The notes under the pieces: generated by a model | What the model was told of the DNA's origin: nothing | The model's database searches: none | Seen by the model: the letters and a program-made list of their open reading frames with translations, nothing else | Part shown: piece after piece, positions 1 through 64,000 of the stretch | How positions within the stretch are numbered: the first letter of the stretch is position 1 | How the letters are laid out: each line of letters begins with the position of its first letter | Position numbers and translations under genes: made by a program | NCBI GenBank assembly: GCA_001839685.1 | Contig: MLAK01000567.1 | Span: 8,658 to 72,657 of the forward strand | From: Tritrichomonas foetus | Lineage: Eukaryota; Parabasalia; Tritrichomonadida; Tritrichomonadidae | Reading direction: 5' to 3' | DNA length: 64,000 bases

Positions 1-317
1 TCTCCAAAATCGCTCTTTTTTCGGTTTAATTGTTGCAAAATTTCAAAACTATGAATAAATATGGCTCATAACTATAAAAAATAGATTTAACAATTGACTG
101 AAAGCTGTTCACCCGAAAACTGAAACAATAGCTTCTTCAGAATCATTTTCGAAATATTTTTGAATTCGGCCATTTGCGAAGTTTGCGATAAGGGAAATTT
201 TCGTCATTCTTTTAGCTATTTGGGTTTTGATTTTTGACTGATGGTATTAAGTAATACTGATGATAAGGATCATTTTAGTGATTTCGTACGTTAAGACTAT
301 TTGGTTTGTATACATCT
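1..317. mobile_element. Right-end fragment of an inverted-repeat mobile element (copy A)
   Basis: These bases match 15098-15414 at a constant offset of 15097. I found one mismatch in 317 positions (t201 against c15298). The match stops exactly at the ...GTTTGTATACATCT terminus of the complete element at 14319-15414, so this is the right end of a second copy whose left part lies before the window. The next eight bases (318-325, AAATAAAT) are the predicted target-site duplication. That cannot be confirmed because the other flank is outside the window. The end lies 105 bp before the BEACH gene ATG. No coding frame was seen in the fragment. Confidence 0.85.
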
Positions 318-422
318 AAATAAATTCAATGACACTAACAGTCAAAAAAATGATATGATTGACATGTGATATAAAAATCGAAGAAGAAGCAAAATTCGCG
401 AAATTTTAAAAGCTAAAGATTC
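318..422 (+). promoter_or_regulatory. Upstream region of the BEACH gene between mobile-element end and ATG
   Basis: Only 105 bp separate the end of the mobile-element copy from the start codon at 423. If trichomonad-like short leaders apply, the core promoter must lie here or inside the element. No clear initiator motif was seen; the ATG sits in gattcATGG. This is an inference from spacing, not an identified promoter. Confidence 0.3.
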
Positions 423-3400
423 ATGGATAATCTTCAGTTTCTTACGCTTTTAACTCAACTGAAGCCTAAACCAAAAGAAATTGCGAAAACAAATGACAGC
501 AAAGCTTTTCATTCAATATTCAAAAAATTAAATTTTCCAAAAGTGACAGAATCCGATTTGAACAAAATTAGAGAGAGAATTTCGCATAATGAACAAATTG
601 GGCAAGTTATCGTTACGAGTTTCAAAGAAATCGATTTTAACCCAAAAGTCACATATTCCTGTTTCGAATCGCTTTTCAAAGACCATAAATTCAATGATGA
701 AGAAGCAACTCATTATTTAATTCACGCTTGTTTTTCGTGGCTTTTCTTTACTCCATTTGATCATAAAAAATCTGCAATTGAGATAATTTTAGAAAGCGCC
801 GCTATTTTGAAGAATTTAACGCCTATCATTCCTGCAACTAGTTTGTTTCGTTATATTATTAATCATGTAACGTTGCTTTTCGAAAATTTTGATATCACAA
901 AATTAATTCCATCTCAACGAGTTTATTTTACTCATCCCGGAAGTGAAGATGCAGTAGTTTTTAATCAGATTTTCAATCTATTTATCAGTAAAACAGAACC
1001 AAACGCGAAAGTTATTGGAAATCATTCAAAATTATTCTTTAAATTTTTTTCGGGCTTATTTGTGCATATTCCTTCTTTGGTTACACCAGCTGTTTCAACA
1101 ACATTATTTAATCACTATGCTGGTTTTTTAAACCGGTTTCATCCTGATGTTTTTAACTTTTTTCGTTGTGTTTTACCTTTTTCAAAAGTTGAAACGTTAT
1201 TTCCATTCTTTTCATCGGTGTTCAAGCATTATGAATTAAAAATAGAAACAGATGATCCAGTATTTTCCCTATGTCACTGTAATAAAGATAGTGTTGTTGA
1301 AATTAAACTTCCAACCAACCCTCAATTTTCATATCAATTGAACACAAACCTTCCTTTGACTTATGAAAGTGTTATTGACGAACCAGAACTGCCACCAATT
1401 GAAACTTCACTTCCTAAAAAGTTCACACGAATGGTAAATGCGCTTGTAATGTGTTCAAAAACAACAGAGATTCAAATGTTAGTGATTCAGCAATATATTT
1501 CTTTAATTCAATCGAAAACAGAATCACTTTATTTTTATGATCATATATTTGCAATGTCAACCGTACTTCTATCTTTTGAACAAAGTAACTTAACTACCAA
1601 AATCCTTGAGATTATTTTCTCTTCAATTCTTTTTGATCCTAAACATACTATTTTAACATGCAGAGAAAGTTTTCACGATATTCTTTCCACTCGAAAAGTT
1701 GTTTACCATTTAATGTTTCGCAATTTTCATAATGGATTTCCGATTTTCATCAATTTATTCTTGCCATATCCACATTTAATGTCTGAATTATTTTTATTTA
1801 TGTCTAAAAACGTTGAAAAAATTGATATTAATTCTATTACTAATCCAAATTTCATCAATGATTTACAAAAAGTGGCGATGAATTATTCTACAGCAATGTT
1901 TGATGGATATGATAATTTACACGAAATCAAATCCTTTCTCGAAATTTTTGTGATCTTTTTATCACGAATTTTATATTCAAAAGAAATAATTTCATTTTTA
2001 TTTGCTTCTGATGCTTTTATTTCAGTTTTCTTTTCTTTTATTTTCGAACCGTTTTTAAGAAAATACATTTTATCGACATTTAAGGCGATGATTATTAATT
2101 ACAAAATTGAAATCCCTGAGCAAGCGACTGTACATATTATTAGTATTTTTGAATCATATAAACATGGAGAAACAGAAGATGAATATATTTTAATGCATGA
2201 TGTTTTATACTTAATTAATTCATTCATTTCAGCTAGAGCCGAAATGATGGATTGTTTCATTGGAATTCTTGAAAGTATTTGTTTTATGATGTATCATTTC
2301 AAACTTTATCCAATTTCAGAAAAATTACTTTTACAATCAATTGATTTTTATAGACTCTATGATAATATTCAATTTGATTCGGTTAAATGCTTCTCATTTA
2401 TTCATAGTATTCAAACGTTATATGGTGATGAACCATCTGAACAAGTTTATAAAGGTTTGATTTCTTTAATGACACATGATACAAATACTATAAATCAACA
2501 ATTTGTATCTGTTTTGATCTTAAGTGCATTTGCAAACTCTTCACGTGGTGTTCAGTTTTTAACATTTGTGTATGAGTTGTGTAAAGTCTCACCACAAAAT
2601 ACGTTTATTATTCATGAAGGGCGCTTTGATATTCGTTTGCTTGAACTTATGAATGAAAAGAAAACAGAAAAAGCTGATGATTTCTTGTCAATTGGGTTAA
2701 AATTGATTGAAAAAATGGCATCAATGGTTTCTTCAACTCCTGTTGTAAAACAATACATTGGTTTATTATGTCCAATTAAAACCAAATTTATTTCTACTTA
2801 TCATCTCGATTTCTTAAAAACATTGCAATCAATCGTTAAACAAAAGACATTAAGTCCAACAGGTGCACTTCCTCTTGCAAAATCATCTTCATATATTTCA
2901 GTAAATGAAATTAAACCACCTTATTTACAGAAAGGTTTTGAAATGACATTTTGGTTATTCACTGAATCACCCGAAAACTCAGTCAATTTGGCTTCTCTAC
3001 AAACTAAAGATAGGTATGGTTTATCAGTTTTTATAAAACATAATCATTTAATAGTTAAAACCACAACAGTAAAAAATAAATCAATAACTTATTCATTTGA
3101 TATAAAAATTACTCCATATGCCTGGTTTTTCATTTCTGTGAATTTGGTAAGGAAAAATGATACATTAATCATTTCAGGGTATTTCAATGATACCAAATTG
3201 CAAACATTTAGTGGAAACTTGGATTCGTGGCAATTTGTAAAATGTGATATAGGTTTGAATTCTGAAGAAACTGGTTATCAACTTGGTTCTTTTGGTATTT
3301 TTACGATTCCTAATGAAACATCACTATATTCACATGGACCAAATATATCACATGCTAGCTCATCACTGGTTTACATTTCAACAGAATTAATTAATGAAAT

Positions 3401-6400
3401 ATTGAATCTTAAATGTGAGTCTACTTATTCAATTACCGCTGACTTAATTGGACCCAATATAATTCAAAGAATCACCTTTACTGATGCACTCATTAAATTG
3501 TGTACAGTTGAAGCTTTACTTCCATTATATGCACAACTAGATTTACCCTATTTAGATAACAATATTGTACCTCATACAACTCCAATATTGATCACAAAAA
3601 TAATTAATTCCACCTTATCGATTAGTGATGAAATTCAAAAGCAATTTTCTAAATCAAAGGGAATAGCAATTATTGGATCATTGCTGAATTCACTAGAACG
3701 CTCTGATTATCTTACCTATGAATTATATATGGAATTTTATGAAATGTTCCATTTTGCAACAATTCGAAATCTTCGCGCACAAATTTTTGCACATCTTTTA
3801 ATGTCATTTAAACTATGGTCAAGAGCAACACCAAGTGAAGGTGCAAAGGTTGCACGACATTGGGAACAAGTTCTTTTTAAAGAATTTTTGAAAGCTTCCA
3901 TCAAAATCTTTTCGTTTGAACATATTTTATATTCACTCACGAAATATTTCCCGCATAGTTCAGATTCTAATATTTCTTCAATTCGTCAATCAATTATAAA
4001 AATCTTACTTTTCATGACAACAACCGAATTCTTCACAGAAAATGATTTCAATGCTCTCATCGGCTCATGTATCCAACCTAAAGACATTCTTACTAACTCA
4101 CAGCATATTTGCGATTTAATTTCATTAATTCAAATGATTATAATGACACCAAATAATCCACTTTCAAAAATCCCTGATGTCTGGAAGACTTTTGCAGCTC
4201 TCCAAATTCTTCTTAACTCGACAGATGAAAAAGTTATTATTTTTACAATTGATTTATTTGCATTGTTGCATGAAACAACATTATTTAATGTAATTACATT
4301 TGAACAGCACATTAATGTAATGTTGTCGCTTTTTGCAACCAATTTTTCAAATGAATTTTTCAATCAAATTATTGATAAAGCTGCCAAAAATCCTGGATTC
4401 TTCCCTTTAACATTTTTCATTGCTTATATAAAAGAAAGCGTTCATAGTATCATTATTTCCACACTTAAACCAAAGTCTGACATTGTTAAAAATATCGAAT
4501 CACTATTTTGGTATTTCGCTTGCTTATTCAAATATGATAATCAATTTGGAGACTTTTTAATTGACTTCTTAATTAAATGTTCGATTGTTCCCCTCAAAAC
4601 GATTATTGTTGTAATTGATGTTGTTGGTTCCATTCTTGGAAATGTTGAAAAAACAGATTCGGTTAAATATCGTTTCCTTAAAAAATTTTCGGAATTGATT
4701 GAAGCACAAGAATATAAAGATAGTGCAACTTTCTTCGAAGTTACCCTTCAACTTCTTTTATATCGCAAAACTGGATACTTATCTTTACCTAAAGAGCCAT
4801 TGATTGAATTATATGATGTTGAATTCCCGAAAAAAAAGGTGATTGATTTTGTTGAAATGACTAAAAAGAGGACAATGATAAAATATCTTCAAGAAGTTGA
4901 AGAAAAACAAGTCAATTTCGTCTTTGGATTTGATGTAGATATAAATGAAAATAAAATCAAGCATCAAAATATTGCACAGTTTGTGATTAATTTGGTTGTT
5001 GCTACAAACGCGTCATCATTTTATAATCCCGCTGCCATCCTTTGCTACATTATTAACGATAAAGATAAATTCAGCTTCTTTATTAATTCGACTCAAGTTG
5101 CACCTGAAATTATTGAACGACTTCAAAACACACATAAAAAGTTGGATTCTAATAATTGGTATATGATTATCGAAAAACAATTTCAAAAAATAAATGAAGA
5201 CTATTCATCATTTATTAAAAAATATCTAAAAATGTTTGGTTCAGTGTTTACTGAAATTGAAGAAAATACTCGTAAATTATTCTCTGCGTCTGCCAGTGAC
5301 CTAGCAAGTAAAACTGCACATAAAATTGATATTTTCCATGAAGCCCAAGAAAACTTCAAACATGAAACTTTGAAGAAATGGTTCCATATTTGGAATAGAA
5401 TGACATTTGATCGAAGTCCTTGGGAAGCAGCTCGAAAAGAACAATCTTGTAGGCATTATAAACGTGATTGTTTCTTATGTTGGAATATGTTTCCAAGCAA
5501 ATTAAAACTAAACTTCAATTTCGATGATCACAGACTTGCTTCATTAATGCAAGAAACTGGTGACCTTCCAACTGCACAAAAGATTTTGAACGAAGAAAAA
5601 GAAAAACAAGAAAGAGAAAAACAAGAAAACGAAGAAAAAGCACCAGCTTTGCTTCAAATGTCTGATGAAATTATTAAATCAGATGAAGCTAAACTTGGTG
5701 TAAATGACATTCCAATTGAATCTTATGAAGCTAAATGTTACAAACTTGAAAAAGAAAAAGAATGCACCTTTTCGATCTACTATAATAAGATAACACTACA
5801 TTTTAAAGATTGTTCTCACGCGCAAACAATTGAAGCATCACAAGTTTCAATGATTTTGATGCGTGGAATTCTCCATCGTCCTCGAGGATTGGAAATCTTT
5901 TTACAAAATGGCCCATCAATTCTTATTATTTTTGGACGCAATGAAAAGAATGTATTTGATATTCTTCGAACAATTTCACAAACAAAAGGCTGGACAAATG
6001 TTCAAATCCAAACGACACCACACAAGAAATTCTTTAAAACTCTTGGAATCTATGAGCAATGGATTAATGGACAAATTTCAAACTTCCAATACCTTCTGGC
6101 CTTAAATAAATATAGTGGAAGATCTTTTAATGATCCTTCAATGTATCCAATTTTCCCATGGATTATTGCAGATAATCGAAGTGAAATCCTTGATTTAAAG
6201 AAACCTGAAACATTTCGTGATCTATCCAAACCTGTTGGTGCTTTGGATCCTGAAAGACTTGAAAAAATTCAGAAAAGACCAAATCCGAGCGACTCATTTG
6301 TTCGTGAACATTATTTATACCCGTCTGGTTATTCTTCTCTTCTTTTTGTTTATTTATTCCTAATTAGGATGGAACCATTTACATCTCTTCACATTAAAGC

Positions 6401-7871
6401 CCAAAGTGGTAAATTTGATCATGCTCCTCGACAATTTTTATCAATCATCAAAGCTTGGGAAATGGTAAATGAAAACATTCAAGATTTCCGTGAACTTGTT
6501 CCTGAGTTCTTCTTTGATAATTCTTTTTTGAATAATGTCAATAACTTCAATTTTGGTAAATTCGAAGGTGTTCCAATCGGTGATGTTGAACTTCCAGTTT
6601 GGGCCAAAGGAAACTCAATTGAATTTGTTTACATGAATAGAAAAGCTCTCGAAAGTAAATATGTTTCACAGAACTTGAATAAATGGATTGATTTAATCTG
6701 GGGTGTGAAACAGAAAGGAAAATGTGCAGTTGAAGCAAATAATACATTTATTCCTTATTTATATGAATCTGTCTGGGACGATGAATTAATTAATCAACCA
6801 GGAAAAGCTGAAGGTGCTGAAGCTTATTTGCAAACATGTGGACAAATTCCACCACAACTTTTCTTTAGTGAGCATGATCAGAAGAAACCACAAGAATTTT
6901 TGGTTGTTCTTAAAGAAACTGAATTCTTGAATACTGGAATCGATAACATTTGTTATACAAACCTTGTTGAATCTGATCGAACCAAGCGTAAAATCAAATT
7001 AAATTGTGTAAATACTCGCGGTAATGTTTTCTCGATAACTGTTAGTTTCCCTGAAAATCAACCAACTTTTGTTTCTTCAAAACAATGGAGGCCATCATTC
7101 CAAGTAAGTGAATTAAACATGATTAAACAAATCAGTGGAGATGCACTTGCTGTTGGTACATCCATTGGAAATATAGAAATTGTCAATAATAAGCTTCCTG
7201 AATCTGTTTCGTTCTTTAAACATTTAGGAAAAATTACTTCAATTGCTGCAGATGAGCGTTATTTAGTCACTGGTGGAAGTGATACTGCTACAAACATCTT
7301 TTCGGCCGATGATTCTTCTTATAATATCAAATATTTCTTCCCTACATTTCGAGATGAAGTTTGTTGTTGTGCAGTTAATTCTCATTTTGATTTGGTTGTA
7401 AGTGGTACACATGATTCTTCACTTTTCTTCTGCTCGCCAACACATAAAATTGTCACAAAGATCATTGACTTGAATGGCAGAATACCTCGAAAAATCTTAA
7501 TCACAGACGGATGGGGATTTGTTGTTGTTTATGAATCTGATATGGAAAAAGGAACAGAATGTCAATGCATTGAAGTTTATACCGTAAATGGTGATTTTAT
7601 CACATCCAGACAACTTTCTTATTCCATTCAACAATGGACATGTTGGCAAACCAATGATGGATTTGATTACCTTTTAATGATTTCCAAAAATGGTCTCATC
7701 TTTACATGTGAAGCTTATTATTTGGATATTCACAAAGCTGTTTCAGATAGAATATTGTTGAAACCGCTTTCACTTTCTTATTCTTACCAGTTTGGAACAA
7801 TAGTTGTGAATTTAAATGATGGTTCAATTCAGATGGTTCCATTTAGATACCATCAAAGGAAAGAGTTTTGA
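423..7871 (+). CDS. BEACH domain / WD40 repeat protein (2,482 aa)
   Basis: A large BEACH-family scaffold of the LYST/neurobeachin/LRBA type. These act in vesicle traffic, lysosome size control and membrane fission. The first ~800 residues are a helical, armadillo-like region. Residues ~820-990 look like the concanavalin-A-like domain common in the family. A charged linker (EKEKQEREKQENEEK, near 1735) precedes a PH-BEACH module at ~1760-1860. The BEACH domain (~1870-2155) carries recognisable family blocks: EQWINGQISNFQYLLALN, YPIFPWI, FRDLSKPVGAL and FTSLHIKA. WD40-like blades fill ~2270-2480. The ATG at 423 is the first in a long open frame. There is no signal peptide or membrane span. A mobile-element end lies 105 bp upstream. 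The family call is firm; which BEACH subfamily it belongs to is not decidable here. Confidence 0.93.
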   Translation: MDNLQFLTLLTQLKPKPKEIAKTNDSKAFHSIFKKLNFPKVTESDLNKIRERISHNEQIGQVIVTSFKEIDFNPKVTYSCFESLFKDHKFNDEEATHYLIHACFSWLFFTPFDHKKSAIEIILESAAILKNLTPIIPATSLFRYIINHVTLLFENFDITKLIPSQRVYFTHPGSEDAVVFNQIFNLFISKTEPNAKVIGNHSKLFFKFFSGLFVHIPSLVTPAVSTTLFNHYAGFLNRFHPDVFNFFRCVLPFSKVETLFPFFSSVFKHYELKIETDDPVFSLCHCNKDSVVEIKLPTNPQFSYQLNTNLPLTYESVIDEPELPPIETSLPKKFTRMVNALVMCSKTTEIQMLVIQQYISLIQSKTESLYFYDHIFAMSTVLLSFEQSNLTTKILEIIFSSILFDPKHTILTCRESFHDILSTRKVVYHLMFRNFHNGFPIFINLFLPYPHLMSELFLFMSKNVEKIDINSITNPNFINDLQKVAMNYSTAMFDGYDNLHEIKSFLEIFVIFLSRILYSKEIISFLFASDAFISVFFSFIFEPFLRKYILSTFKAMIINYKIEIPEQATVHIISIFESYKHGETEDEYILMHDVLYLINSFISARAEMMDCFIGILESICFMMYHFKLYPISEKLLLQSIDFYRLYDNIQFDSVKCFSFIHSIQTLYGDEPSEQVYKGLISLMTHDTNTINQQFVSVLILSAFANSSRGVQFLTFVYELCKVSPQNTFIIHEGRFDIRLLELMNEKKTEKADDFLSIGLKLIEKMASMVSSTPVVKQYIGLLCPIKTKFISTYHLDFLKTLQSIVKQKTLSPTGALPLAKSSSYISVNEIKPPYLQKGFEMTFWLFTESPENSVNLASLQTKDRYGLSVFIKHNHLIVKTTTVKNKSITYSFDIKITPYAWFFISVNLVRKNDTLIISGYFNDTKLQTFSGNLDSWQFVKCDIGLNSEETGYQLGSFGIFTIPNETSLYSHGPNISHASSSLVYISTELINEILNLKCESTYSITADLIGPNIIQRITFTDALIKLCTVEALLPLYAQLDLPYLDNNIVPHTTPILITKIINSTLSISDEIQKQFSKSKGIAIIGSLLNSLERSDYLTYELYMEFYEMFHFATIRNLRAQIFAHLLMSFKLWSRATPSEGAKVARHWEQVLFKEFLKASIKIFSFEHILYSLTKYFPHSSDSNISSIRQSIIKILLFMTTTEFFTENDFNALIGSCIQPKDILTNSQHICDLISLIQMIIMTPNNPLSKIPDVWKTFAALQILLNSTDEKVIIFTIDLFALLHETTLFNVITFEQHINVMLSLFATNFSNEFFNQIIDKAAKNPGFFPLTFFIAYIKESVHSIIISTLKPKSDIVKNIESLFWYFACLFKYDNQFGDFLIDFLIKCSIVPLKTIIVVIDVVGSILGNVEKTDSVKYRFLKKFSELIEAQEYKDSATFFEVTLQLLLYRKTGYLSLPKEPLIELYDVEFPKKKVIDFVEMTKKRTMIKYLQEVEEKQVNFVFGFDVDINENKIKHQNIAQFVINLVVATNASSFYNPAAILCYIINDKDKFSFFINSTQVAPEIIERLQNTHKKLDSNNWYMIIEKQFQKINEDYSSFIKKYLKMFGSVFTEIEENTRKLFSASASDLASKTAHKIDIFHEAQENFKHETLKKWFHIWNRMTFDRSPWEAARKEQSCRHYKRDCFLCWNMFPSKLKLNFNFDDHRLASLMQETGDLPTAQKILNEEKEKQEREKQENEEKAPALLQMSDEIIKSDEAKLGVNDIPIESYEAKCYKLEKEKECTFSIYYNKITLHFKDCSHAQTIEASQVSMILMRGILHRPRGLEIFLQNGPSILIIFGRNEKNVFDILRTISQTKGWTNVQIQTTPHKKFFKTLGIYEQWINGQISNFQYLLALNKYSGRSFNDPSMYPIFPWIIADNRSEILDLKKPETFRDLSKPVGALDPERLEKIQKRPNPSDSFVREHYLYPSGYSSLLFVYLFLIRMEPFTSLHIKAQSGKFDHAPRQFLSIIKAWEMVNENIQDFRELVPEFFFDNSFLNNVNNFNFGKFEGVPIGDVELPVWAKGNSIEFVYMNRKALESKYVSQNLNKWIDLIWGVKQKGKCAVEANNTFIPYLYESVWDDELINQPGKAEGAEAYLQTCGQIPPQLFFSEHDQKKPQEFLVVLKETEFLNTGIDNICYTNLVESDRTKRKIKLNCVNTRGNVFSITVSFPENQPTFVSSKQWRPSFQVSELNMIKQISGDALAVGTSIGNIEIVNNKLPESVSFFKHLGKITSIAADERYLVTGGSDTATNIFSADDSSYNIKYFFPTFRDEVCCCAVNSHFDLVVSGTHDSSLFFCSPTHKIVTKIIDLNGRIPRKILITDGWGFVVVYESDMEKGTECQCIEVYTVNGDFITSRQLSYSIQQWTCWQTNDGFDYLLMISKNGLIFTCEAYYLDIHKAVSDRILLKPLSLSYSYQFGTIVVNLNDGSIQMVPFRYHQRKEF

Positions 7872-8985
7872 TACAGTGTGAATTAATATTAGTTCGTTGT
7901 TAATTTTTTGTATTATTATGATATTTTTTTATATTTATATATGTTAAACATTTAATACGTGGAAATTAATTTTACTCTTTTAAAATATTTATTTTTCTAG
8001 ATTCATTCACCCCTTGTTTTTTAGTTATAAAGAATATATATAACGATGATTAATCGTGTGAAAAACAAAGGATAACCTTTTTCTTGAATCTTGTCGATGC
8101 TGTTGCTCGCAAATACGCAAGACATGTAACTTCTTTACAATCTTTGAAATCCTTCTGATATAAAACAAATCTAAATTCGAACCAACAAATTTAACAATAA
8201 TATGGTTACGATTTTTATGAGAGAGAGTTTTTCGAAAGTATCTCATCTTTGAGAGGATTTTCTTCATGATTCAGAATGTATGGTTCTTTTCGTGAATATA
8301 CCAAATAATAAATGAATATGTTGTGATTCCAACATGTTTCACTCTTGAACATGATTCATGTCAAATGTATCATTTTTGTGTTGAAAAGTAGGAAGAAATT
8401 CATTCCCTTGATTTATATTTTTAATAAAAGCACAGTCAGTCAAATAAAGTTAATTAAGAGAAACAATTTAATGAAAAATTTCGATTCTCTGAAATTCCGT
8501 GGAAAATGATTTATATATTGAGAAACGCTTATTCATTTTGTATTGTCATCTTATAATAATGATAACGTGATAAATGCATCGTATATTCTAACTTATTCAA
8601 TTGTTTTTCATTATTGAATATGATCTTTTTCTGATACATCATTTGAATTTTTCTAACTCCTCTCTATGATCTTAAAACTCATCACATCATTCTATTTTCA
8701 ATGCCCGATCATTTTTCGCTTCACAAAGTGAAATATTTCTATACTTTATATTATGTTCAGATTATGCCAATAGAATCTTTTAGCTATCGAAAAATCACTC
8801 ATACAAAATACTTCACTTATTCATTGATTTAATTATCATTTCAATCCAAACTTATTCGATAACGATATAGTTAGGAGAGACGATAGGTGATTCAAAAAGT
8901 TCCCAAAATTTATTTAAATGAGGTAAATTCAGAGTTTATTTCAATTGAGATTTCTGAAATAATCAAAAACTTAGAATTTTCCTCA
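7872..8985. other. Intergenic, 1.1 kb
   Basis: An AT-rich spacer between the BEACH gene and the MATE gene. It contains an 80-codon ATG frame on the minus strand (8025-8267) with a basic, unrecognised product. Nothing else supported was seen. Confidence 0.5.
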
Positions 8986-10498
8986 ATGGAAGAAGAAATA
9001 AGAAACGAGCCATTGATTAGCAATCCAGATGATTATCATGATCTGAATACAGACGTCACCAAAAAAGAAAAAGAAAGGTTTACAAAATACTCGCCATTAG
9101 TCACGCTTCTTATTATGTCGATCGGGCCTGCCTCTTTATTGGTTCAAGCTATTGGTGAAACGCTAGATATGTTCCAAATATCAAAGAGATACGCAGACGA
9201 GCCAAATTCCCACGCAGTCGAGATGATCGGATTCTCAGCAACGATTTTTCAGACAGTTTTATATATTGGCTACTTTTTCGGACAGGGTTTGACAGCGCGT
9301 GTGACGACGTTGATTGGTCATGGTGAACGTGATGTTGCAGCACATCTTGTTGTCGATATATTTCGAATTGGTTTTGTTTCCAGCATTTTCTTTGCAGTTG
9401 GCTTCATTTATGCAGTTAAACCATTTCTCACATTTGTCGGATGCCCAGAAAGCATGCTGGATGATACGTTTCATTTCATTTTGCCAATTATTATTGCATC
9501 TCCGTTTGTGACTGTTTTCAATATAGCCATTAATTTCTTGCAATGTATAGGTAATTCTATTCTATCGGCTGCGATGAAATCTCTTGCGTATCTCTTCCAA
9601 TGTGGCGTTTTCACACCACTTCTGCTTTTTGCGTTCAAAATTCCAACATCGCTCATTAAACTTTCAATTATTTTATCGCAATCAACAATGGGCATCATAT
9701 TGGTGATTTTAATGTTTAAAGGAAAGTATTCATTAAAGCCAAACTATAAACTCCTGTTTGGCAAGTTCTGCAAAGAAACGCCAAAGGCACCTTTTATTGG
9801 CATCGCCGATGCTTTTCCAATTTTTATGCTTTGTCTTACCACCAACGTTAATTCTTCAATGCTTGACAACCGTTGCACCAAATTACTCTAGAGAAATCGG
9901 TGGAGTTTTCGCCGTACTAAGCAGAATTAATGGATTGGCTGTAGCTTTTCCAAGTTCTATTGGAACAGGCTATCTTTCATCAGGCACACTTGCATTTGGA
10001 AGTGGTGACATTAGAAGATTGGTATCATTAATGCTTTGGGGAATATTAATCGCATTCACACTGACATTCATATGGACACCTGTTGTGGTTCGAAATCCAA
10101 GAACTGTTGCTTCTTTGTTTTTGGATGATAATAATGAATTACAACTGGCTGAACAGCTTCTTCCAATTCCATTCTATACAATTTCTTTGTCTGGAATTGG
10201 ATTGGTAATTGTAATGACTCAACTAGTTGCAGGAAAACCCATTTTCGCCTTACTACCTTCTTTATTCCAATTATTAATTCAAAGTTTCGGTTGTAAATTC
10301 CTCGCAAAGAAGTATTCTGATCATTTAATCAATGTAATGTACATCTACAACATTTCTGATATATCTGTATTTGTTTTAAATATGCTATTGTTTATTTACC
10401 CTGTTGTAGTGATTAGGAGAAAGTTAAAGGCGAATAACGAAAGCAGCATTCTGACATCACTTAATACAACTGATCAGCCTTATGAAACATTTCAATAA
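8986..10498 (+). pseudogene. MATE family multidrug/toxin-extrusion transporter, frameshifted
   Basis: Two overlapping frames together make one MATE antiporter, a polytopic exporter that expels organic cations or drugs in exchange for H+ or Na+. The first frame runs from ATG 8986 (MEEEIRNEPL...) to a TAG at 9889-9891 and covers a cytosolic N-terminus and about six membrane helices. The second frame, one base out of phase, continues with LPPTLILQCLTTVAP and SREIGGVFAVLSRINGLAVAF, then the remaining helices, to the TAA at 10496-10498. The frames switch between about 9815 and 9880, probably near the run of five T at 9821-9825. The extended frame upstream of 8986 would need a GTG start, so I use the ATG. 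Both halves are otherwise intact, so the break is either a recent mutation or an assembly error. Confidence 0.75.
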
Positions 10499-11502
10499 GA
10501 ATTTCGATCAGCAATTCTTTAAACTTATGTTAATTATTTAGTAAAAGTTGTAAACAATTCTATAAATATTGAGTTCATATCGAATCTATCTCATTCAACT
10601 GTTTCTTCCATAGATTTTTCTTACCAAAAAAAATCTCGTTAGTAAACTTGTTTTGGAATTGTTGACTCAGTTATTTAGGTGTGAGAAAGAAAGACTCTGG
10701 AAATTGCACTCTTTGAAATGAATTAAAATGAAAAAGTTTCCATCTTGGAGCAAATGACGTAAAAAATCATTATCGGAAAAAATTGATTAGAAACATTAAT
10801 TTCTAATTGATAGTGATAACTTTATTGTATTTAAAACTGGGATTATATCCCTTATAGGCGCAATTATGTTTTCAATATATAAAGAGGGCAAAAAAAAGCA
10901 TCGTTGATCAAAAAAATGATTCTCTTCATAAAAGAAACTGAATTGATTGATCAATATGAAGATCATTTGATAAAAAAAGTTCGAAAATTGAATATATTTT
11001 TCGAAACTTGATATTTTTTCAGTGTTTTTTGCTTCTAAGGTTTTTTGGAAATATTATTTAATAATCTTAACAAGAAAACTGATTATCTTGATTTCGAAAG
11101 TTCGTCTAGTCAAACAAAATTGATTTAATATAGAAACGTGTATGTAACTTTTTGTGATAAAATTCTATTGAACTTATGAAAAATTTCTCAAATTTCTTAG
11201 AAATTTGTGTGAAAACAAGTAATTCTTTCACTTTTTAATTCAAATATTCCTCTATATCTGAACTTTCTATTGAATTTTTATGGTGATGAAAATGCAGACG
11301 ATGATAATATATGATCATTTAAGAAATTCTTGGGCAATTTTGGTATGGTTTCAAGATTATTTAACAATTGAAATGAAATAATATTTAAAAGTTGGATAAA
11401 AAGTAAAAAAGTTGAAGAAATGTTACAAAAATTTGGAAATAAAAAACATTTACAGATCAATATGTGAGTCATCAGACAAGGATAGAAATATCTAAATTAT
11501 AT
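10499..11502. other. Intergenic, 1.0 kb
   Basis: An AT-rich spacer between two genes that converge (MATE on plus, Myb on minus). It holds homopolymer runs and short repeated words only. No gene, RNA or long repeat was recognised. Confidence 0.5.
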
Positions 11503-12393
11503 CTAAAACATAGAAAGCAAAATATCGTATTCATACATTTGGTCAAATGTATCACCGATTTTTTCATATAGTTTATCGAAATCTACTTCAAACACCTGGT
11601 TCTTATCATTTACTTTTTCATTTGGATAGCATTTTTCAATAAATTGTTGATCAAAAAAATTAGAATCCTTATTATTTTTTTTGATAACAATATTGTCCTC
11701 AAGCTTTTCACTTGTTGCTGCTTTATAAAAATCGTCTTGAATATATTCGAAAGAAGCATTTAAAAATGCCTGATTTTGCTGCCTTAAAAGATACTCTCTG
11801 TGGATATCTTCTAGTGTTATTGCATCACCGTCTTTCTTTGATAATCTTCTTTGGATGTAATAATAACGATTTTTGATACCGTTTTGAGTTCGTCCGCTTA
11901 ATTTTTTGGCAATAAGCGCCCATTTACTTCCGAATTCTTGAAAAGCATCGATAATTATTTTGTCTTCTTCATATGACCAAGAATCATGCTTGATTAATGG
12001 CGACAAGATTGAATGCCATCGTTCTCGGCACTGTTTATGTGTGCGAGTGCGAACCTCCCTGGCAATTAATTTCCAGTTTTTTCCGTTATTTTTAAAATAA
12101 GCCTGCCGTAGCAACGCATCTTCTTCTTCTGTCCATTTTCTTTGGGCATATTTTCTGTCTCGACGAGAAGAGCGAGATGGTGGCTTTTCGGGTTGTTCAT
12201 CAAGGATAAATTCGCTATCAGATGGTGATGATTCGAATGGGTCATCATGACATTGAGCGTTCGGACTTGTCTCTGAAGGATTAATTTGGTGATTGATGGT
12301 CGTTACATCATGTGAATTGACGATCTGTGGAAAAGCGGGGTACAGTTGCACTGGTGAGAAAAAGTGTGAGGCATTGATACAATCGAAAGTCAT
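11503..12393 (-). CDS. R2R3-type Myb DNA-binding protein (296 aa)
   Basis: A probable sequence-specific transcription regulator; in trichomonads small Myb proteins control many genes. Two adjacent Myb repeats are visible: R2 at ~86-131 (KWTEEEDALLRQAY...NWKLIAREVRTRT...QCRERWHSIL) and R3 at ~137-186 (SWSYEEDKIIIDAF...WALIAKKLSGRTQNGIKNRYYYIQRR). Each has the spaced aromatic core and a helix-turn-helix recognition helix. The N-terminus is acidic and Pro/Ser-rich, and the C-terminal ~110 residues have no recognised domain. The ATG at 12391-12393 is used; an extension of two codons would need TTG. A TCATT initiator-like motif lies about 11 bases upstream of the ATG on the coding strand. The family is certain; target genes are unknown. 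Confidence 0.9.
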   Translation of the reverse strand: MTFDCINASHFFSPVQLYPAFPQIVNSHDVTTINHQINPSETSPNAQCHDDPFESSPSDSEFILDEQPEKPPSRSSRRDRKYAQRKWTEEEDALLRQAYFKNNGKNWKLIAREVRTRTHKQCRERWHSILSPLIKHDSWSYEEDKIIIDAFQEFGSKWALIAKKLSGRTQNGIKNRYYYIQRRLSKKDGDAITLEDIHREYLLRQQNQAFLNASFEYIQDDFYKAATSEKLEDNIVIKKNNKDSNFFDQQFIEKCYPNEKVNDKNQVFEVDFDKLYEKIGDTFDQMYEYDILLSMF

Positions 12394-14310
12394 ATTCAAA
12401 ATGATGTGATGTTTTATGAAATAAATATATTATTTCTAATTTATCAGAATTTGAATGGTTCAGGCCAAATTTATTTGAATAATTGAATAGCTTTGAATCT
12501 GTAAGAATTGATCTTAATTTACAGTACTTTCAAATGAAACGATTATGATAATAAAAAATTAAATGTATTAAAATTGAAAGGTTCTAAATCAAATGAAAAA
12601 TTATATTTTATCAATATCTTGATATATAGTCAAGATATTAAGATTATGTAAGGGGTATTCGCATAGGTATAATTTACATATATGATTTTACAACTAAGCT
12701 ACAAAAAGAAATCTTAACATTTACGGAAATAATTTGGACCTTTTTTGATTATAACGGTAATTGGATATTTAAGAAGATTATTTGTGAAATTGTATTAGAT
12801 TAGCATATCAATTTGTGATGTTTATAGTAAAATATTTCAATAGACTGTGAAAAAGAGATTTTAATTTTTGATAAAGTAAAATAACCATTGAAAAACTTCA
12901 AAAAAAAACATAATTTAAAAGATAGCGATATTTAAAGAAAAAATGAACAACTTTTTGAATGTCTTACGAATTTTTCAGAGTTATGAGTGGATTGATGAAA
13001 CCAATTTCTCGCTGGAAATAATGTTCTTCCTGCCTAATACAATTATTAACATCAGAATCATTAGTATTTCTGACAAGGTCTGAAATTAAATCAAGCACGT
13101 TTTTTTTATGATTCGCAATTTCACAAACCCCAAAACCTTTTTATAGAAATATTACTCAATTCAATTACCTAATTCAAATAGGTTTTTATTCTGAAAAAGT
13201 TTGATTAGAATTTTCAATTTGAAATATATAGATATTTCAATGTTTTTCAGCGGGGGTCATATCATCTTCTTCATGTTCAAATCAAAAAAATTCGAAGACA
13301 GTGTCTCAGAATTTTTAAAAGTATCATAGAAAATTTTATACTCTTGTTGAAAATAAATACGAGGAAGAAAGATTATTGATACGAGAGCGAAATAATAAGA
13401 AAACATACAAAGAATAATTTTTCTGAGTGACTGAAGTAATTTTGAAATTTGGCTAAATTTGCATGTACGATGGATAATGATCTATTAATCGGTATTAAAA
13501 CATGAAAACATGTAATTGGAGAACTTTATGCATGAATTTCAATTTCGATTTTTTACAATGATAATCGAAATGATGAACCAACGCATTTATATATAAGAGT
13601 TTCCCTTAGTTTCTAATAAAATGTAAAAAATTGTCAATATACTATGTTGACCTTTCTTTGAATTTGCAAATATTCATAAATAACTATTTTTATAAGCGAA
13701 ATGATATTATTTTCCAATTTATATGTTAATCATTATAAAGTTTTGTTGAACTTTTCAGAAAATTTGCACTAATATTCATCATTTTGATTTAGGCGATGTA
13801 TTGAGATTTTATATAGTAAATTAATTAATTTATATTAAACTGCCTGTATTTTCCTAGGATTACTCTACTTTTTTTTTAATTGTACATATGAAAAAACCAA
13901 ATTGTAACATATCCCAAGATTCTTAATTATCTTAAATAGGAAATATAACATCAAATTCTCGAAGTTTTTTTACAGAAATTTGATAAAATTCAAAAGAAAT
14001 TTTTCGTTGAGATTATATATAATTTAGAGCAATTTCTTCAAAGTTCAAAAAATAAACGGAATACTAAATAATAAATGAAAATATATTCGAGTAATTTGTC
14101 AATTGTTTGAATACTCAATAAAAACGGCTTTCAATTTTCCAAAAAGACAAGTTCTGAGATATTATCATTTTTACATTATAAAAGTCATTCTTGACAAAAT
14201 AATTTCGTTTCTTGAAGTTTCGGCAAAAATGTGTAATAGTGAGGAAACGTTTTTCGCTGTAAAAATGAATCACATTTCATTCAAAAAGTTTTAAAATGTA
14301 TTATCTCATG
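12394..14310. other. Gene-poor AT-rich region, 1.9 kb
   Basis: Very AT-rich sequence with many short A and T runs. No open frame with a recognisable product, RNA gene or repeat array was found. It ends at the left target duplication of the inverted-repeat element. Confidence 0.5.
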
Positions 14311-14318
14311 TTTTTGAG
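14311..14318. repeat. Left 8-bp target-site duplication TTTTTGAG
   Basis: TTTTTGAG directly abuts the left terminal inverted repeat starting at 14319. The identical octamer occurs at 15415-15422, directly abutting the right terminus, as expected for staggered-cut transposition. Confidence 0.8.
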
Positions 14319-15414
14319 AGATGTATACAAACTAACTAGCTCTAGATGTAGAAGACTATTGAGAGATCTAAATGAATAATTGTTGATATTATAGTCATCT
14401 AAAAAATATTTAATTGTAATCCTATTAATAATATATAAATATTATAATTTAAAAATCAAGATACAGAGAAAACCAAATCCATAAAAAAATTGTGAGAAAA
14501 AAATAAACCCAACAGAAATTTCTGAGAATTATTGAGATAAAAAGTGATTTTATAGCATTAATATCTTGATTATTTCATATCATAAATCGTGCTTTTTATT
14601 ATCATATGACCCTCCATCGAAAATTATAATGTTTTCCAAAATACAAAAATGAAGTATAAAAAAAATATTAATAATTTTGATATAAATAAAAAAAATTTAG
14701 GCATCAATGAGAAGATTACGAATGTTTTGCCATCTAAATGGCGAGTCATCAGAAAATTCACTTGGCATCGAGTCTGGAAAAAAACATATTGGATTCCATT
14801 TTTCTTGATTTGGTCTTTCAATCGTTGTATCTGTATCCCTGCTTGAGAATGTGCTGTTGAGGACTGCCAGTCTATNTTCTTCATATACTAAAATTTTATG
14901 ACAGAAAAGATTTCAATACATTCATATTTGTCAAATGGAAATTGAATTAATTAAACATCACTGAGTTAAAACTATCAAAATTTTCGCGATTTTTAATTAA
15001 AAATCGATAGAAGAAGTGTAAATAGAATTATGGGAAGCAGTATTATAATCTTTGTGATTCTTGGAAAAAAAGCTTCTCACAATTTTTTTTTAGGCTTTCT
15101 CCAAAATCGCTCTTTTTTCGGTTTAATTGTTGCAAAATTTCAAAACTATGAATAAATATGGCTCATAACTATAAAAAATAGATTTAACAATTGACTGAAA
15201 GCTGTTCACCCGAAAACTGAAACAATAGCTTCTTCAGAATCATTTTCGAAATATTTTTGAATTCGGCCATTTGCGAAGTTTGCGATAAGGGAAATTTCCG
15301 TCATTCTTTTAGCTATTTGGGTTTTGATTTTTGACTGATGGTATTAAGTAATACTGATGATAAGGATCATTTTAGTGATTTCGTACGTTAAGACTATTTG
15401 GTTTGTATACATCT
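14319..15414. mobile_element. Terminal-inverted-repeat element, 1,096 bp, non-autonomous (copy B)
   Basis: The left terminus AGATGTATACAAAC (14319-14332) is the exact reverse complement of the right terminus GTTTGTATACATCT (15401-15414). The similarity extends to about 21 bp with two mismatches. Both ends are flanked by the octamer TTTTTGAG (14311-14318, 15415-15422). The rightmost 317 bp recur at window positions 1-317 with one mismatch, so this is a dispersed and recently active family. There is no full transposase. The only coding-like content is a frameshifted ~62-codon piece on the minus strand ending at 14697. A single N at 14876 means the true length may differ. Eight-bp duplications occur with hAT, P and Merlin elements among others; these ends do not let me assign a superfamily. 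Confidence 0.82.
14697..14890 (-). pseudogene. Frameshifted short coding relic inside the inverted-repeat element
   Basis: On the minus strand an ATG near 14885 opens MK-X-IDWQSSTAHSQAGIQ..., where X is the ambiguous base at 14876. The frame stays coding-like to ...KNGIQYVFF. After a one-base shift near 14785 it continues PDSMPSEFSDDSPFRWQ and ends NIRNLLIDA then TAA followed by A (stop at 14697-14699). The two halves joined give about 62 residues with non-random composition. I do not recognise the family. It could be the tail of a transposase or of a captured host gene. Confidence 0.4.
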
Positions 15415-15422
15415 TTTTTGAG
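15415..15422. repeat. Right 8-bp target-site duplication TTTTTGAG
   Basis: This is an exact copy of the left octamer at 14311-14318 and lies directly after the right terminal inverted repeat. Confidence 0.8.
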
Positions 15423-16634
15423 ATGTTCATCAAACGTGCTCTCTTAGATATCCATTTTTTTCAATTCATTGAATTTTATATTCCTAAAACTTTTTCTATT
15501 GAATCTTTTCAAGCGATCGGCTTTTTATATTAAAAACTTGAGATTTTTCAATACGACATTAAATCATTCACTCATCTTCTGAATATATTTTATAACGATA
15601 GGATTATTTTTGATAATTTCATTGAATAAATTCTGAATCTTTTCATTTTTTCTGATTTCACAAATGAATTTGAATAACAGAAAAAATAATTGATCTTACA
15701 TAAATATACAGAAAAAATAATTCAACATGAATATCCAAGGTCAATAAATGACCTGTATTTCAAATTCATTTCTCAGAATTATCTGATGAGGTTGAGGATA
15801 GATAAACGTAACTTTCAAAATTCTACTAAAACAGTACAACTGGTTTTTATCGGAGAAAAATTGTGATTTTTCTAATATTGGTATTCAAACTTGTAAATTT
15901 CGAAGATTGGCAAGTAATAGAGCATTTCATCAATTTGTTGTCCATGTTCTTTTATTCGACCATGAAAATATTCGCAAAGATAACATTTGTTTTAATTTGG
16001 ATTGATGTATTTCAGATCTCCTCATACAGTTGAAAGTTCAAAAAAGTTCAAGATTAGAAAGGAATTGAGTTTCCACTTGAAAAATGGTCGGCTTTCTTCT
16101 AAATTCGTTTGTGTAAACATTTGGCTGAATAATTATTTCCACGTAATATTATAGCATGAGAAATCATATGATTAACAAATCTCAGAAGTTGGTTAACATA
16201 TTAATTGTTAACGATGTATAAACGGTCTTTCATACTGACAGTTCCCAACTCTTTCGTTATCTTTGTGTCGATATTTCATTTTGCTAATTCATGAAACTAG
16301 ACTATAAAACAACTACATAAATTTATATAACCATTATTTGACGATTTAACTGAAAAAGATTCATAACAAGCCAATAATTCACCCAATTGTTTAAGTTGTG
16401 TTTTTAGCATTCTTCAAATACATATTTTGTGTTGAAAATTGGTTCTAGCATTTTATTTAAAAAAGTGTTTCTTTCAAAAAACAAACTTTGATGAATGCCT
16501 CAATGTTAAACTCACTGATATTTTGGGAGATTTTGAATATTTGCAATGTTTAGATTTGTCATTGCCAAAGAAATATGTATTCAATTTTTATTATCACTCA
16601 GAAAAATAAAATAAAATAAAAAAATACAAAACAT
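15423..16634. other. Intergenic, 1.2 kb
   Basis: AT-rich sequence between the mobile element and the 3' end of the giant repeat-protein gene on the minus strand. No gene or structured repeat was recognised. Confidence 0.5.
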
Positions 16635-19600
16635 TTAAATAAATCGTACAGAATTCGGTCTATCTGATGTATGTGGTGCTGTTGGTGTGCTTGGTACTGA
16701 ACCTTTTATTTTGGAAGGTGTTCCTCTCACTGTATGAGGACGGCTTGTGAGTAGAGTTCCAATTATATCTTTATCAATGTGAATCATGTCAATCATTCCA
16801 CTACAAGGAATAACTTGATAATCAGATGTGTCTTCATCAGTTTCACTTCTGCTTTTTGGGAAAATTTTCTTTCGTGGTGTTCGGCTTGTCATGAAAGATG
16901 TTGAGACAGCATCTTCATATAATGCTGGCGATTGGATAAATGTTTGTCTCAACGTCTCTTTATCCATAATAAGTGTAGTCAATGGAGTTCTTGGTTTTGG
17001 TATATTCAAAAGTAGTCTGTCATTATTAGTATTCAGATTATTCTTCAGATTATTATCTGGAGAGTCATTTAAAGTTGCGTTATCTTCTTCTTCTTCGTAG
17101 TTTATGCGATTGTTATCTTCGTCATCTGCAGCTTCATCTGAATTGTCATTATGATGAGGATCTTGAACGCGCTTGTGAATTTCATCGAATGAAAATTCAT
17201 CGAAAGTGTTTTCAAAAGTTAATGGAATACTTAAAGAAAATGGTGATGGTGCGATAATCCGTTGACTTGGGGTTGCATTGCCAACAGGTGAAAGAAGATT
17301 CGTGTTTATTTTATTAATTTCATCATTAGGGCTGTCATTATTATTTTCATTAGTTATTGTGTTTGTGCTCCGGAATGTATCAATGGTATTATCATCTTGC
17401 AATTTACTACAATTGTCAATCTTTGCTTTTTCATCTTCTTCAAATTTCTTTGCAAGATTTTCTTCGGCTTCTTCTTCTTCTTCTTGGTTGTAAAATTTTT
17501 CTTTATCATTTTGATTTCCATGATTCTGAACTTTTGATTTATTTTTTCTCTTTAATTTCTTCTTTCTATTTCTTCTTTGTTGTGAATTGTTCATATTCAA
17601 TGAAGAATTAAAAAGAAATGATTCTTCACCGCTATAATTTACTGCTTCATCAACAAGGAACTTAGTTAATGCATATTTCTTTAAAATTTCCGAATTCTCA
17701 TCAGGATTTGTAATTCCTAATAAAATGTTAACTTGTTCAGTAATTTCATCGAAACCGGAACTTAATGTGAATGATCCTGGTGGTTCTCTTCCTGGACGAG
17801 CAAGATAAGGAATTAAAGGTGATCCATCATTTGATCTAACGACAATTTTCTTTCCAGTTAGTGAATTTTCATGAACAACAACACATCCAGTTAAATTAAT
17901 TGGACCAGAATCAGGATTGCGAATGTCAAAGTTATTTGAATCAACTTCAATAACTTCTAATTTACTTTGTGGTGAATGAACAACTGAAATTGTCCGTTTT
18001 ATTTCTTTTTCATTAAGTAAAATTGAATTCGGTGGAAGAATGTCTTCAGGATTAACAAAAAAGATTCTCATTGGAGCATCTGCTTCATTTTGGGACTTAA
18101 CTGCAACAGTTCTTGGATGGTCACCTCCTTCTTTGAATAGAATTACAGCTCCTGATGGTAATTTATCGCCTGGTTTGGAAATAATGTATTGGAGTGGCTG
18201 GTCAGATGTTACTGCAACAGACGCTTTTTTGACTATTTTAGTTGTTTGACTGACAACTATGGAATTTTCAGGGATTTCTTCTCCTTTGGGAACCGATGTA
18301 AAAATAAGTTGTTGTCCTGGAGGTGGTTTAACAGCCAGTCTACGTGGGTGTTTTCCGCCTTCTGTAAGAACAACTGCGGCGTTTAATGGAACTTCTTCAT
18401 TTGGTTTTAAGATAACGAATTGTAAAGGATCTCCATTTTTGGATTTAACCACAATTTTTTCGATTTTATCAATCCCATCCAATTCGTTTGAAAGTGCAAC
18501 TGAATTTGGAGGAAGTGGTTCATCTTTTCCAAGAATTATTTGATGAAGTGGACGTCCATTTGCCGCTTGAACAACAATTTTACGTCCACCCACTTCTTCA
18601 CGAATAACCATTGCATTTTCAGGCATTTCATCATTTTCGCTCACTGTTAAGAATTTTAATGGTCTTCCATCAGGTGATCGAACAATAACTTTGAACGGTA
18701 AATCACAATGATCATTTAGATTTTTAGTGATATTATCATAATTTTTGCTGGAATCAGTGAGCTTGTTAAGCGAAATGGAATTTTTAGGTAAAATTTGTCC
18801 TCGATTTGGAATAATAGAAAGTTTTTGTCCATTTTGAGCATTAACTGCAAGTGAACGTGGATTTGAACCACCTTCAGTATCTATAATGACAGAATCAAGA
18901 GGCATATTATCACCTGGTTTCACAATTTTATAACCTAGGGGTAAACCATCTGTTGATACCACATTTAATTTATCATTTATAATAAAAATTGCATTTGAAG
19001 GAATGTTTAATTCATGATTCAAATCAGTTTCATTTGACGAATCATTTCTATTCCTCTTTAAGCAAAGTATTGGGAGATTATCAGGGGCAACAACAGCAAC
19101 TGTTCGGTTTTCTGTTTGAGAAAGTATTAAAGAATTGGGTGGTAACTTTTCACCAGTTTTTACAGTAATTAAATTAAGTGGTTGATTATTGGGGGTTGAT
19201 GCCATCACTTTTTGGAAATCATTCTCATCATCTCCAATAATTATTGAATTACCAGGTGCTTCTTCATTCAATTTAAGGGCCATACAAAGAAGTGGTGAAT
19301 TATTTGGTGAAATTGCTACAACTTTATAGAATTTATCACTTTTTATGACAGCAGAATTTGGAGGAATTTCATCATAAATTCCAAGTGTTTGTAGATGAAT
19401 TGGTTCATCATTATCTGCAAAAACAGCAAAACGGCAATTCTTGAAGGAATTTTCATTAATAGTATCACCATTGAAAATAACGAACGAATTGCTTGGTAAC
19501 TCATCGTTTTCATTCAAAGTGATGCAATCAAGATTTTCTTTATTGGCAGTAACTGCAATAACTTCATCTTTATCACTTTTAATTACAAAAGAATTCAGGG

Positions 19601-22600
19601 GTAAGGTTTCTTCTGGTTTAAAATGATAATAAAACAATGGATTAGATTTTGATGAAATAAGTGCAATTTTGGAATTCTTTGTTTTCTTATAATTCTCAAT
19701 AATTGTCGAATCTCCTTCTTTTTTGGGTGAATTTTGATTATTTAAATTGTGATTCAATGGATTGTGTGTTTCAGCTTCAGAATTGGCTTTTTCATCATTG
19801 TTTGTTGTTTGGGGGCAGATTAAACGAATGGAATTAGATGGAATTTCTTCATCTTCTTGGATTCGTTTAATTATCAATGGCGAAGAAGAAATTCCAATTG
19901 TTGTATCGTCATTTTGGTGTATAACAGTAGAATTTAGAGGAAAATCTTCATTATTTTTAGCAGTAATAATACTCAATTTGTTATCATTAAGAGCAGTAAC
20001 GATGATATTTTCAAGATTGTTTAAATCAATTGCATTATTTTGAGAATTTTCAATATTTGAAACATATTTTAATGGATCTTCGTTTGGAGGAACAGCAATT
20101 GTTAAGTATTTATCATTCTGATATATAATTGTTCCATTTTTAGGGAATTTGAAGTTTTCTTGATCTTTATTATTCAGAAAAGTGAACAAATTTAGTGGCA
20201 TTTTATCACTTGATTCAACGAAGAAATGTGCATCAGCATTAAATTTTCTTTCTTTTTGAAGTATGTTTTCTTGATCGAAATTAAGAAAGCTCTTTCTGGC
20301 AAAAACGTAAGAATTTGATGGAATTTCTTCATTATGATTGAATGTGGCAACGTGAAGAGGCTCATCTCCAGGTGATTTGATAAAAGTGACAAAACTATTC
20401 CTATTATTAAGCATTAAAGAGTTCATGGGTATTTGTTCATCAATTTTTTGTGTAAAAAGTTCGAGTTGTTGATTTTCAGGAGCAAAAACTGAAATTTGAA
20501 GATTTGGATCACCCCATACAAACGAATTTTCAGGAATATTATTATGTTCATCAATAGGAACAGCGAATAATGGCATGCCAGAAGGTGGAATTAAAGTAAC
20601 AATGAAATTTTCATGTTGAACTAATATTTTGGCGTTGTTAGGAATTTCCTCTCGTGAATGAAAAGTTACTAATCTTAAAAACTCACCACCTGATGTTAAA
20701 TAAGCAATTTTTTGTTTGATTTCTGAATCTCTTTCTATTTCCGTTTCATTAGTATGTTTATTTTTATTCTTGGTTTGAATAATTTCTGCTTCATTTTCAT
20801 CTGATCGATTATTTATTTCCGAATTTTGGAGCTTTCCTGGACAATTAATTTGATTTGTTTGAATAAAAATAGCATTATTAGGTCTTTCTTCATCCAATTT
20901 ATGCAACTCAATGAGTTTCAACGGTGAATTAGACGTGACAACAACAGTTTTTGTTTCATCACTTTCAACAACAGCCGAGTTTAGTGGAAGATCTTCACCT
21001 GGTTTAAGAGTTAATAATTGTAAATATTCATTGTCGGATGGAACAACGCATAATTTGTTTGGTATTTCATCTTTAGAAGAGACTTTGATGCAATTGTTGG
21101 AAATTGTATCACCTTTCTTAAAAGTGACTAATTGTAAATGTTCTTCATTATTTGGGATAGCAATAATGTTGGTATTTCCATCGGAATTAATAATGAAAGC
21201 ATTTTGTGGTAATTCTTCATCAGCTTTTTGAGAAATCACATTCAATGGACTTCCATCAGTTGAAGATATTGTCAAAATATATTCGTCTTCGTTATTTTCT
21301 TTTCCATTGTCATCTTTTGTCTTTTGAAGTGGGAGAAGAAAAGAATTAGGTGGTGGTTCTTGACCTTCTCTCAATGAAACAAGTTGTAAAGGTTGATCAT
21401 CAGGCGATACAACAGCTATTGTTGTCTGGCCATATTTTTTTACAACTGCAGAATTTATTGGTACATCTTCTATTTTCTTAAAGGTTATTAAATTAAGAGG
21501 TCTTTCATCTGGTGAAACAACAGCAAATCTGATTTTATTTGTATTCTCTTCTTCATTTTCTTCTTCTTCGTTAAGGATCGGTGATTTTAATGTAAAAGAA
21601 TTCGGAGAAGCTTCTAAATTCTGTTTATCTGTTATTTTCTCTAAAACTAATGGTTGATCATTTGGTGCGATTACTGCCATTATTTGTCCAGTAATTTTAT
21701 CAATATCAAAAATTGCAGAATTTCTTGGAATATCATTAATAGAATTTACAGTTATAATGTTCAATGGCTGCGAATCAATTGAAGAAACAATAATTTTTTG
21801 AGAATCTCTTAAAGGATTTTCAAGTCTACAAATCAAGAATGAATTTGGTTGGAAATTATCTGCTTCTTTTTGATTTTCATCAACTTCAATAAATTGGAGA
21901 TGTTGATTTGTTTTCAAAGTTATAGCAATGGTTATATCATTGTATTGTCTTAAAATAATAGAATTTTTCGGTAATTCATAATCAGATGTAAATGTTGAAA
22001 TAATAAATGGTTCATTACTTGAAACTAGTACATTTTGCATTGGTGAAAAAGTGGAAAGATCCAAAGGAACTGAGCAACTTGGAGGTTCTTCACCTTTATT
22101 TACTTTAACGCAACGTAAATTTTGTTGTTCATTGATAGGAGCAATAGCAAGAATGTTATTTTCATCAGAATGAACAATAAAAGAATCAAAAGGAAGTTCA
22201 TCATTTGGCTTAACTGTAACAAAAGTTAGTAAATAATTGTCTTTTTCTTCATCCTCAGTATTGGTATTACTATACAGATTACTATAAACATTACTTGTAT
22301 TACTTGCTAAATAACTAGGATTAGATATTGTACTCGAGTTACTGTTAGAATTAGGATTACATGCATAAATAAAAAGTTTTGGTTCAACCATCTTTTCTGG
22401 TGGAATATTATTGAAATAAATTACTGCATTATCTGGTACTTTTTCGTCTTCATTATATGAAATATATTTTAGAGATCTATTTTTCTGTGAATAAACTGCA
22501 GTTTTAGTTAAACAATCACTGTTAACAACAATTGCATTTGATGGAAGTCCATCACCTCTTCGAACACTAACCATACATAATCTTTCGCCGTTTGACTGAG

Positions 22601-24746
22601 ATAATAATCCAATTGTCCTTTTAGGTTGAATTGCAGCAGAGGTACAACGAACAGAATTGGGTGGAAGATCAGAACCAATATTCTTTTTATGTAGTTTCAA
22701 AGGTCCTTTAACAACAATTCTCATCCTATTTTCACGATGAACTAAAAATGAATCGGGTGGAACTTCGTCATCAGGACTAAGATAAAGAAATTTTAATGGT
22801 TTTCCATCTTCAAGTGAAGTAACAACATTTTGAGACATGGTTGGACCGATATTATTGGTTTTTCTAACTGTAAATTTCTTAAATAACTCTTTTTGATTAG
22901 GTAAAACTACAATAGTATTTGGAGGAAGATGATTTTGGCCATATTTAAAAGCAAATACTTCAATAGGTTTGTTCGATTTAACTACAACAGATCTTGTGGC
23001 CTCAATTTGAACTATCGCTGAATTAGGAGAAAGATTATCGCCTGGTTTCATATAAACAAATTGCAAAGGAAGTCCACTTTTTGATCGTGCAACATAAATT
23101 GTGGCTGGTGGTGGTCTTGGAATTTTCCTCCGTACAATTCTAACAACTTTAACACGATGTGATATTTTAGAATCAGGCGAATTCGTATTATAATTAGTGC
23201 TATATTCAATAATTTCTGCAGGATTTTCTTTTAATTGGTATTTTTGAGTACGACCTTCTTGCACACTATTTTCTATATCTCCATCGTTACTATCACCTTT
23301 CTTATTTTCATAATATGTGTCTTCATCAATTTCTTTATTGATTTCTTGATCATTGTCTCTATTAGTTTTATTGTCTTCGTTTTCTTGATTTAATTGTTTC
23401 TGTGAAGATTCACTTGAAGAAGATGAGGAGGAGGAAGAAGAAGAAGAAGAAGATGATGATGATGATGATTGTTGTTGTTGTGGATTTTTACTGTTTGTTG
23501 ATTGTGAAAAGTCAATTTTAATACTCATATTTACTTTTTCTGATTCTTGGTTATTTTCACTCTCAAAATTGTCTTTCGAATAACCTGAAATAAAAGCATC
23601 TGAAATTGAATCAATATCATTTGGGTCTAAATTTGATTGGTTTTCGTTAATTATTGGTGACGATCTAACAGAAGGTAAGGGTTTTGGTGATTGAATAGAT
23701 TTGAGTGAAGTAGAGTCAATAAAATCATCAGCAACTTGAGAAGAAGAAGTTGCTTTATATTCAGATGAATGAGTTTGAAGTGAAGGAAGTTTTTCATTCT
23801 CAAATTTCTTTTTTCTGGTAATTGGTTTAGATTTAAATGAAGTTGGTGATTTTTTGCTATTTACACTCCGAATATTATTATCATTGGGAATTTTTTTATT
23901 TCTGTTTTTATTTATCGTATTATTCCCAGTATTTTTTCCACTATTATTTGAATAACATGCATTTTTGAAATCTTCATCATTAATAAGCAATCCAGAATTG
24001 GAATTCATATTACTTTCATTTTTCCGCATTTTTCTATCATTATTTTGATTTATATTGTTAGTTTTAATATTGAAATTAAGTCTCTCATTATTTTCTTGAT
24101 CAGAATCAGAATCTTCACTATTATAATCAAAATCGAACGAATTTTCTGCGGTTTCATTTAATCTCTCAGGTTTATAATATCGTGATTTAAATTTATCTGA
24201 TACATCTTTTTGTCTTTTTCTTTGTTTTGGTGAAACCATTTTACCGTTTGGTAATAAATCACTTTTTGGATCTGTTTGACTGACCTGTGAAAAATCAGCA
24301 ATTGGTGTGCATGATTCTTTATCGAAATCATACATATTTGGTGGTCTTTTTCGAGACGAGTTTGGCACTTTTTGATGCTGCTGTGTTAAAAAAAAATGAG
24401 ATGATGCATCACTCTGTTCAAATTTTTTACTATAATTTTTATGGCTTGATTTTGAAGAATTTTTCGAAAAATTGTGAATCTCATTAAATTCGCGTGCTTT
24501 CGGCGGATGTGGCTTAGGAATGTCCTTTGTGGGTATCAAACTATAAAAATATTCTGATTGTTCGTGAATGTCTTTTCGTAAGTTGATCGAATATTCGAGC
24601 TGCGGTTTTAAATGAAGAGGTGGTTCAACTGGATTCGTATTAACGATAGCTTTCGCTTTCTGTAATTTGAGGACATGATCTGCATAATCTTTTTCTTGCC
24701 TGAACGCGTCGATTGTGTGGTTAAGGCAATGTTCAGATTTCCTCAT
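16635..24746 (-). CDS. Giant tandem-repeat protein, about 42 units of about 42 aa (2,703 aa)
   Basis: I do not recognise this protein. Residues 1-~545 are low-complexity: rich in Asn, Ser, Lys and Asp, with a polyserine run at ~425-447 after QQQQ, and basic patches. Residues ~547-2330 are a chain of about 42 divergent copies of one unit. Its pattern is a hydrophobic strand ending V(V/I)(S/A), then a turn (D/N)(G/D)xPL, a second strand, (K)(P/x)(G/N)(D/E)(E/x), and the most constant block (L/I)PxN(S/A) followed by three or four hydrophobic residues. This predicts two or three short beta strands per unit. Some linkers between units are long, Asn- and Glu-rich inserts. The last ~370 residues are charged (lysine-rich then EEEEE), ending in a Ser/Thr/Pro-rich tail. 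There is no signal peptide, membrane span or catalytic motif. The stop reads TAAA. A structural or cytoskeletal scaffold is a guess from architecture only. Confidence 0.9.
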   Translation of the reverse strand: MRKSEHCLNHTIDAFRQEKDYADHVLKLQKAKAIVNTNPVEPPLHLKPQLEYSINLRKDIHEQSEYFYSLIPTKDIPKPHPPKAREFNEIHNFSKNSSKSSHKNYSKKFEQSDASSHFFLTQQHQKVPNSSRKRPPNMYDFDKESCTPIADFSQVSQTDPKSDLLPNGKMVSPKQRKRQKDVSDKFKSRYYKPERLNETAENSFDFDYNSEDSDSDQENNERLNFNIKTNNINQNNDRKMRKNESNMNSNSGLLINDEDFKNACYSNNSGKNTGNNTINKNRNKKIPNDNNIRSVNSKKSPTSFKSKPITRKKKFENEKLPSLQTHSSEYKATSSSQVADDFIDSTSLKSIQSPKPLPSVRSSPIINENQSNLDPNDIDSISDAFISGYSKDNFESENNQESEKVNMSIKIDFSQSTNSKNPQQQQSSSSSSSSSSSSSSSSSSSESSQKQLNQENEDNKTNRDNDQEINKEIDEDTYYENKKGDSNDGDIENSVQEGRTQKYQLKENPAEIIEYSTNYNTNSPDSKISHRVKVVRIVRRKIPRPPPATIYVARSKSGLPLQFVYMKPGDNLSPNSAIVQIEATRSVVVKSNKPIEVFAFKYGQNHLPPNTIVVLPNQKELFKKFTVRKTNNIGPTMSQNVVTSLEDGKPLKFLYLSPDDEVPPDSFLVHRENRMRIVVKGPLKLHKKNIGSDLPPNSVRCTSAAIQPKRTIGLLSQSNGERLCMVSVRRGDGLPSNAIVVNSDCLTKTAVYSQKNRSLKYISYNEDEKVPDNAVIYFNNIPPEKMVEPKLFIYACNPNSNSNSSTISNPSYLASNTSNVYSNLYSNTNTEDEEKDNYLLTFVTVKPNDELPFDSFIVHSDENNILAIAPINEQQNLRCVKVNKGEEPPSCSVPLDLSTFSPMQNVLVSSNEPFIISTFTSDYELPKNSIILRQYNDITIAITLKTNQHLQFIEVDENQKEADNFQPNSFLICRLENPLRDSQKIIVSSIDSQPLNIITVNSINDIPRNSAIFDIDKITGQIMAVIAPNDQPLVLEKITDKQNLEASPNSFTLKSPILNEEEENEEENTNKIRFAVVSPDERPLNLITFKKIEDVPINSAVVKKYGQTTIAVVSPDDQPLQLVSLREGQEPPPNSFLLPLQKTKDDNGKENNEDEYILTISSTDGSPLNVISQKADEELPQNAFIINSDGNTNIIAIPNNEEHLQLVTFKKGDTISNNCIKVSSKDEIPNKLCVVPSDNEYLQLLTLKPGEDLPLNSAVVESDETKTVVVTSNSPLKLIELHKLDEERPNNAIFIQTNQINCPGKLQNSEINNRSDENEAEIIQTKNKNKHTNETEIERDSEIKQKIAYLTSGGEFLRLVTFHSREEIPNNAKILVQHENFIVTLIPPSGMPLFAVPIDEHNNIPENSFVWGDPNLQISVFAPENQQLELFTQKIDEQIPMNSLMLNNRNSFVTFIKSPGDEPLHVATFNHNEEIPSNSYVFARKSFLNFDQENILQKERKFNADAHFFVESSDKMPLNLFTFLNNKDQENFKFPKNGTIIYQNDKYLTIAVPPNEDPLKYVSNIENSQNNAIDLNNLENIIVTALNDNKLSIITAKNNEDFPLNSTVIHQNDDTTIGISSSPLIIKRIQEDEEIPSNSIRLICPQTTNNDEKANSEAETHNPLNHNLNNQNSPKKEGDSTIIENYKKTKNSKIALISSKSNPLFYYHFKPEETLPLNSFVIKSDKDEVIAVTANKENLDCITLNENDELPSNSFVIFNGDTINENSFKNCRFAVFADNDEPIHLQTLGIYDEIPPNSAVIKSDKFYKVVAISPNNSPLLCMALKLNEEAPGNSIIIGDDENDFQKVMASTPNNQPLNLITVKTGEKLPPNSLILSQTENRTVAVVAPDNLPILCLKRNRNDSSNETDLNHELNIPSNAIFIINDKLNVVSTDGLPLGYKIVKPGDNMPLDSVIIDTEGGSNPRSLAVNAQNGQKLSIIPNRGQILPKNSISLNKLTDSSKNYDNITKNLNDHCDLPFKVIVRSPDGRPLKFLTVSENDEMPENAMVIREEVGGRKIVVQAANGRPLHQIILGKDEPLPPNSVALSNELDGIDKIEKIVVKSKNGDPLQFVILKPNEEVPLNAAVVLTEGGKHPRRLAVKPPPGQQLIFTSVPKGEEIPENSIVVSQTTKIVKKASVAVTSDQPLQYIISKPGDKLPSGAVILFKEGGDHPRTVAVKSQNEADAPMRIFFVNPEDILPPNSILLNEKEIKRTISVVHSPQSKLEVIEVDSNNFDIRNPDSGPINLTGCVVVHENSLTGKKIVVRSNDGSPLIPYLARPGREPPGSFTLSSGFDEITEQVNILLGITNPDENSEILKKYALTKFLVDEAVNYSGEESFLFNSSLNMNNSQQRRNRKKKLKRKNKSKVQNHGNQNDKEKFYNQEEEEEAEENLAKKFEEDEKAKIDNCSKLQDDNTIDTFRSTNTITNENNNDSPNDEINKINTNLLSPVGNATPSQRIIAPSPFSLSIPLTFENTFDEFSFDEIHKRVQDPHHNDNSDEAADDEDNNRINYEEEEDNATLNDSPDNNLKNNLNTNNDRLLLNIPKPRTPLTTLIMDKETLRQTFIQSPALYEDAVSTSFMTSRTPRKKIFPKSRSETDEDTSDYQVIPCSGMIDMIHIDKDIIGTLLTSRPHTVRGTPSKIKGSVPSTPTAPHTSDRPNSVRFI
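17750..23110 (-). repeat. Coding tandem-repeat region (about 42 protein repeats)
   Basis: This stretch encodes the repeat domain of the giant protein. Units are 30-60 residues apart and have diverged enough that the DNA no longer looks like a simple tandem array. It is therefore an old expansion under protein-level constraint. Three late units share an extra EGGxxPRxxAV linker (EGGSNPRSLAV, EGGKHPRRLAV, EGGDHPRTVAV), suggesting later block duplication. Confidence 0.85.
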
Positions 24747-25166
24747 TTAAAAAACGTTATTTCTTATTCAAAAAGTTGTGATGTTGAAATGTCATCAACA
24801 AACTCATGAATAAAAAGAATCATTGACATTAAATATGTTTCATGCTGAATGCACCATATATTGTTATCAAAGATGAAAATATTATTAATGAAAAAATGAT
24901 TGCAGATTCTATCTTCATGACTCAAGGAATGATCAAACTATGAAATGCCATTTGTATGTCGACTTTTGATTAAAATGGTATCACGTGGCATCATATTTAT
25001 GATTTTTTAAGATATCAATTTTTCAATTATTCATTTGCTGATAGAGAATAGTTCAAAATTGAAAATATAAAATCATTGTTTTTCAATAAAATAAAACAAT
25101 TTGATATTAATTGTAGGAAAAAAATCGTTTTGAAATATCCCTCATTTTATTGATTAATTAATAACA
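24747..25166. other. Intergenic, 420 bp
   Basis: Spacer between two minus-strand genes. It serves as the upstream region of the giant protein and the downstream region of the ubiquitin-like gene. No motif stood out. Confidence 0.45.
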
Positions 25167-25964
25167 TTATTTTATTTGTGCCGCCATTCTCCAAGCATTA
25201 TCAACATCGTAAGAAGCTTTCTCCAAAAGTCGTAGAGCCCATGTGAGTGGCTTTTTCTTATTGAAAATCATTTCACACACGAATCTTGTTTGAGCCTGAG
25301 TCAATTTTGATGCAATATCAAAGTCTCTTTTGATAGAAGGATGTGATAATTCACTATTATTTTCGCTTAAAAACTTTTTCCATGGATTTACAAAAGGCTC
25401 TTCTTTCAATATCACTTTTTTGATGTTTTCTGTCATCTCTTCCAACAATGAGTGAAGTGGAGACTCAGGTTTCAATGGCTTATACATCATTCCATCACCA
25501 ATGTCTTTCATTCCTTTCATATCAGCATTGTGATTTTTTTCTGAACTATCTGAAAAATTGAGTGAATCCTTCTGAAAAAGTGAATCAAATGGTGGAAACT
25601 TTTTTTGATGTTGTGAAGTGATTAAAGAAATATCAGGGAAATGATATTTATTGTTCTTATTCGACCCATTTAAAAAACTACTCTTGGATTGTTCTGACTC
25701 CACTTTTTGAAAAGATGAAATTCGAATTGATCTTGGTAAAAATAGAGTAATTTTATTATCTTGTGGAAAGAGATAAGAAATCAATGTATCATCTTCACAA
25801 ATTTTCTTATTGCAAATAAATTTTAAATGATCAATATTATTATCTTCGATCATGAGATTTAACTTTTCTGCAACAATAACTTTGAGGCACATGACAGTAA
25901 AATCATCAGGTACTTCGATCTTGAGGTTGCCGTTTAATCCTACAACCTCAATGTCAAGCTCCAT
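25167..25964 (-). CDS. Ubiquitin-like domain protein with UBA-like C-terminus (265 aa)
   Basis: Residues 1-~77 have a ubiquitin-like pattern: alternating strands (MELDIEVVGLNGNLKIEVPD), a helix (TVMCLKVIVAEKLNL), then a short strand, a turn with CNKKICEDDTLISYLF, and a final strand (NKITLFLP). There is no terminal Gly-Gly, so it is a built-in domain rather than a conjugated modifier. The middle is Ser/Lys-rich and disordered-looking. The last ~45 residues (QTRFVCEMIFNKKKPLTWALRLLEKASYDVDNAWRMAAQIK) resemble a UBA three-helix bundle. The Ubl-UBA order is that of proteasome shuttle factors (Dsk2/Rad23 type), but similarity is weak, so the shuttle role is an inference. The ATG at 25962-25964 is the first in frame. 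Confidence 0.6.
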   Translation of the reverse strand: MELDIEVVGLNGNLKIEVPDDFTVMCLKVIVAEKLNLMIEDNNIDHLKFICNKKICEDDTLISYLFPQDNKITLFLPRSIRISSFQKVESEQSKSSFLNGSNKNNKYHFPDISLITSQHQKKFPPFDSLFQKDSLNFSDSSEKNHNADMKGMKDIGDGMMYKPLKPESPLHSLLEEMTENIKKVILKEEPFVNPWKKFLSENNSELSHPSIKRDFDIASKLTQAQTRFVCEMIFNKKKPLTWALRLLEKASYDVDNAWRMAAQIK

Positions 25965-26612
25965 TCACAAATCGAAAAATGAAAAACTTGACAATTACAT
26001 TTTTGGCAAACATGATTACTCTCAAAAGTTAATCTGGCAAAACATAAAATAGAGAACTATGAATTTGATTTTTGAACATCAATGTATGATCAAAATCACC
26101 ATCATTACTATTAATTGGATAGATAATTTAGTAATAACAATTCTGTAGGAAATATTTCTAGCAGGGAACTGATTAGCCTAAGTGAAATTACATATGAGTG
26201 TAAGAGAGGAAAGTCGTCATTATCTTTTAAATTATTTCTTACTTTTCACTTTCTTCTTTATTTTGAGTGTAGAGCCCGAATATAAACAGATATTAAACCA
26301 GTGAAAGATATTAGAGTTATCAATTAAGTCTTTAACGTAGATTCTTTGAACAATTCCGAATATCCTTTTCTTAAGCAAAGAATCATAAGAAATATGAAGA
26401 AATGTTTCTTCAATGTACAAATGATGGGACTGTATCAGCACAACATTTACAAGGATTGCAACTACTGGAACATCTGAAGCATATGGTGAGTGTACTTTTC
26501 TTTTTCATATAATTCGCTGATTGGTAACATCAATGGACCATTCACGTGTATATAAAAGATAAAAAATGATAATAACAAATGATAAAACAATGTGGATAAG
26601 AAATACATACAT
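25965..26612. other. Intergenic, 650 bp
   Basis: An AT-rich spacer between the ubiquitin-like gene and the CK2 alpha gene, both on the minus strand. It includes a 69-codon minus-strand frame (26232-26441) with no recognisable product. Nothing else was seen. Confidence 0.45.
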
Positions 26613-27638
26613 TTATTCATCGCCATCATCACGTACCCCATCGAAAAACTTGTGCTTCATCGCCTCCTCTGCTGTAATCCGCATCGTGTGGTCAATGACG
26701 AGCATTTTGGAAAGGAGGTCAACCGCATCAGCATCAAACATATCTTCATTTTTCTCATTTTTCAGGTCATTCCAACTCTTTCTATGATGATCGACCATTT
26801 TCTGTTGGAGTGCAGTTGGTAGTACTATATTGAACTTTTTGAGGTAACAATCTACTTCTTCGCTTCCGAAGAACGACACAAGACGCCAAACCATCTCATT
26901 ATTATCACGTCCTCTAAAGAAAGGAACTCTTCTGAAGATGAGAGAAGCAAAAGTGCAGCCAAGACCCCAAATATCGACTGAAAAGTCGTAATATGGGTAT
27001 CCAAAGAGAAGCTCGGGTGCTTTATAGTGAATCGTAGCAACCCGAACTTGGTATTGTGTTTTCGGTACAAAATGGTCGGCTAGACCCCAGTCAATTATTC
27101 TCACTTTCCTGCTGGAGTGATCGATCATTATGTTCTGTGGCTTTATGTCCCTGTGCATTATTCCAAGCGAGTGCGCGTATTTTAGGCACTTCAAAATTTG
27201 ATACATATAATATTTTAAGTCGGGCAGAGTGAACTGGTCGTAGAGGACTCTAAAGTCGACATTCTCGATATATTCCATTACTAAAGTAATTGATTGTGAT
27301 TCAGGATCGTAGACGACGTCATAAAGTTCACATACATTTGGGCCACCTTTTAATTCCTCTAAAATTTTGATTTCTTTGTTGATTTTGGCAAGGCAAACAG
27401 GTTTGAGAATCTTTAAAACACACGGAGAGTCATCTTTGGTTCTTCTTCCAAGGAAAACTGTCGAATATTTGCCTCGGCCGATCCTTTCAACAAGCAAATA
27501 ATCGTCAATGTTGCCGAAATTTAACGCGAGGTCGCTTTGTTGTTGGAACTGATCGAATTGTATTGTCTTGGTCTGTGGGTACTGAAGATCTGGGGAGAGA
27601 TGGAATGGGGAATCACCCTTCTCTTCTCCTTTTTTCAT
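26613..27638 (-). CDS. CK2A: Casein kinase 2 catalytic subunit alpha-like (341 aa)
   Basis: An acidophilic Ser/Thr protein kinase of the CMGC group. Visible motifs are the glycine loop GRGKYSTVF (54-62), catalytic lysine K76 in CVLKILKPV, the CK2-typical REIKILEEL-like block (NKEIKILEELKGGPN), catalytic HRDIKPQN (162-169), the diagnostic DWG in place of DFG (183-185), APE (207-209) and SVDIWGLGC. The DWG triplet and GGPN block make CK2 the clear family. Oddities: the polybasic patch that normally follows the catalytic lysine (a run of lysines) is reduced to CLAKIN, and the HRDVKPHN of most CK2s reads HRDIKPQN. The N-terminus is extended by ~45 residues. No regulatory beta subunit gene is nearby. 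A TCATA initiator-like motif lies about 9 bases upstream of the ATG. The stop reads TAAA. Confidence 0.9.
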   Translation of the reverse strand: MKKGEEKGDSPFHLSPDLQYPQTKTIQFDQFQQQSDLALNFGNIDDYLLVERIGRGKYSTVFLGRRTKDDSPCVLKILKPVCLAKINKEIKILEELKGGPNVCELYDVVYDPESQSITLVMEYIENVDFRVLYDQFTLPDLKYYMYQILKCLKYAHSLGIMHRDIKPQNIMIDHSSRKVRIIDWGLADHFVPKTQYQVRVATIHYKAPELLFGYPYYDFSVDIWGLGCTFASLIFRRVPFFRGRDNNEMVWRLVSFFGSEEVDCYLKKFNIVLPTALQQKMVDHHRKSWNDLKNEKNEDMFDADAVDLLSKMLVIDHTMRITAEEAMKHKFFDGVRDDGDE

Positions 27639-28531
27639 CTTTTTATGATCGAATAGATTTGTTTAACCTTTATTTGACCTTATTGCTATCAAAAAATCAT
27701 CATCGGAATTTGATGTTAAGTGATGAGAATAAACGGTCGTAGACAACTATAAACTTCTGAAAATTTTATGTATTTTGGAAAATACTAAAAATCACGATTT
27801 TTTCTCTTTTTAGTCATATATACTATATCTACATGATTATAAAAAGAAAATTCCACAAATCATTTCATTGATTATATATCTAATGATAAATTATATCAAT
27901 AATTTGATCATTTTCTTTATTATTCGTTTTTTTACATAATTTGAACTAAAATGTCATGAAAAAATCACTTCTCGGCGAAAAAAATTATATCAAATTTAGA
28001 CATGATTGATCAGTTTATCAATGAGTTATTCAGGAATTTATATATCTATCAGTTTTATATCAAAATAATGATTTACTTTATAAAGTTGCATTATTTAGGA
28101 ATCTCTCATCTAAACTTGTTTAGTTTGACTAAAAACAATGTTCCATAACATGTTCATTCCAGATTCCCAATTGTTTTTTACAAAAAAGAGGAATAATAAA
28201 TGACTAGCAAATATTTTTGCCTGTTTTTATTGAGTTTTTCAGACCATATCAAAATAATCACAAAATCGGTTCATATTGCATACTTCTGAAAAATTGAATA
28301 GAAAAATGATATAGTGAAATGTTCGTGTCACAAATTTGTGCAACAATTCGCATTTCTAGAAATTCTACTTGATATTCAAAATTTGCTTTTTGGCAGGCAG
28401 ATTTTTATTTTTTGAAGAATGGAATTCATTAGGATTAAATTTTTCAATATGAGGGAAATAATCATTTCTATTGAATCGGATTCTAAAAACTGGATTGAAA
28501 CCATTTATTGATTCCATTTTTCTCATTGTCG
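27639..28531. other. Divergent intergenic region, 890 bp
   Basis: This spacer holds the upstream regions of CK2 alpha (minus) and the sphingomyelinase-like gene (plus). On the CK2 coding strand it includes TTTTTTGATAGCAA, close to a word upstream of the importin gene. TCATT at 28523-28527 lies just before the ATG at 28532 and could be an initiator. Confidence 0.45.
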
Positions 28532-29638
28532 ATGATAATGGATGAACAGACAATAGAAGAGTTAATTATTGGTGATGAATACCAGTCAAAAACAATACAA
28601 AAGAAGCAATTGTTGCAAAAACTTTTACGAATTGCAATTATCATTCTCGTTGTATCAGTCGGAATAGTTTTAATTGCTTTTTCTGTATTTAAAATCATTT
28701 TATCCAGAACTCTCGATCTAAGTCAATATTCTATTTCCATTCAAAGTGAATTTAAAATCCCAGAATCAACAAAAAGACTAAAAATTCTGCAATATAATGC
28801 ATTTTGGCGTTCAGATATAATGCATATAGGAACAAATGAATATGTTCATGAAAGGGCCATGACCTTAGTAGATTTGTTAGATGACTACGATATTGTATGT
28901 TTGAGTGAAACATTTCAATTTGGTTCATCAACAGTTCAACATTTCATAGAATCAATGAAAGCTAAAGGATTCAATTATTTTGCTTCAGGAGAAAAACCAT
29001 CATTCTTTTCACGTTTTTTGATAGATAGTGGATGTATGATATGCTCTAAATATCCAATAATTGAAATAGATACTTTTACATATCCTGATGGTCAATCATT
29101 CGATGCTTTTTGTGCCAAAGCTATTATTTATACCAAAATTCAAATTTCACAGACACAAACAGTGAATTTGTTTTCAACTCATCTTCAAGCTTCATATGAC
29201 ATTATAACTGAATCTGATCTTAAAATTCGTTCCAAACAAAGGGGAAATATCAACAATTTCATGAAAAAACAGTTATTAAAAACAAACTCATCTCAAAATG
29301 AATTATTACTTTTGGTTGGTGATTTGAACTCTGAATTTTATGATCTAAGAGAAAGAAAACAATTTTTACCAGATCTTCAAATTGAAGGTTATGAAATCGC
29401 AGATACGCTTTATGATTCATCATCTGATAAAAGACCCTTCACTACATGTGATCAATTCTTCACTAATGGACCAGATATTAAACGCGAAAGTATCGATTAT
29501 TGCCTCATATATCAGTTAAAAGGAACCCCGCATGTTGAATCTTATCACTCGAATGTTGTTCAATTTGCGGTACCTAAACGCCCATACCAATATTTATCTG
29601 ATCATTTTGCTGTCACTGCCGATCTTATTTTACAGTAA
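28532..29638 (+). CDS. Membrane-anchored endonuclease/exonuclease/phosphatase-fold hydrolase, neutral sphingomyelinase-like (368 aa)
   Basis: The exonuclease-endonuclease-phosphatase fold is clear. Metal and catalytic positions are visible: N89 in LQYNAFW, E126 in CLSETF, H217 in STHLQA, D264 and N266 in VGDLNSE, and D358/H359 in LSDHFAV. The block DSGCMICSKYPI and the following TFTYPDGQSFDAFCAK match the neutral sphingomyelinase branch best, so the likely substrate is a phosphosphingolipid headgroup. A single strong hydrophobic segment at ~33-57 follows a short N-terminus with lysines, suggesting a type II membrane anchor with the enzyme outside the cytosol or in the lumen. The ATG at 28532 is used (a second Met is two codons later); upstream extension would need TTG. 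An inositol-phosphatase or nuclease role is the alternative. Confidence 0.72.
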   Translation: MIMDEQTIEELIIGDEYQSKTIQKKQLLQKLLRIAIIILVVSVGIVLIAFSVFKIILSRTLDLSQYSISIQSEFKIPESTKRLKILQYNAFWRSDIMHIGTNEYVHERAMTLVDLLDDYDIVCLSETFQFGSSTVQHFIESMKAKGFNYFASGEKPSFFSRFLIDSGCMICSKYPIIEIDTFTYPDGQSFDAFCAKAIIYTKIQISQTQTVNLFSTHLQASYDIITESDLKIRSKQRGNINNFMKKQLLKTNSSQNELLLLVGDLNSEFYDLRERKQFLPDLQIEGYEIADTLYDSSSDKRPFTTCDQFFTNGPDIKRESIDYCLIYQLKGTPHVESYHSNVVQFAVPKRPYQYLSDHFAVTADLILQ

Positions 29639-29775
29639 GCAATCGTACCTGATTGTATTCTATTAATAATATTTTTATTTAAAAATATTTTGTGCTGATT
29701 CTAATCGATTATTTTGAATTCTAAAATGTGTATTTTAAATTTAAAATTTTCTTTCACTTCTCAAATCGATGTCTA
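29639..29775. other. Short spacer downstream of the sphingomyelinase-like gene
   Basis: AT-rich 3' region. No feature was recognised. Confidence 0.4.
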
Positions 29776-30009
29776 CTAACTGAAATACGTTGTGTGTAAT
29801 ATTGATAACCCATGATTCATTACAATTGGTGCATTCAAATCCATCCATAACTTCCATTGATCACCAGTTTTGGACCAAGTAACCGATGATGGTTTCCTTT
29901 GAGAAAATAATGATAACTCGATAGGAAATGAATACAGACAATGAAACGAAAAGAATGAAAGAAATAAGAAAAGAATTAAAGGAAAAATAAAAGAACGAAT
30001 GCAAATCAT
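29776..30009 (-). CDS. Possible small secreted or membrane peptide (77 aa)
   Basis: An ATG frame starts 52 bases past the stop codon of the GRAM-like gene on the same strand. The first ~27 residues are a strong hydrophobic stretch (IRSFIFPLILFLFLSFFSF) like a signal peptide or anchor. The remaining ~50 residues (e.g. SVTWSKTGDQWKLWMDLN) look less random than typical AT-rich noise. I recognise no family. It may equally be untranslated 3' sequence; no start-site motif supports it. Confidence 0.22.
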   Translation of the reverse strand: MICIRSFIFPLILFLFLSFFSFHCLYSFPIELSLFSQRKPSSVTWSKTGDQWKLWMDLNAPIVMNHGLSILHTTYFS

Positions 30010-30060
30010 ATAAATTTACTTATAAAAACCAATAAAATAAAATCTAAAACGCAACAAAAC

Positions 30061-31059
30061 TTACCAAAGAATCAGCTTAGATAAAATCGTTGATAATGAT
30101 CCAAGTCTGAATGGATCCCATCTGTCGAAGAATGCAAGTCCTGAAAGTGAAATGAAGAGCAAAAAGGTTGGCGAGCATAAAACAAACAACAAAGTCATGA
30201 TGAGAAAGAATGCTGCTAATTCGAGTGTCATGTGAGGTGATCCCCAGAGAACTCTAGCATCAAGTTGGTCTAAGAACTTATTATTTGATGCAAGAATTCC
30301 TCTGATTGATTTTTCCGCATTTTCGGGTGGAATTCTAGCCTGTGTTATCTTACGACCAAATATCTTCTGAATTCCAAACATCAAAATTGAGAAGAAGAAC
30401 AAAAAGCTCGTAAAAGTTCCAAACGACACAACCCGAAAGATTAACGATAGAAGACCACCAACAGCCAAAACGACTGCGAAGAATATTTCAGGACTAGTTT
30501 CCACTAAATCAGCGAAGAAATTGAAAGGAATTAAAGATTGCTGGACGGTTTTTCTTGCCAATTTTTCTTGCTTTTTCAGATCTTCTTTTTCTTCCTTTTC
30601 CTTTTCCTGCTCTGTCGCTGGCTTCGAGTTGTATTTTGAGTAGAATTCCGGCAAACTTGGAGCGTCCTGGACAAATCGACGAATAATCAAAGCATATTTA
30701 TCAGCTTGTTCTTGGCCTGCTCTGATTTCTTCGTGTAACCGTTGAACAATATCTTGAAATGCGCGCTTTCTGACTTCGTCTGGAATGAAAATGTTGATCG
30801 ATTGTCCAGCATCTTCACTGACGATGGCAAGGCAGGGACAGTCGTTGACTGTTTTGTTGTCGAAGCTTGTGATGTCTGCTAATGCGATTTTCCTAGTAAT
30901 TTCAACGTCAAACTGCGGTTCCAAAAATATATGAAAATTTGTCAGATAGACGGTTGTCGGCGTAATTTGAATCTGTAAGCCTGCATTTCCAATGGCGTGG
31001 AATGTATCATCAATAAGAATTAAAAATTCTCCATTTTCAAGAGCTTCTGGAGTCGACAT
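30061..31059 (-). CDS. GRAM/PH-like domain protein with two C-terminal membrane hairpins (332 aa)
   Basis: Residues ~8-112 form a beta-rich, PH-like GRAM module (GEFLILIDDTFHAIG...VYLTNFHIFLEP...IALADITSFD) ending in an amphipathic helix. A charged Glu/Lys helix follows at ~145-170. Long hydrophobic stretches lie at ~191-211, ~213-231, ~277-297 and ~297-312, paired as two hairpins separated by a ~45-residue soluble loop. The C-terminus (DRWDPF...) is short. This layout resembles ER-associated GRAM or reticulon-like membrane-shaping and lipid-sensing proteins. It is not a close match to any family I can name. On the coding strand AAAAAGTGA lies 12 bases before the ATG. Confidence 0.6.
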   Translation of the reverse strand: MSTPEALENGEFLILIDDTFHAIGNAGLQIQITPTTVYLTNFHIFLEPQFDVEITRKIALADITSFDNKTVNDCPCLAIVSEDAGQSINIFIPDEVRKRAFQDIVQRLHEEIRAGQEQADKYALIIRRFVQDAPSLPEFYSKYNSKPATEQEKEKEEKEDLKKQEKLARKTVQQSLIPFNFFADLVETSPEIFFAVVLAVGGLLSLIFRVVSFGTFTSFLFFFSILMFGIQKIFGRKITQARIPPENAEKSIRGILASNNKFLDQLDARVLWGSPHMTLELAAFFLIMTLLFVLCSPTFLLFISLSGLAFFDRWDPFRLGSLSTILSKLILW

Positions 31060-31517
31060 TTTTTAATTTGTCACTTTTTTAGTTAATTTCCCAGAAATGA
31101 TCGTAAACTGATCATCAAAAAATGCCACTTTTCAAAAAATGGTCAATATATTCATATTCATTTGAATCAACTTTTTATGTACTTATATGTTCATATAAAT
31201 TCAATTTATGTCCATAGATATTCTGAAAAAGTTCAGATTTAGATGTGATGAATTTGGCATTATATAAGAAACTAATGATATTCATTCTCTCTAACAACAT
31301 TAAACTAACCTATATTATCTTTTTGTTGATTTGAATTTATCAAATTCTTCTTCATTATTTATCTAATAATTAATATTTCATTGTATCCTTATTTTTCCAA
31401 TTTATTTATATTTAAAATTGTTTTCTTCATATTATGTTGCTTTTTTATCTTCGATTTATTGATTTTTGAAAAATCTTATTTCGGCGGTTTTGACAGCCAA
31501 GGCCTTTTCCAAGCCGA
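31060..31517. other. Divergent intergenic region, 458 bp
   Basis: Contains the upstream regions of the GRAM-like gene (minus) and uS19 (plus). No ORF-like content was seen other than a shadow frame reading into uS19. Confidence 0.45.
31503..31508 (+). promoter_or_regulatory. CCTTTT start-site-like motif before uS19
   Basis: CCTTTT lies 10-15 bases before the uS19 ATG at 31518. Trichomonad genes that lack the usual initiator often carry a CCTTT motif at the transcription start. Position and sequence fit, but this is a short motif and the assignment is an inference. Confidence 0.35.
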
Positions 31518-31940
31518 ATGTCCAAATTCGCACAACGTAACTATACCTTCCGTGGCAAGACCCTCGATGACCTTAAAGCCATGGAAATCCCAGAATTCGT
31601 CAAGTTATTAAGCACACAACGTCGCCGCTTCATCGCCCGTGAATTTGGTGTTAAGCATGTCCATCTCATCAAGAAGCTTAAGGCCGCCCGTGATGCCGTT
31701 AAGGGCCCAGGTGAACGCCCAGCTGTCGTCAAGACCCACCTTAGATCAATGGTCGTCCTTCCAGAATTCGTCGATAACGTGATCGGAATCTACAACGGCA
31801 AAGAATTCGTCGAAGTCCAAATCAAGCCAGAAATGATCGGACACGTTCTCGCTGACTTCTCAATGGCCAAGAAGATCGTTAAGCACTCAAAGGCCGGTGT
31901 CGGTGCTACACGTAGCTCCAGCGCCACATCCTTGAAGTAA
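31518..31940 (+). CDS. RPS15: 40S ribosomal protein uS19 (S15), 140 aa
   Basis: A component of the small-subunit head near the decoding A-site tRNA. The sequence matches eukaryotic S15 over its length: FRGKTLDDLKAM, RRRFIAREFGVKHVHLIKKL, GERPAVVKTHLRSMVVLPE, IGIYNGKEFVEVQIKPEMIGHVLADFS and the basic end. Length (140) is close to the family norm. Codon choice is clearly richer in C and G at third positions than in neighbours, as expected for a very highly expressed gene. The stop codon reads TAAA, overlapping the trichomonad-type polyadenylation word. Confidence 0.96.
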   Translation: MSKFAQRNYTFRGKTLDDLKAMEIPEFVKLLSTQRRRFIAREFGVKHVHLIKKLKAARDAVKGPGERPAVVKTHLRSMVVLPEFVDNVIGIYNGKEFVEVQIKPEMIGHVLADFSMAKKIVKHSKAGVGATRSSSATSLK

Positions 31941-32507
31941 ACCAGTAATACAATTCTATTAAATCAATACTTCTTATTTTTAATTTCTGTTTATTTATTT
32001 TTCTTCAATTATCACATTTTCAGATTTTTGATCGAATTGTAAATCGATTTTCAAAATCGAACAAAACATCTTAATTTCGACTCTCAATAATGTTTATAAA
32101 AAAATCATGCATTAGCCATTACCCAAATTGGCCAAAAAACAGATTTGATACTAAAATTCTAATAAGAAATATATTTCACTCTAAATGAAAGACAATCCAG
32201 AAAATATATGAAATACATTTCACTCTAATCATTCCAATAATAATGAAAACACAAGAAATGACTCAATGAATTTAACAACTAAAAAGAAAGAAAGAGAGAA
32301 AATGAGAGAAATGTAATGAAAACAAGAATAATTTATAATATTTTAGTTTTGCTGACAAGGAAAAACACATGAATGTTTAATTGACATCAAATAAAACATC
32401 GAGAAAACATCGAAAACAATCAATCGGAAAAAAAAAGATACTCATACTTAAAAATAACTAACCAAATAAACCAAATCAATCAAATAAAGAAAGAAAGTCA
32501 CAAAAAA
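31941..32507. other. Intergenic between convergent genes, 567 bp
   Basis: 3' regions of uS19 (plus) and dynein intermediate chain (minus). Purine-rich runs of A and G with repeated gaaagaaag words lie around 32284-32300. No gene was seen. Confidence 0.45.
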
Positions 32508-34265
32508 TCATTCTTGGTTTGACATCATTTGGATCACGGATGTAAACCTCTTAATTTCTTCTTCTCTCGATCTTCCCGCATTTAGGGAGGCCAGTCCAAC
32601 AACCTTTGTTAAGTAGACCACTCCAACAACGTTTCCTGATATGAAAACTGGTAAATGTGGGGACCAATCAAGCGAAGTGAATTCTTTCTTATCGTATGGT
32701 GTCAATTTTGCAACAGGATCAACAGAATCTAAAGAAATATCCCAAATTCTACATTCTCCATCACTACAAGCAGCAGCAAAAACTGTTCCACTGATTGGCG
32801 ACCATTCAATGTCATTGAATGTTGCTTTTCCAAGATAAAATGCAGCAACTGGAGTCTGTCTGTGTGTGTTCCAAACTGCTGCAGAACCATCACATGATCC
32901 AGAAATGAACCAATTTGGTGCAATTGGAGAAAACTTCACAGAAAGAACACTTCTGAAATGGAAAAGTAACTTCTGTGTGAAATCTTCATTATATTGTGTG
33001 TCACACACAAATAAAGCACCATCTTCACTACCAACCACGTAAATGTTTGGTTGAGATTGACTGAAAGATATACAATGGAGATCTTCATAACGAAGAGTTT
33101 GTGTTTCTCCTTCTTTTCCGACAACTTTCAATTTCTTTAAAGTTACTAAGTCTTTATGTTCAAGACCGTTTGCTACAGTCCATTGGGTGACTCTACCACC
33201 TGCTGCAACTGAAACAACAGCTTCACTTCGAACGCGAGTATCTGTGCGTTGTTGAAAAACGACTTCACCAACTGTTCCTTCGTGCGATCCATTTTCGACA
33301 GTAGACATCGCAATACACTCGCACTTCTTTTGGCGAATGTCGAAAAGCCCAACAGCACCATCTGCAAAGCCGGCAGCGATGAGGTATGGAACGCCTTCCG
33401 AAAATTTAATCGAAGTTGGTGCGCTTTCGGTTTCAATCACACGCTCAGGTTGGCCGGGGTTCAAAATGTTCCACACACAGATGATGCCAACGGGTGGCTT
33501 TTGGCCCTGCTGGACGGCGATGTCTGCAACTGGGCCGTACGAAGCAGCAAAGAAGTTGGCGCTTTGCGGGTTGAATGAAAGGCCTGTAACTGGTCTCATG
33601 AACGTCAAATTGTTTTGGAATTTCAGAAGTGGCTCAACATTCGGTGTATCAACGTCAGCTGCTGGAGAAGTATAGGCCAAAATCTTATCGAGGTGGATAT
33701 TCTGTTGAACCATTCTTTCAAGCACGAAAAGTGAATTTCCGATGGTTTTCATTTGATGCATGATTGCATTCGATTCTGGGGAGTTTGGACCGAAATCGAC
33801 TTTGATATCTGTAGCTTTGAGTTCATCTTCTCGCGTCTTGCTCCATTCGTGAGAAGCAAGTGGATGGCAGGAATCATGTAAAAGCGAATAGGGTGTGATT
33901 GAAACCTCATTTTTTTTCGTTTTTGGTACTTCAACCAAATTGTGTAAGTCGAGCTGAATATTTTGTTCGATCTTCTTGACTTCATCAGTCTGTGATTCTT
34001 TTTCTTTCGTGAAAAGGTGAAAAGTTAAGTTCCCTCGCTCTGTAAAGTTTTCTGAAGTCGCTATTGCCTGACAGAATTCGCTGTATCGTTGGTTAATCGC
34101 CTGAACTTCTTCCGCTTCTGGGCCAGCGGAATTGGCTGCAGATGTTTGCTGCTGCCAGAGAAAAATGGTTGGTGTTTCGTTTAGGAAAATGTTCACGTCT
34201 TCGTCTTTTTGTTGCGTCTTTTGTGCTTCGGCGTCGCCTGCCTTTGCGTTATTCGAGGCTTCCAT
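32508..34265 (-). CDS. DNAI1: Axonemal dynein intermediate chain 1-like, WD40 (585 aa)
   Basis: A WD40 intermediate chain that anchors outer-arm dynein heavy chains to the flagellar doublet. The N-terminal ~210 residues are charged and helical and include the family landmark VLERMVQQN. Residues ~215-575 contain about six WD blades, e.g. VGIICVWNILNPGQPE, AVGLFDIRQ, LFVCDTQYNEDF, GSAAVWNTHRQTP and ECRIWDISL. The phrase FSPIAPNWFISGSCDGS matches the DNAI1/IC78 blade used for docking. Length is somewhat shorter than animal DNAI1 (about 700 aa). It fits a flagellated organism. Other axonemal intermediate chains (DNAI2, DNAI4) fit less well. AAAAAGTGA occurs 28 bases before the ATG on the coding strand. 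Confidence 0.88.
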   Translation of the reverse strand: MEASNNAKAGDAEAQKTQQKDEDVNIFLNETPTIFLWQQQTSAANSAGPEAEEVQAINQRYSEFCQAIATSENFTERGNLTFHLFTKEKESQTDEVKKIEQNIQLDLHNLVEVPKTKKNEVSITPYSLLHDSCHPLASHEWSKTREDELKATDIKVDFGPNSPESNAIMHQMKTIGNSLFVLERMVQQNIHLDKILAYTSPAADVDTPNVEPLLKFQNNLTFMRPVTGLSFNPQSANFFAASYGPVADIAVQQGQKPPVGIICVWNILNPGQPERVIETESAPTSIKFSEGVPYLIAAGFADGAVGLFDIRQKKCECIAMSTVENGSHEGTVGEVVFQQRTDTRVRSEAVVSVAAGGRVTQWTVANGLEHKDLVTLKKLKVVGKEGETQTLRYEDLHCISFSQSQPNIYVVGSEDGALFVCDTQYNEDFTQKLLFHFRSVLSVKFSPIAPNWFISGSCDGSAAVWNTHRQTPVAAFYLGKATFNDIEWSPISGTVFAAACSDGECRIWDISLDSVDPVAKLTPYDKKEFTSLDWSPHLPVFISGNVVGVVYLTKVVGLASLNAGRSREEEIKRFTSVIQMMSNQE

Positions 34266-35430
34266 ATGAAATTTATAACGGATCGTGAATCGTCACTTTT
34301 TGATAAGTGACGGTTATTTCACGTTTTTTAATTGTGCTTGTCGGATAAATAATCATAGAAAAAGTCTACTACTTTCATTATATTGCTTGATGTTGTTGCT
34401 TGAAAGTCAATGATAATTTTTTTAGGTTTTATCAGCATTGGCTTGATTAATTGTGATGACCATTTTCTGATCAGTGAAATAATGAATAACTGCGCCATTT
34501 TGCAAAATGATATTCATATTATGATTAATCGTTGTTGTGATTGTTGTTGAAATCTGTAAAAAAAAAAATAGTTTAAAATACATAATTTAGGCTGAATAAT
34601 TGTTTATTATATATTTTTTACATGAAATCTAAAATATCGACAAGAAATTGAATATTCATTTCAAGAATTTTCTTTCATTTCAAGTCGACTATATGATCAT
34701 CATAAAATAGGCTATTTGATAAATCATTTGATAATTATTTAATACTTATTTGATATGTAATCTGTGGTTATATTACCAATTAATAATTCATATCAATTTT
34801 GATTGTATTGCTTTACATTTGAAGCAACGAAAGACTCAACAAATATACTCTCTTCAAAGAATTGATTATGTACTGTATAATTCATGTGAGACTTTTTAAT
34901 TGTAGTCTAAAATCAAATACGAAAATGGATCGCAAAGAAAAAATACCATTGAGTTACTTCACTTTTTTTGATAGTAATGTATTCAAATTATTTCGATTGT
35001 TTCGATGATTGTAAATAGATTAAAATTGAAAAGGACATTATCCACATTTTATTCATCACGATCAATGTTCTGGTAAACTTGTGTAGAGCGCATTGAATGT
35101 GTACCAGATCAAATCAGAAATTTAAAAGTTTTACTTTTCTCAAATGATAAAAATCAAATGGAACTTTGATTGACCGCCACATTTAAACTCTGGTAATGAT
35201 AATTCCAATGCATGTAAGAAAAGAATCAGCATAAATACAAAGTATTAAGAAGGGTTACAGAAAATGGAGATCATAAAGATTGATCTCACGACGTGAGGTG
35301 ACAAATTCTCTCTGCTATTGTTCTCAAATAATATTATTCAAATAAAAATTTCAATAAATTCATTCAATCAAAATCTTGATTGATTGTTCAGAAAAGATGA
35401 TGACATCATCAATTCACATTTATTCGGATC
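34266..35430. other. Divergent intergenic region, 1.2 kb
   Basis: Upstream regions of the dynein intermediate chain (minus) and alpha-actinin (plus). A TCACA initiator-like motif at 35415-35419 precedes the alpha-actinin ATG by about 14 bases. No gene was seen. Confidence 0.45.
34292..34311. repeat. Small inverted repeat upstream of the dynein gene
   Basis: GTCACTT (34292-34298) and AAGTGAC (34305-34311) form 7-bp arms around a 6-base loop, 27 bases before the dynein ATG. A similar arrangement, TCACTT and AAGTGA around 4 bases, lies upstream of the Sel1-like gene near 39055-39070. It could be a factor-binding palindrome. Confidence 0.4.
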
Positions 35431-38400
35431 ATGTCTGGAAGAGAGTCTTCAATGAAAGCTGGAATTCTTAACAAAAGTTGGGAAGTAACACAAATCAAAG
35501 TGTTTAGTAGATGGTGTGCTAAGCATTTACGCACAAGGAAGCTCGAGTTTGAAACTATTGAAAAAGATTTTTCTGATGGTGTTAAACTTATTAACCTGTT
35601 AGAAGTAATAGGAAAAGAGAAGATGGATGGTAGATGGCATGCAGCTCCTAAGAACAGATTCCAAAAATTAGAAAACATTCAATTAGCTATCCACTACATT
35701 ACCGACTTAAAGAAAATTAAGCTTATTGGTATCCACCCAGAAGACATTGTAGATTGCAATCTCAAGTTAACATTGGGGTTAATTTGGTCATGCATTAATA
35801 AATTTGTTATTGAAGACATTTCTGTGGAAGAAGCAACAGCAAGAGATGCTTTACTCATTTGGTGTAAGAAGAACACTCAAGGATATGAAGGTGTTAATAT
35901 AACCAACTTTACAACCTCTTGGTCTTCTGGTCTTGCATTTTGTGCACTTATAAATCACTTTAGACCAGAATTACTTGATTACAATGCACTTGATAAGAGC
36001 AATCACACACAAAATTGTATCACTGCTTTTGAAGCCTGCAAAGAACTCGGTATTACAGTTTTCTTAGATCCAGAAGATCTTGTTGACACAACTCCTGATG
36101 ATAAATCAGTTGTTACACAAGCATCAGAGTTTTTCCACTTCTTTGCTGGTGAATCAAGGACAATTGCAATGGCAGATAAGATTAAAAACACAATCTCAAT
36201 TCAAAAGTTTTTGTCTGATCTGAAAAATGATTATGAAAAGCAAGCACAAATTACAATTGATGCAATCAGTGTTGAAAATGAAAATATCACCAACACTAAC
36301 TATGAAAGGACTGTTCCAGGTGTCAAAGCAAGGCTTGTTGATGTTGTTAAATTTGGACGTGTAGGAAGACCACAAATTATTGAGCTTCGTGCAACCGCTC
36401 TTCGTACATGGGCAACTTTAATTACCAATTGTAAGACTCATTCAAGAGTTGTTCCAACACCAAAAGAAGGATTAGAACCAGCTGCTTTAGATAAAGCAGT
36501 TAATGATCTTGAGAATATTCAAGCACAAACTCGAATTAATTTAACACAAGAACTTCATGAAATAGAAAATGCTTTATTGACAGCATTTGATAATCAATGT
36601 GAAACTGTTATTAATTCATGCCAGGATATTAGAAATAGATCTATTTCATTAAATGGAACATTAAGAGAACAGAGAGATATTTTGATTTCACTACTTGATG
36701 AAGCAAATAATTTATCAGCAAGTGTTGATGCTCTTCAGGCCCCATTTGATGAGTTATGCTCTTATCATTTGAATGATCGTTCTAATAATACAACTTATTC
36801 CATACAAAGTGAACTATTTCAATTAATTTCACATATTAAGCGTTTAATAGATCAAAGTAATAACAATATCACTGAAGAAGAAAACCAAGCTAAAATTTTG
36901 GCATACAATGAAAAAGCACAATATTATGTTGATGAATGCTCTGCTCTTGAAGCATCATTTAGCGAAATTCAAGGATCAATTGATGAAAGAAGGGATGCTT
37001 TAATTGCAAAACAAGAAGAAATAACAACAAAAAGAAATGGTGTTTCAAATTTGAATGAAGACTTTGCCGCATTAGAGCATGAAGGACTTCATCATAGCAT
37101 TGTGAATACACCAGCAACAATTACATCAACATATTCAAAACTTTTAACTACAGCTATTGTTGACACAGGAAAAGTATTTGATGAAATGGTCAATGCTTTT
37201 GATTTATTAACTTTAGAGCTTGATAATAGAATAAAAGATCTCAATAATCAAGCAAATAATCTTTCTGGATCTTTCACAGAACAGCGTGATACAATTGAAT
37301 CGTTGACAACACAAGCACATAATCTTCAATCTGAAATTCCAACAGTTCTTAATGAGTCATATGATAAGATATGTCAATTCAAACTTCAATGGAATATTAA
37401 ATTATCCCCAACTGATGTTCTTGGTTCAGTTGAACAATTATTGATTTTGCTTGCTAAGCTTACAGAGCAAAATAAATCAAACTTACTCAAAGAATCTAAT
37501 GATGACCGTATCAATCAATATAATCAACTTGCTGCGACCTACGTCCAAGCATCTCAAGATTTCCATGAAACTGTGAATGCAATTCAAAATGAGACTGATA
37601 TTGCTGCTAAGAGATCTCAATATCTTGAAAAGCAACATGAATTAGCACAAAAGCGTGAGGAACTCCAAGCCTTAAATGAGCCATATTTGGAACTTGAAAG
37701 AAATGCTCTTCATATGAGAATAGATGCAACACCATCATCGATTTCTTCCTACTATGCATCAATTTTATCAGAAATATCAAATGCTTTGAACATTATTTAT
37801 TCTGAGATGGTTTCTAATTATGATGAGAAAGCAAACGCTATTGCAGACAGTATTAAAGAATTAGACAATCAACAGAAATCACTGAGTGAGAATCTTGAAG
37901 AACGTAAAAATGCTATTTCACAGTTAATTTCTCAAACAGAACCAATTGGTAATGAAATTGGAACACTTAACGAGCCATATGAAGAATTGACACAATACAA
38001 ACTTAATTATAAGGCTAAATCCTCACCATCAGATATCCAAGGAATGCTTGAACAATTATCTTCCAGATTACGCCACTTGGAACAAAACAATGAAGGAAGT
38101 ATCAGAAAAGCTAACAATGCTGAGCGTGTTTCTTCATATAATGAAAAGGCCAACGCACTTGTTGATGAAATTAAATCTCTTGAAAAATCAGTATCCAATG
38201 TCGATGGTTCAAATGAAGAGAAGCAACAAAAACTTTATGCTAAAGAATTAGAAATTAAAGCCAAATTAGATAATGTCCAAGAACTTTCTGGCATTTATGA
38301 TGATCTTGAAAGAGATGAACTTCATCTTGAAATTGAAAACACACCTTCAGCAATCATTACATTTATTAACAGCGCAATTTCCAATGCTGAAACAATTATT

Positions 38401-38847
38401 CAAGCCATCGATAAAGCAATTGCAGCAGCTAAAGGCCTTGAAATTTCAGAAGAACAACTCGCAGAGTTCAGAGAAACATTTACACACTTCGATAAAACAG
38501 GTGATAAGATCCTTGCTCCGTATGAACTTGTTGCATGCCTTACTGCAATGGGTGATTCAATTACTGAAGAAGAAGCAGCCAAAATAGCAGCTAAATATTC
38601 GGGCGGAAAGAGTGGACTTGATTTCGACAGTTATGTTCGCTTTATGCTTGACAGATATTCAAAGAAAGAAACACCAGAAAGCACAAAAGAAGCATTTGCT
38701 GCAATTGCTGCAAATCAACCAGTCATCAATGATGAACAACTCGCCAGATACTTTAGCCCTGAAGATTGTGAATTTATGAAGACACAAATGACACCAGTTG
38801 ATGGTGGATATGATTTTGCTGCATGGGTTGATTCAATTTACGCGTAA
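35431..38847 (+). CDS. Alpha-actinin with tandemly expanded rod (1,138 aa)
   Basis: An actin cross-linker of the spectrin superfamily, acting in the cortical and adhesive cytoskeleton. Two calponin-homology domains lie at ~17-125 (VFSRWCAKHLRTR..., DGVKLINLLEVIG) and ~135-245 (ALLIWCKKNTQGY..., SGLAFCALINHFRPELLDY). A long helical rod spans ~250-1010. The C-terminus (~1010-1138) is calmodulin-like with EF-hand pairs (FRETFTHFDKTGDKILAPYEL; GLDFDSYVRFML) and ends in a family-typical AAWVDSIYA. The rod contains a repeated module of about 205 residues: LHHSI, LHMRI and LHLEI landmarks begin at residues 553, 760 and 964. The first EF loop keeps several acidic ligands; the second pair looks degenerate. 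Human alpha-actinin is about 890 aa, so this rod is longer. The stop reads TAAA. Confidence 0.93.
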   Translation: MSGRESSMKAGILNKSWEVTQIKVFSRWCAKHLRTRKLEFETIEKDFSDGVKLINLLEVIGKEKMDGRWHAAPKNRFQKLENIQLAIHYITDLKKIKLIGIHPEDIVDCNLKLTLGLIWSCINKFVIEDISVEEATARDALLIWCKKNTQGYEGVNITNFTTSWSSGLAFCALINHFRPELLDYNALDKSNHTQNCITAFEACKELGITVFLDPEDLVDTTPDDKSVVTQASEFFHFFAGESRTIAMADKIKNTISIQKFLSDLKNDYEKQAQITIDAISVENENITNTNYERTVPGVKARLVDVVKFGRVGRPQIIELRATALRTWATLITNCKTHSRVVPTPKEGLEPAALDKAVNDLENIQAQTRINLTQELHEIENALLTAFDNQCETVINSCQDIRNRSISLNGTLREQRDILISLLDEANNLSASVDALQAPFDELCSYHLNDRSNNTTYSIQSELFQLISHIKRLIDQSNNNITEEENQAKILAYNEKAQYYVDECSALEASFSEIQGSIDERRDALIAKQEEITTKRNGVSNLNEDFAALEHEGLHHSIVNTPATITSTYSKLLTTAIVDTGKVFDEMVNAFDLLTLELDNRIKDLNNQANNLSGSFTEQRDTIESLTTQAHNLQSEIPTVLNESYDKICQFKLQWNIKLSPTDVLGSVEQLLILLAKLTEQNKSNLLKESNDDRINQYNQLAATYVQASQDFHETVNAIQNETDIAAKRSQYLEKQHELAQKREELQALNEPYLELERNALHMRIDATPSSISSYYASILSEISNALNIIYSEMVSNYDEKANAIADSIKELDNQQKSLSENLEERKNAISQLISQTEPIGNEIGTLNEPYEELTQYKLNYKAKSSPSDIQGMLEQLSSRLRHLEQNNEGSIRKANNAERVSSYNEKANALVDEIKSLEKSVSNVDGSNEEKQQKLYAKELEIKAKLDNVQELSGIYDDLERDELHLEIENTPSAIITFINSAISNAETIIQAIDKAIAAAKGLEISEEQLAEFRETFTHFDKTGDKILAPYELVACLTAMGDSITEEEAAKIAAKYSGGKSGLDFDSYVRFMLDRYSKKETPESTKEAFAAIAANQPVINDEQLARYFSPEDCEFMKTQMTPVDGGYDFAAWVDSIYA
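36610..38420 (+). repeat. About 205-residue tandem module repeated three times in the alpha-actinin rod
   Basis: Matching blocks recur in order: an EQRDxI/ERKNAI block near residues 412, 611 and 816, a (PY/PF)xEL block, a YNEKA/YNQLA block, and LHxxIxxTPxxI at 553, 760 and 964. Spacing is 207 then 204 residues. Copies have diverged at DNA level but are easily aligned as protein. Confidence 0.75.
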
Positions 38848-39125
38848 AATCAATGAGAATTTATCAAATAATTAAAATGGTATTAACATAATTCACTTTT
38901 TTTATCTTTCTTTTAATCTCGAAATAATATTATATAAAAATATGACATTTAGTAACTCTTTTTTAATCCTCATATTACACATTAGGTATCATATTTTCTA
39001 TGAATATTTGGTCATGTGCATGACATGTAAACTTTTCAAAATACAAATCACTAATCACTTGAAAAAGTGAATCAACTGATTCGAAGGTGAATTTTTTATA
39101 CCAAAACTGATTTTGTCCTCAGGAA

Positions 39126-41237
39126 ATGCTTCTTACGCCCTCACCTGAGGCACTCCTCCACAGAAATCATCCAAATTACGCAGACTCCTTAATCCAAAAC
39201 TACTACGCTCAGTTGGATAAGTTATCGAACAATGATCCTTCAATAAATTATTCCGCTTTTTTCGACCTAAGCTTTCTTTCTCTTAACGTTCAATTCCCCA
39301 ATATAAAATATTCACCTTACAACTCGGCTTTCGTCATTAGCACAGCACTCAATTCCAATAATTCAGATATGAACTTATATTTTGGAACTTTGGCTCTCCA
39401 AAGAAACGACATTCCAAGTGCGATGCATTTCATTAGGGAAGCAGTCAAAAAAGGAAACGTTGCAGCAATGAATCTCTTAGCCCAATGGCAAATTTCATTA
39501 CCAGGATATACAGAATCATTGCAAGACCCAAATTCACAAAAAGAAACACAATCACATAACGGACTTCAGTCTCAAAAAGATAATGAACAAATGAATAATG
39601 ATGTACAACTTCAAAAAGGTGATGAACAACTGAAAAATGATGTTCAACTGAAAAGTGATGTACAATCTCAAAAAGATGATGTTCGAGTGAAAAATGATAT
39701 ACAAACACTTGAAAGTCCTTCAAATGTGAATGATTCATCAGAAAAGGAGAAAAAATCATTTGCGTTTCTAAATTCCAGATTACTCCTTTATCGAGCGAAC
39801 AAAATGGGTTCAAATGATGCAATTTTACTGATGGCAAATCTTTATGATAGGCCGAATCATTATTTTAGTTCACTCTTTTATTACCTGAAACACTTCAGTG
39901 GAAACCATTCTGTGTATTCTGCTTTACAAATTTGTAAAATTTTACACTCTCATTTAAAGATTAAGCATTCACTTAGGAAATGGATTCTTTATACAATTGC
40001 ATGCGGTGAGCCATATTTTCTTGATGTAATGATTTCATATTCAAAAAATCCGGATAATGCTGACCCAAAATCTTCAAAAGCTCAAGAGGTACTATGGAAC
40101 GATGTCAAACTCCAATATTTTAAACGATTAAATTTATTTGAGAAACGAGATTATTTTCAATATTCAAATTTCGAGCCAAAATTGATAGGAATAGATGCAA
40201 AACTGGCAATAAATGAAAATATTAATACTTTATTGCGAGAAGTAATTCGAAAGCGCCGTGATTTTCTTCCATCACCTCAACCACCAGTAGATTTTTGCAG
40301 CACAAAGTATTTAAGTAATGAACCCCCAAACAATACATCAACCAACTCTAGAAATATTAGTATTTTTAATACCAATTTTCATAATAGTAATTGTTTATAT
40401 CGAAATCAGCAGAAACATATTGGTCAAGTGAATTATCAAAATCAATGTCAAAATGGACGTCAAAATCATATCAATTTTAAAAATGAAGAAAATCTAATTG
40501 CTTATTTTCCACTAAAGAACAAAACACAAATTGTTCTCCGTATATTTGAATTCACTTCCTCTGATTTCAAGAAAAGAAATTTACAAGCTGCACAAATATT
40601 ATTATATAATTTGTATAATATTGATCAAAAAGGAATTTTAAATAGCAAAATATTTAAAACTCGAATTACTTCCAAAAATCATTTTTGGCTTACATCATGC
40701 GGATTTATTTGCACTTTATTGAATGATTTGAAATCAGCCGTCAAATTATTTTTGAAAGCATCTCGACTTGGAAACTTTACAGCAACAATGATGTGTGGAT
40801 TTTTAATTTTTCACATGGAAACATTCGAAGAAAGCTTGAGACATATATCAGATGTGTATAAGACAGACAATGTTTACATCTTAGATGACTCCAGCCTTAT
40901 AGATCAAAATCAAGAAAAAAAGTTTACAATAAATAATAATAAACAAGAAGCAGGAATGTATTTTGGAAAATGCGCTTTAGATCCAGTTGCTTTGATTCAC
41001 CTTGGCCTGATGTTAGACGATCCTTCAAAAATTGATTGTGCCTGCTCTTTACTTGGAATTCCATCGCGAATTGAAACGATAGTCTGGCTGATGAAAATCC
41101 TTGAAAAAGGTGTTAAAATGCCATTTTTATCTCTCGTTCCTGCAAAAATGTTCTGCTTGGCTGCTATTGACACTGGATTGAAGCAGAATGAAGATATTAC
41201 GGAATTATTGAATTATTATCATGAACATTTCGAATAG
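39126..41237 (+). CDS. Sel1-like/TPR helical-repeat protein with charged repeat insert (703 aa)
   Basis: Short alpha-helical repeats resemble Sel1-like units, e.g. NLYFGTLALQRNDIPSAMHFIREAVKKGNVAAMNLLAQWQ (~79-120), GSNDAILLMANLYD, and SAVKLFLKASRLGNFTATMMCGFLIFHM (~538-565). Sel1-like proteins usually scaffold protein complexes, such as ER-associated degradation and signalling assemblies. Residues ~140-200 are a low-complexity insert made of short charged repeats (QSQKDNEQMNNDVQLQKGDEQLKNDVQLK). The region ~395-455 is Asn-rich. There is no signal peptide. The ATG follows gtcctcagga. A specific function is not assignable. Confidence 0.6.
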   Translation: MLLTPSPEALLHRNHPNYADSLIQNYYAQLDKLSNNDPSINYSAFFDLSFLSLNVQFPNIKYSPYNSAFVISTALNSNNSDMNLYFGTLALQRNDIPSAMHFIREAVKKGNVAAMNLLAQWQISLPGYTESLQDPNSQKETQSHNGLQSQKDNEQMNNDVQLQKGDEQLKNDVQLKSDVQSQKDDVRVKNDIQTLESPSNVNDSSEKEKKSFAFLNSRLLLYRANKMGSNDAILLMANLYDRPNHYFSSLFYYLKHFSGNHSVYSALQICKILHSHLKIKHSLRKWILYTIACGEPYFLDVMISYSKNPDNADPKSSKAQEVLWNDVKLQYFKRLNLFEKRDYFQYSNFEPKLIGIDAKLAINENINTLLREVIRKRRDFLPSPQPPVDFCSTKYLSNEPPNNTSTNSRNISIFNTNFHNSNCLYRNQQKHIGQVNYQNQCQNGRQNHINFKNEENLIAYFPLKNKTQIVLRIFEFTSSDFKKRNLQAAQILLYNLYNIDQKGILNSKIFKTRITSKNHFWLTSCGFICTLLNDLKSAVKLFLKASRLGNFTATMMCGFLIFHMETFEESLRHISDVYKTDNVYILDDSSLIDQNQEKKFTINNNKQEAGMYFGKCALDPVALIHLGLMLDDPSKIDCACSLLGIPSRIETIVWLMKILEKGVKMPFLSLVPAKMFCLAAIDTGLKQNEDITELLNYYHEHFE

Positions 41238-42628
41238 ATTGTATTTGTTAATAAATATATATTATGTATGATTTTCTTTTTCTTTTTTTTGTTAGATTTT
41301 CCAATTTAACAAATTCTATAATGAATGAAAAATATTTATCATTTGCGATTTAGCAGCTTTTTCAGTTTTTGATGAACTCTTGATAATGGCATTGCTTTTT
41401 ATTTGAGAAATATTGTTAAAATGTGAAGTGTTTGAAAAACAATTTCCATTAATATTACAATTTAGTGAAAATTCATGGTAAATGCTGAGATATTTCACCA
41501 TGAATTCATGGTAAACACTGAGACATTTCACATTTGATAAATTCTGAATCACTGATAGACTTTTTTTGGTAGATTAATTCTCAAAATGTTTATTCTAATT
41601 AGATTACTTAAAAGAACGATGAAGCATATCGAATAAACCAAAAAACACAATTTTTATGATTTATTAAGTTGTTGTACTGAACCTATTGAGAGCAGGATTT
41701 CAATGAGATCATTCAAAAATCCATAATTGAATAGAGTCACAGCATAAATTGAATATTGACAAGATATCTTGCTTTGAAAAAGAAAAATATGTTTCAAAGA
41801 AACCGCATGCAATTCACCAAATGATGGTGAATCTGACAATGATTTATGTCAACTTTTTCTGTGAAACATCGGGAATTTTTTCTAAAAAGTAAGGTCTTAA
41901 ATTCCAATTCTATGAGGCTATCAGAAAATTAAATGAATGAGCTATCGTATGCAATACAACCTTAAATGTTCTGACTTTTTCATGATATCTCATTATCTTA
42001 TGCTAGAACATAGATATAACCAAATGCAAAATTATAATAACAATTTATTTTTTGGCCTACTTTGATCTGTCAATCATTATCGTGATTGTCAATTTGCAAG
42101 TCTATTCGTAATAATAAAACATCAATAAATTAATACTGATTGCAAATTTATGACATCTACCTTATCAGATCGGAAGATATCTACTGTTAAATAAATACCG
42201 CCGATGGGAGGGGGCTCTCAATTTGAAATCACTTTAAATACATTCTTAATTTTTTTCTGAGATAAAGTGGCCAACTTTATCATGAAATGAAGTCAATTGA
42301 AAGTATGACAAAATCCAGTTTTGAATGATATTCATCAACGACAGATTTCAATTGAGAGAAATTAGTGAACTCTGGTCATTATCAACGTCACACAAATAAT
42401 GAAATTAAATTGAATGAAATGAAATTACGTTGAAATAATTGTGAAAGGTCGATATCTTATACAATTTACGTGAACAATTTTATCAAAAATTGATTACCAT
42501 ATACAATTCTATTCGAAGCTCAACCAAAACATCTCAAAAAAATGTAGTCCATCTCGAGCAAATTCACCAATCTCTTTCAGAATATTTCACCTTAAAATTT
42601 GTCCTTTCAAATCATTTTCTCATCATCT
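41238..42628. other. Intergenic, 1.4 kb
   Basis: Contains a local duplication of about 30 bp (aattcatggtaaa...ctgaga...atttcac, around 41468-41535) that creates the perfect 16-bp palindrome ACCATGAATTCATGGT at 41497-41512. A 61-codon minus-strand frame (41654-41839) is unrecognised. CCTTTC at 42603-42608 may mark the start site of the DUF1846 gene. Confidence 0.45.
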
Positions 42629-44248
42629 ATGGACATGTCCAACCCACCACCTGACTCTCCTCTTTCGCCACCACGATCCGCATCGATGAGTCTTATTCGT
42701 GCTGAACTTGCTCGCCAGCTTATTACTGCTACATCCAGTATTGGCTTCGATAACAAAAAATATATTGAAACACAGAAAAAAAAGATCCTTGAAAGGCTAT
42801 CTAAAAGCGACAATAAGCTATACATTGAATTTGGAGGTAAGCTGCTCTTCGATTTCCACGCAGCTCGTGTTCTTCCAGGTTATGATCCGAATGTTAAAAT
42901 CCATCTTCTTTCAGAGCTCTCCTCTGATTGCGACATCATTCTCTGCGTTAACGCCGACGACATCGAGCACCACAAAGTGAGGGCAGACTTTGGAATCACC
43001 TATCATGAGGATGTCATGAAAATGATCGACGATCTTCGAAATATGGGGATTTTAATTACAGCCGTCGTCATCACCCAGTTCACCGAGCAGCCAGGCGCAA
43101 AATCATTCAAGCAAAGGCTCGAAAATCGAGATATCCTCGTTTACACGCATCCGAAGATCCCCGGCTATCCCGACGACCTGGACACAATTGTGAGTGACAA
43201 CGGATATGGAAAGTGCACGTATATTGAGACGACCAAGCGAATCGTTGTGGTGACCGCCCCGGGGCCAGGCAGTGGAAAGCTGGCCACCTGCCTATCGCAG
43301 CTTTATCACGAGTATAGGCGGGGCGTTAAAGCCGGCTATGCGAAATTTGAAACTTTCCCGGTTTGGAATATTCCATTGAAGCATCCAATAAATGTCGCCT
43401 ACGAAGCAGCCACGCTTGATCTGAATGATAACAATTTGATTGACGGCTTCCACAAGGCGGCTTATGGAGTACAATCCGTTAATTACAACCGTGACATTGC
43501 AGCTTACCCTTTGTTGAAGTGCATCATGGAAAGAATCACTAATGGCGAGTGTCCATATAAATCTCCAACCGATATGGGTGTGAACTGCATTGCTGATGGA
43601 ATTGTCAATGAAAACATCTGCTGTGATGCTTCGAAGCAGGAAATCATTCGTCGTTATTTCAGATGCTTGAATGAATTTTCCATGGGTTCCATCCCACAAG
43701 ATACAATCTTTAAAGCAAAGGAACTGATGGATGAAGTCGGTGTAAACGAAAAAGATAGAGATGTTGTCCCACAGGCAAGAGAAGCTGCAGAGGAAGCCAA
43801 GCTAATGCCAGGAAAAGGAAACCATGGAATTTACTGTGGTGCTGCAATTCGACTTCCAACAGGGGAAATCATCAAAGGAAGAAATTCTCCGTATTTACAC
43901 TCAGCATCAGCTGTTATAATTAGTGCTGCAAAGAAACTCGCTGAAATTCCAGAGGACATGAAAATTTTGTCACCCCAAGTTCTGGATTCAATCGCTCTAA
44001 TGAAATCTCATATTTATCATTCAGACGAACCATCACTTGACGTGACCGAGCTTCTCATCGCACTTTCCGTTGTACAGCCAATGAATACCAGTATCGATCC
44101 AATCATGAAGAGGCTGCCTGAGCTTTATGGATGCGAAATGCATCTCACGCACATTCCAAGCACAGGTGATGAAAATGGCCTCAGAAAACTTGGAATTAGA
44201 TTCACTTATGATCCAAATCACTCTTCAAGAAACCTTTTCAACCTTTAA
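42629..44248 (+). CDS. UPF0371 / DUF1846 family protein, bacterial type (539 aa)
   Basis: This matches the bacterial UPF0371 (DUF1846) family along nearly its whole length. Clear blocks are KLYIEFGGKLLFDFHAARVL (64-83), CDIILCVNADDIEHHKVRAD, VVITQFTEQP, VVVTAPGPGSGKLATCLSQ (206-224), GVKAGYAKFETFPVWNIPL (232-250), HPINVAYEAATLDL, NYNRDI and YKSPTDMGVN (310-319). The glycine-rich GPGSGK looks nucleotide- or phosphate-binding, but the function is not established. Bacterial members are about 490-505 aa; here ~36 extra N-terminal residues (Pro/Ser-rich) precede the conserved start. The gene is GC-richer than its surroundings in its middle third. Eukaryotic homologues are rare, so transfer from an anaerobic gut-type bacterium is likely. 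The ATG at 42629 is used; extension needs TTG. The stop reads TAAA. Confidence 0.88.
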   Translation: MDMSNPPPDSPLSPPRSASMSLIRAELARQLITATSSIGFDNKKYIETQKKKILERLSKSDNKLYIEFGGKLLFDFHAARVLPGYDPNVKIHLLSELSSDCDIILCVNADDIEHHKVRADFGITYHEDVMKMIDDLRNMGILITAVVITQFTEQPGAKSFKQRLENRDILVYTHPKIPGYPDDLDTIVSDNGYGKCTYIETTKRIVVVTAPGPGSGKLATCLSQLYHEYRRGVKAGYAKFETFPVWNIPLKHPINVAYEAATLDLNDNNLIDGFHKAAYGVQSVNYNRDIAAYPLLKCIMERITNGECPYKSPTDMGVNCIADGIVNENICCDASKQEIIRRYFRCLNEFSMGSIPQDTIFKAKELMDEVGVNEKDRDVVPQAREAAEEAKLMPGKGNHGIYCGAAIRLPTGEIIKGRNSPYLHSASAVIISAAKKLAEIPEDMKILSPQVLDSIALMKSHIYHSDEPSLDVTELLIALSVVQPMNTSIDPIMKRLPELYGCEMHLTHIPSTGDENGLRKLGIRFTYDPNHSSRNLFNL

Positions 44249-44525
44249 AGAAATTCACTAGCTGAGAAATAAGCAAGAATAAAATAATTCAAAATAACAA
44301 AACCAAATTTATACGAATATAATATAATATAATAATAAAGGACTATAATATAGAACTATATTCATTCTAAAATTTCTTTCTTTTTTTCTTTCTTGGATTC
44401 CCCCCTCCCCAATTTTTTAAGCAATACAAACCAAATCTTATCATTTACATCACTTTTGATACCTATTATTCCTTTCGTGAAAAATGTTAGATTACATTCC
44501 ATTTAGAAATTCCTGGAATTTCAAT
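44249..44525. other. 3' region of the DUF1846 gene
   Basis: An AT-rich 3' flank with an ataatataatataataa stretch and a pyrimidine tract containing CCCCCCTCCCC near 44400-44410. No gene was seen. Confidence 0.4.
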
Positions 44526-44782
44526 ATAATCATTGATATCAAATAAAAATATAATCATTGATATCAAATAAGAATATAATCAATGATGTCAATTAAGAAT
44601 ATAATCATTGATATCAATTAAGAATATAATCATTGATATCAAATAAGAATATAATCAATGATGTCAATTAAGAATATAATCAATGATATCAATTAAGAAT
44701 ATAATCAATGATATTAATAAAGAATATAATCAATGATATCAAATAAGAATATAATCAATGATATTAATAAAGAATATAATCA
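44526..44782. repeat. 25-bp minisatellite, about 10.3 copies
   Basis: Ten full units plus seven bases of the pattern ATAATCA(T/A)TGATATCAA(A/T)TAAGAAT. Most units carry the 10-bp palindrome TTGATATCAA or the variant ATGATATCAA. Variants such as GATGTC and GATATTAATAAAG recur in alternating units (3 and 6; 8 and 10), showing block duplication. It lies between the DUF1846 gene and the 3' end of the coiled-coil gene and is non-coding. Confidence 0.92.
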
Positions 44783-44971
44783 GGTGAAAATAAAGGTTGC
44801 CAAAATGAATATCCCATTTGTCAAATAATGATAAATAAAGTTACTCATGAAAATTAGATCATTAAAAAAAAAAAAAATATAAAAAGTATATTCATGCAGA
44901 ACGATTTTTAAAAACAAATAAATACAAAACAGACATAAAATATACAAAAACATTGGCCAGAAAGAAAAAAA

Positions 44972-45781
44972 TCACAAATTCTGTTCTTTTGTGTATGTTT
45001 CTGAGATGGAATTGCTTACTGTGCTAGAGGAAGACACACTCGTTGAGTTTGAAATTGAATTATATATGGAATTATTCAAGGAACTAGTTAGTGAATTGGT
45101 GACAGTCACGGAAAAATTTTTCATCGGCGTGCTTGCCATTTTCCTCGGCCGGATCATCGGCTTTGTGATTGACTGGCTGGGCGAAGAATTGAAAGATGAA
45201 TTTGGCCTGTACCTGTTTCTTTGTTGTCCTTGATAGAAAGTGGTCTGGTAGATATCTTCTTTTTTCGTGTTCTCTTTCTGCTTTTTACATTCGACGATCA
45301 TTTGTCGAATTTCATCGAATTCATGGCTTATTTCATCTTTCAAGTCTTCAATTTCAAGAAGGATGTTTGAAATTTCGGCTTCTAAAATGTTGTGCTTTTG
45401 CAATATGCTCTGATTGATCATGGCTGTTAATTGAGTGGAAACTCTCTGGAAGGAACTGTCAACGTATTGGCTATTCGCTTTTTCAATTAGTCGTTTAGTG
45501 CTTGCTTTTCGCGCGAGATTTCCTCTCAAATAATTGATCAGATCGAAAACGGCGTCTTCTGGATTAGATTCAATCAGTTCACCAAAGCGATTCCAGTCAA
45601 TTTCTTGTGGAGGAGGAATGTCAACTATTGTTCCAACTGAAGAGAAAGACGATTGATTGGCAATGGCGCCTAACTGTGAAAATCCAGGCAACATATCGCA
45701 GGCCTTCGTTTCAATGTCGTTGATTTTGGCATTCATCGATTTTAGGAATTCATCAATCTGCTCTTCGAGCCCATTCGTCAT
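44972..45781 (-). CDS. Coiled-coil protein of unknown function (269 aa)
   Basis: I recognise no family. Residues ~1-35 and ~95-170 are predicted helical and coiled-coil (LEEQIDEFLKSMNAKINDIET; EAEISNILLEIEDLKDEISHEFDEIRQMIVECKKQKENTKK). Residues ~74-108 (DWNRFGELIESNPEDAVFDLINYLRGNLARKAS) could form a small helical domain. The C-terminal third is Ser/Thr/Asn-rich (SSLNNSIYNSISNSTSVSSSSTVS), likely disordered and phosphorylated. A cytoskeletal or kinetochore-like adaptor is possible but not supported. A strong DNA hairpin lies 79 bases upstream of the ATG. Confidence 0.6.
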   Translation of the reverse strand: MTNGLEEQIDEFLKSMNAKINDIETKACDMLPGFSQLGAIANQSSFSSVGTIVDIPPPQEIDWNRFGELIESNPEDAVFDLINYLRGNLARKASTKRLIEKANSQYVDSSFQRVSTQLTAMINQSILQKHNILEAEISNILLEIEDLKDEISHEFDEIRQMIVECKKQKENTKKEDIYQTTFYQGQQRNRYRPNSSFNSSPSQSITKPMIRPRKMASTPMKNFSVTVTNSLTSSLNNSIYNSISNSTSVSSSSTVSNSISETYTKEQNL

Positions 45782-45859
45782 TCGTAATTAACGAACAAAT
45801 CTAATCAAAATTGTATACTTTACATAATATTGAATAATCTTCTTTTCATAGAATCAAAA

Positions 45860-45937
45860 AGACCATTTATTTATTGAATTATATTATAATATTGAATAGT
45901 CATCTTTCTTAAGGATAATTCAATAAATAAATGGTCT
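45860..45937. repeat. Perfect 23-bp inverted repeat with 32-base loop
   Basis: The left arm 45860-45882 (begins AGACCATTTATTTATTG) is exactly reverse-complemented at 45915-45937 (ends CAATAAATAAATGGTCT). The 32-base loop is AT-rich. It lies between two minus-strand genes, 79 bases upstream of the coiled-coil gene and about 215 bases past the calnexin stop. No flanking duplication was seen. It could be a tiny fold-back element or a transcribed hairpin. Confidence 0.88.
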
Positions 45938-46152
45938 GAGAGTGTCACCTGAACATGGAACATCATTAATCATCATTGAATAATATAATTTGATATTCTA
46001 ATTTGGATACAATGATTTACTACTCAGGCATAATACTTATATCGAATATTAAAAATCAAATGTTCCAAAAAGAAATAATGAAAGAAAACTTTACATTTAT
46101 TTATGTGAAATATACCTTTTAATAAAAACTTTATTCCTCTTAATTGATTTAA

Positions 46153-47658
46153 TCACTGATGCTTTTTCTCATATTGATATTCAAATGGATCGCTAAAAAT
46201 ATCACAGCAAATAATTGTGAGCGGGATTGTAATCAGGATAACTGCGACCGAGATGGCAACCACTGCCGGCTTGTTTGGTACGCGCGCCCACTGTCTTTTG
46301 ACACACCTTCCAAGGTAGAAAGCATAACCTGTTACGCCTGGTCCTGGCCTGTCTGGTGGTTCATCTGTGAATATCCATTGGTAGTTAATTTTCATAGCGC
46401 GAATTTGCCTTCTTTGGCGGGGATTGAAGTCTTCATTATTCCAGCTCTTTACAGCAGTTTCGTTTGTAGCAATTAAAATGTTTGTGAATGCGAATTCACG
46501 CTGGGCTGTCCAAAGATCAAATCCAATTCCGGTGATTGGCGGCATTACGAAATTATGATTGTCGGACTGGGAGAGTAACTTATAGTTTGGATTTGGAATT
46601 TGTTTCGGACGCCACTCACCTTTATAGAATGGGTTTGGAACCATCTTTGGCTTCCACACACCGCGTGCCTTTGGATTCCTAATTCTAGGTGGCTTGTATG
46701 GGCCGCATCCAGGCGCCTTAATGCATTTCGGGTTAGGCACTAATTGCGGTTTCCATTCGCCCATTAGTTGTTCATTCCATTCCCGTGGCTTCTTTGATTC
46801 AGTATCTAAGATATGTTGTGGTTCGTTAAGGAGCCATCCTTCAGGCGGATTCAGTTTCTTCGGATCAGGAATGGTGTTCGGCGCATTATCGTCCCAGTCT
46901 GCTGGCTTCACCTCATATGGGTCTGGAATGATCGGCCTGTCGTCCCAGTCACTTGGCTTGACGTCATTTGGATCATCCATCGTGGGCCCTTCAACAAGAG
47001 GAATATCAAAGTCATCTGTGAATGTTCCATTTCGCATCGATCGATTATCAATCAAATATTCAAACGTATTGTTTGGCCGAATGATGAGGGTATACAAATG
47101 CGAAATTTCATCAACTGGAATGAAATAGGGATGCTTTAATTTATGTTCAATTTGCTTTCCGTTTTCATCTTTTGTGAAGAAATTGAGACGAGTTTGGTTG
47201 AATGGCCCGCATCGTTCTGGCCCAAATTCAATAAATTTGTCAGTCGAATTGGATAAATCGGTTGGATCGAAATCAGGCGAGGTGAAAATTTTCATGAAGG
47301 CGCTCGTGCAAGTAAACAAAAACTGTGAGCGCATTTCGTATTGAATAACAAGCGTTTCATTAGGAGCAACAATTGGGTGACGAAACTTGTGAGAAATTGC
47401 ATGCGGCTTCTCTTTCTCTTTCATGACGATTGCGCGTTCGCCGCGTCTGGTCTGGAGAGGGAATGTTTGCTCAGCCTTCCACTTACCGGTATAGCGAAAA
47501 TGCATGGTTGGAATCCAATAATCAAGCGCATTTGGATCGGAAAAGTTTTCGTGATAAAGAATACGACAATCTGGTAAATATGGGAAACCGTTTTGATCCT
47601 TTGGGCGATTTGGTGAGCCCCAAAGAGAGAGGGTAGTTTGAAGAAAGAAAAGAAACAT
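46153..47658 (-). CDS. CNX: Calnexin (501 aa)
   Basis: An ER lectin chaperone that binds monoglucosylated N-glycoproteins. A signal peptide covers ~1-14 (MFLFFLQTTLSLWGS). The globular lectin domain contains YTGKWKAEQ and a C150GPFNQT region like the family's CGGAY/CGPD block. The P-domain (~228-358) carries KPSDWDD, KPADWDD and KPREWNE type-1 motifs, then GEWKPQLVPNP, GVWKPKMVPNP and GEWRPKQIPNP type-2 motifs. A membrane span lies at ~464-485, and a short cytosolic tail ends KKHQ, which fits a KKxx ER-retrieval signal. The span distinguishes it from calreticulin. AAAAAGTGA lies about 104 bases upstream of the ATG on the coding strand. Confidence 0.93.
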   Translation of the reverse strand: MFLFFLQTTLSLWGSPNRPKDQNGFPYLPDCRILYHENFSDPNALDYWIPTMHFRYTGKWKAEQTFPLQTRRGERAIVMKEKEKPHAISHKFRHPIVAPNETLVIQYEMRSQFLFTCTSAFMKIFTSPDFDPTDLSNSTDKFIEFGPERCGPFNQTRLNFFTKDENGKQIEHKLKHPYFIPVDEISHLYTLIIRPNNTFEYLIDNRSMRNGTFTDDFDIPLVEGPTMDDPNDVKPSDWDDRPIIPDPYEVKPADWDDNAPNTIPDPKKLNPPEGWLLNEPQHILDTESKKPREWNEQLMGEWKPQLVPNPKCIKAPGCGPYKPPRIRNPKARGVWKPKMVPNPFYKGEWRPKQIPNPNYKLLSQSDNHNFVMPPITGIGFDLWTAQREFAFTNILIATNETAVKSWNNEDFNPRQRRQIRAMKINYQWIFTDEPPDRPGPGVTGYAFYLGRCVKRQWARVPNKPAVVAISVAVILITIPLTIICCDIFSDPFEYQYEKKHQ

Positions 47659-48045
47659 GTTTTAGAATTTAAAAAAACGTTTGACCATTTATATTCTATC
47701 GTTATAATTTTAGCGGTATAGCTTGAGTGATCGGTAAAATTGATGTTTGATTTCATGATGATCACTTTTTCTGAATATGTGCGTTTATTCACATGTGAAA
47801 TGTTCACATAAGAATTATCTTATGAAAAATAATCATGGCCATGGCTAACATTTTATTTATTTTTTTACCAAGGATTGATTTAAAATCATGATGAACATCG
47901 CTCAATTCACAATCTCAAGCAATTCAGCTGAATTAACATGTGTTATTTCAACGAACTTTGTTCAAATTCCTGACATAATCAACTTTTTGAATAGTATGTG
48001 AAGTGAATAACAAGCAGATTTATATCTCATTTCATTTTTTTATTT
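47659..48045. other. Divergent intergenic region, 390 bp
   Basis: Upstream of calnexin (minus) and of the E1 pseudogene (plus). No gene was seen. Confidence 0.45.
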
Positions 48046-49345
48046 ATGATGAATCAAGCAAATACTCAAAATAGTAATCAAGTTATTTATCGCAAAGTAG
48101 AATCAGAAATCGATGAAAAGATTTAATCCCGACAAATATACACCATTGGTCTCGATTTAATGAAAAAAATAACTTCCTCATTTCTGGCATGAGAAAGTGA
48201 GGAGTTGAAATTGCCAAAAATATTATTTTAGCAGATATTATAATAGTTGCTGCTCATGATACAAAAATAATTAATTATTACTGAAACAAGAGGAGTTTTT
48301 GGTTAGATTTTCGATCTATTAGGAAATGATTTTATTGTTTCTGATCTAACTGGTGAAACTCCATTACGTTTCCTAATTAGTGTTATTAAACGATCAAAGG
48401 ATGGAGTGCGTACTATTCAAGAAGGAGAAACTCATAATCTGAGTGATGGTGATCATTTACGATTTGAAGAAGTACAAGGAATGATAGAATTAAATGATAA
48501 AGAATTTCCAGTCAAAGCAATAAACAATCGGCGATTTTCAATTGGAGATACATCATCTTTTGGTGAATTTTCTAACATTCATAGAGTTGGTTATGACAAT
48601 CATCAACATAAAATAATGCAAAATTTGACATTTTTCATTGTAGGTATAGGTGCAATTGGATGTGAACAACTGAAAAAATGTATTTTTATTAGGTTGTGAG
48701 CAGAAATAAATTGCACAATAAATTTAAATGTGAAGATCATTTGAAAAACATGACTTCTATATAATAAGTGAGTTTCTTGAAAAAAATAATAAGAGCTAAT
48801 AAAATAGTATTTTTATCTTTTATTCCATGTTAATTTTTTTATCATGATTTTACTGAACATCAATTCATTTAGTGTTTCTTCTGGGGTTTCAAGAAGACTT
48901 TTATAGAATCTTCGTATTCTCGAAGCATAATCAATGTATATGTAACATAATAAATCGGAAAGAAAGGATATTCTCTCAAACATTATCCTCTTCATTTGAT
49001 GTATTTTGTGTTTGGTTGAAAAAAATGTATGGATCGAAATTTGGGATTATCTTCTCATGGTAACTAAAAAAGATTGTTTCATTCGGATATTAGATTTAGT
49101 GTCTAACATTGGTTTAAATATCACAGTTATTAAAAAATTGTTCTTTTTGAAAACTAAATATAAGAGGAATTAGCATTGATCAATCATTTATCACTAAAAT
49201 ATATTGATTCACAATCTTGGGTCATCTATTCATGCTTGAGTGAAAGTAACAAATTAGGCAAGAGAGATTATATTATAAGGAAAAGATTCAACTTCAAATG
49301 CATATGATGTTCCTTTGTAAAACATTTCATTTACACAATTAATAG
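48046..49345 (+). pseudogene. Decayed ubiquitin-activating enzyme E1 gene (UBA1 type)
   Basis: Fragments in the correct E1 order are separated by stops, frameshifts and deletions. At 48046: MMNQANTQ...SEIDEKI, stop TAA 48124, then SRQIYTIGLDLMKKITSS, stop TGA 48190. In another frame: GVEIAKNIILADIIIV. After loss of ~85 residues: TETRGVFG, stop, IFDLLGNDFIVSDLTGETPL, DGDHLRFEEVQGMIELN, RRFSIGDTSSFGEF and TFFIVGIGAIGCEQLKK, ending at the TGA of 48697-48699. After ~470 bases of unrelated or decayed sequence, 49173-49290 reads ALINHLSLKYIDSQSWVIYS then CLSESNKLGKRD, matching the E1 ALDN-YID-LESGTLGTKG block. A trace STSNAYDVP near 49290 fits the next block. The catalytic-cysteine and C-terminal domains are not seen. 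It is non-functional; an intact copy elsewhere is assumed. Confidence 0.85.
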
Positions 49346-49920
49346 AAAAATTTTTAGTGAGGTCGTTGAAAAGATAACTGCATTCATGATTCCAATACTA
49401 CACGTGAAGATTTCTATTAGATTTAGGAGAAAGATAGAACATCGTTATCGATAGTAGGCAGATTTTGTCTATACTTTAGTGGAGCTCTGCTTTCCCCAAG
49501 CATCTAAAAAGACATATTGTTCATATATTCAAATACTCAGAAAATTGATCAGCTTTTTGACTATATAAGAGTGAAATGATAATTCTTCTTGATATGTTCC
49601 ATTGAAGAAAATGGGATTGAAGTAGAAAGAAGAGTGATAATTAAAGAAAATATATTCAATAAAATAAGGCCCAAGCACACAGTGAAAAAAGTTGTGCAAA
49701 TGAAGAAAAGATTCAAAAATAGTTTAAAACCCCTTAATACGTGATTTTATAGAAATAATTAATGAATTATTATTCGATTGTGTAGCTCCATGCTAAAAAA
49801 CCGATGATTTGCTTTATCAATTCACTTACTTTTTTGATAGCAAATTTATCAACTTTTTAAATAATTTACAAAAAACTAACACAAAAAACATTTTTTTGAG
49901 GTGAAATCTCTTCGTAATCC
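49346..49920. other. Intergenic, 575 bp
   Basis: Downstream of the last recognisable E1 fragment and upstream of importin beta. Further E1 remnants were not convincing. TTTTTTGATAGCAA near 49833 resembles a word upstream of CK2 alpha. Confidence 0.45.
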
Positions 49921-52560
49921 ATGTCAAAACCGCTATTAATTCAGTCCATGAACATCGATCAGGAGCTTCAAGGGCAGCTCGCCAATGCTCTTGAACTTTT
50001 GAACAACCCAAGTATCTCTCCAGAACAACGCGCAAGTATATTTCAATTTTCGTACACATTCCGAAAGAACGATCCATTAAAATTTATTATTTATTTAATT
50101 ATTCATTTAGCTAATCCAAATACATCAGAATTATCACGTGCTGTTGCCGCTATTTGGCTTTACGAGTCACTTCACAAGCGCACACCTGATGCACAACGCC
50201 ATTTTGTGGTTCAATGGTTTAAAGTCGATCTAAACATTCGTGACCAACTTCGCCTATCAGCAACTGAAGGACTCACTCATAGTTCCACAGACAGCCTTAA
50301 GTTTCAATGCGCGAACCTTCTCGGCCTATTTTATGCCATCGAATTTTATACGTCTTGCACTAGAGAGTCAATCAATCCCGTTTTCAATACCTCTTTTTCC
50401 GAACTTATCGATATAGCCATGAATTCCGATCCAGGAACGCGAATTTTATTATATGGCCTCTTCCAAAATTTCGCAATGAACTCGCTCGAACTCAACCCAA
50501 ATTGCGCCCACGATCAGCCGTTTCTACTTTACGCACCGCGCCTGTACGACGTCTATTTGGCCGGAATGATGTCAGGCGTATTGGAATTACAAGGAAAGGC
50601 CCTTGAAGCGTTTACCTCATCATTTTTGATATTTAAACGTCATTTCTCATTCCTTAAGAATCGAACAGACCTTCTTGAAGTTGTTTTCCAGATCATCCTA
50701 TCAAATATTCCACCTTTGTGCACCCCAGCTTACCAGCTTCTTCGGAAATGTATTGACTGCTGCTATCCAGACATGAGCGCCCATATGGAGCAGATCAAGC
50801 AGATCACATTAATTGATATGAAAAGCGGAAATGAATTTCGGCAAATTGAGGCCTGCTTTTTATGGTCAACAATTGGTGATGTTGAAAGTGATATTCAAAA
50901 CACAAACAAAAATCTCGTTAAACTAAAACATCGAGATTTTACTGCAACTGAGTTTCATTCAAAATGGGCTTTCACTCAACTTTTTGAATCACTCGTTATG
51001 TTGATTTGCAATACAGACATAAGTGAAACACAAGCTAGTATTCACCTGGAATTCACCCCAGCACATGCCGCATTTTCTTGTTTATCGTCTTTGACAAAAG
51101 CAACAGATGATTTTTCATTACCGCTTATCTTTAAGTTTGTCCAGGATCATGCTCAAGCTGAAGACTGGCGACTAAGATATGCATCTGCTCTTCTTCTTAA
51201 TGCTGCATCACAAGTACCATCATTCAATAATGTGAAAAACATTTTAATCGCTTATGAATTCTTTGTGACAGCCATTGTTGATGCTGTCCCGCGTATCTCT
51301 GAAGTTGCCATGTGGTCACTTGGTCGTTTGGTTAATGAAATTCCAGAACTTGTTGTCGATCAGGTCCGCTTCGGTCGATTATGTGAAAATGTTGCTCAAA
51401 AAATGGACGTTTCTGATGAACTCACTTCTCGAGCATGTTGGCTTTTAAACGTCTGTTTTAATGTATTTTGTTTAGATGATACAAATTCACCACTTGTTCA
51501 GAATTTTGAAAAATTCTCCATTTTATTAATGCAAGCTGCTGATAAATATGATGTTAATGCCCAAGATGCTGCTTTTGGCGCATTAAATCGTTTAATTGAA
51601 CGAACACCATCAACAATTGCAGATCAATACAATCAATTATTTAATATGGTTACTGCCAAACTTTCTGTTTTAATTTCTGCTGATGATACTGTTCGAAACA
51701 ATCCAAAGTACACCCAACAAATGATTGGCTTACTTTCTTTGGTTCAAGCAATAGTTATGAATGTCGGCGAAATGATTCGAAATGTTTCTGATCAATTAAT
51801 GTCAATGTTAATTGTTGCGTTAGATTTCCAAAATGGCACTTTTGTTTGTGAGGTTTTGCCTGCAATGGGAGCAGTTGCTCGTGCAATTCAAGAAGATTTC
51901 GGGAAATACATGCCTTCTTTACTTGAAAAAGTATTCGAATACTTGTCAAAGGCCGAATTCGTTCAACCTGCTGCAGTTTTCGTCGCTGATATATTCAACA
52001 GTTTCCCTTCATTCCCTGATGAATTAACTGACCGTTTTGTTAAGGCTCTCTTTAATACATTGAATTTCGATGACATTACAACACAAGCAATAATTGCATC
52101 TTTTTCTGCCCTTGCTGAAATCGCAAAAATGATTCGCGAAAAGTGTCTCCCATGGATCGAAACTTATTTGGAGTTACTTGAAAGTGAAAGCCGATCAATG
52201 CTTTCAAGCGAAGATGAAAATCTTGATCAAGATAATGCACAGAGTTTTGCAATTGAGAATTTACAGATTTATCAAACATTAGTACCAATTCTTTCACCAA
52301 TTCCAAAAGGTGATCGAAAAGTTAGAAACTTTTTCCATATTTTCGAAAAGATTGTGAAATTACAAAATAGATTGGATGAGTCTGTTTATCCTGATGCTGT
52401 TATTTTAATTAGAATGATTGCAGAAACTTATCAGAGAAGAATGAACGTTTATTTAAATAAGCCTGCAGTTATAGAAATTCTGAAAAAGGCATCAGAATCA
52501 GTGGATGCCCAACTAGCCCAACTTGCAAAAGACACATTGGATATCGTGAGACGATTCTAA
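49921..52560 (+). CDS. KPNB1: Importin beta-1-like karyopherin, HEAT repeats (879 aa)
   Basis: A nuclear import receptor that binds importin alpha or cargo, nucleoporins and Ran-GTP. The length (879) is close to human importin beta-1 (876). The whole protein is a chain of antiparallel HEAT helices. The N-terminus has an importin-beta N-like pattern (ELLNNPSISPEQRASIFQFSYTFRKND). The middle carries landmarks equivalent to the importin-beta DWRxRxAAxxA and ExAxWxxGRL helices: AQAEDWRLRYASALLLNAAS and ISEVAMWSLGRLVNEIPE, followed by SRACWLLNVCF. An acidic stretch (SSEDENLDQDNAQSF, near 760) is present. There is no membrane segment. Assignment to beta-1 rather than transportin rests on length and these landmarks. 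Confidence 0.85.
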   Translation: MSKPLLIQSMNIDQELQGQLANALELLNNPSISPEQRASIFQFSYTFRKNDPLKFIIYLIIHLANPNTSELSRAVAAIWLYESLHKRTPDAQRHFVVQWFKVDLNIRDQLRLSATEGLTHSSTDSLKFQCANLLGLFYAIEFYTSCTRESINPVFNTSFSELIDIAMNSDPGTRILLYGLFQNFAMNSLELNPNCAHDQPFLLYAPRLYDVYLAGMMSGVLELQGKALEAFTSSFLIFKRHFSFLKNRTDLLEVVFQIILSNIPPLCTPAYQLLRKCIDCCYPDMSAHMEQIKQITLIDMKSGNEFRQIEACFLWSTIGDVESDIQNTNKNLVKLKHRDFTATEFHSKWAFTQLFESLVMLICNTDISETQASIHLEFTPAHAAFSCLSSLTKATDDFSLPLIFKFVQDHAQAEDWRLRYASALLLNAASQVPSFNNVKNILIAYEFFVTAIVDAVPRISEVAMWSLGRLVNEIPELVVDQVRFGRLCENVAQKMDVSDELTSRACWLLNVCFNVFCLDDTNSPLVQNFEKFSILLMQAADKYDVNAQDAAFGALNRLIERTPSTIADQYNQLFNMVTAKLSVLISADDTVRNNPKYTQQMIGLLSLVQAIVMNVGEMIRNVSDQLMSMLIVALDFQNGTFVCEVLPAMGAVARAIQEDFGKYMPSLLEKVFEYLSKAEFVQPAAVFVADIFNSFPSFPDELTDRFVKALFNTLNFDDITTQAIIASFSALAEIAKMIREKCLPWIETYLELLESESRSMLSSEDENLDQDNAQSFAIENLQIYQTLVPILSPIPKGDRKVRNFFHIFEKIVKLQNRLDESVYPDAVILIRMIAETYQRRMNVYLNKPAVIEILKKASESVDAQLAQLAKDTLDIVRRF

Positions 52561-55265
52561 TCACTTTTTTTCACCTATCAGTTTTTTTGAATTGCGCTTT
52601 TTTTATTTAGAAAATATATAAAATTGAATCATCAGAGAAAGAGAGACTAACAAAAATAATTGTTTGAAATGTATGTATTTTTATTTATTACTATGCAACT
52701 TTGAAATGTAAATATTTTTATTTACGATAGTTTATTTAAAAAAAATTAACATTTTATACTTTCTTCTTTTTTTTATCTCTTTATTTGAATTATGGAAGAA
52801 TCAAATGATTGAGAAAGTTATTAAAGAAGGAAAAAGCTTCCATATTCTATTAATTCAAAGATTACTATTAAAAACCATGGATCATTGATCTGAAGTCACC
52901 AATGTTGAAAGATATTACTGGAAACTAACATATTCACAACAATATCGAATAGGCATCAAAGTTGGGATTTCTTTTGTTAAATGCTTCTTAGTCAACTTGC
53001 AACAGCTCCATTTTAATGGAATTTTTAATCAACACAAAAATGGAGACAACAACAAGTCAAGCTTCAAATAAAATATACTAAATTCACATTTTCCTGAGTG
53101 GAAATCGAAATATTATCTGAAAACATAGCTCATGAATGGTTGATAAACAGAGAAAACTGAAAAAATATTTTTACAAAATCAACAGAATCATTTATGAAAT
53201 AAATTTAATGTTGAACAATCTGAATGCATTAAAAAAACATATGATGACTTGATATTTTCAACTGTAATAAAGAAAAATCCCATCCGTTCATAGAGACAGG
53301 AATAACGATTGGAGAAATTTTGTCGAAATTGGCAAATTTCAAATTTCGCGAAATAAAAATTTGCTTACACAAATATGGTCATTTTCAATAGAAACAGTCA
53401 GGGTGATAACAATGATGATGGAAGAGAATAGATCTGATTTATATGGTATTAATACAATATTATTTATAATAAGATTTGGAGATTACTGATAGTGACATCT
53501 TGTGTTATCTTGGGAATAACTGGTATTTCTGAAGATTGAAATTTTGAAATAAATTTGGACGAATTGTAATAATTAGAAGTTTTTGAATAAATTTTATGTA
53601 AACATGATATGCATATATTTCCTGCTAAAATATTATTATAACCGAATAATTGTGTTGTTTTGGAGGATTAAATTTTAATAATTACTAAAGAAATAATATG
53701 AAATCATGCACAAAGTTATATAAAACAGGAAATAAATTGATTAAAAGTTAAATCAATAATCAGTTTTTTTTTATCCTCAGTTTTTCAAATGAATCACGTT
53801 GTTTTTTGAATTATAATTCAAAATATTGAATAAATTTATCCATATTCAAATTTGTTAATACATTCAAATATTTGAGATGGTGACTTAACGAGAATGAATC
53901 ATGAACATCCCCTATCCTAGAAAAGTTAAACCATAAATATTGGGAGGATAGTGATATACATATGAATTAAATAATTGAAACCAAAATAAATTTAAAAATA
54001 TTGCCCACATTTAACAATTAGATAGATATCGCGTTAGATTTATTAAAAAGAAGGCCTAGATATATGGGACATAATTTATTTGTGATTGAATTATTACAGT
54101 AAATATATTTAAATATCATTTGATGGGGAGAGAAAACTCAAATATTCATCAAACCGAAAATGTCACAGCAAGAAAGGAGATTCCGCTATTATTGAAATGC
54201 TACATTCAATATTGATGAAATCAACTCATTAATTAAGTTTACTATAGTTCAGCATCAAATATATAAGTTTTCGTTAGAAACGCCAGTCAATGTGAAATAT
54301 TTATCAATTTTATTCGATAGAATTTATGGATCAAGCAATGAAACACATCATTAAATATGTCCATGAATGAAAAAATGTGACAAAGTGGAAAACACAGCCT
54401 AATAATAAAGCAACAGCACAAATTGTTCCAGAGATGATTTATGAAATGATTCATAATCGTGATTCAGCAATTTTTTAATTTTTAAATATTCGAATGACCA
54501 AAAAATATTTGAAAAAACCAATTGGAAATCATTTTCAATATAGGTGTGAATATTTAAACCATCATAATTTCATATTTTGGCAATCCTAAAAAAAAAAATC
54601 GGAATTGATCAAATTTCGGACAAATAACTATTTGATACAGAATTTGGATATAAATATGGTATATAGCATAATTCTAATTGGATGTATTCCATTTATCTTT
54701 CTATTTCTATTTTTCGAATATTCCATTTTGCCTTTTTTATTTCATGATAGAATATTTATCCCTTTTATAGATATGCACTTCAAAACAATTGTTTTTTTAT
54801 GGCAAAAGGGATGTCACCCAATCTTGGGATCAATTTGGCTTTTCCTTGTATGAAAAAAGTGTCAAATTTCCAGTTATCTGATTATTGGAATACAATGTTA
54901 GCCTATTTCTATTACCCACTTAAAATCTAAAAACAAGATAACAAGTCTAATCTAATTTCACTCTTGGAATTATGAAGATAATTCATCAATAAAGTTGAGG
55001 AAAATTGAATTTAATGGTTTTACAATATGAAGATTAAATTGACTTGATTGAAAATTCAATTCATCATCACGAAAAATGCCAATCTCATTTGATGGTGAAA
55101 ATCTCTTATATTTGACCATTTCACAAAAAGTGTCATCAAGCTCGGTGAGTTTCTTATTCAAATTTTGAATTATCTTTCAAAAAACTTTTTAAATGTCCAT
55201 ATTCAAAAATTGAATGATTAATTAAAAAAAATGAAAATAACTCCTATTATTTTCCATATCATTTC
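52561..55265. other. Gene-poor region, 2.7 kb, with possible coding relics
   Basis: AT-rich sequence. Two stretches look faintly coding. At 52805-53071 there are 88 codons with one internal TGA (52886-52888), with an open second part reading YYWKLTYSQQYRIGI and QQLHFNGIF. At 54160-54480 short frames appear in two phases (DEINSLIKFTIVQHQIYKF; KNVTKWKTQPNNKATAQIV). Neither could be assigned. A minus-strand frame of ~60 codons at 54970-55161 lacks an ATG. Confidence 0.4.
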
Positions 55266-55865
55266 ATGAATCATCAAGCATTTTATGAAATATTTGTTTG
55301 CAACCCAATGAGGTTCCTCAAAGAAGTACGAATCAATGAATTAATGCCAATCGGTTGTTTAGATGGAATCATTCTTCCATTTCATCATCCTCAAAATATT
55401 CATTTGGATGATGAAAATATGAAATGTGATTCACAATCTAAAGGTAATATTAATTGTTGCTTTGAAAAAGATAATTCCTCAATAAATCCAACTTTTATAT
55501 TCAAAGGAATGATTCTTGATCGGAAAAAATCATTCAAATTTTACAATATTGGAAAAGGAGATGTTATAATGGCGATAGAAAAGAATAAGTTTACCCAGAA
55601 GTTTAATTTCTTCCTCAAAACTTATGATTACGACGAATTCAAAAATCGCCTCATTCAAATTAAAGACAGAAGTTTCAGAAGAGAATTAAGTCGAATTATC
55701 GATCAAAAAGTTACATTAAAAGAAGATTATTTGATAAGGTCAGCCTTTTCAAAACGCAAATCAACCTTGTATAAAAAAGATCCGAATCAAAGTCAGATCA
55801 AAATTGAAGATTACTCAAAAAATACAGAACCATCTGTTGATCCACTGCCTTTGTTTATCTTTTGA
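55266..55865 (+). CDS. Small ubiquitin-fold-like protein (199 aa)
   Basis: Residues ~75-106 (NPTFIFKGMILDRKKSFKFYNIGKGDVIMAI) match the second half of a ubiquitin-like fold: strand with FxFKGxxL, short loop, KSFxxYNI turn, and a final strand. Residues ~12-45 could supply the first hairpin and helix, with an acidic insert between. The C-terminal ~90 residues are basic and helical without a known domain. No terminal Gly-Gly is present. It is likely a lineage-specific Ubl-fold protein. A TCATT motif lies 8 bases before the ATG and could be its initiator. Confidence 0.5.
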   Translation: MNHQAFYEIFVCNPMRFLKEVRINELMPIGCLDGIILPFHHPQNIHLDDENMKCDSQSKGNINCCFEKDNSSINPTFIFKGMILDRKKSFKFYNIGKGDVIMAIEKNKFTQKFNFFLKTYDYDEFKNRLIQIKDRSFRRELSRIIDQKVTLKEDYLIRSAFSKRKSTLYKKDPNQSQIKIEDYSKNTEPSVDPLPLFIF

Positions 55866-56248
55866 TGCAGAAAATTATTCTTTTTTGTTTGAATTTTTAA
55901 AAATTTGTTGGAAAATAAAAAATTGGCCAAATCAGATCATGAATTGTATTAAACTTATAAATTTGTATTTAACCACTTAATAGTTTATGATTTCATTTTA
56001 TTTCAAATATCATGTAAATAATAAAACGGTAGTATTTTTGAAAAATGAATGAACATTGAGCTAGTGAGGTTATTTATATCTTTATTTGAGAATTATAATA
56101 TCTCTTTTTAATTTATTTGTCGAGAAATGAAGAGTAATAATACTTATCGTTTTCAAATTTAATTTGAATGTAACGATAATATCATTTTCAGAAGTCACAT
56201 TTAAAATTCATCAATAAACTACGATAAAATCTGTGAAATTGCAAAAAA
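55866..56248. other. Intergenic, 380 bp
   Basis: Upstream of the HPS1-like gene; TCACA at 56194-56198 lies about 55 bases before its ATG. No gene was seen. Confidence 0.4.
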
Positions 56249-57655
56249 ATGAATCTCGACACGAAAGTTCGTGTTATCTCAGATACGACCACTTTTTATC
56301 CAGTCGAAAAGGATGGTGAAGAGTCTCATCATAGAAATGACAATATGTCACTTCGTACGACCCTTGTTTATCTCCACGAGCAAATGGGCGAAGATTTTCA
56401 ATTTTTTACAGCAGACGATCTTTTTGTTGTTCTCCAACAGTGGCGAGGAATGTTGTTTTTTATTCAAACGAATAATGCCAGATTTCAAGAAGTAATGCGC
56501 CTCCAATTGCAAACCATTCGCGAAATTTTAATCTTTTTATTTGGTACAAAATTTGAATCAGTTATGAAAAGGAGTATTTCGATGGACAAAAGAAAAGTTT
56601 TTTCACAGTATGTTGACAATTACTTGGCCCTATGCCAGGAAGATTATGTTTATCTTTTAAATGCAATGCGCGTTGATTCCGATTCAAAAGAAATGAGTGA
56701 CTTTTTCTTAAAAGTTGTTTCCTCAATTGCACCTGATTTTGACATAAATATGCTGAATGTCATCCTTTTTAATAAAAACAAAATTGTTGCTCGGTATGAT
56801 GCTCCAAATGCAGTAAAAGTTGATCCAGAAACATTTTTAACATTATCAGTTTTTGAAAGAGTTGAATATTCTGAACTCGACAATCAAATTTCAGACGATA
56901 TTCAAAAAAACAATAAATTTGATGCATCTTTTGTTGAATCACCAAACAATTCCTCAATGAAACATAAAAACGCTTTCCTTAGAATTGAGAGAACACCAGT
57001 AGCATGCTTGCTCTCCAGTTCACGACTAGGTGAATCTTCTCCATTTGTAATTCTTGTCGCTACCCAAAATATGAAAATTTCTGAAGAAATGAGACAATTA
57101 ATTATGAAGTTTATATCAGCTGTTACTTCACAATTAATGAAATTTGTGGTTCCTCAACCTGAACCACAACCAATACAGGTCATGGAAGAACTAATACATT
57201 ATATCCTTATCGATCGAACACACGGAAACGTTTGGGAGCTTCCTCTCGATCTTTCAACTGGATTTTTAATGGATTATTTGCATATTGATGACGAAGATGA
57301 AGCTATTGAAAAAATGCAAAAGCTTACACAACAGATGGCAGCATATGGAATGTCTGCAATGATGCGTGGTTATACAACAATGATGTGGGGAGAACAGGAT
57401 TTCCAATTTTGTTACGAATTACGTTTTGAAGACGAAGATCATGAAATTTTGAAGCCTACCCACGTTTTTAGTCCACCACCTTTTAATGACGATAATGGAA
57501 TAAATTACAGATTAATTACAAACAGCCTCTTTCCAAATGATGAAGGAATCACCTGTTTGGAGCTTCTTTCTGTTTATCAAGGAAAAGTTCAGGTCAAAAC
57601 GGTTATGCAGGCTAATGAAACACTTTTTGATATTTACCGACAAACACACACTTAA
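56249..57655 (+). CDS. HPS1/Mon1-family longin protein, probable Rab GEF subunit (468 aa)
   Basis: This belongs to the Fuzzy/MON1/HPS1 family, whose members pair with a partner to activate Rab GTPases on endosomes and lysosome-related organelles. The N-terminal region (~33-130) has longin-type content (MSLRTTLVYLHEQMG..., DLFVVLQQWRGMLFFIQTNN, LQTIREILIFLFGTKFE). The strongest match is to the HPS1 C-terminus: LIHYILIDRTHGNVWELP (~316-333), then RGYTTMMWGEQDFQFCYELRFED (~373-395), then CLELLSVYQGKVQVKTVMQ and LFDIYRQ at the end, in the same order as HPS1. It is shorter than human HPS1 (700 aa), lacking the middle linker. HPS1 is preferred over Mon1 on these blocks. The stop reads TAAA. Confidence 0.68.
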   Translation: MNLDTKVRVISDTTTFYPVEKDGEESHHRNDNMSLRTTLVYLHEQMGEDFQFFTADDLFVVLQQWRGMLFFIQTNNARFQEVMRLQLQTIREILIFLFGTKFESVMKRSISMDKRKVFSQYVDNYLALCQEDYVYLLNAMRVDSDSKEMSDFFLKVVSSIAPDFDINMLNVILFNKNKIVARYDAPNAVKVDPETFLTLSVFERVEYSELDNQISDDIQKNNKFDASFVESPNNSSMKHKNAFLRIERTPVACLLSSSRLGESSPFVILVATQNMKISEEMRQLIMKFISAVTSQLMKFVVPQPEPQPIQVMEELIHYILIDRTHGNVWELPLDLSTGFLMDYLHIDDEDEAIEKMQKLTQQMAAYGMSAMMRGYTTMMWGEQDFQFCYELRFEDEDHEILKPTHVFSPPPFNDDNGINYRLITNSLFPNDEGITCLELLSVYQGKVQVKTVMQANETLFDIYRQTHT

Positions 57656-58043
57656 ATAAACATGTTTTCTTATTCATACAAAATTATATAAGCTGTTTAT
57701 TTATTTATTATAATTACGCATGGAAATAGGGACGAAATTTTTATCCTTCCAGGAAAAAATGTCAGATAAAATAGAAATAAAAACGATTTTAATTATTATT
57801 TGAATCAATCATTTAATCACACTTTTGGTGATACAGTTTTTACAATGTATCAATATTTTCTGCTGGAAGTACTTTTTATGGTATTTCTTAATTCATAATT
57901 CATAATAAAAACACTAAAATTATAAAGCAATATTTGGAAAACTCTCTCGTCAAAGCACAGAAAAATAGAAAAGAAATAGAGAATAAATTACTTAAATATA
58001 AAATCTTTAAAAATAAGAGTATCTAAATCACCAAACAGAGTCC
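57656..58043. other. Intergenic between convergent genes, 390 bp
   Basis: AT-rich 3' regions of the HPS1-like (plus) and coiled-coil (minus) genes. No feature was recognised. Confidence 0.4.
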
Positions 58044-58577
58044 TTATTCTTCACTTTCGAAAATGGATTGAATCCTTCTGAGGTCTCTATCGCATTCTTG
58101 GCTTGAGAGCCTGATCTTTACTTCTTCAGGTTGTTTCGTCCTTGTCATCATCTGCGTGTCAGGTGGCATTTGAGGGAAGTCAATCGCATTTTCTTGGATA
58201 TAAGCAGCAAAGTCTTTCCCTTTGAGATCTTTGAGTTGTGCCGTGATGTTTTGGTCAGACTGATAATATGCGCGGATGAGCCTTTCGTTTAAAGTTGTTT
58301 TGGCGACTCGAAATTCACGATCGATTCGATCTGTTTCTTTCTGGTATTGTTTCTGAATGATGTCTTTTCGGAGTTCATGCCTCTCTGTAATTTTCTTCTT
58401 CTTTCGCTCGTGCTGTTCTTGAATTATGTCTATACATGCCTTTTGATCTGTATTTTCGTTGTTTTGTAATTTATTCCACTCTATTTCTAGATCGATCATT
58501 GCTTTTTGATAGGCGACAAATTCAGCTCTTTGGACTTCGGGCAAATCATCAGGAATTGTGATATCTGCAATCGACAT
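58044..58577 (-). CDS. Helical coiled-coil protein, possibly Sds3-like (177 aa)
   Basis: A long charged helix spans ~18-125 (VQRAEFVAYQKAMIDLEIEWNKLQ...; ERKKKKITERHELRKDIIQKQYQKETDRIDREFRVAKTTLNERLIRAYY). The spacing of R/E-rich heptads and the REFRVAKTTLNERL segment are reminiscent of the Sds3/BRMS1 coiled-coil of histone deacetylase complexes, but the match is weak. The C-terminus has a PQMPPDTQMM linker and an acidic end. The ATG at 58575-58577 (MSIADITIPDD) is used; the longer frame would start with TTG. Confidence 0.5.
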   Translation of the reverse strand: MSIADITIPDDLPEVQRAEFVAYQKAMIDLEIEWNKLQNNENTDQKACIDIIQEQHERKKKKITERHELRKDIIQKQYQKETDRIDREFRVAKTTLNERLIRAYYQSDQNITAQLKDLKGKDFAAYIQENAIDFPQMPPDTQMMTRTKQPEEVKIRLSSQECDRDLRRIQSIFESEE

Positions 58578-58813
58578 TATGCATGGAGACCGTTTACCAA
58601 GCCAATTCAAATCACATGTCTCAATCCTAAAACAAGTTTTTTTTCATCTCACAAATCATCTTATGAATGAAATGTGATATAAAATGTATTTGAATCGAAT
58701 TGATTGTTGATGTCATTTCAGATCACAATTCATCTTGTTTGGGTCTTCAATGTTGTTGATGACAAAGGTGAAAAATATAGTGAAAATAACGATTATATTT
58801 GAATGTTTAATTG

Positions 58814-58818
58814 GTCAT
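58814..58818 (+). promoter_or_regulatory. TCATT initiator-like motif before SGT1
   Basis: TCATT fits the trichomonad initiator pattern TCA(C/T)(A/T), with the A seven bases before the ATG at 58823. Position is typical; sequence is short, so this is an inference. Confidence 0.35.
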
Positions 58819-58822
58819 TACA

Positions 58823-59572
58823 ATGGATTACTCAAAGCTTTTATCGCAACCCCAACATAAGCCCAAACGCTATTCCGAAATCGAAGCACAACTTTTACTT
58901 CTTGTTGAACAGGGAAGATTTGAAGAAGCTCTGAATTACCTTCCACTTGCGGTTATTGATAACGATCCAAGACTTGTTGCAATGAAAGCTTGCGTCCTCC
59001 TCAGAACGGGCCGGCCTTTTCAAGCGCTTCACGAAATCAAGAATTATGAACTCCAAGGAGCAGATCTTCCACAATTACTCTATCTCAAAGGCGAAGCACT
59101 TTTTCAATTAAAGGATTATGCATCAGCTAAGCACCAATTTGAGAGCGCGCTCAAGTTTGGAAGCACACCCACCATTCAAAGATGGATCCAAAAATGCGAA
59201 ATCCATTTGAGCGTTGGAACGCCGGAGGCCGAGCACAGAATATTCAAGTTTGATCCACCGCAAGATGAGCAGTCCAATCCACCTCAAATTGTCCCTCAAC
59301 CGCACCACGACTTTTTCCAATCAAACACCCATGTGACAATGGTATTATATATTAAAAATATGCAGGAAAATGATATGAAAGTGGAATTCCATACTAAGTC
59401 CCTCGACATTGAAATTTTGAATACTTCGCCACCAACAAGAATTCATATCGAGCTAATGAAAGAAATTGATCCATCAAATTCTACTTACTCAATCAAGCCG
59501 CTCAACGTGGAATTTAAGATGCTCAAGAAAACAAAGGGAATGTGGAATTCATTTGAAGTCAGACAATTTTGA
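58823..59572 (+). CDS. SGT1: SGT1-like co-chaperone: TPR plus CS domain (249 aa)
   Basis: A co-chaperone that links Hsp90 to SCF-type ubiquitin ligases and kinetochore assembly. TPR-like helices occupy ~18-132 (QGRFEEALNYLPLAV; YLKGEALFQLKDYASAKHQFESALKFG). A CS (p23-like) domain spans ~162-246: HDFFQSNTHVTMVLYIKNM, DMKVEFHTKSLDIEI, SIKPLNVEFKMLKK. The protein ends right after the CS domain, so the C-terminal SGS domain of plant, yeast and animal SGT1 is missing. The ATG at 58823 is used; the longer frame needs TTG. TCATT directly precedes it (58814-58818), giving a leader of about seven bases if used as initiator. Confidence 0.85.
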   Translation: MDYSKLLSQPQHKPKRYSEIEAQLLLLVEQGRFEEALNYLPLAVIDNDPRLVAMKACVLLRTGRPFQALHEIKNYELQGADLPQLLYLKGEALFQLKDYASAKHQFESALKFGSTPTIQRWIQKCEIHLSVGTPEAEHRIFKFDPPQDEQSNPPQIVPQPHHDFFQSNTHVTMVLYIKNMQENDMKVEFHTKSLDIEILNTSPPTRIHIELMKEIDPSNSTYSIKPLNVEFKMLKKTKGMWNSFEVRQF

Positions 59573-59814
59573 AACCGAGCATCTAACGTTTAGATTATGC
59601 GATTTTTTGTATGTAAAAATGAAAGCTTCCATTTTACTTTTTCACTTTTTTTCGATATTCTAATTTTTCTCGAACAGAGATATAAGAAATGAAAAATTAA
59701 ACGATGAATAATTTACAAAAGATATTTGGGAAAATTATCTATTTCATTTTGTATTCTCTTCATTAACGAAGAAAAAATACATTTTCATTTATACCGAATG
59801 TTCAATCCAACGTC
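59573..59814. other. 3' region of SGT1
   Basis: AT-rich 3' flank. No feature was recognised. Confidence 0.4.
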
Positions 59815-60262
59815 ATAAACAACAGCAACAACAACAACATTAACAATAACAACAACATTAACAATAACAACAACATTAACAATAACAACANNNNNNNNNN
59901 NNNNNNNNNNNNNNNNNNNNNNNNNNNNNNNNNNNNNNNNNNNNNNNNNNNNNNNNNNNNNNNNNNNNNNNNNNNNNNNNNNNNNNNNNNNNNNNNNNNN
60001 NNNNNNNNNNNNNNNNNNNNNNNNNNNNNNNNNNNNNNNNNNNNNNNNNNNNNNNNNNNNNNNNNNNNNNNNNNNNNNNNNNNNNNNNNNNNNNNNNNNN
60101 NNCATTAACAATAACAACAACATTAACAATAACAACATCATTAACAATAACAACAACATTAACAATAACAACATCATTAACAATAACAACATCATTAACA
60201 ACAGCAACAACAACATCATTAACAACAACAACAATAGCAATAACAACAACAATATTAAATAA
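59815..60262. repeat. AAC/ATT-rich microsatellite interrupted by an assembly gap
   Basis: Both sides of the gap consist of AACAAC and AACAAT triplets organised in an 18-bp period (ATTAACAATAACAACAAC) with CATC variants on the right. Bases 59891-60102 (212) are N, so copy number is unknown. Reading frames through it are artefacts. Confidence 0.93.
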
Positions 60263-60976
60263 TAATAATAATAAAAATAAAATGAAATGTGAAATGTATT
60301 TGACACAAAAATCCATAAAAAACTCTCTGATTATCCACACTAGATGCCAATCAACAAATTTATTCTCTCTTGTCCCTAAAAATTTCATTCCATGTCACAC
60401 ATCAATGGAAACTGATTCTCATGATTATAGTTAGCGATGTTACAGAAGTTTATTCACTCGATAGATGACAATAATCTGTTTCTACATTGACATATTATGA
60501 TACCCATTATTTTTAGTAACAAATATAGATCCCTTGATTTTTCGATATGATCAATGTTTTGGTGATTTGTTTTTGATTCACACAAATTGAAATAGTAAAT
60601 TACACTATTGTAAATCAGAAAACTATATCAGATAATTCATAGTCAATTTTTTTAATCATGATCATGATTCATATGTATTTCAGAAAATTAATAGACATTT
60701 CACGATCCAAAAATTGTGCAGAATTTCTACATATTCCATTTATCTTTAAATAAGGTGAATTAGAAAACTCAAAAAAAATCTGTTATATCAAATAATTGGA
60801 AAGAAATGATTTTTTTTCTTTCTAAAGAAAATCCAATATAGAACATTGAATGTAGATATTTTTCTATTTAGGTAGATTTCCCAAGAGTCCTTTTTATCCG
60901 CAAAAAAGTTAATTTTAGTTGTCTGACCAACTTTAAAGCAAACAAACATCGTCAAATTTTTGAAGTATTTTTATAA
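60263..60976. other. Intergenic, 710 bp
   Basis: Upstream of the proteasome gene. It holds the 16-bp palindrome AATCATGATCATGATT at 60654-60669. No gene was seen. Confidence 0.45.
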
Positions 60977-61672
60977 ATGGGTGATTCAGATTTCTCACTT
61001 ACCACTTTCTCCTCAGGCGGTAAACTCGGCCAAATCGAACACGCGTTAAAGGCAGTTTCTCTCAGCGGTCAATGCGTCGGTGTTAAGGCTAAAGACGGTG
61101 CCGTTATCGCATGCGAATCCAAGCCTCCTTCACCTCTTGCAGAACGTGACACAAATCTTAAAGTCCAAGCAATCAATCCAAACGTCGGCTGCGTTTACAG
61201 CGGAATTATTACCGACTACCGCGTCCTTTTGAAGAAATTAAGAAAAGAAGCCATGAAGTACAAATTGAGGCTCGGCGTCGAAATGCCAACCAGAGAAGTT
61301 GTCAAATCAGCAGCGGCAATTAATCAATCCTATACACAGAGCGGAGGCGTTCGTCCATTTGGAGTCTCCCTATTGATTATCGGATGGGAAGATATACCAA
61401 CCCTCTGGCAGGTCGACCCATCAGGAACATTCTGGGCATGGAAAGCGACAGCACTCGGAAAGAGAAGCGATGGCTCAAGGACTTTCCTCGAAAGAAGATA
61501 TAACGAAGATCTTTCAGTAGACGATGCGATACATACTGCTATTTCGACTTTAAAGGAAGGATTTGATGGACAGTTGACTAAGGATTTGATAGAAATTGGC
61601 GTTGTCGATAAAACACACAAATTCCGAACTTTGTCAACAGAAGAAATCGAGGATTTCTTGACTGAAGTTTAA
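60977..61672 (+). CDS. PSMA2: 20S proteasome subunit alpha type-2 (231 aa)
   Basis: An alpha-ring subunit of the 20S core that gates substrate entry. Length (231) matches the family (human 234). The alpha signature is present as DFSLTTFSSGGKLGQIEHAL (5-24); the usual tyrosine in QIEYAL is histidine here. Alpha2-specific blocks are VGCVYSGIITDYRVLLKKLRKEA, YTQSGGVRPFGVSLLIIGW and RTFLERRYNEDLSVDDAIHTAISTLKEGFDGQLT. No active-site threonine is expected in an alpha subunit. Codon usage is moderately GC-rich, consistent with high expression. The stop reads TAAA. Confidence 0.96.
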   Translation: MGDSDFSLTTFSSGGKLGQIEHALKAVSLSGQCVGVKAKDGAVIACESKPPSPLAERDTNLKVQAINPNVGCVYSGIITDYRVLLKKLRKEAMKYKLRLGVEMPTREVVKSAAAINQSYTQSGGVRPFGVSLLIIGWEDIPTLWQVDPSGTFWAWKATALGKRSDGSRTFLERRYNEDLSVDDAIHTAISTLKEGFDGQLTKDLIEIGVVDKTHKFRTLSTEEIEDFLTEV

Positions 61673-62458
61673 AAAAAAATATAAATAACAAGGTTTTGAC
61701 ATATAATTTTCGATAGTTCTTCGTTCTAAAAAAAAATTAATTTTTATTACATTTTTTTCATCATTTTTCATCAAATTTTAATTTTTTTATATTTCTGGTT
61801 TTATAACAAAAGTGGCTTGCCAATAAGCGAATTGGAAATCACTGAGTCTTTTCGCCGATTATAATCAAATTTAATATTCCCAACAGAATTATGATATCGT
61901 AGATATAAAGTGATATAGAGCAGTTATTTATATAATCAACTTGTTTTATTTGATTTTATATGATTTTTTTGTTACGATGAATAATCTCCTTTCCTATTTG
62001 ATTCCATTCATTATACCAAGTTATTCCATTTTATATCTAAAAAGATTATCAATTGGCTAACCAAATATTACACGACTTTTATCAATAAAAAAAAATGATA
62101 TTTGAAAAATGTGATCTGAGATTATTGAGAATGTGTACAATCATTTGTTTATGCAATGTAGAGAAAGATTCAAGCAGTGATGTGACTGATACGAATCTAC
62201 CAATCGGAAAAAAACAAACTTAAAAAAGGTTTTTTTGACAGTCAATTTTATCGAAATAAATAAAAAAACGTTACATTTATCTAAAAAATGTTTTTTTGAG
62301 TACTTTACAACAGTTTATTTCTGACGACAAAAAGGAGAATTCATACAGTTCATTCAACCCTCATTAAAATTAAATTAAATTAATAATCATTATTATTTCA
62401 AAAGATCCAATAAAATTGTTACGAATAAAAATTTGAAAGTAAAAAAAAATATTAATTA
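61673..62458. other. Intergenic, 790 bp
   Basis: AT-rich spacer with long T runs. GTTTTTTTGACAGTCAA near 62229 resembles GGTTTTGACAGCCAA upstream of uS19. No gene was seen. Confidence 0.45.
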
Positions 62459-63706
62459 ATGGACGCTGATCGGATTCAGTTCGAAGCAATATTTCAATTC
62501 TACTCGAATCTATTTAACACCGATGTCAAAGAATACACAACCCGTAATAGGCAACTTTCACTTCCAATCATCCCGCAAAAAATCATGATTCTGCTTCTTC
62601 ATGCAGCAATTCAGATTTTCAAGAACGAACCAGTCACGCTACGAACCAGTGGACCAGTTATTGTTGTTGGTGATCTCCACGGGCAAGTATTAGATTTGAT
62701 CAGAATTTTGAAAGTCAGAGGTCCGCCCCCAAACACGCATTACATTTTTCTCGGCGATTTAGTTGACCGCGGCCAGTTTTCTACAGAAACAGTGACGCTT
62801 GTATTAGTGATGAAAGTTTTATGGCCAAATGAGGTGATTTTATTACGGGGAAATCACGAATTCGATGAATTGTGCAAAATCGGCGGATTTGGGACAGAAA
62901 TTACAAACATTTACTCATCTGATGAAATATCGGGACTTTTTTCTTTGGCCTTTGGCTGCATTCCGATAGCATGTATTGTTAACAAATCCATTGTGTGTCT
63001 TCATGGCGGAATTGGTCCGACCGTAAAGCGGCTATCAGATATTGATAAGATGCCAAGACCGTTATATGCTTTTCCAGATGGTCCTGTAACAGACATACTC
63101 TGGTCTGATCCGTCAGATGTTGTTGAAATGTTCAGAACAAGTAGTCGCGGATCAGGCGCACTTTTTGGTGAGTTGGCATTAACCATGTTCTTGGAGCAAG
63201 AAGGATTAGATCTTTTGGTACGTGGCCATCAATGCGTTTCAACGGGTGTAGCTGCATCGTTGAATGGAAAATGCGTGACTGTTTTTAGTGCTTCTAATTA
63301 TTGCGGAATTTCGGGAAATAAATCTGGAATATTAGTAATAAATGCAGAAAATGTCATATCACATGAGGAATTTGATCCTTTGAGCCTTTTGTATCGTGCT
63401 GAAGTAAAATTCCTCCAAAGCAAGTCACCAACAGCTTTTATTGTTCCAATTGAAATGGTGACACTTTCAATTCCACAAAACAGTCCTCCTGAAAATAAGC
63501 AGAGAGGTACAGCAAGAGCGAGTCGACCACAAAGATCATCACTTCAGATAAAGAAACTTGATCCAGTGTGTCACACTGGAAGAGACGAAATTCGATCACC
63601 ATTGATTCGATCGCCCCCTCAGAGGAGATCTAAATCGATTGCCAGAACAAAATACGAAAGAGGAAAACCTCCTGTTCCACTTCCATCACTCAAGAAAAGG
63701 CGATGA
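62459..63706 (+). CDS. PPP-family serine/threonine phosphatase (415 aa)
   Basis: A PP1/PP2A-type metallophosphatase with all core motifs: GDLHGQ (71-76), GDLVDRG (99-105), LLRGNHEFDE (129-138), LHGGIGP (181-187), the SDPSD-type block, RGHQCV (255-260) and FSASNYCG (276-283). Metal-binding Asp/His and catalytic residues are intact. The usual SAPNYC reads SASNYC. The catalytic core is followed by a ~100-residue basic Ser/Arg/Pro tail (ENKQRGTARASRPQRSS... RSPLIRSPPQRRSKS, ending SLKKRR), probably a localisation or regulatory extension. Subfamily (PP1, PP2A or lineage-specific) is not certain. The ATG at 62459 is the first in frame. Confidence 0.92.
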   Translation: MDADRIQFEAIFQFYSNLFNTDVKEYTTRNRQLSLPIIPQKIMILLLHAAIQIFKNEPVTLRTSGPVIVVGDLHGQVLDLIRILKVRGPPPNTHYIFLGDLVDRGQFSTETVTLVLVMKVLWPNEVILLRGNHEFDELCKIGGFGTEITNIYSSDEISGLFSLAFGCIPIACIVNKSIVCLHGGIGPTVKRLSDIDKMPRPLYAFPDGPVTDILWSDPSDVVEMFRTSSRGSGALFGELALTMFLEQEGLDLLVRGHQCVSTGVAASLNGKCVTVFSASNYCGISGNKSGILVINAENVISHEEFDPLSLLYRAEVKFLQSKSPTAFIVPIEMVTLSIPQNSPPENKQRGTARASRPQRSSLQIKKLDPVCHTGRDEIRSPLIRSPPQRRSKSIARTKYERGKPPVPLPSLKKRR

Positions 63707-64000
63707 AATATGTATTAGAATTAAATTTTTGTTTGTTTTGATTTCAATTAAAAAAAAAAAACTTTTCATTTTATCTTTCTATTTTCTTTCCGAACTAGAT
63801 CAAACACATTCATGAGCTTAATCAAACAATGAATGAAGAAGATGAATGCTGTAAAAGATTATCTAAATTCTCTTACAAAAAGAGCTCTTTTCATTCACCA
63901 TAATTCATAAGAGTTATGTATGATAATTAATTATAGACTTCTCAAGAAACAGATCAATAACAATACAGGTATATGCAAATATAGGCTTATTTAGGTAGGA
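63707..64000. other. 3' region of the phosphatase gene to window end
   Basis: AT-rich 3' flank. No feature was recognised. Confidence 0.4.

Follow-up and report, generated by a model that had tools for sequence, protein, structure and literature searches.

What does a very large protein do when most of it consists of one short repeat that belongs to no named family? The gene that raises this question lies on contig C177 of the Tritrichomonas foetus genome, in a stretch of 64,000 nucleotides, analysed as a whole and called the window here. The first-pass annotation, made from the letters alone, had described about 42 copies of a two-strand β-type unit between disordered arms, and had read the protein as a rod-like or sheet-like scaffold, possibly of the cytoskeleton. 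The coordinates of the features discussed below are collected in Table 1. A 601-base probe from the repeat array matched only itself in the genome (63.7 Mb, 1064 contigs). A protein search of the same genome at E 0.001, with 15 candidates scored, returned the gene itself and one paralog on contig C570. A search with the window protein had a single match, a diverged relative of 2575 aa (P0002), and the window protein itself was not listed by the protein searches; two further searches, with queries that included P0002, returned P0002 alone.

Table 1. Features of the gene, its product and its paralog (positions are those of the window unless a locus is named).
Feature	Position	Strand	Basis or property
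Whole gene, single open frame, 2703 aa	16635..24746	(-)	ATG to stop, 0 internal stops
Conserved N-terminal module, residues 1-95	24462..24746	(-)	common to P0002 (57% identity) and the C570 paralog
CFAP97/Hemingway-like segment, residues 1-46	24609..24746	(-)	hhalign
Ser/Asn/Lys-rich arm, residues 96-546	23109..24461	(-)	composition and alignment with P0002
Array of 21 two-unit β domains (42 units), residues 547-2331	17754..23108	(-)	unit and pair profiles
Domain 7, residues 1070-1141, modelled alone with AlphaFold2	21324..21539	(-)	six strands, pLDDT 93.5, pTM 0.74
Domains 17-20, best conserved run	18006..18974	(-)	49, 57, 56 and 60% identity to P0002
Basic hairpin EGGxxPR, domains 17, 19 and 20 (shorter in 18)	18111-18875	(-)	by sequence
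Domains 18-20, residues 2016-2255, folded jointly	17982..18701	(-)	18 strands, pLDDT 81.7, pTM 0.45
Acidic/Asn-rich C-terminal arm, residues 2332-2703	16638..17753	(-)	
701-aa paralog	L004:3523-5628, contig C570	(-)	matches residues 1-126 of the window protein only

Both flanking arms had been described correctly. The N-terminal arm has 546 aa (S 15.9%, N 11.9%, K 10.8%) and the C-terminal arm 372 aa (N 11.8%, E 8.9%, D 8.6%). Judged by composition, residues 96-546 are probably disordered; they carry short conserved islands (for example, 136-147 and 182-200), and a basic stretch that begins at about residue 529 precedes the array. In the C-terminal arm, conserved islands lie at residues 2583-2608 and 2642-2660, and the end stretch PNSVRF(I/V) is also kept in the comparison with P0002. 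No likely membrane span was found in the window protein, the highest mean hydropathy over 19 residues being 1.42. An intron pattern of the T. vaginalis type was looked for and had no match. Elsewhere in the window, two overlapping frames at 8887-10498 (+) looked by eye like a single MATE-type transporter broken up by a frameshift or an assembly error, and a protein of 1138 aa with two calponin-homology stretches (35431-38847, (+); Pfam E 9e-43) is likely an actin-binding neighbour.

The repeat proved to be real and its copy number right. An iterated unit profile, built from 30 seed matches of which some overlapped by one residue, made 42 matches in the window protein and 39 in P0002. When the residues of the array were shuffled 200 times, some match was obtained in 125 of the shuffles, with at most six in each and a top score of 7.5 bits; 35 of the 42 matches in the window protein and 34 of the 39 in P0002 scored above this value. 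The motifs of the unit had been drawn too sharply. The sequence PxN(S/A), called near-invariant, occurred 29 times in its strict form and 34 times as Px(N/D)(S/A/T/G), and is better called common, while the supposed (D/N)GxPL turn was seen only seven times, as (D/N)GxP(L/I/Y).

For the analysis of spacing, a fragment match at residues 1218-1230 was left out and the first half at 2254 was placed by eye, giving 42 units in the window protein; three starts (668, 744 and 2119) were placed by eye in P0002, also giving 42. The commonest spacing in the window protein was 36 residues. Within pairs of units, the median spacing was 36 in the window protein and 37 in P0002 (SD below 3; maximum 46 and 47, respectively). 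Between pairs it was 32-81 in the window protein and 33-106 in P0002, and most of the long inserts sit there and not within pairs. The alternation was matched by 0 of 100,000 permutations for the window protein and had p 2.6e-4 for P0002. Because the spacing alternates, we took the pair as the module; the unit that had been annotated as the full repeat is half of a six-strand pair of about 73 residues. The pair profile found 21 domains in the window protein (E 4.1e-10 or better; a match at 242-288 with a score of -7.7 was excluded) and likewise 21 in P0002. The 40 pairs from which this profile was made match it by construction; domains 6 and 19 of P0002, which were outside the profile, were still matched with E 5.9e-14 and 2.6e-19.

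Structure prediction, which the first-pass annotation had proposed as a check, gave a repeated β fold both for a single pair (domain 7) and for three pairs (domains 18-20). The AlphaFold2 model of domain 7 is compact, its pLDDT in Table 1 being a mean. The three-pair model has six strands per pair, is weak at both linkers between pairs and ends with one short helix. There are three strands per unit in these models and not two, as had been supposed. From the four of the 21 domains that were modelled, the domain is predicted to be a compact all-β fold made of two three-strand halves. The models suggest that the array is like beads on a string, with separate domains joined by variable linkers, 0-49 residues long. 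A scaffold remains the likely reading, but the models speak against a single continuous rod or sheet.

The comparison with P0002 bears on the age of the array. The two proteins are 36% identical (BLASTP, 1955 columns), and their alignment covers the array as well as the N- and C-terminal ends. In the array, 43% of the ungapped columns are identical, and the identity of single domains ranges from 30 to 60%. For 18 of the 21 domains of the window protein, the best match was the P0002 domain at the same position; in the opposite direction this held for 15 of 21. For all 21 domains of the window protein, the one protein for which this was counted, no sister domain outscored the P0002 counterpart. 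As domains match by position across the two proteins, we infer that the array was already complete before their lineages split and has not been homogenised since.

Conservation is uneven along the array. Besides the best conserved run, domains 17-20, domains 2 and 7 are also high, with 55 and 57% identity to P0002. A basic hairpin, EGG(S/K/D)(N/H)PR, was found in domains 17, 19 and 20, and a shorter one, EEVGGRK, in domain 18. The hairpin region of domain 19 is the same in both proteins (EGGKHPRRLAVK); in domain 20 of P0002, EGGDDAR takes the place of the hairpin. Domains 17-20 with their hairpins may be a binding face, for which we consider them candidates.

A clue to a role came from the N-terminus, whose motif is similar to that of the CFAP97/Hemingway family. 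A profile of three N-termini (window protein, P0002 and the 701-aa paralog) was compared by hhalign with eight CFAP97-type segments of the window genome, six over the Pfam cut-off and two below it, two further loci having been left out by eye. The probability was 84.4% (P 7.1e-6) over residues 1-46; it was 62.3% (P 7.4e-5) with the six over-cut-off segments alone and at most 3.9% in 200 column shuffles. Single rows gave 13.6% for the window protein and 56.9 and 55.1% for the other two N-termini, on the same columns. The alignment is collinear, the extreme N-terminal ends of all three proteins being aligned with the N-termini of the CFAP97 proteins of the genome. The aligned 46 residues make up about half of the CFAP97 domain of approximately 100 residues, and a MAFFT alignment continues past residue 46 with 13-18% identity to the window protein.

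Pfam was silent here. PF13879 (cut-off 25.6 bits) made no match in the whole protein or in the N-termini of the window protein, P0002 and the paralog; in a scan of the genome it made 12 matches, six of them over the cut-off, and the window gene was not among them. In a reverse search of 273 frames from 22 loci, partly picked by their CFAP97 matches, CFAP97 frames came next after the gene's own family, at a non-significant best E of 0.048. Because of the silence of Pfam, the 62.3% with six segments and the non-significant reverse search, we call the N-terminus CFAP97-like and do not file the protein as a member of the family. Members of the CFAP97 family are present in solved structures: a search of the PDB listed chains named CFAP97 and a KIAA1430 homologue, ranked under a designed protein that we took as a chance match. 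The three CFAP97-type chains in the PDB have 158, 161 and 231 aa, and are therefore too short to hold such a β-array. Four closely similar CFAP97-domain genes on contigs C188, C600, C106 and C285 (L005-L008) form a small expansion in this genome, and two more CFAP97 genes (L009 and L010) were over the Pfam cut-off.

The paralog shares more than the N-terminal module. Its arm has the motifs SQFFLT, RPxNxYDFD and KFxxRxYK in common with the window protein, and it ends at a basic stretch that resembles the one before the array. A profile search of 9 kb around it found no β-domain.

In mouse sperm, CFAP97D1 is described as a doublet-associated protein, belonging to a module with TSSK6 and EFCAB3 (PMC13066092), and axonemes are described as needing the CFAP97 family for their assembly or stability (PMC10425847, PMC7444823). 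Since its N-terminal tip looks like a family of flagellar proteins, the giant protein could well serve the flagellum as a scaffold or tether, and this CFAP97-like tip would probably be what docks it on axonemal microtubules. We give this reading a probability of about one half. The cytoskeletal role that had been guessed from the repeats gains support from the N-terminus, in an indirect way.

The array might instead be a known fold (a relative of Ig-like, cradle-loop-barrel or propeller-blade domains) that has diverged past the reach of the tools, and the protein an ordinary tandem β giant like HYDIN. This is a claim about the fold, compatible with a role in the flagellum, and we consider it rather unlikely. 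As in the first-pass annotation, the unit could not be matched to a named family: the whole protein made no match over the cut-off in Pfam or NCBIfam, and no credible sequence was found in the PDB. The 40 domains scanned singly gave scattered Pfam matches to 20 families, one member each, with E 0.012 or worse. No Pfam Ig family, including the HYDIN/ASH type (PF22544), was found in the whole protein or in these 40 domains, and contig C177 was absent among the HYDIN-Ig matches listed, with 150 of 239 candidates scored. Foldseek with the domain model of pLDDT 93.5 gave a best E of 0.57 in the PDB and 0.50 in BFVD; two filamin-domain entries were on its PDB list with E 3.7 and 4.4 and TM 0.23 and 0.21. 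No credible relative of the β-domain was found elsewhere in the window genome, and none was confirmed in a prokaryote genome collection and viral contigs, for which the patterns used make weak tests. The titles and abstract openings covered by our literature search, in which subscription papers are thinly represented, did not name such a repeat protein. The WW domain, with its two conserved tryptophans per three-strand unit of about 35 residues, was ruled out by the single tryptophan among 2703 residues.

HYDIN has a ciliary role. With the related tandem Ig/ASH ciliary giants, it is an analogue in the way it may work, the window protein likewise having many tandem β-domains. The HYDIN Ig model has 100 positions, however, while the domain here has about 73 aa, six predicted strands and two similar halves. 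Tethers of the titin and filamin type also consist of tandem β-domains, beads on a string that span a distance; the plan is similar, but Pfam gave no Ig or filamin match. Typically, a ciliated organism has one HYDIN gene or a few. In the window genome, HYDIN-type Ig made at least 145 matches in at least 34 frames (with 150 of the 239 candidates scored and the frames tallied manually), including at least 21 frames of 2,771-3,207 aa on contigs C537, C159, C658, C292, C155, C681, C976 and others (L026-L028); the same model also matches in 4 of 14 control genomes.

Two other roles compete with the flagellar one. The protein could sit not in the axoneme but in the striated root fibres (the costa or the parabasal filaments), its β string joining the periodic bands. 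A giant with a fixed number of domains would fit a periodic fibre, and the root fibres of trichomonads contain many proteins that have no known domain, with 44 hypothetical proteins reported from enriched costa fractions (PMC13071381). It would resemble costains 1-3, as well as the doublet proteins of T. vaginalis, in being a large lineage-restricted cytoskeletal protein of a flagellate. The three named costa proteins are, however, described as predominantly α-helical and likely coiled coils, and the main constituents of the costa as 100-150 kDa (PMC13071381), whereas the four modelled domains are all-β, unlike a costain, and the window protein would be about 300 kDa. As its N-terminus is moreover like a ciliary family, we regard a place in the root fibres as quite improbable. 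Slightly less so, though still unlikely, is a role as a scaffold or hub of a general kind in the cytoplasm or the cortex. The β-domains would then be peptide-binding beads, the arms would carry linear motifs and the CFAP97 likeness would be due to chance or repurposing. This reading is supported by the length and low complexity of the arms, with their small conserved islands, by the partial CFAP97 match and by the paralog, which has the N-terminal module without any β-domain, so that the module can work apart from the array. Against it, the three N-termini fall on the same CFAP97 columns at the extreme N-terminal end, with a probability far above the best of the shuffles (84.4% versus 3.9%, n = 200). 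Loose hubs usually differ in repeat copy number, and this number is 21 in both the window protein and P0002.

If the protein is a flagellar scaffold, its CFAP97-like tip would dock on the doublet microtubules and the β string would bridge a fixed distance, which 21 domains of about 73 residues with 251 linker residues would put at tens of nanometres. At the far end of the string, domains 17-20 with their hairpins and the conserved C-terminal islands may hold partners, and the reach would be set by the constant number of 21 domains. More tentatively, and we have our doubts about this further step, a new β fold may have arisen by duplication of a three-strand half of about 36 residues and been multiplied to exactly 21 domains, making a flagellar ruler or spring on a microtubule-docking tip of the CFAP97 type. 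The protein would then be this lineage's own equivalent of HYDIN or titin, made of a domain unrelated to theirs.

A paper on the T. vaginalis doublet leaves several outer densities unassigned, and its main text has no occurrence of CFAP97 (PMC12041511), a point against the flagellar reading. OJMOP1, a large unassigned density of that doublet, is ankyrin plus coiled coil by its description there; this counts against a match, because such a composition is unlike the β-array of the window protein. If the flagellar reading is true, the protein would be a candidate for other unassigned densities of the trichomonad axoneme, such as MOP1, OJMOP2 or the globular ones near the radial spoke heads (PMC12041511). 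It would also bring a repeat-domain family that is missing from the searched libraries, together with a giant scaffold of the flagellum with an equal number of domains in two proteins despite divergence to 30-60% identity. The ruler hypothesis would then be directly testable, by comparing reach with domain number.
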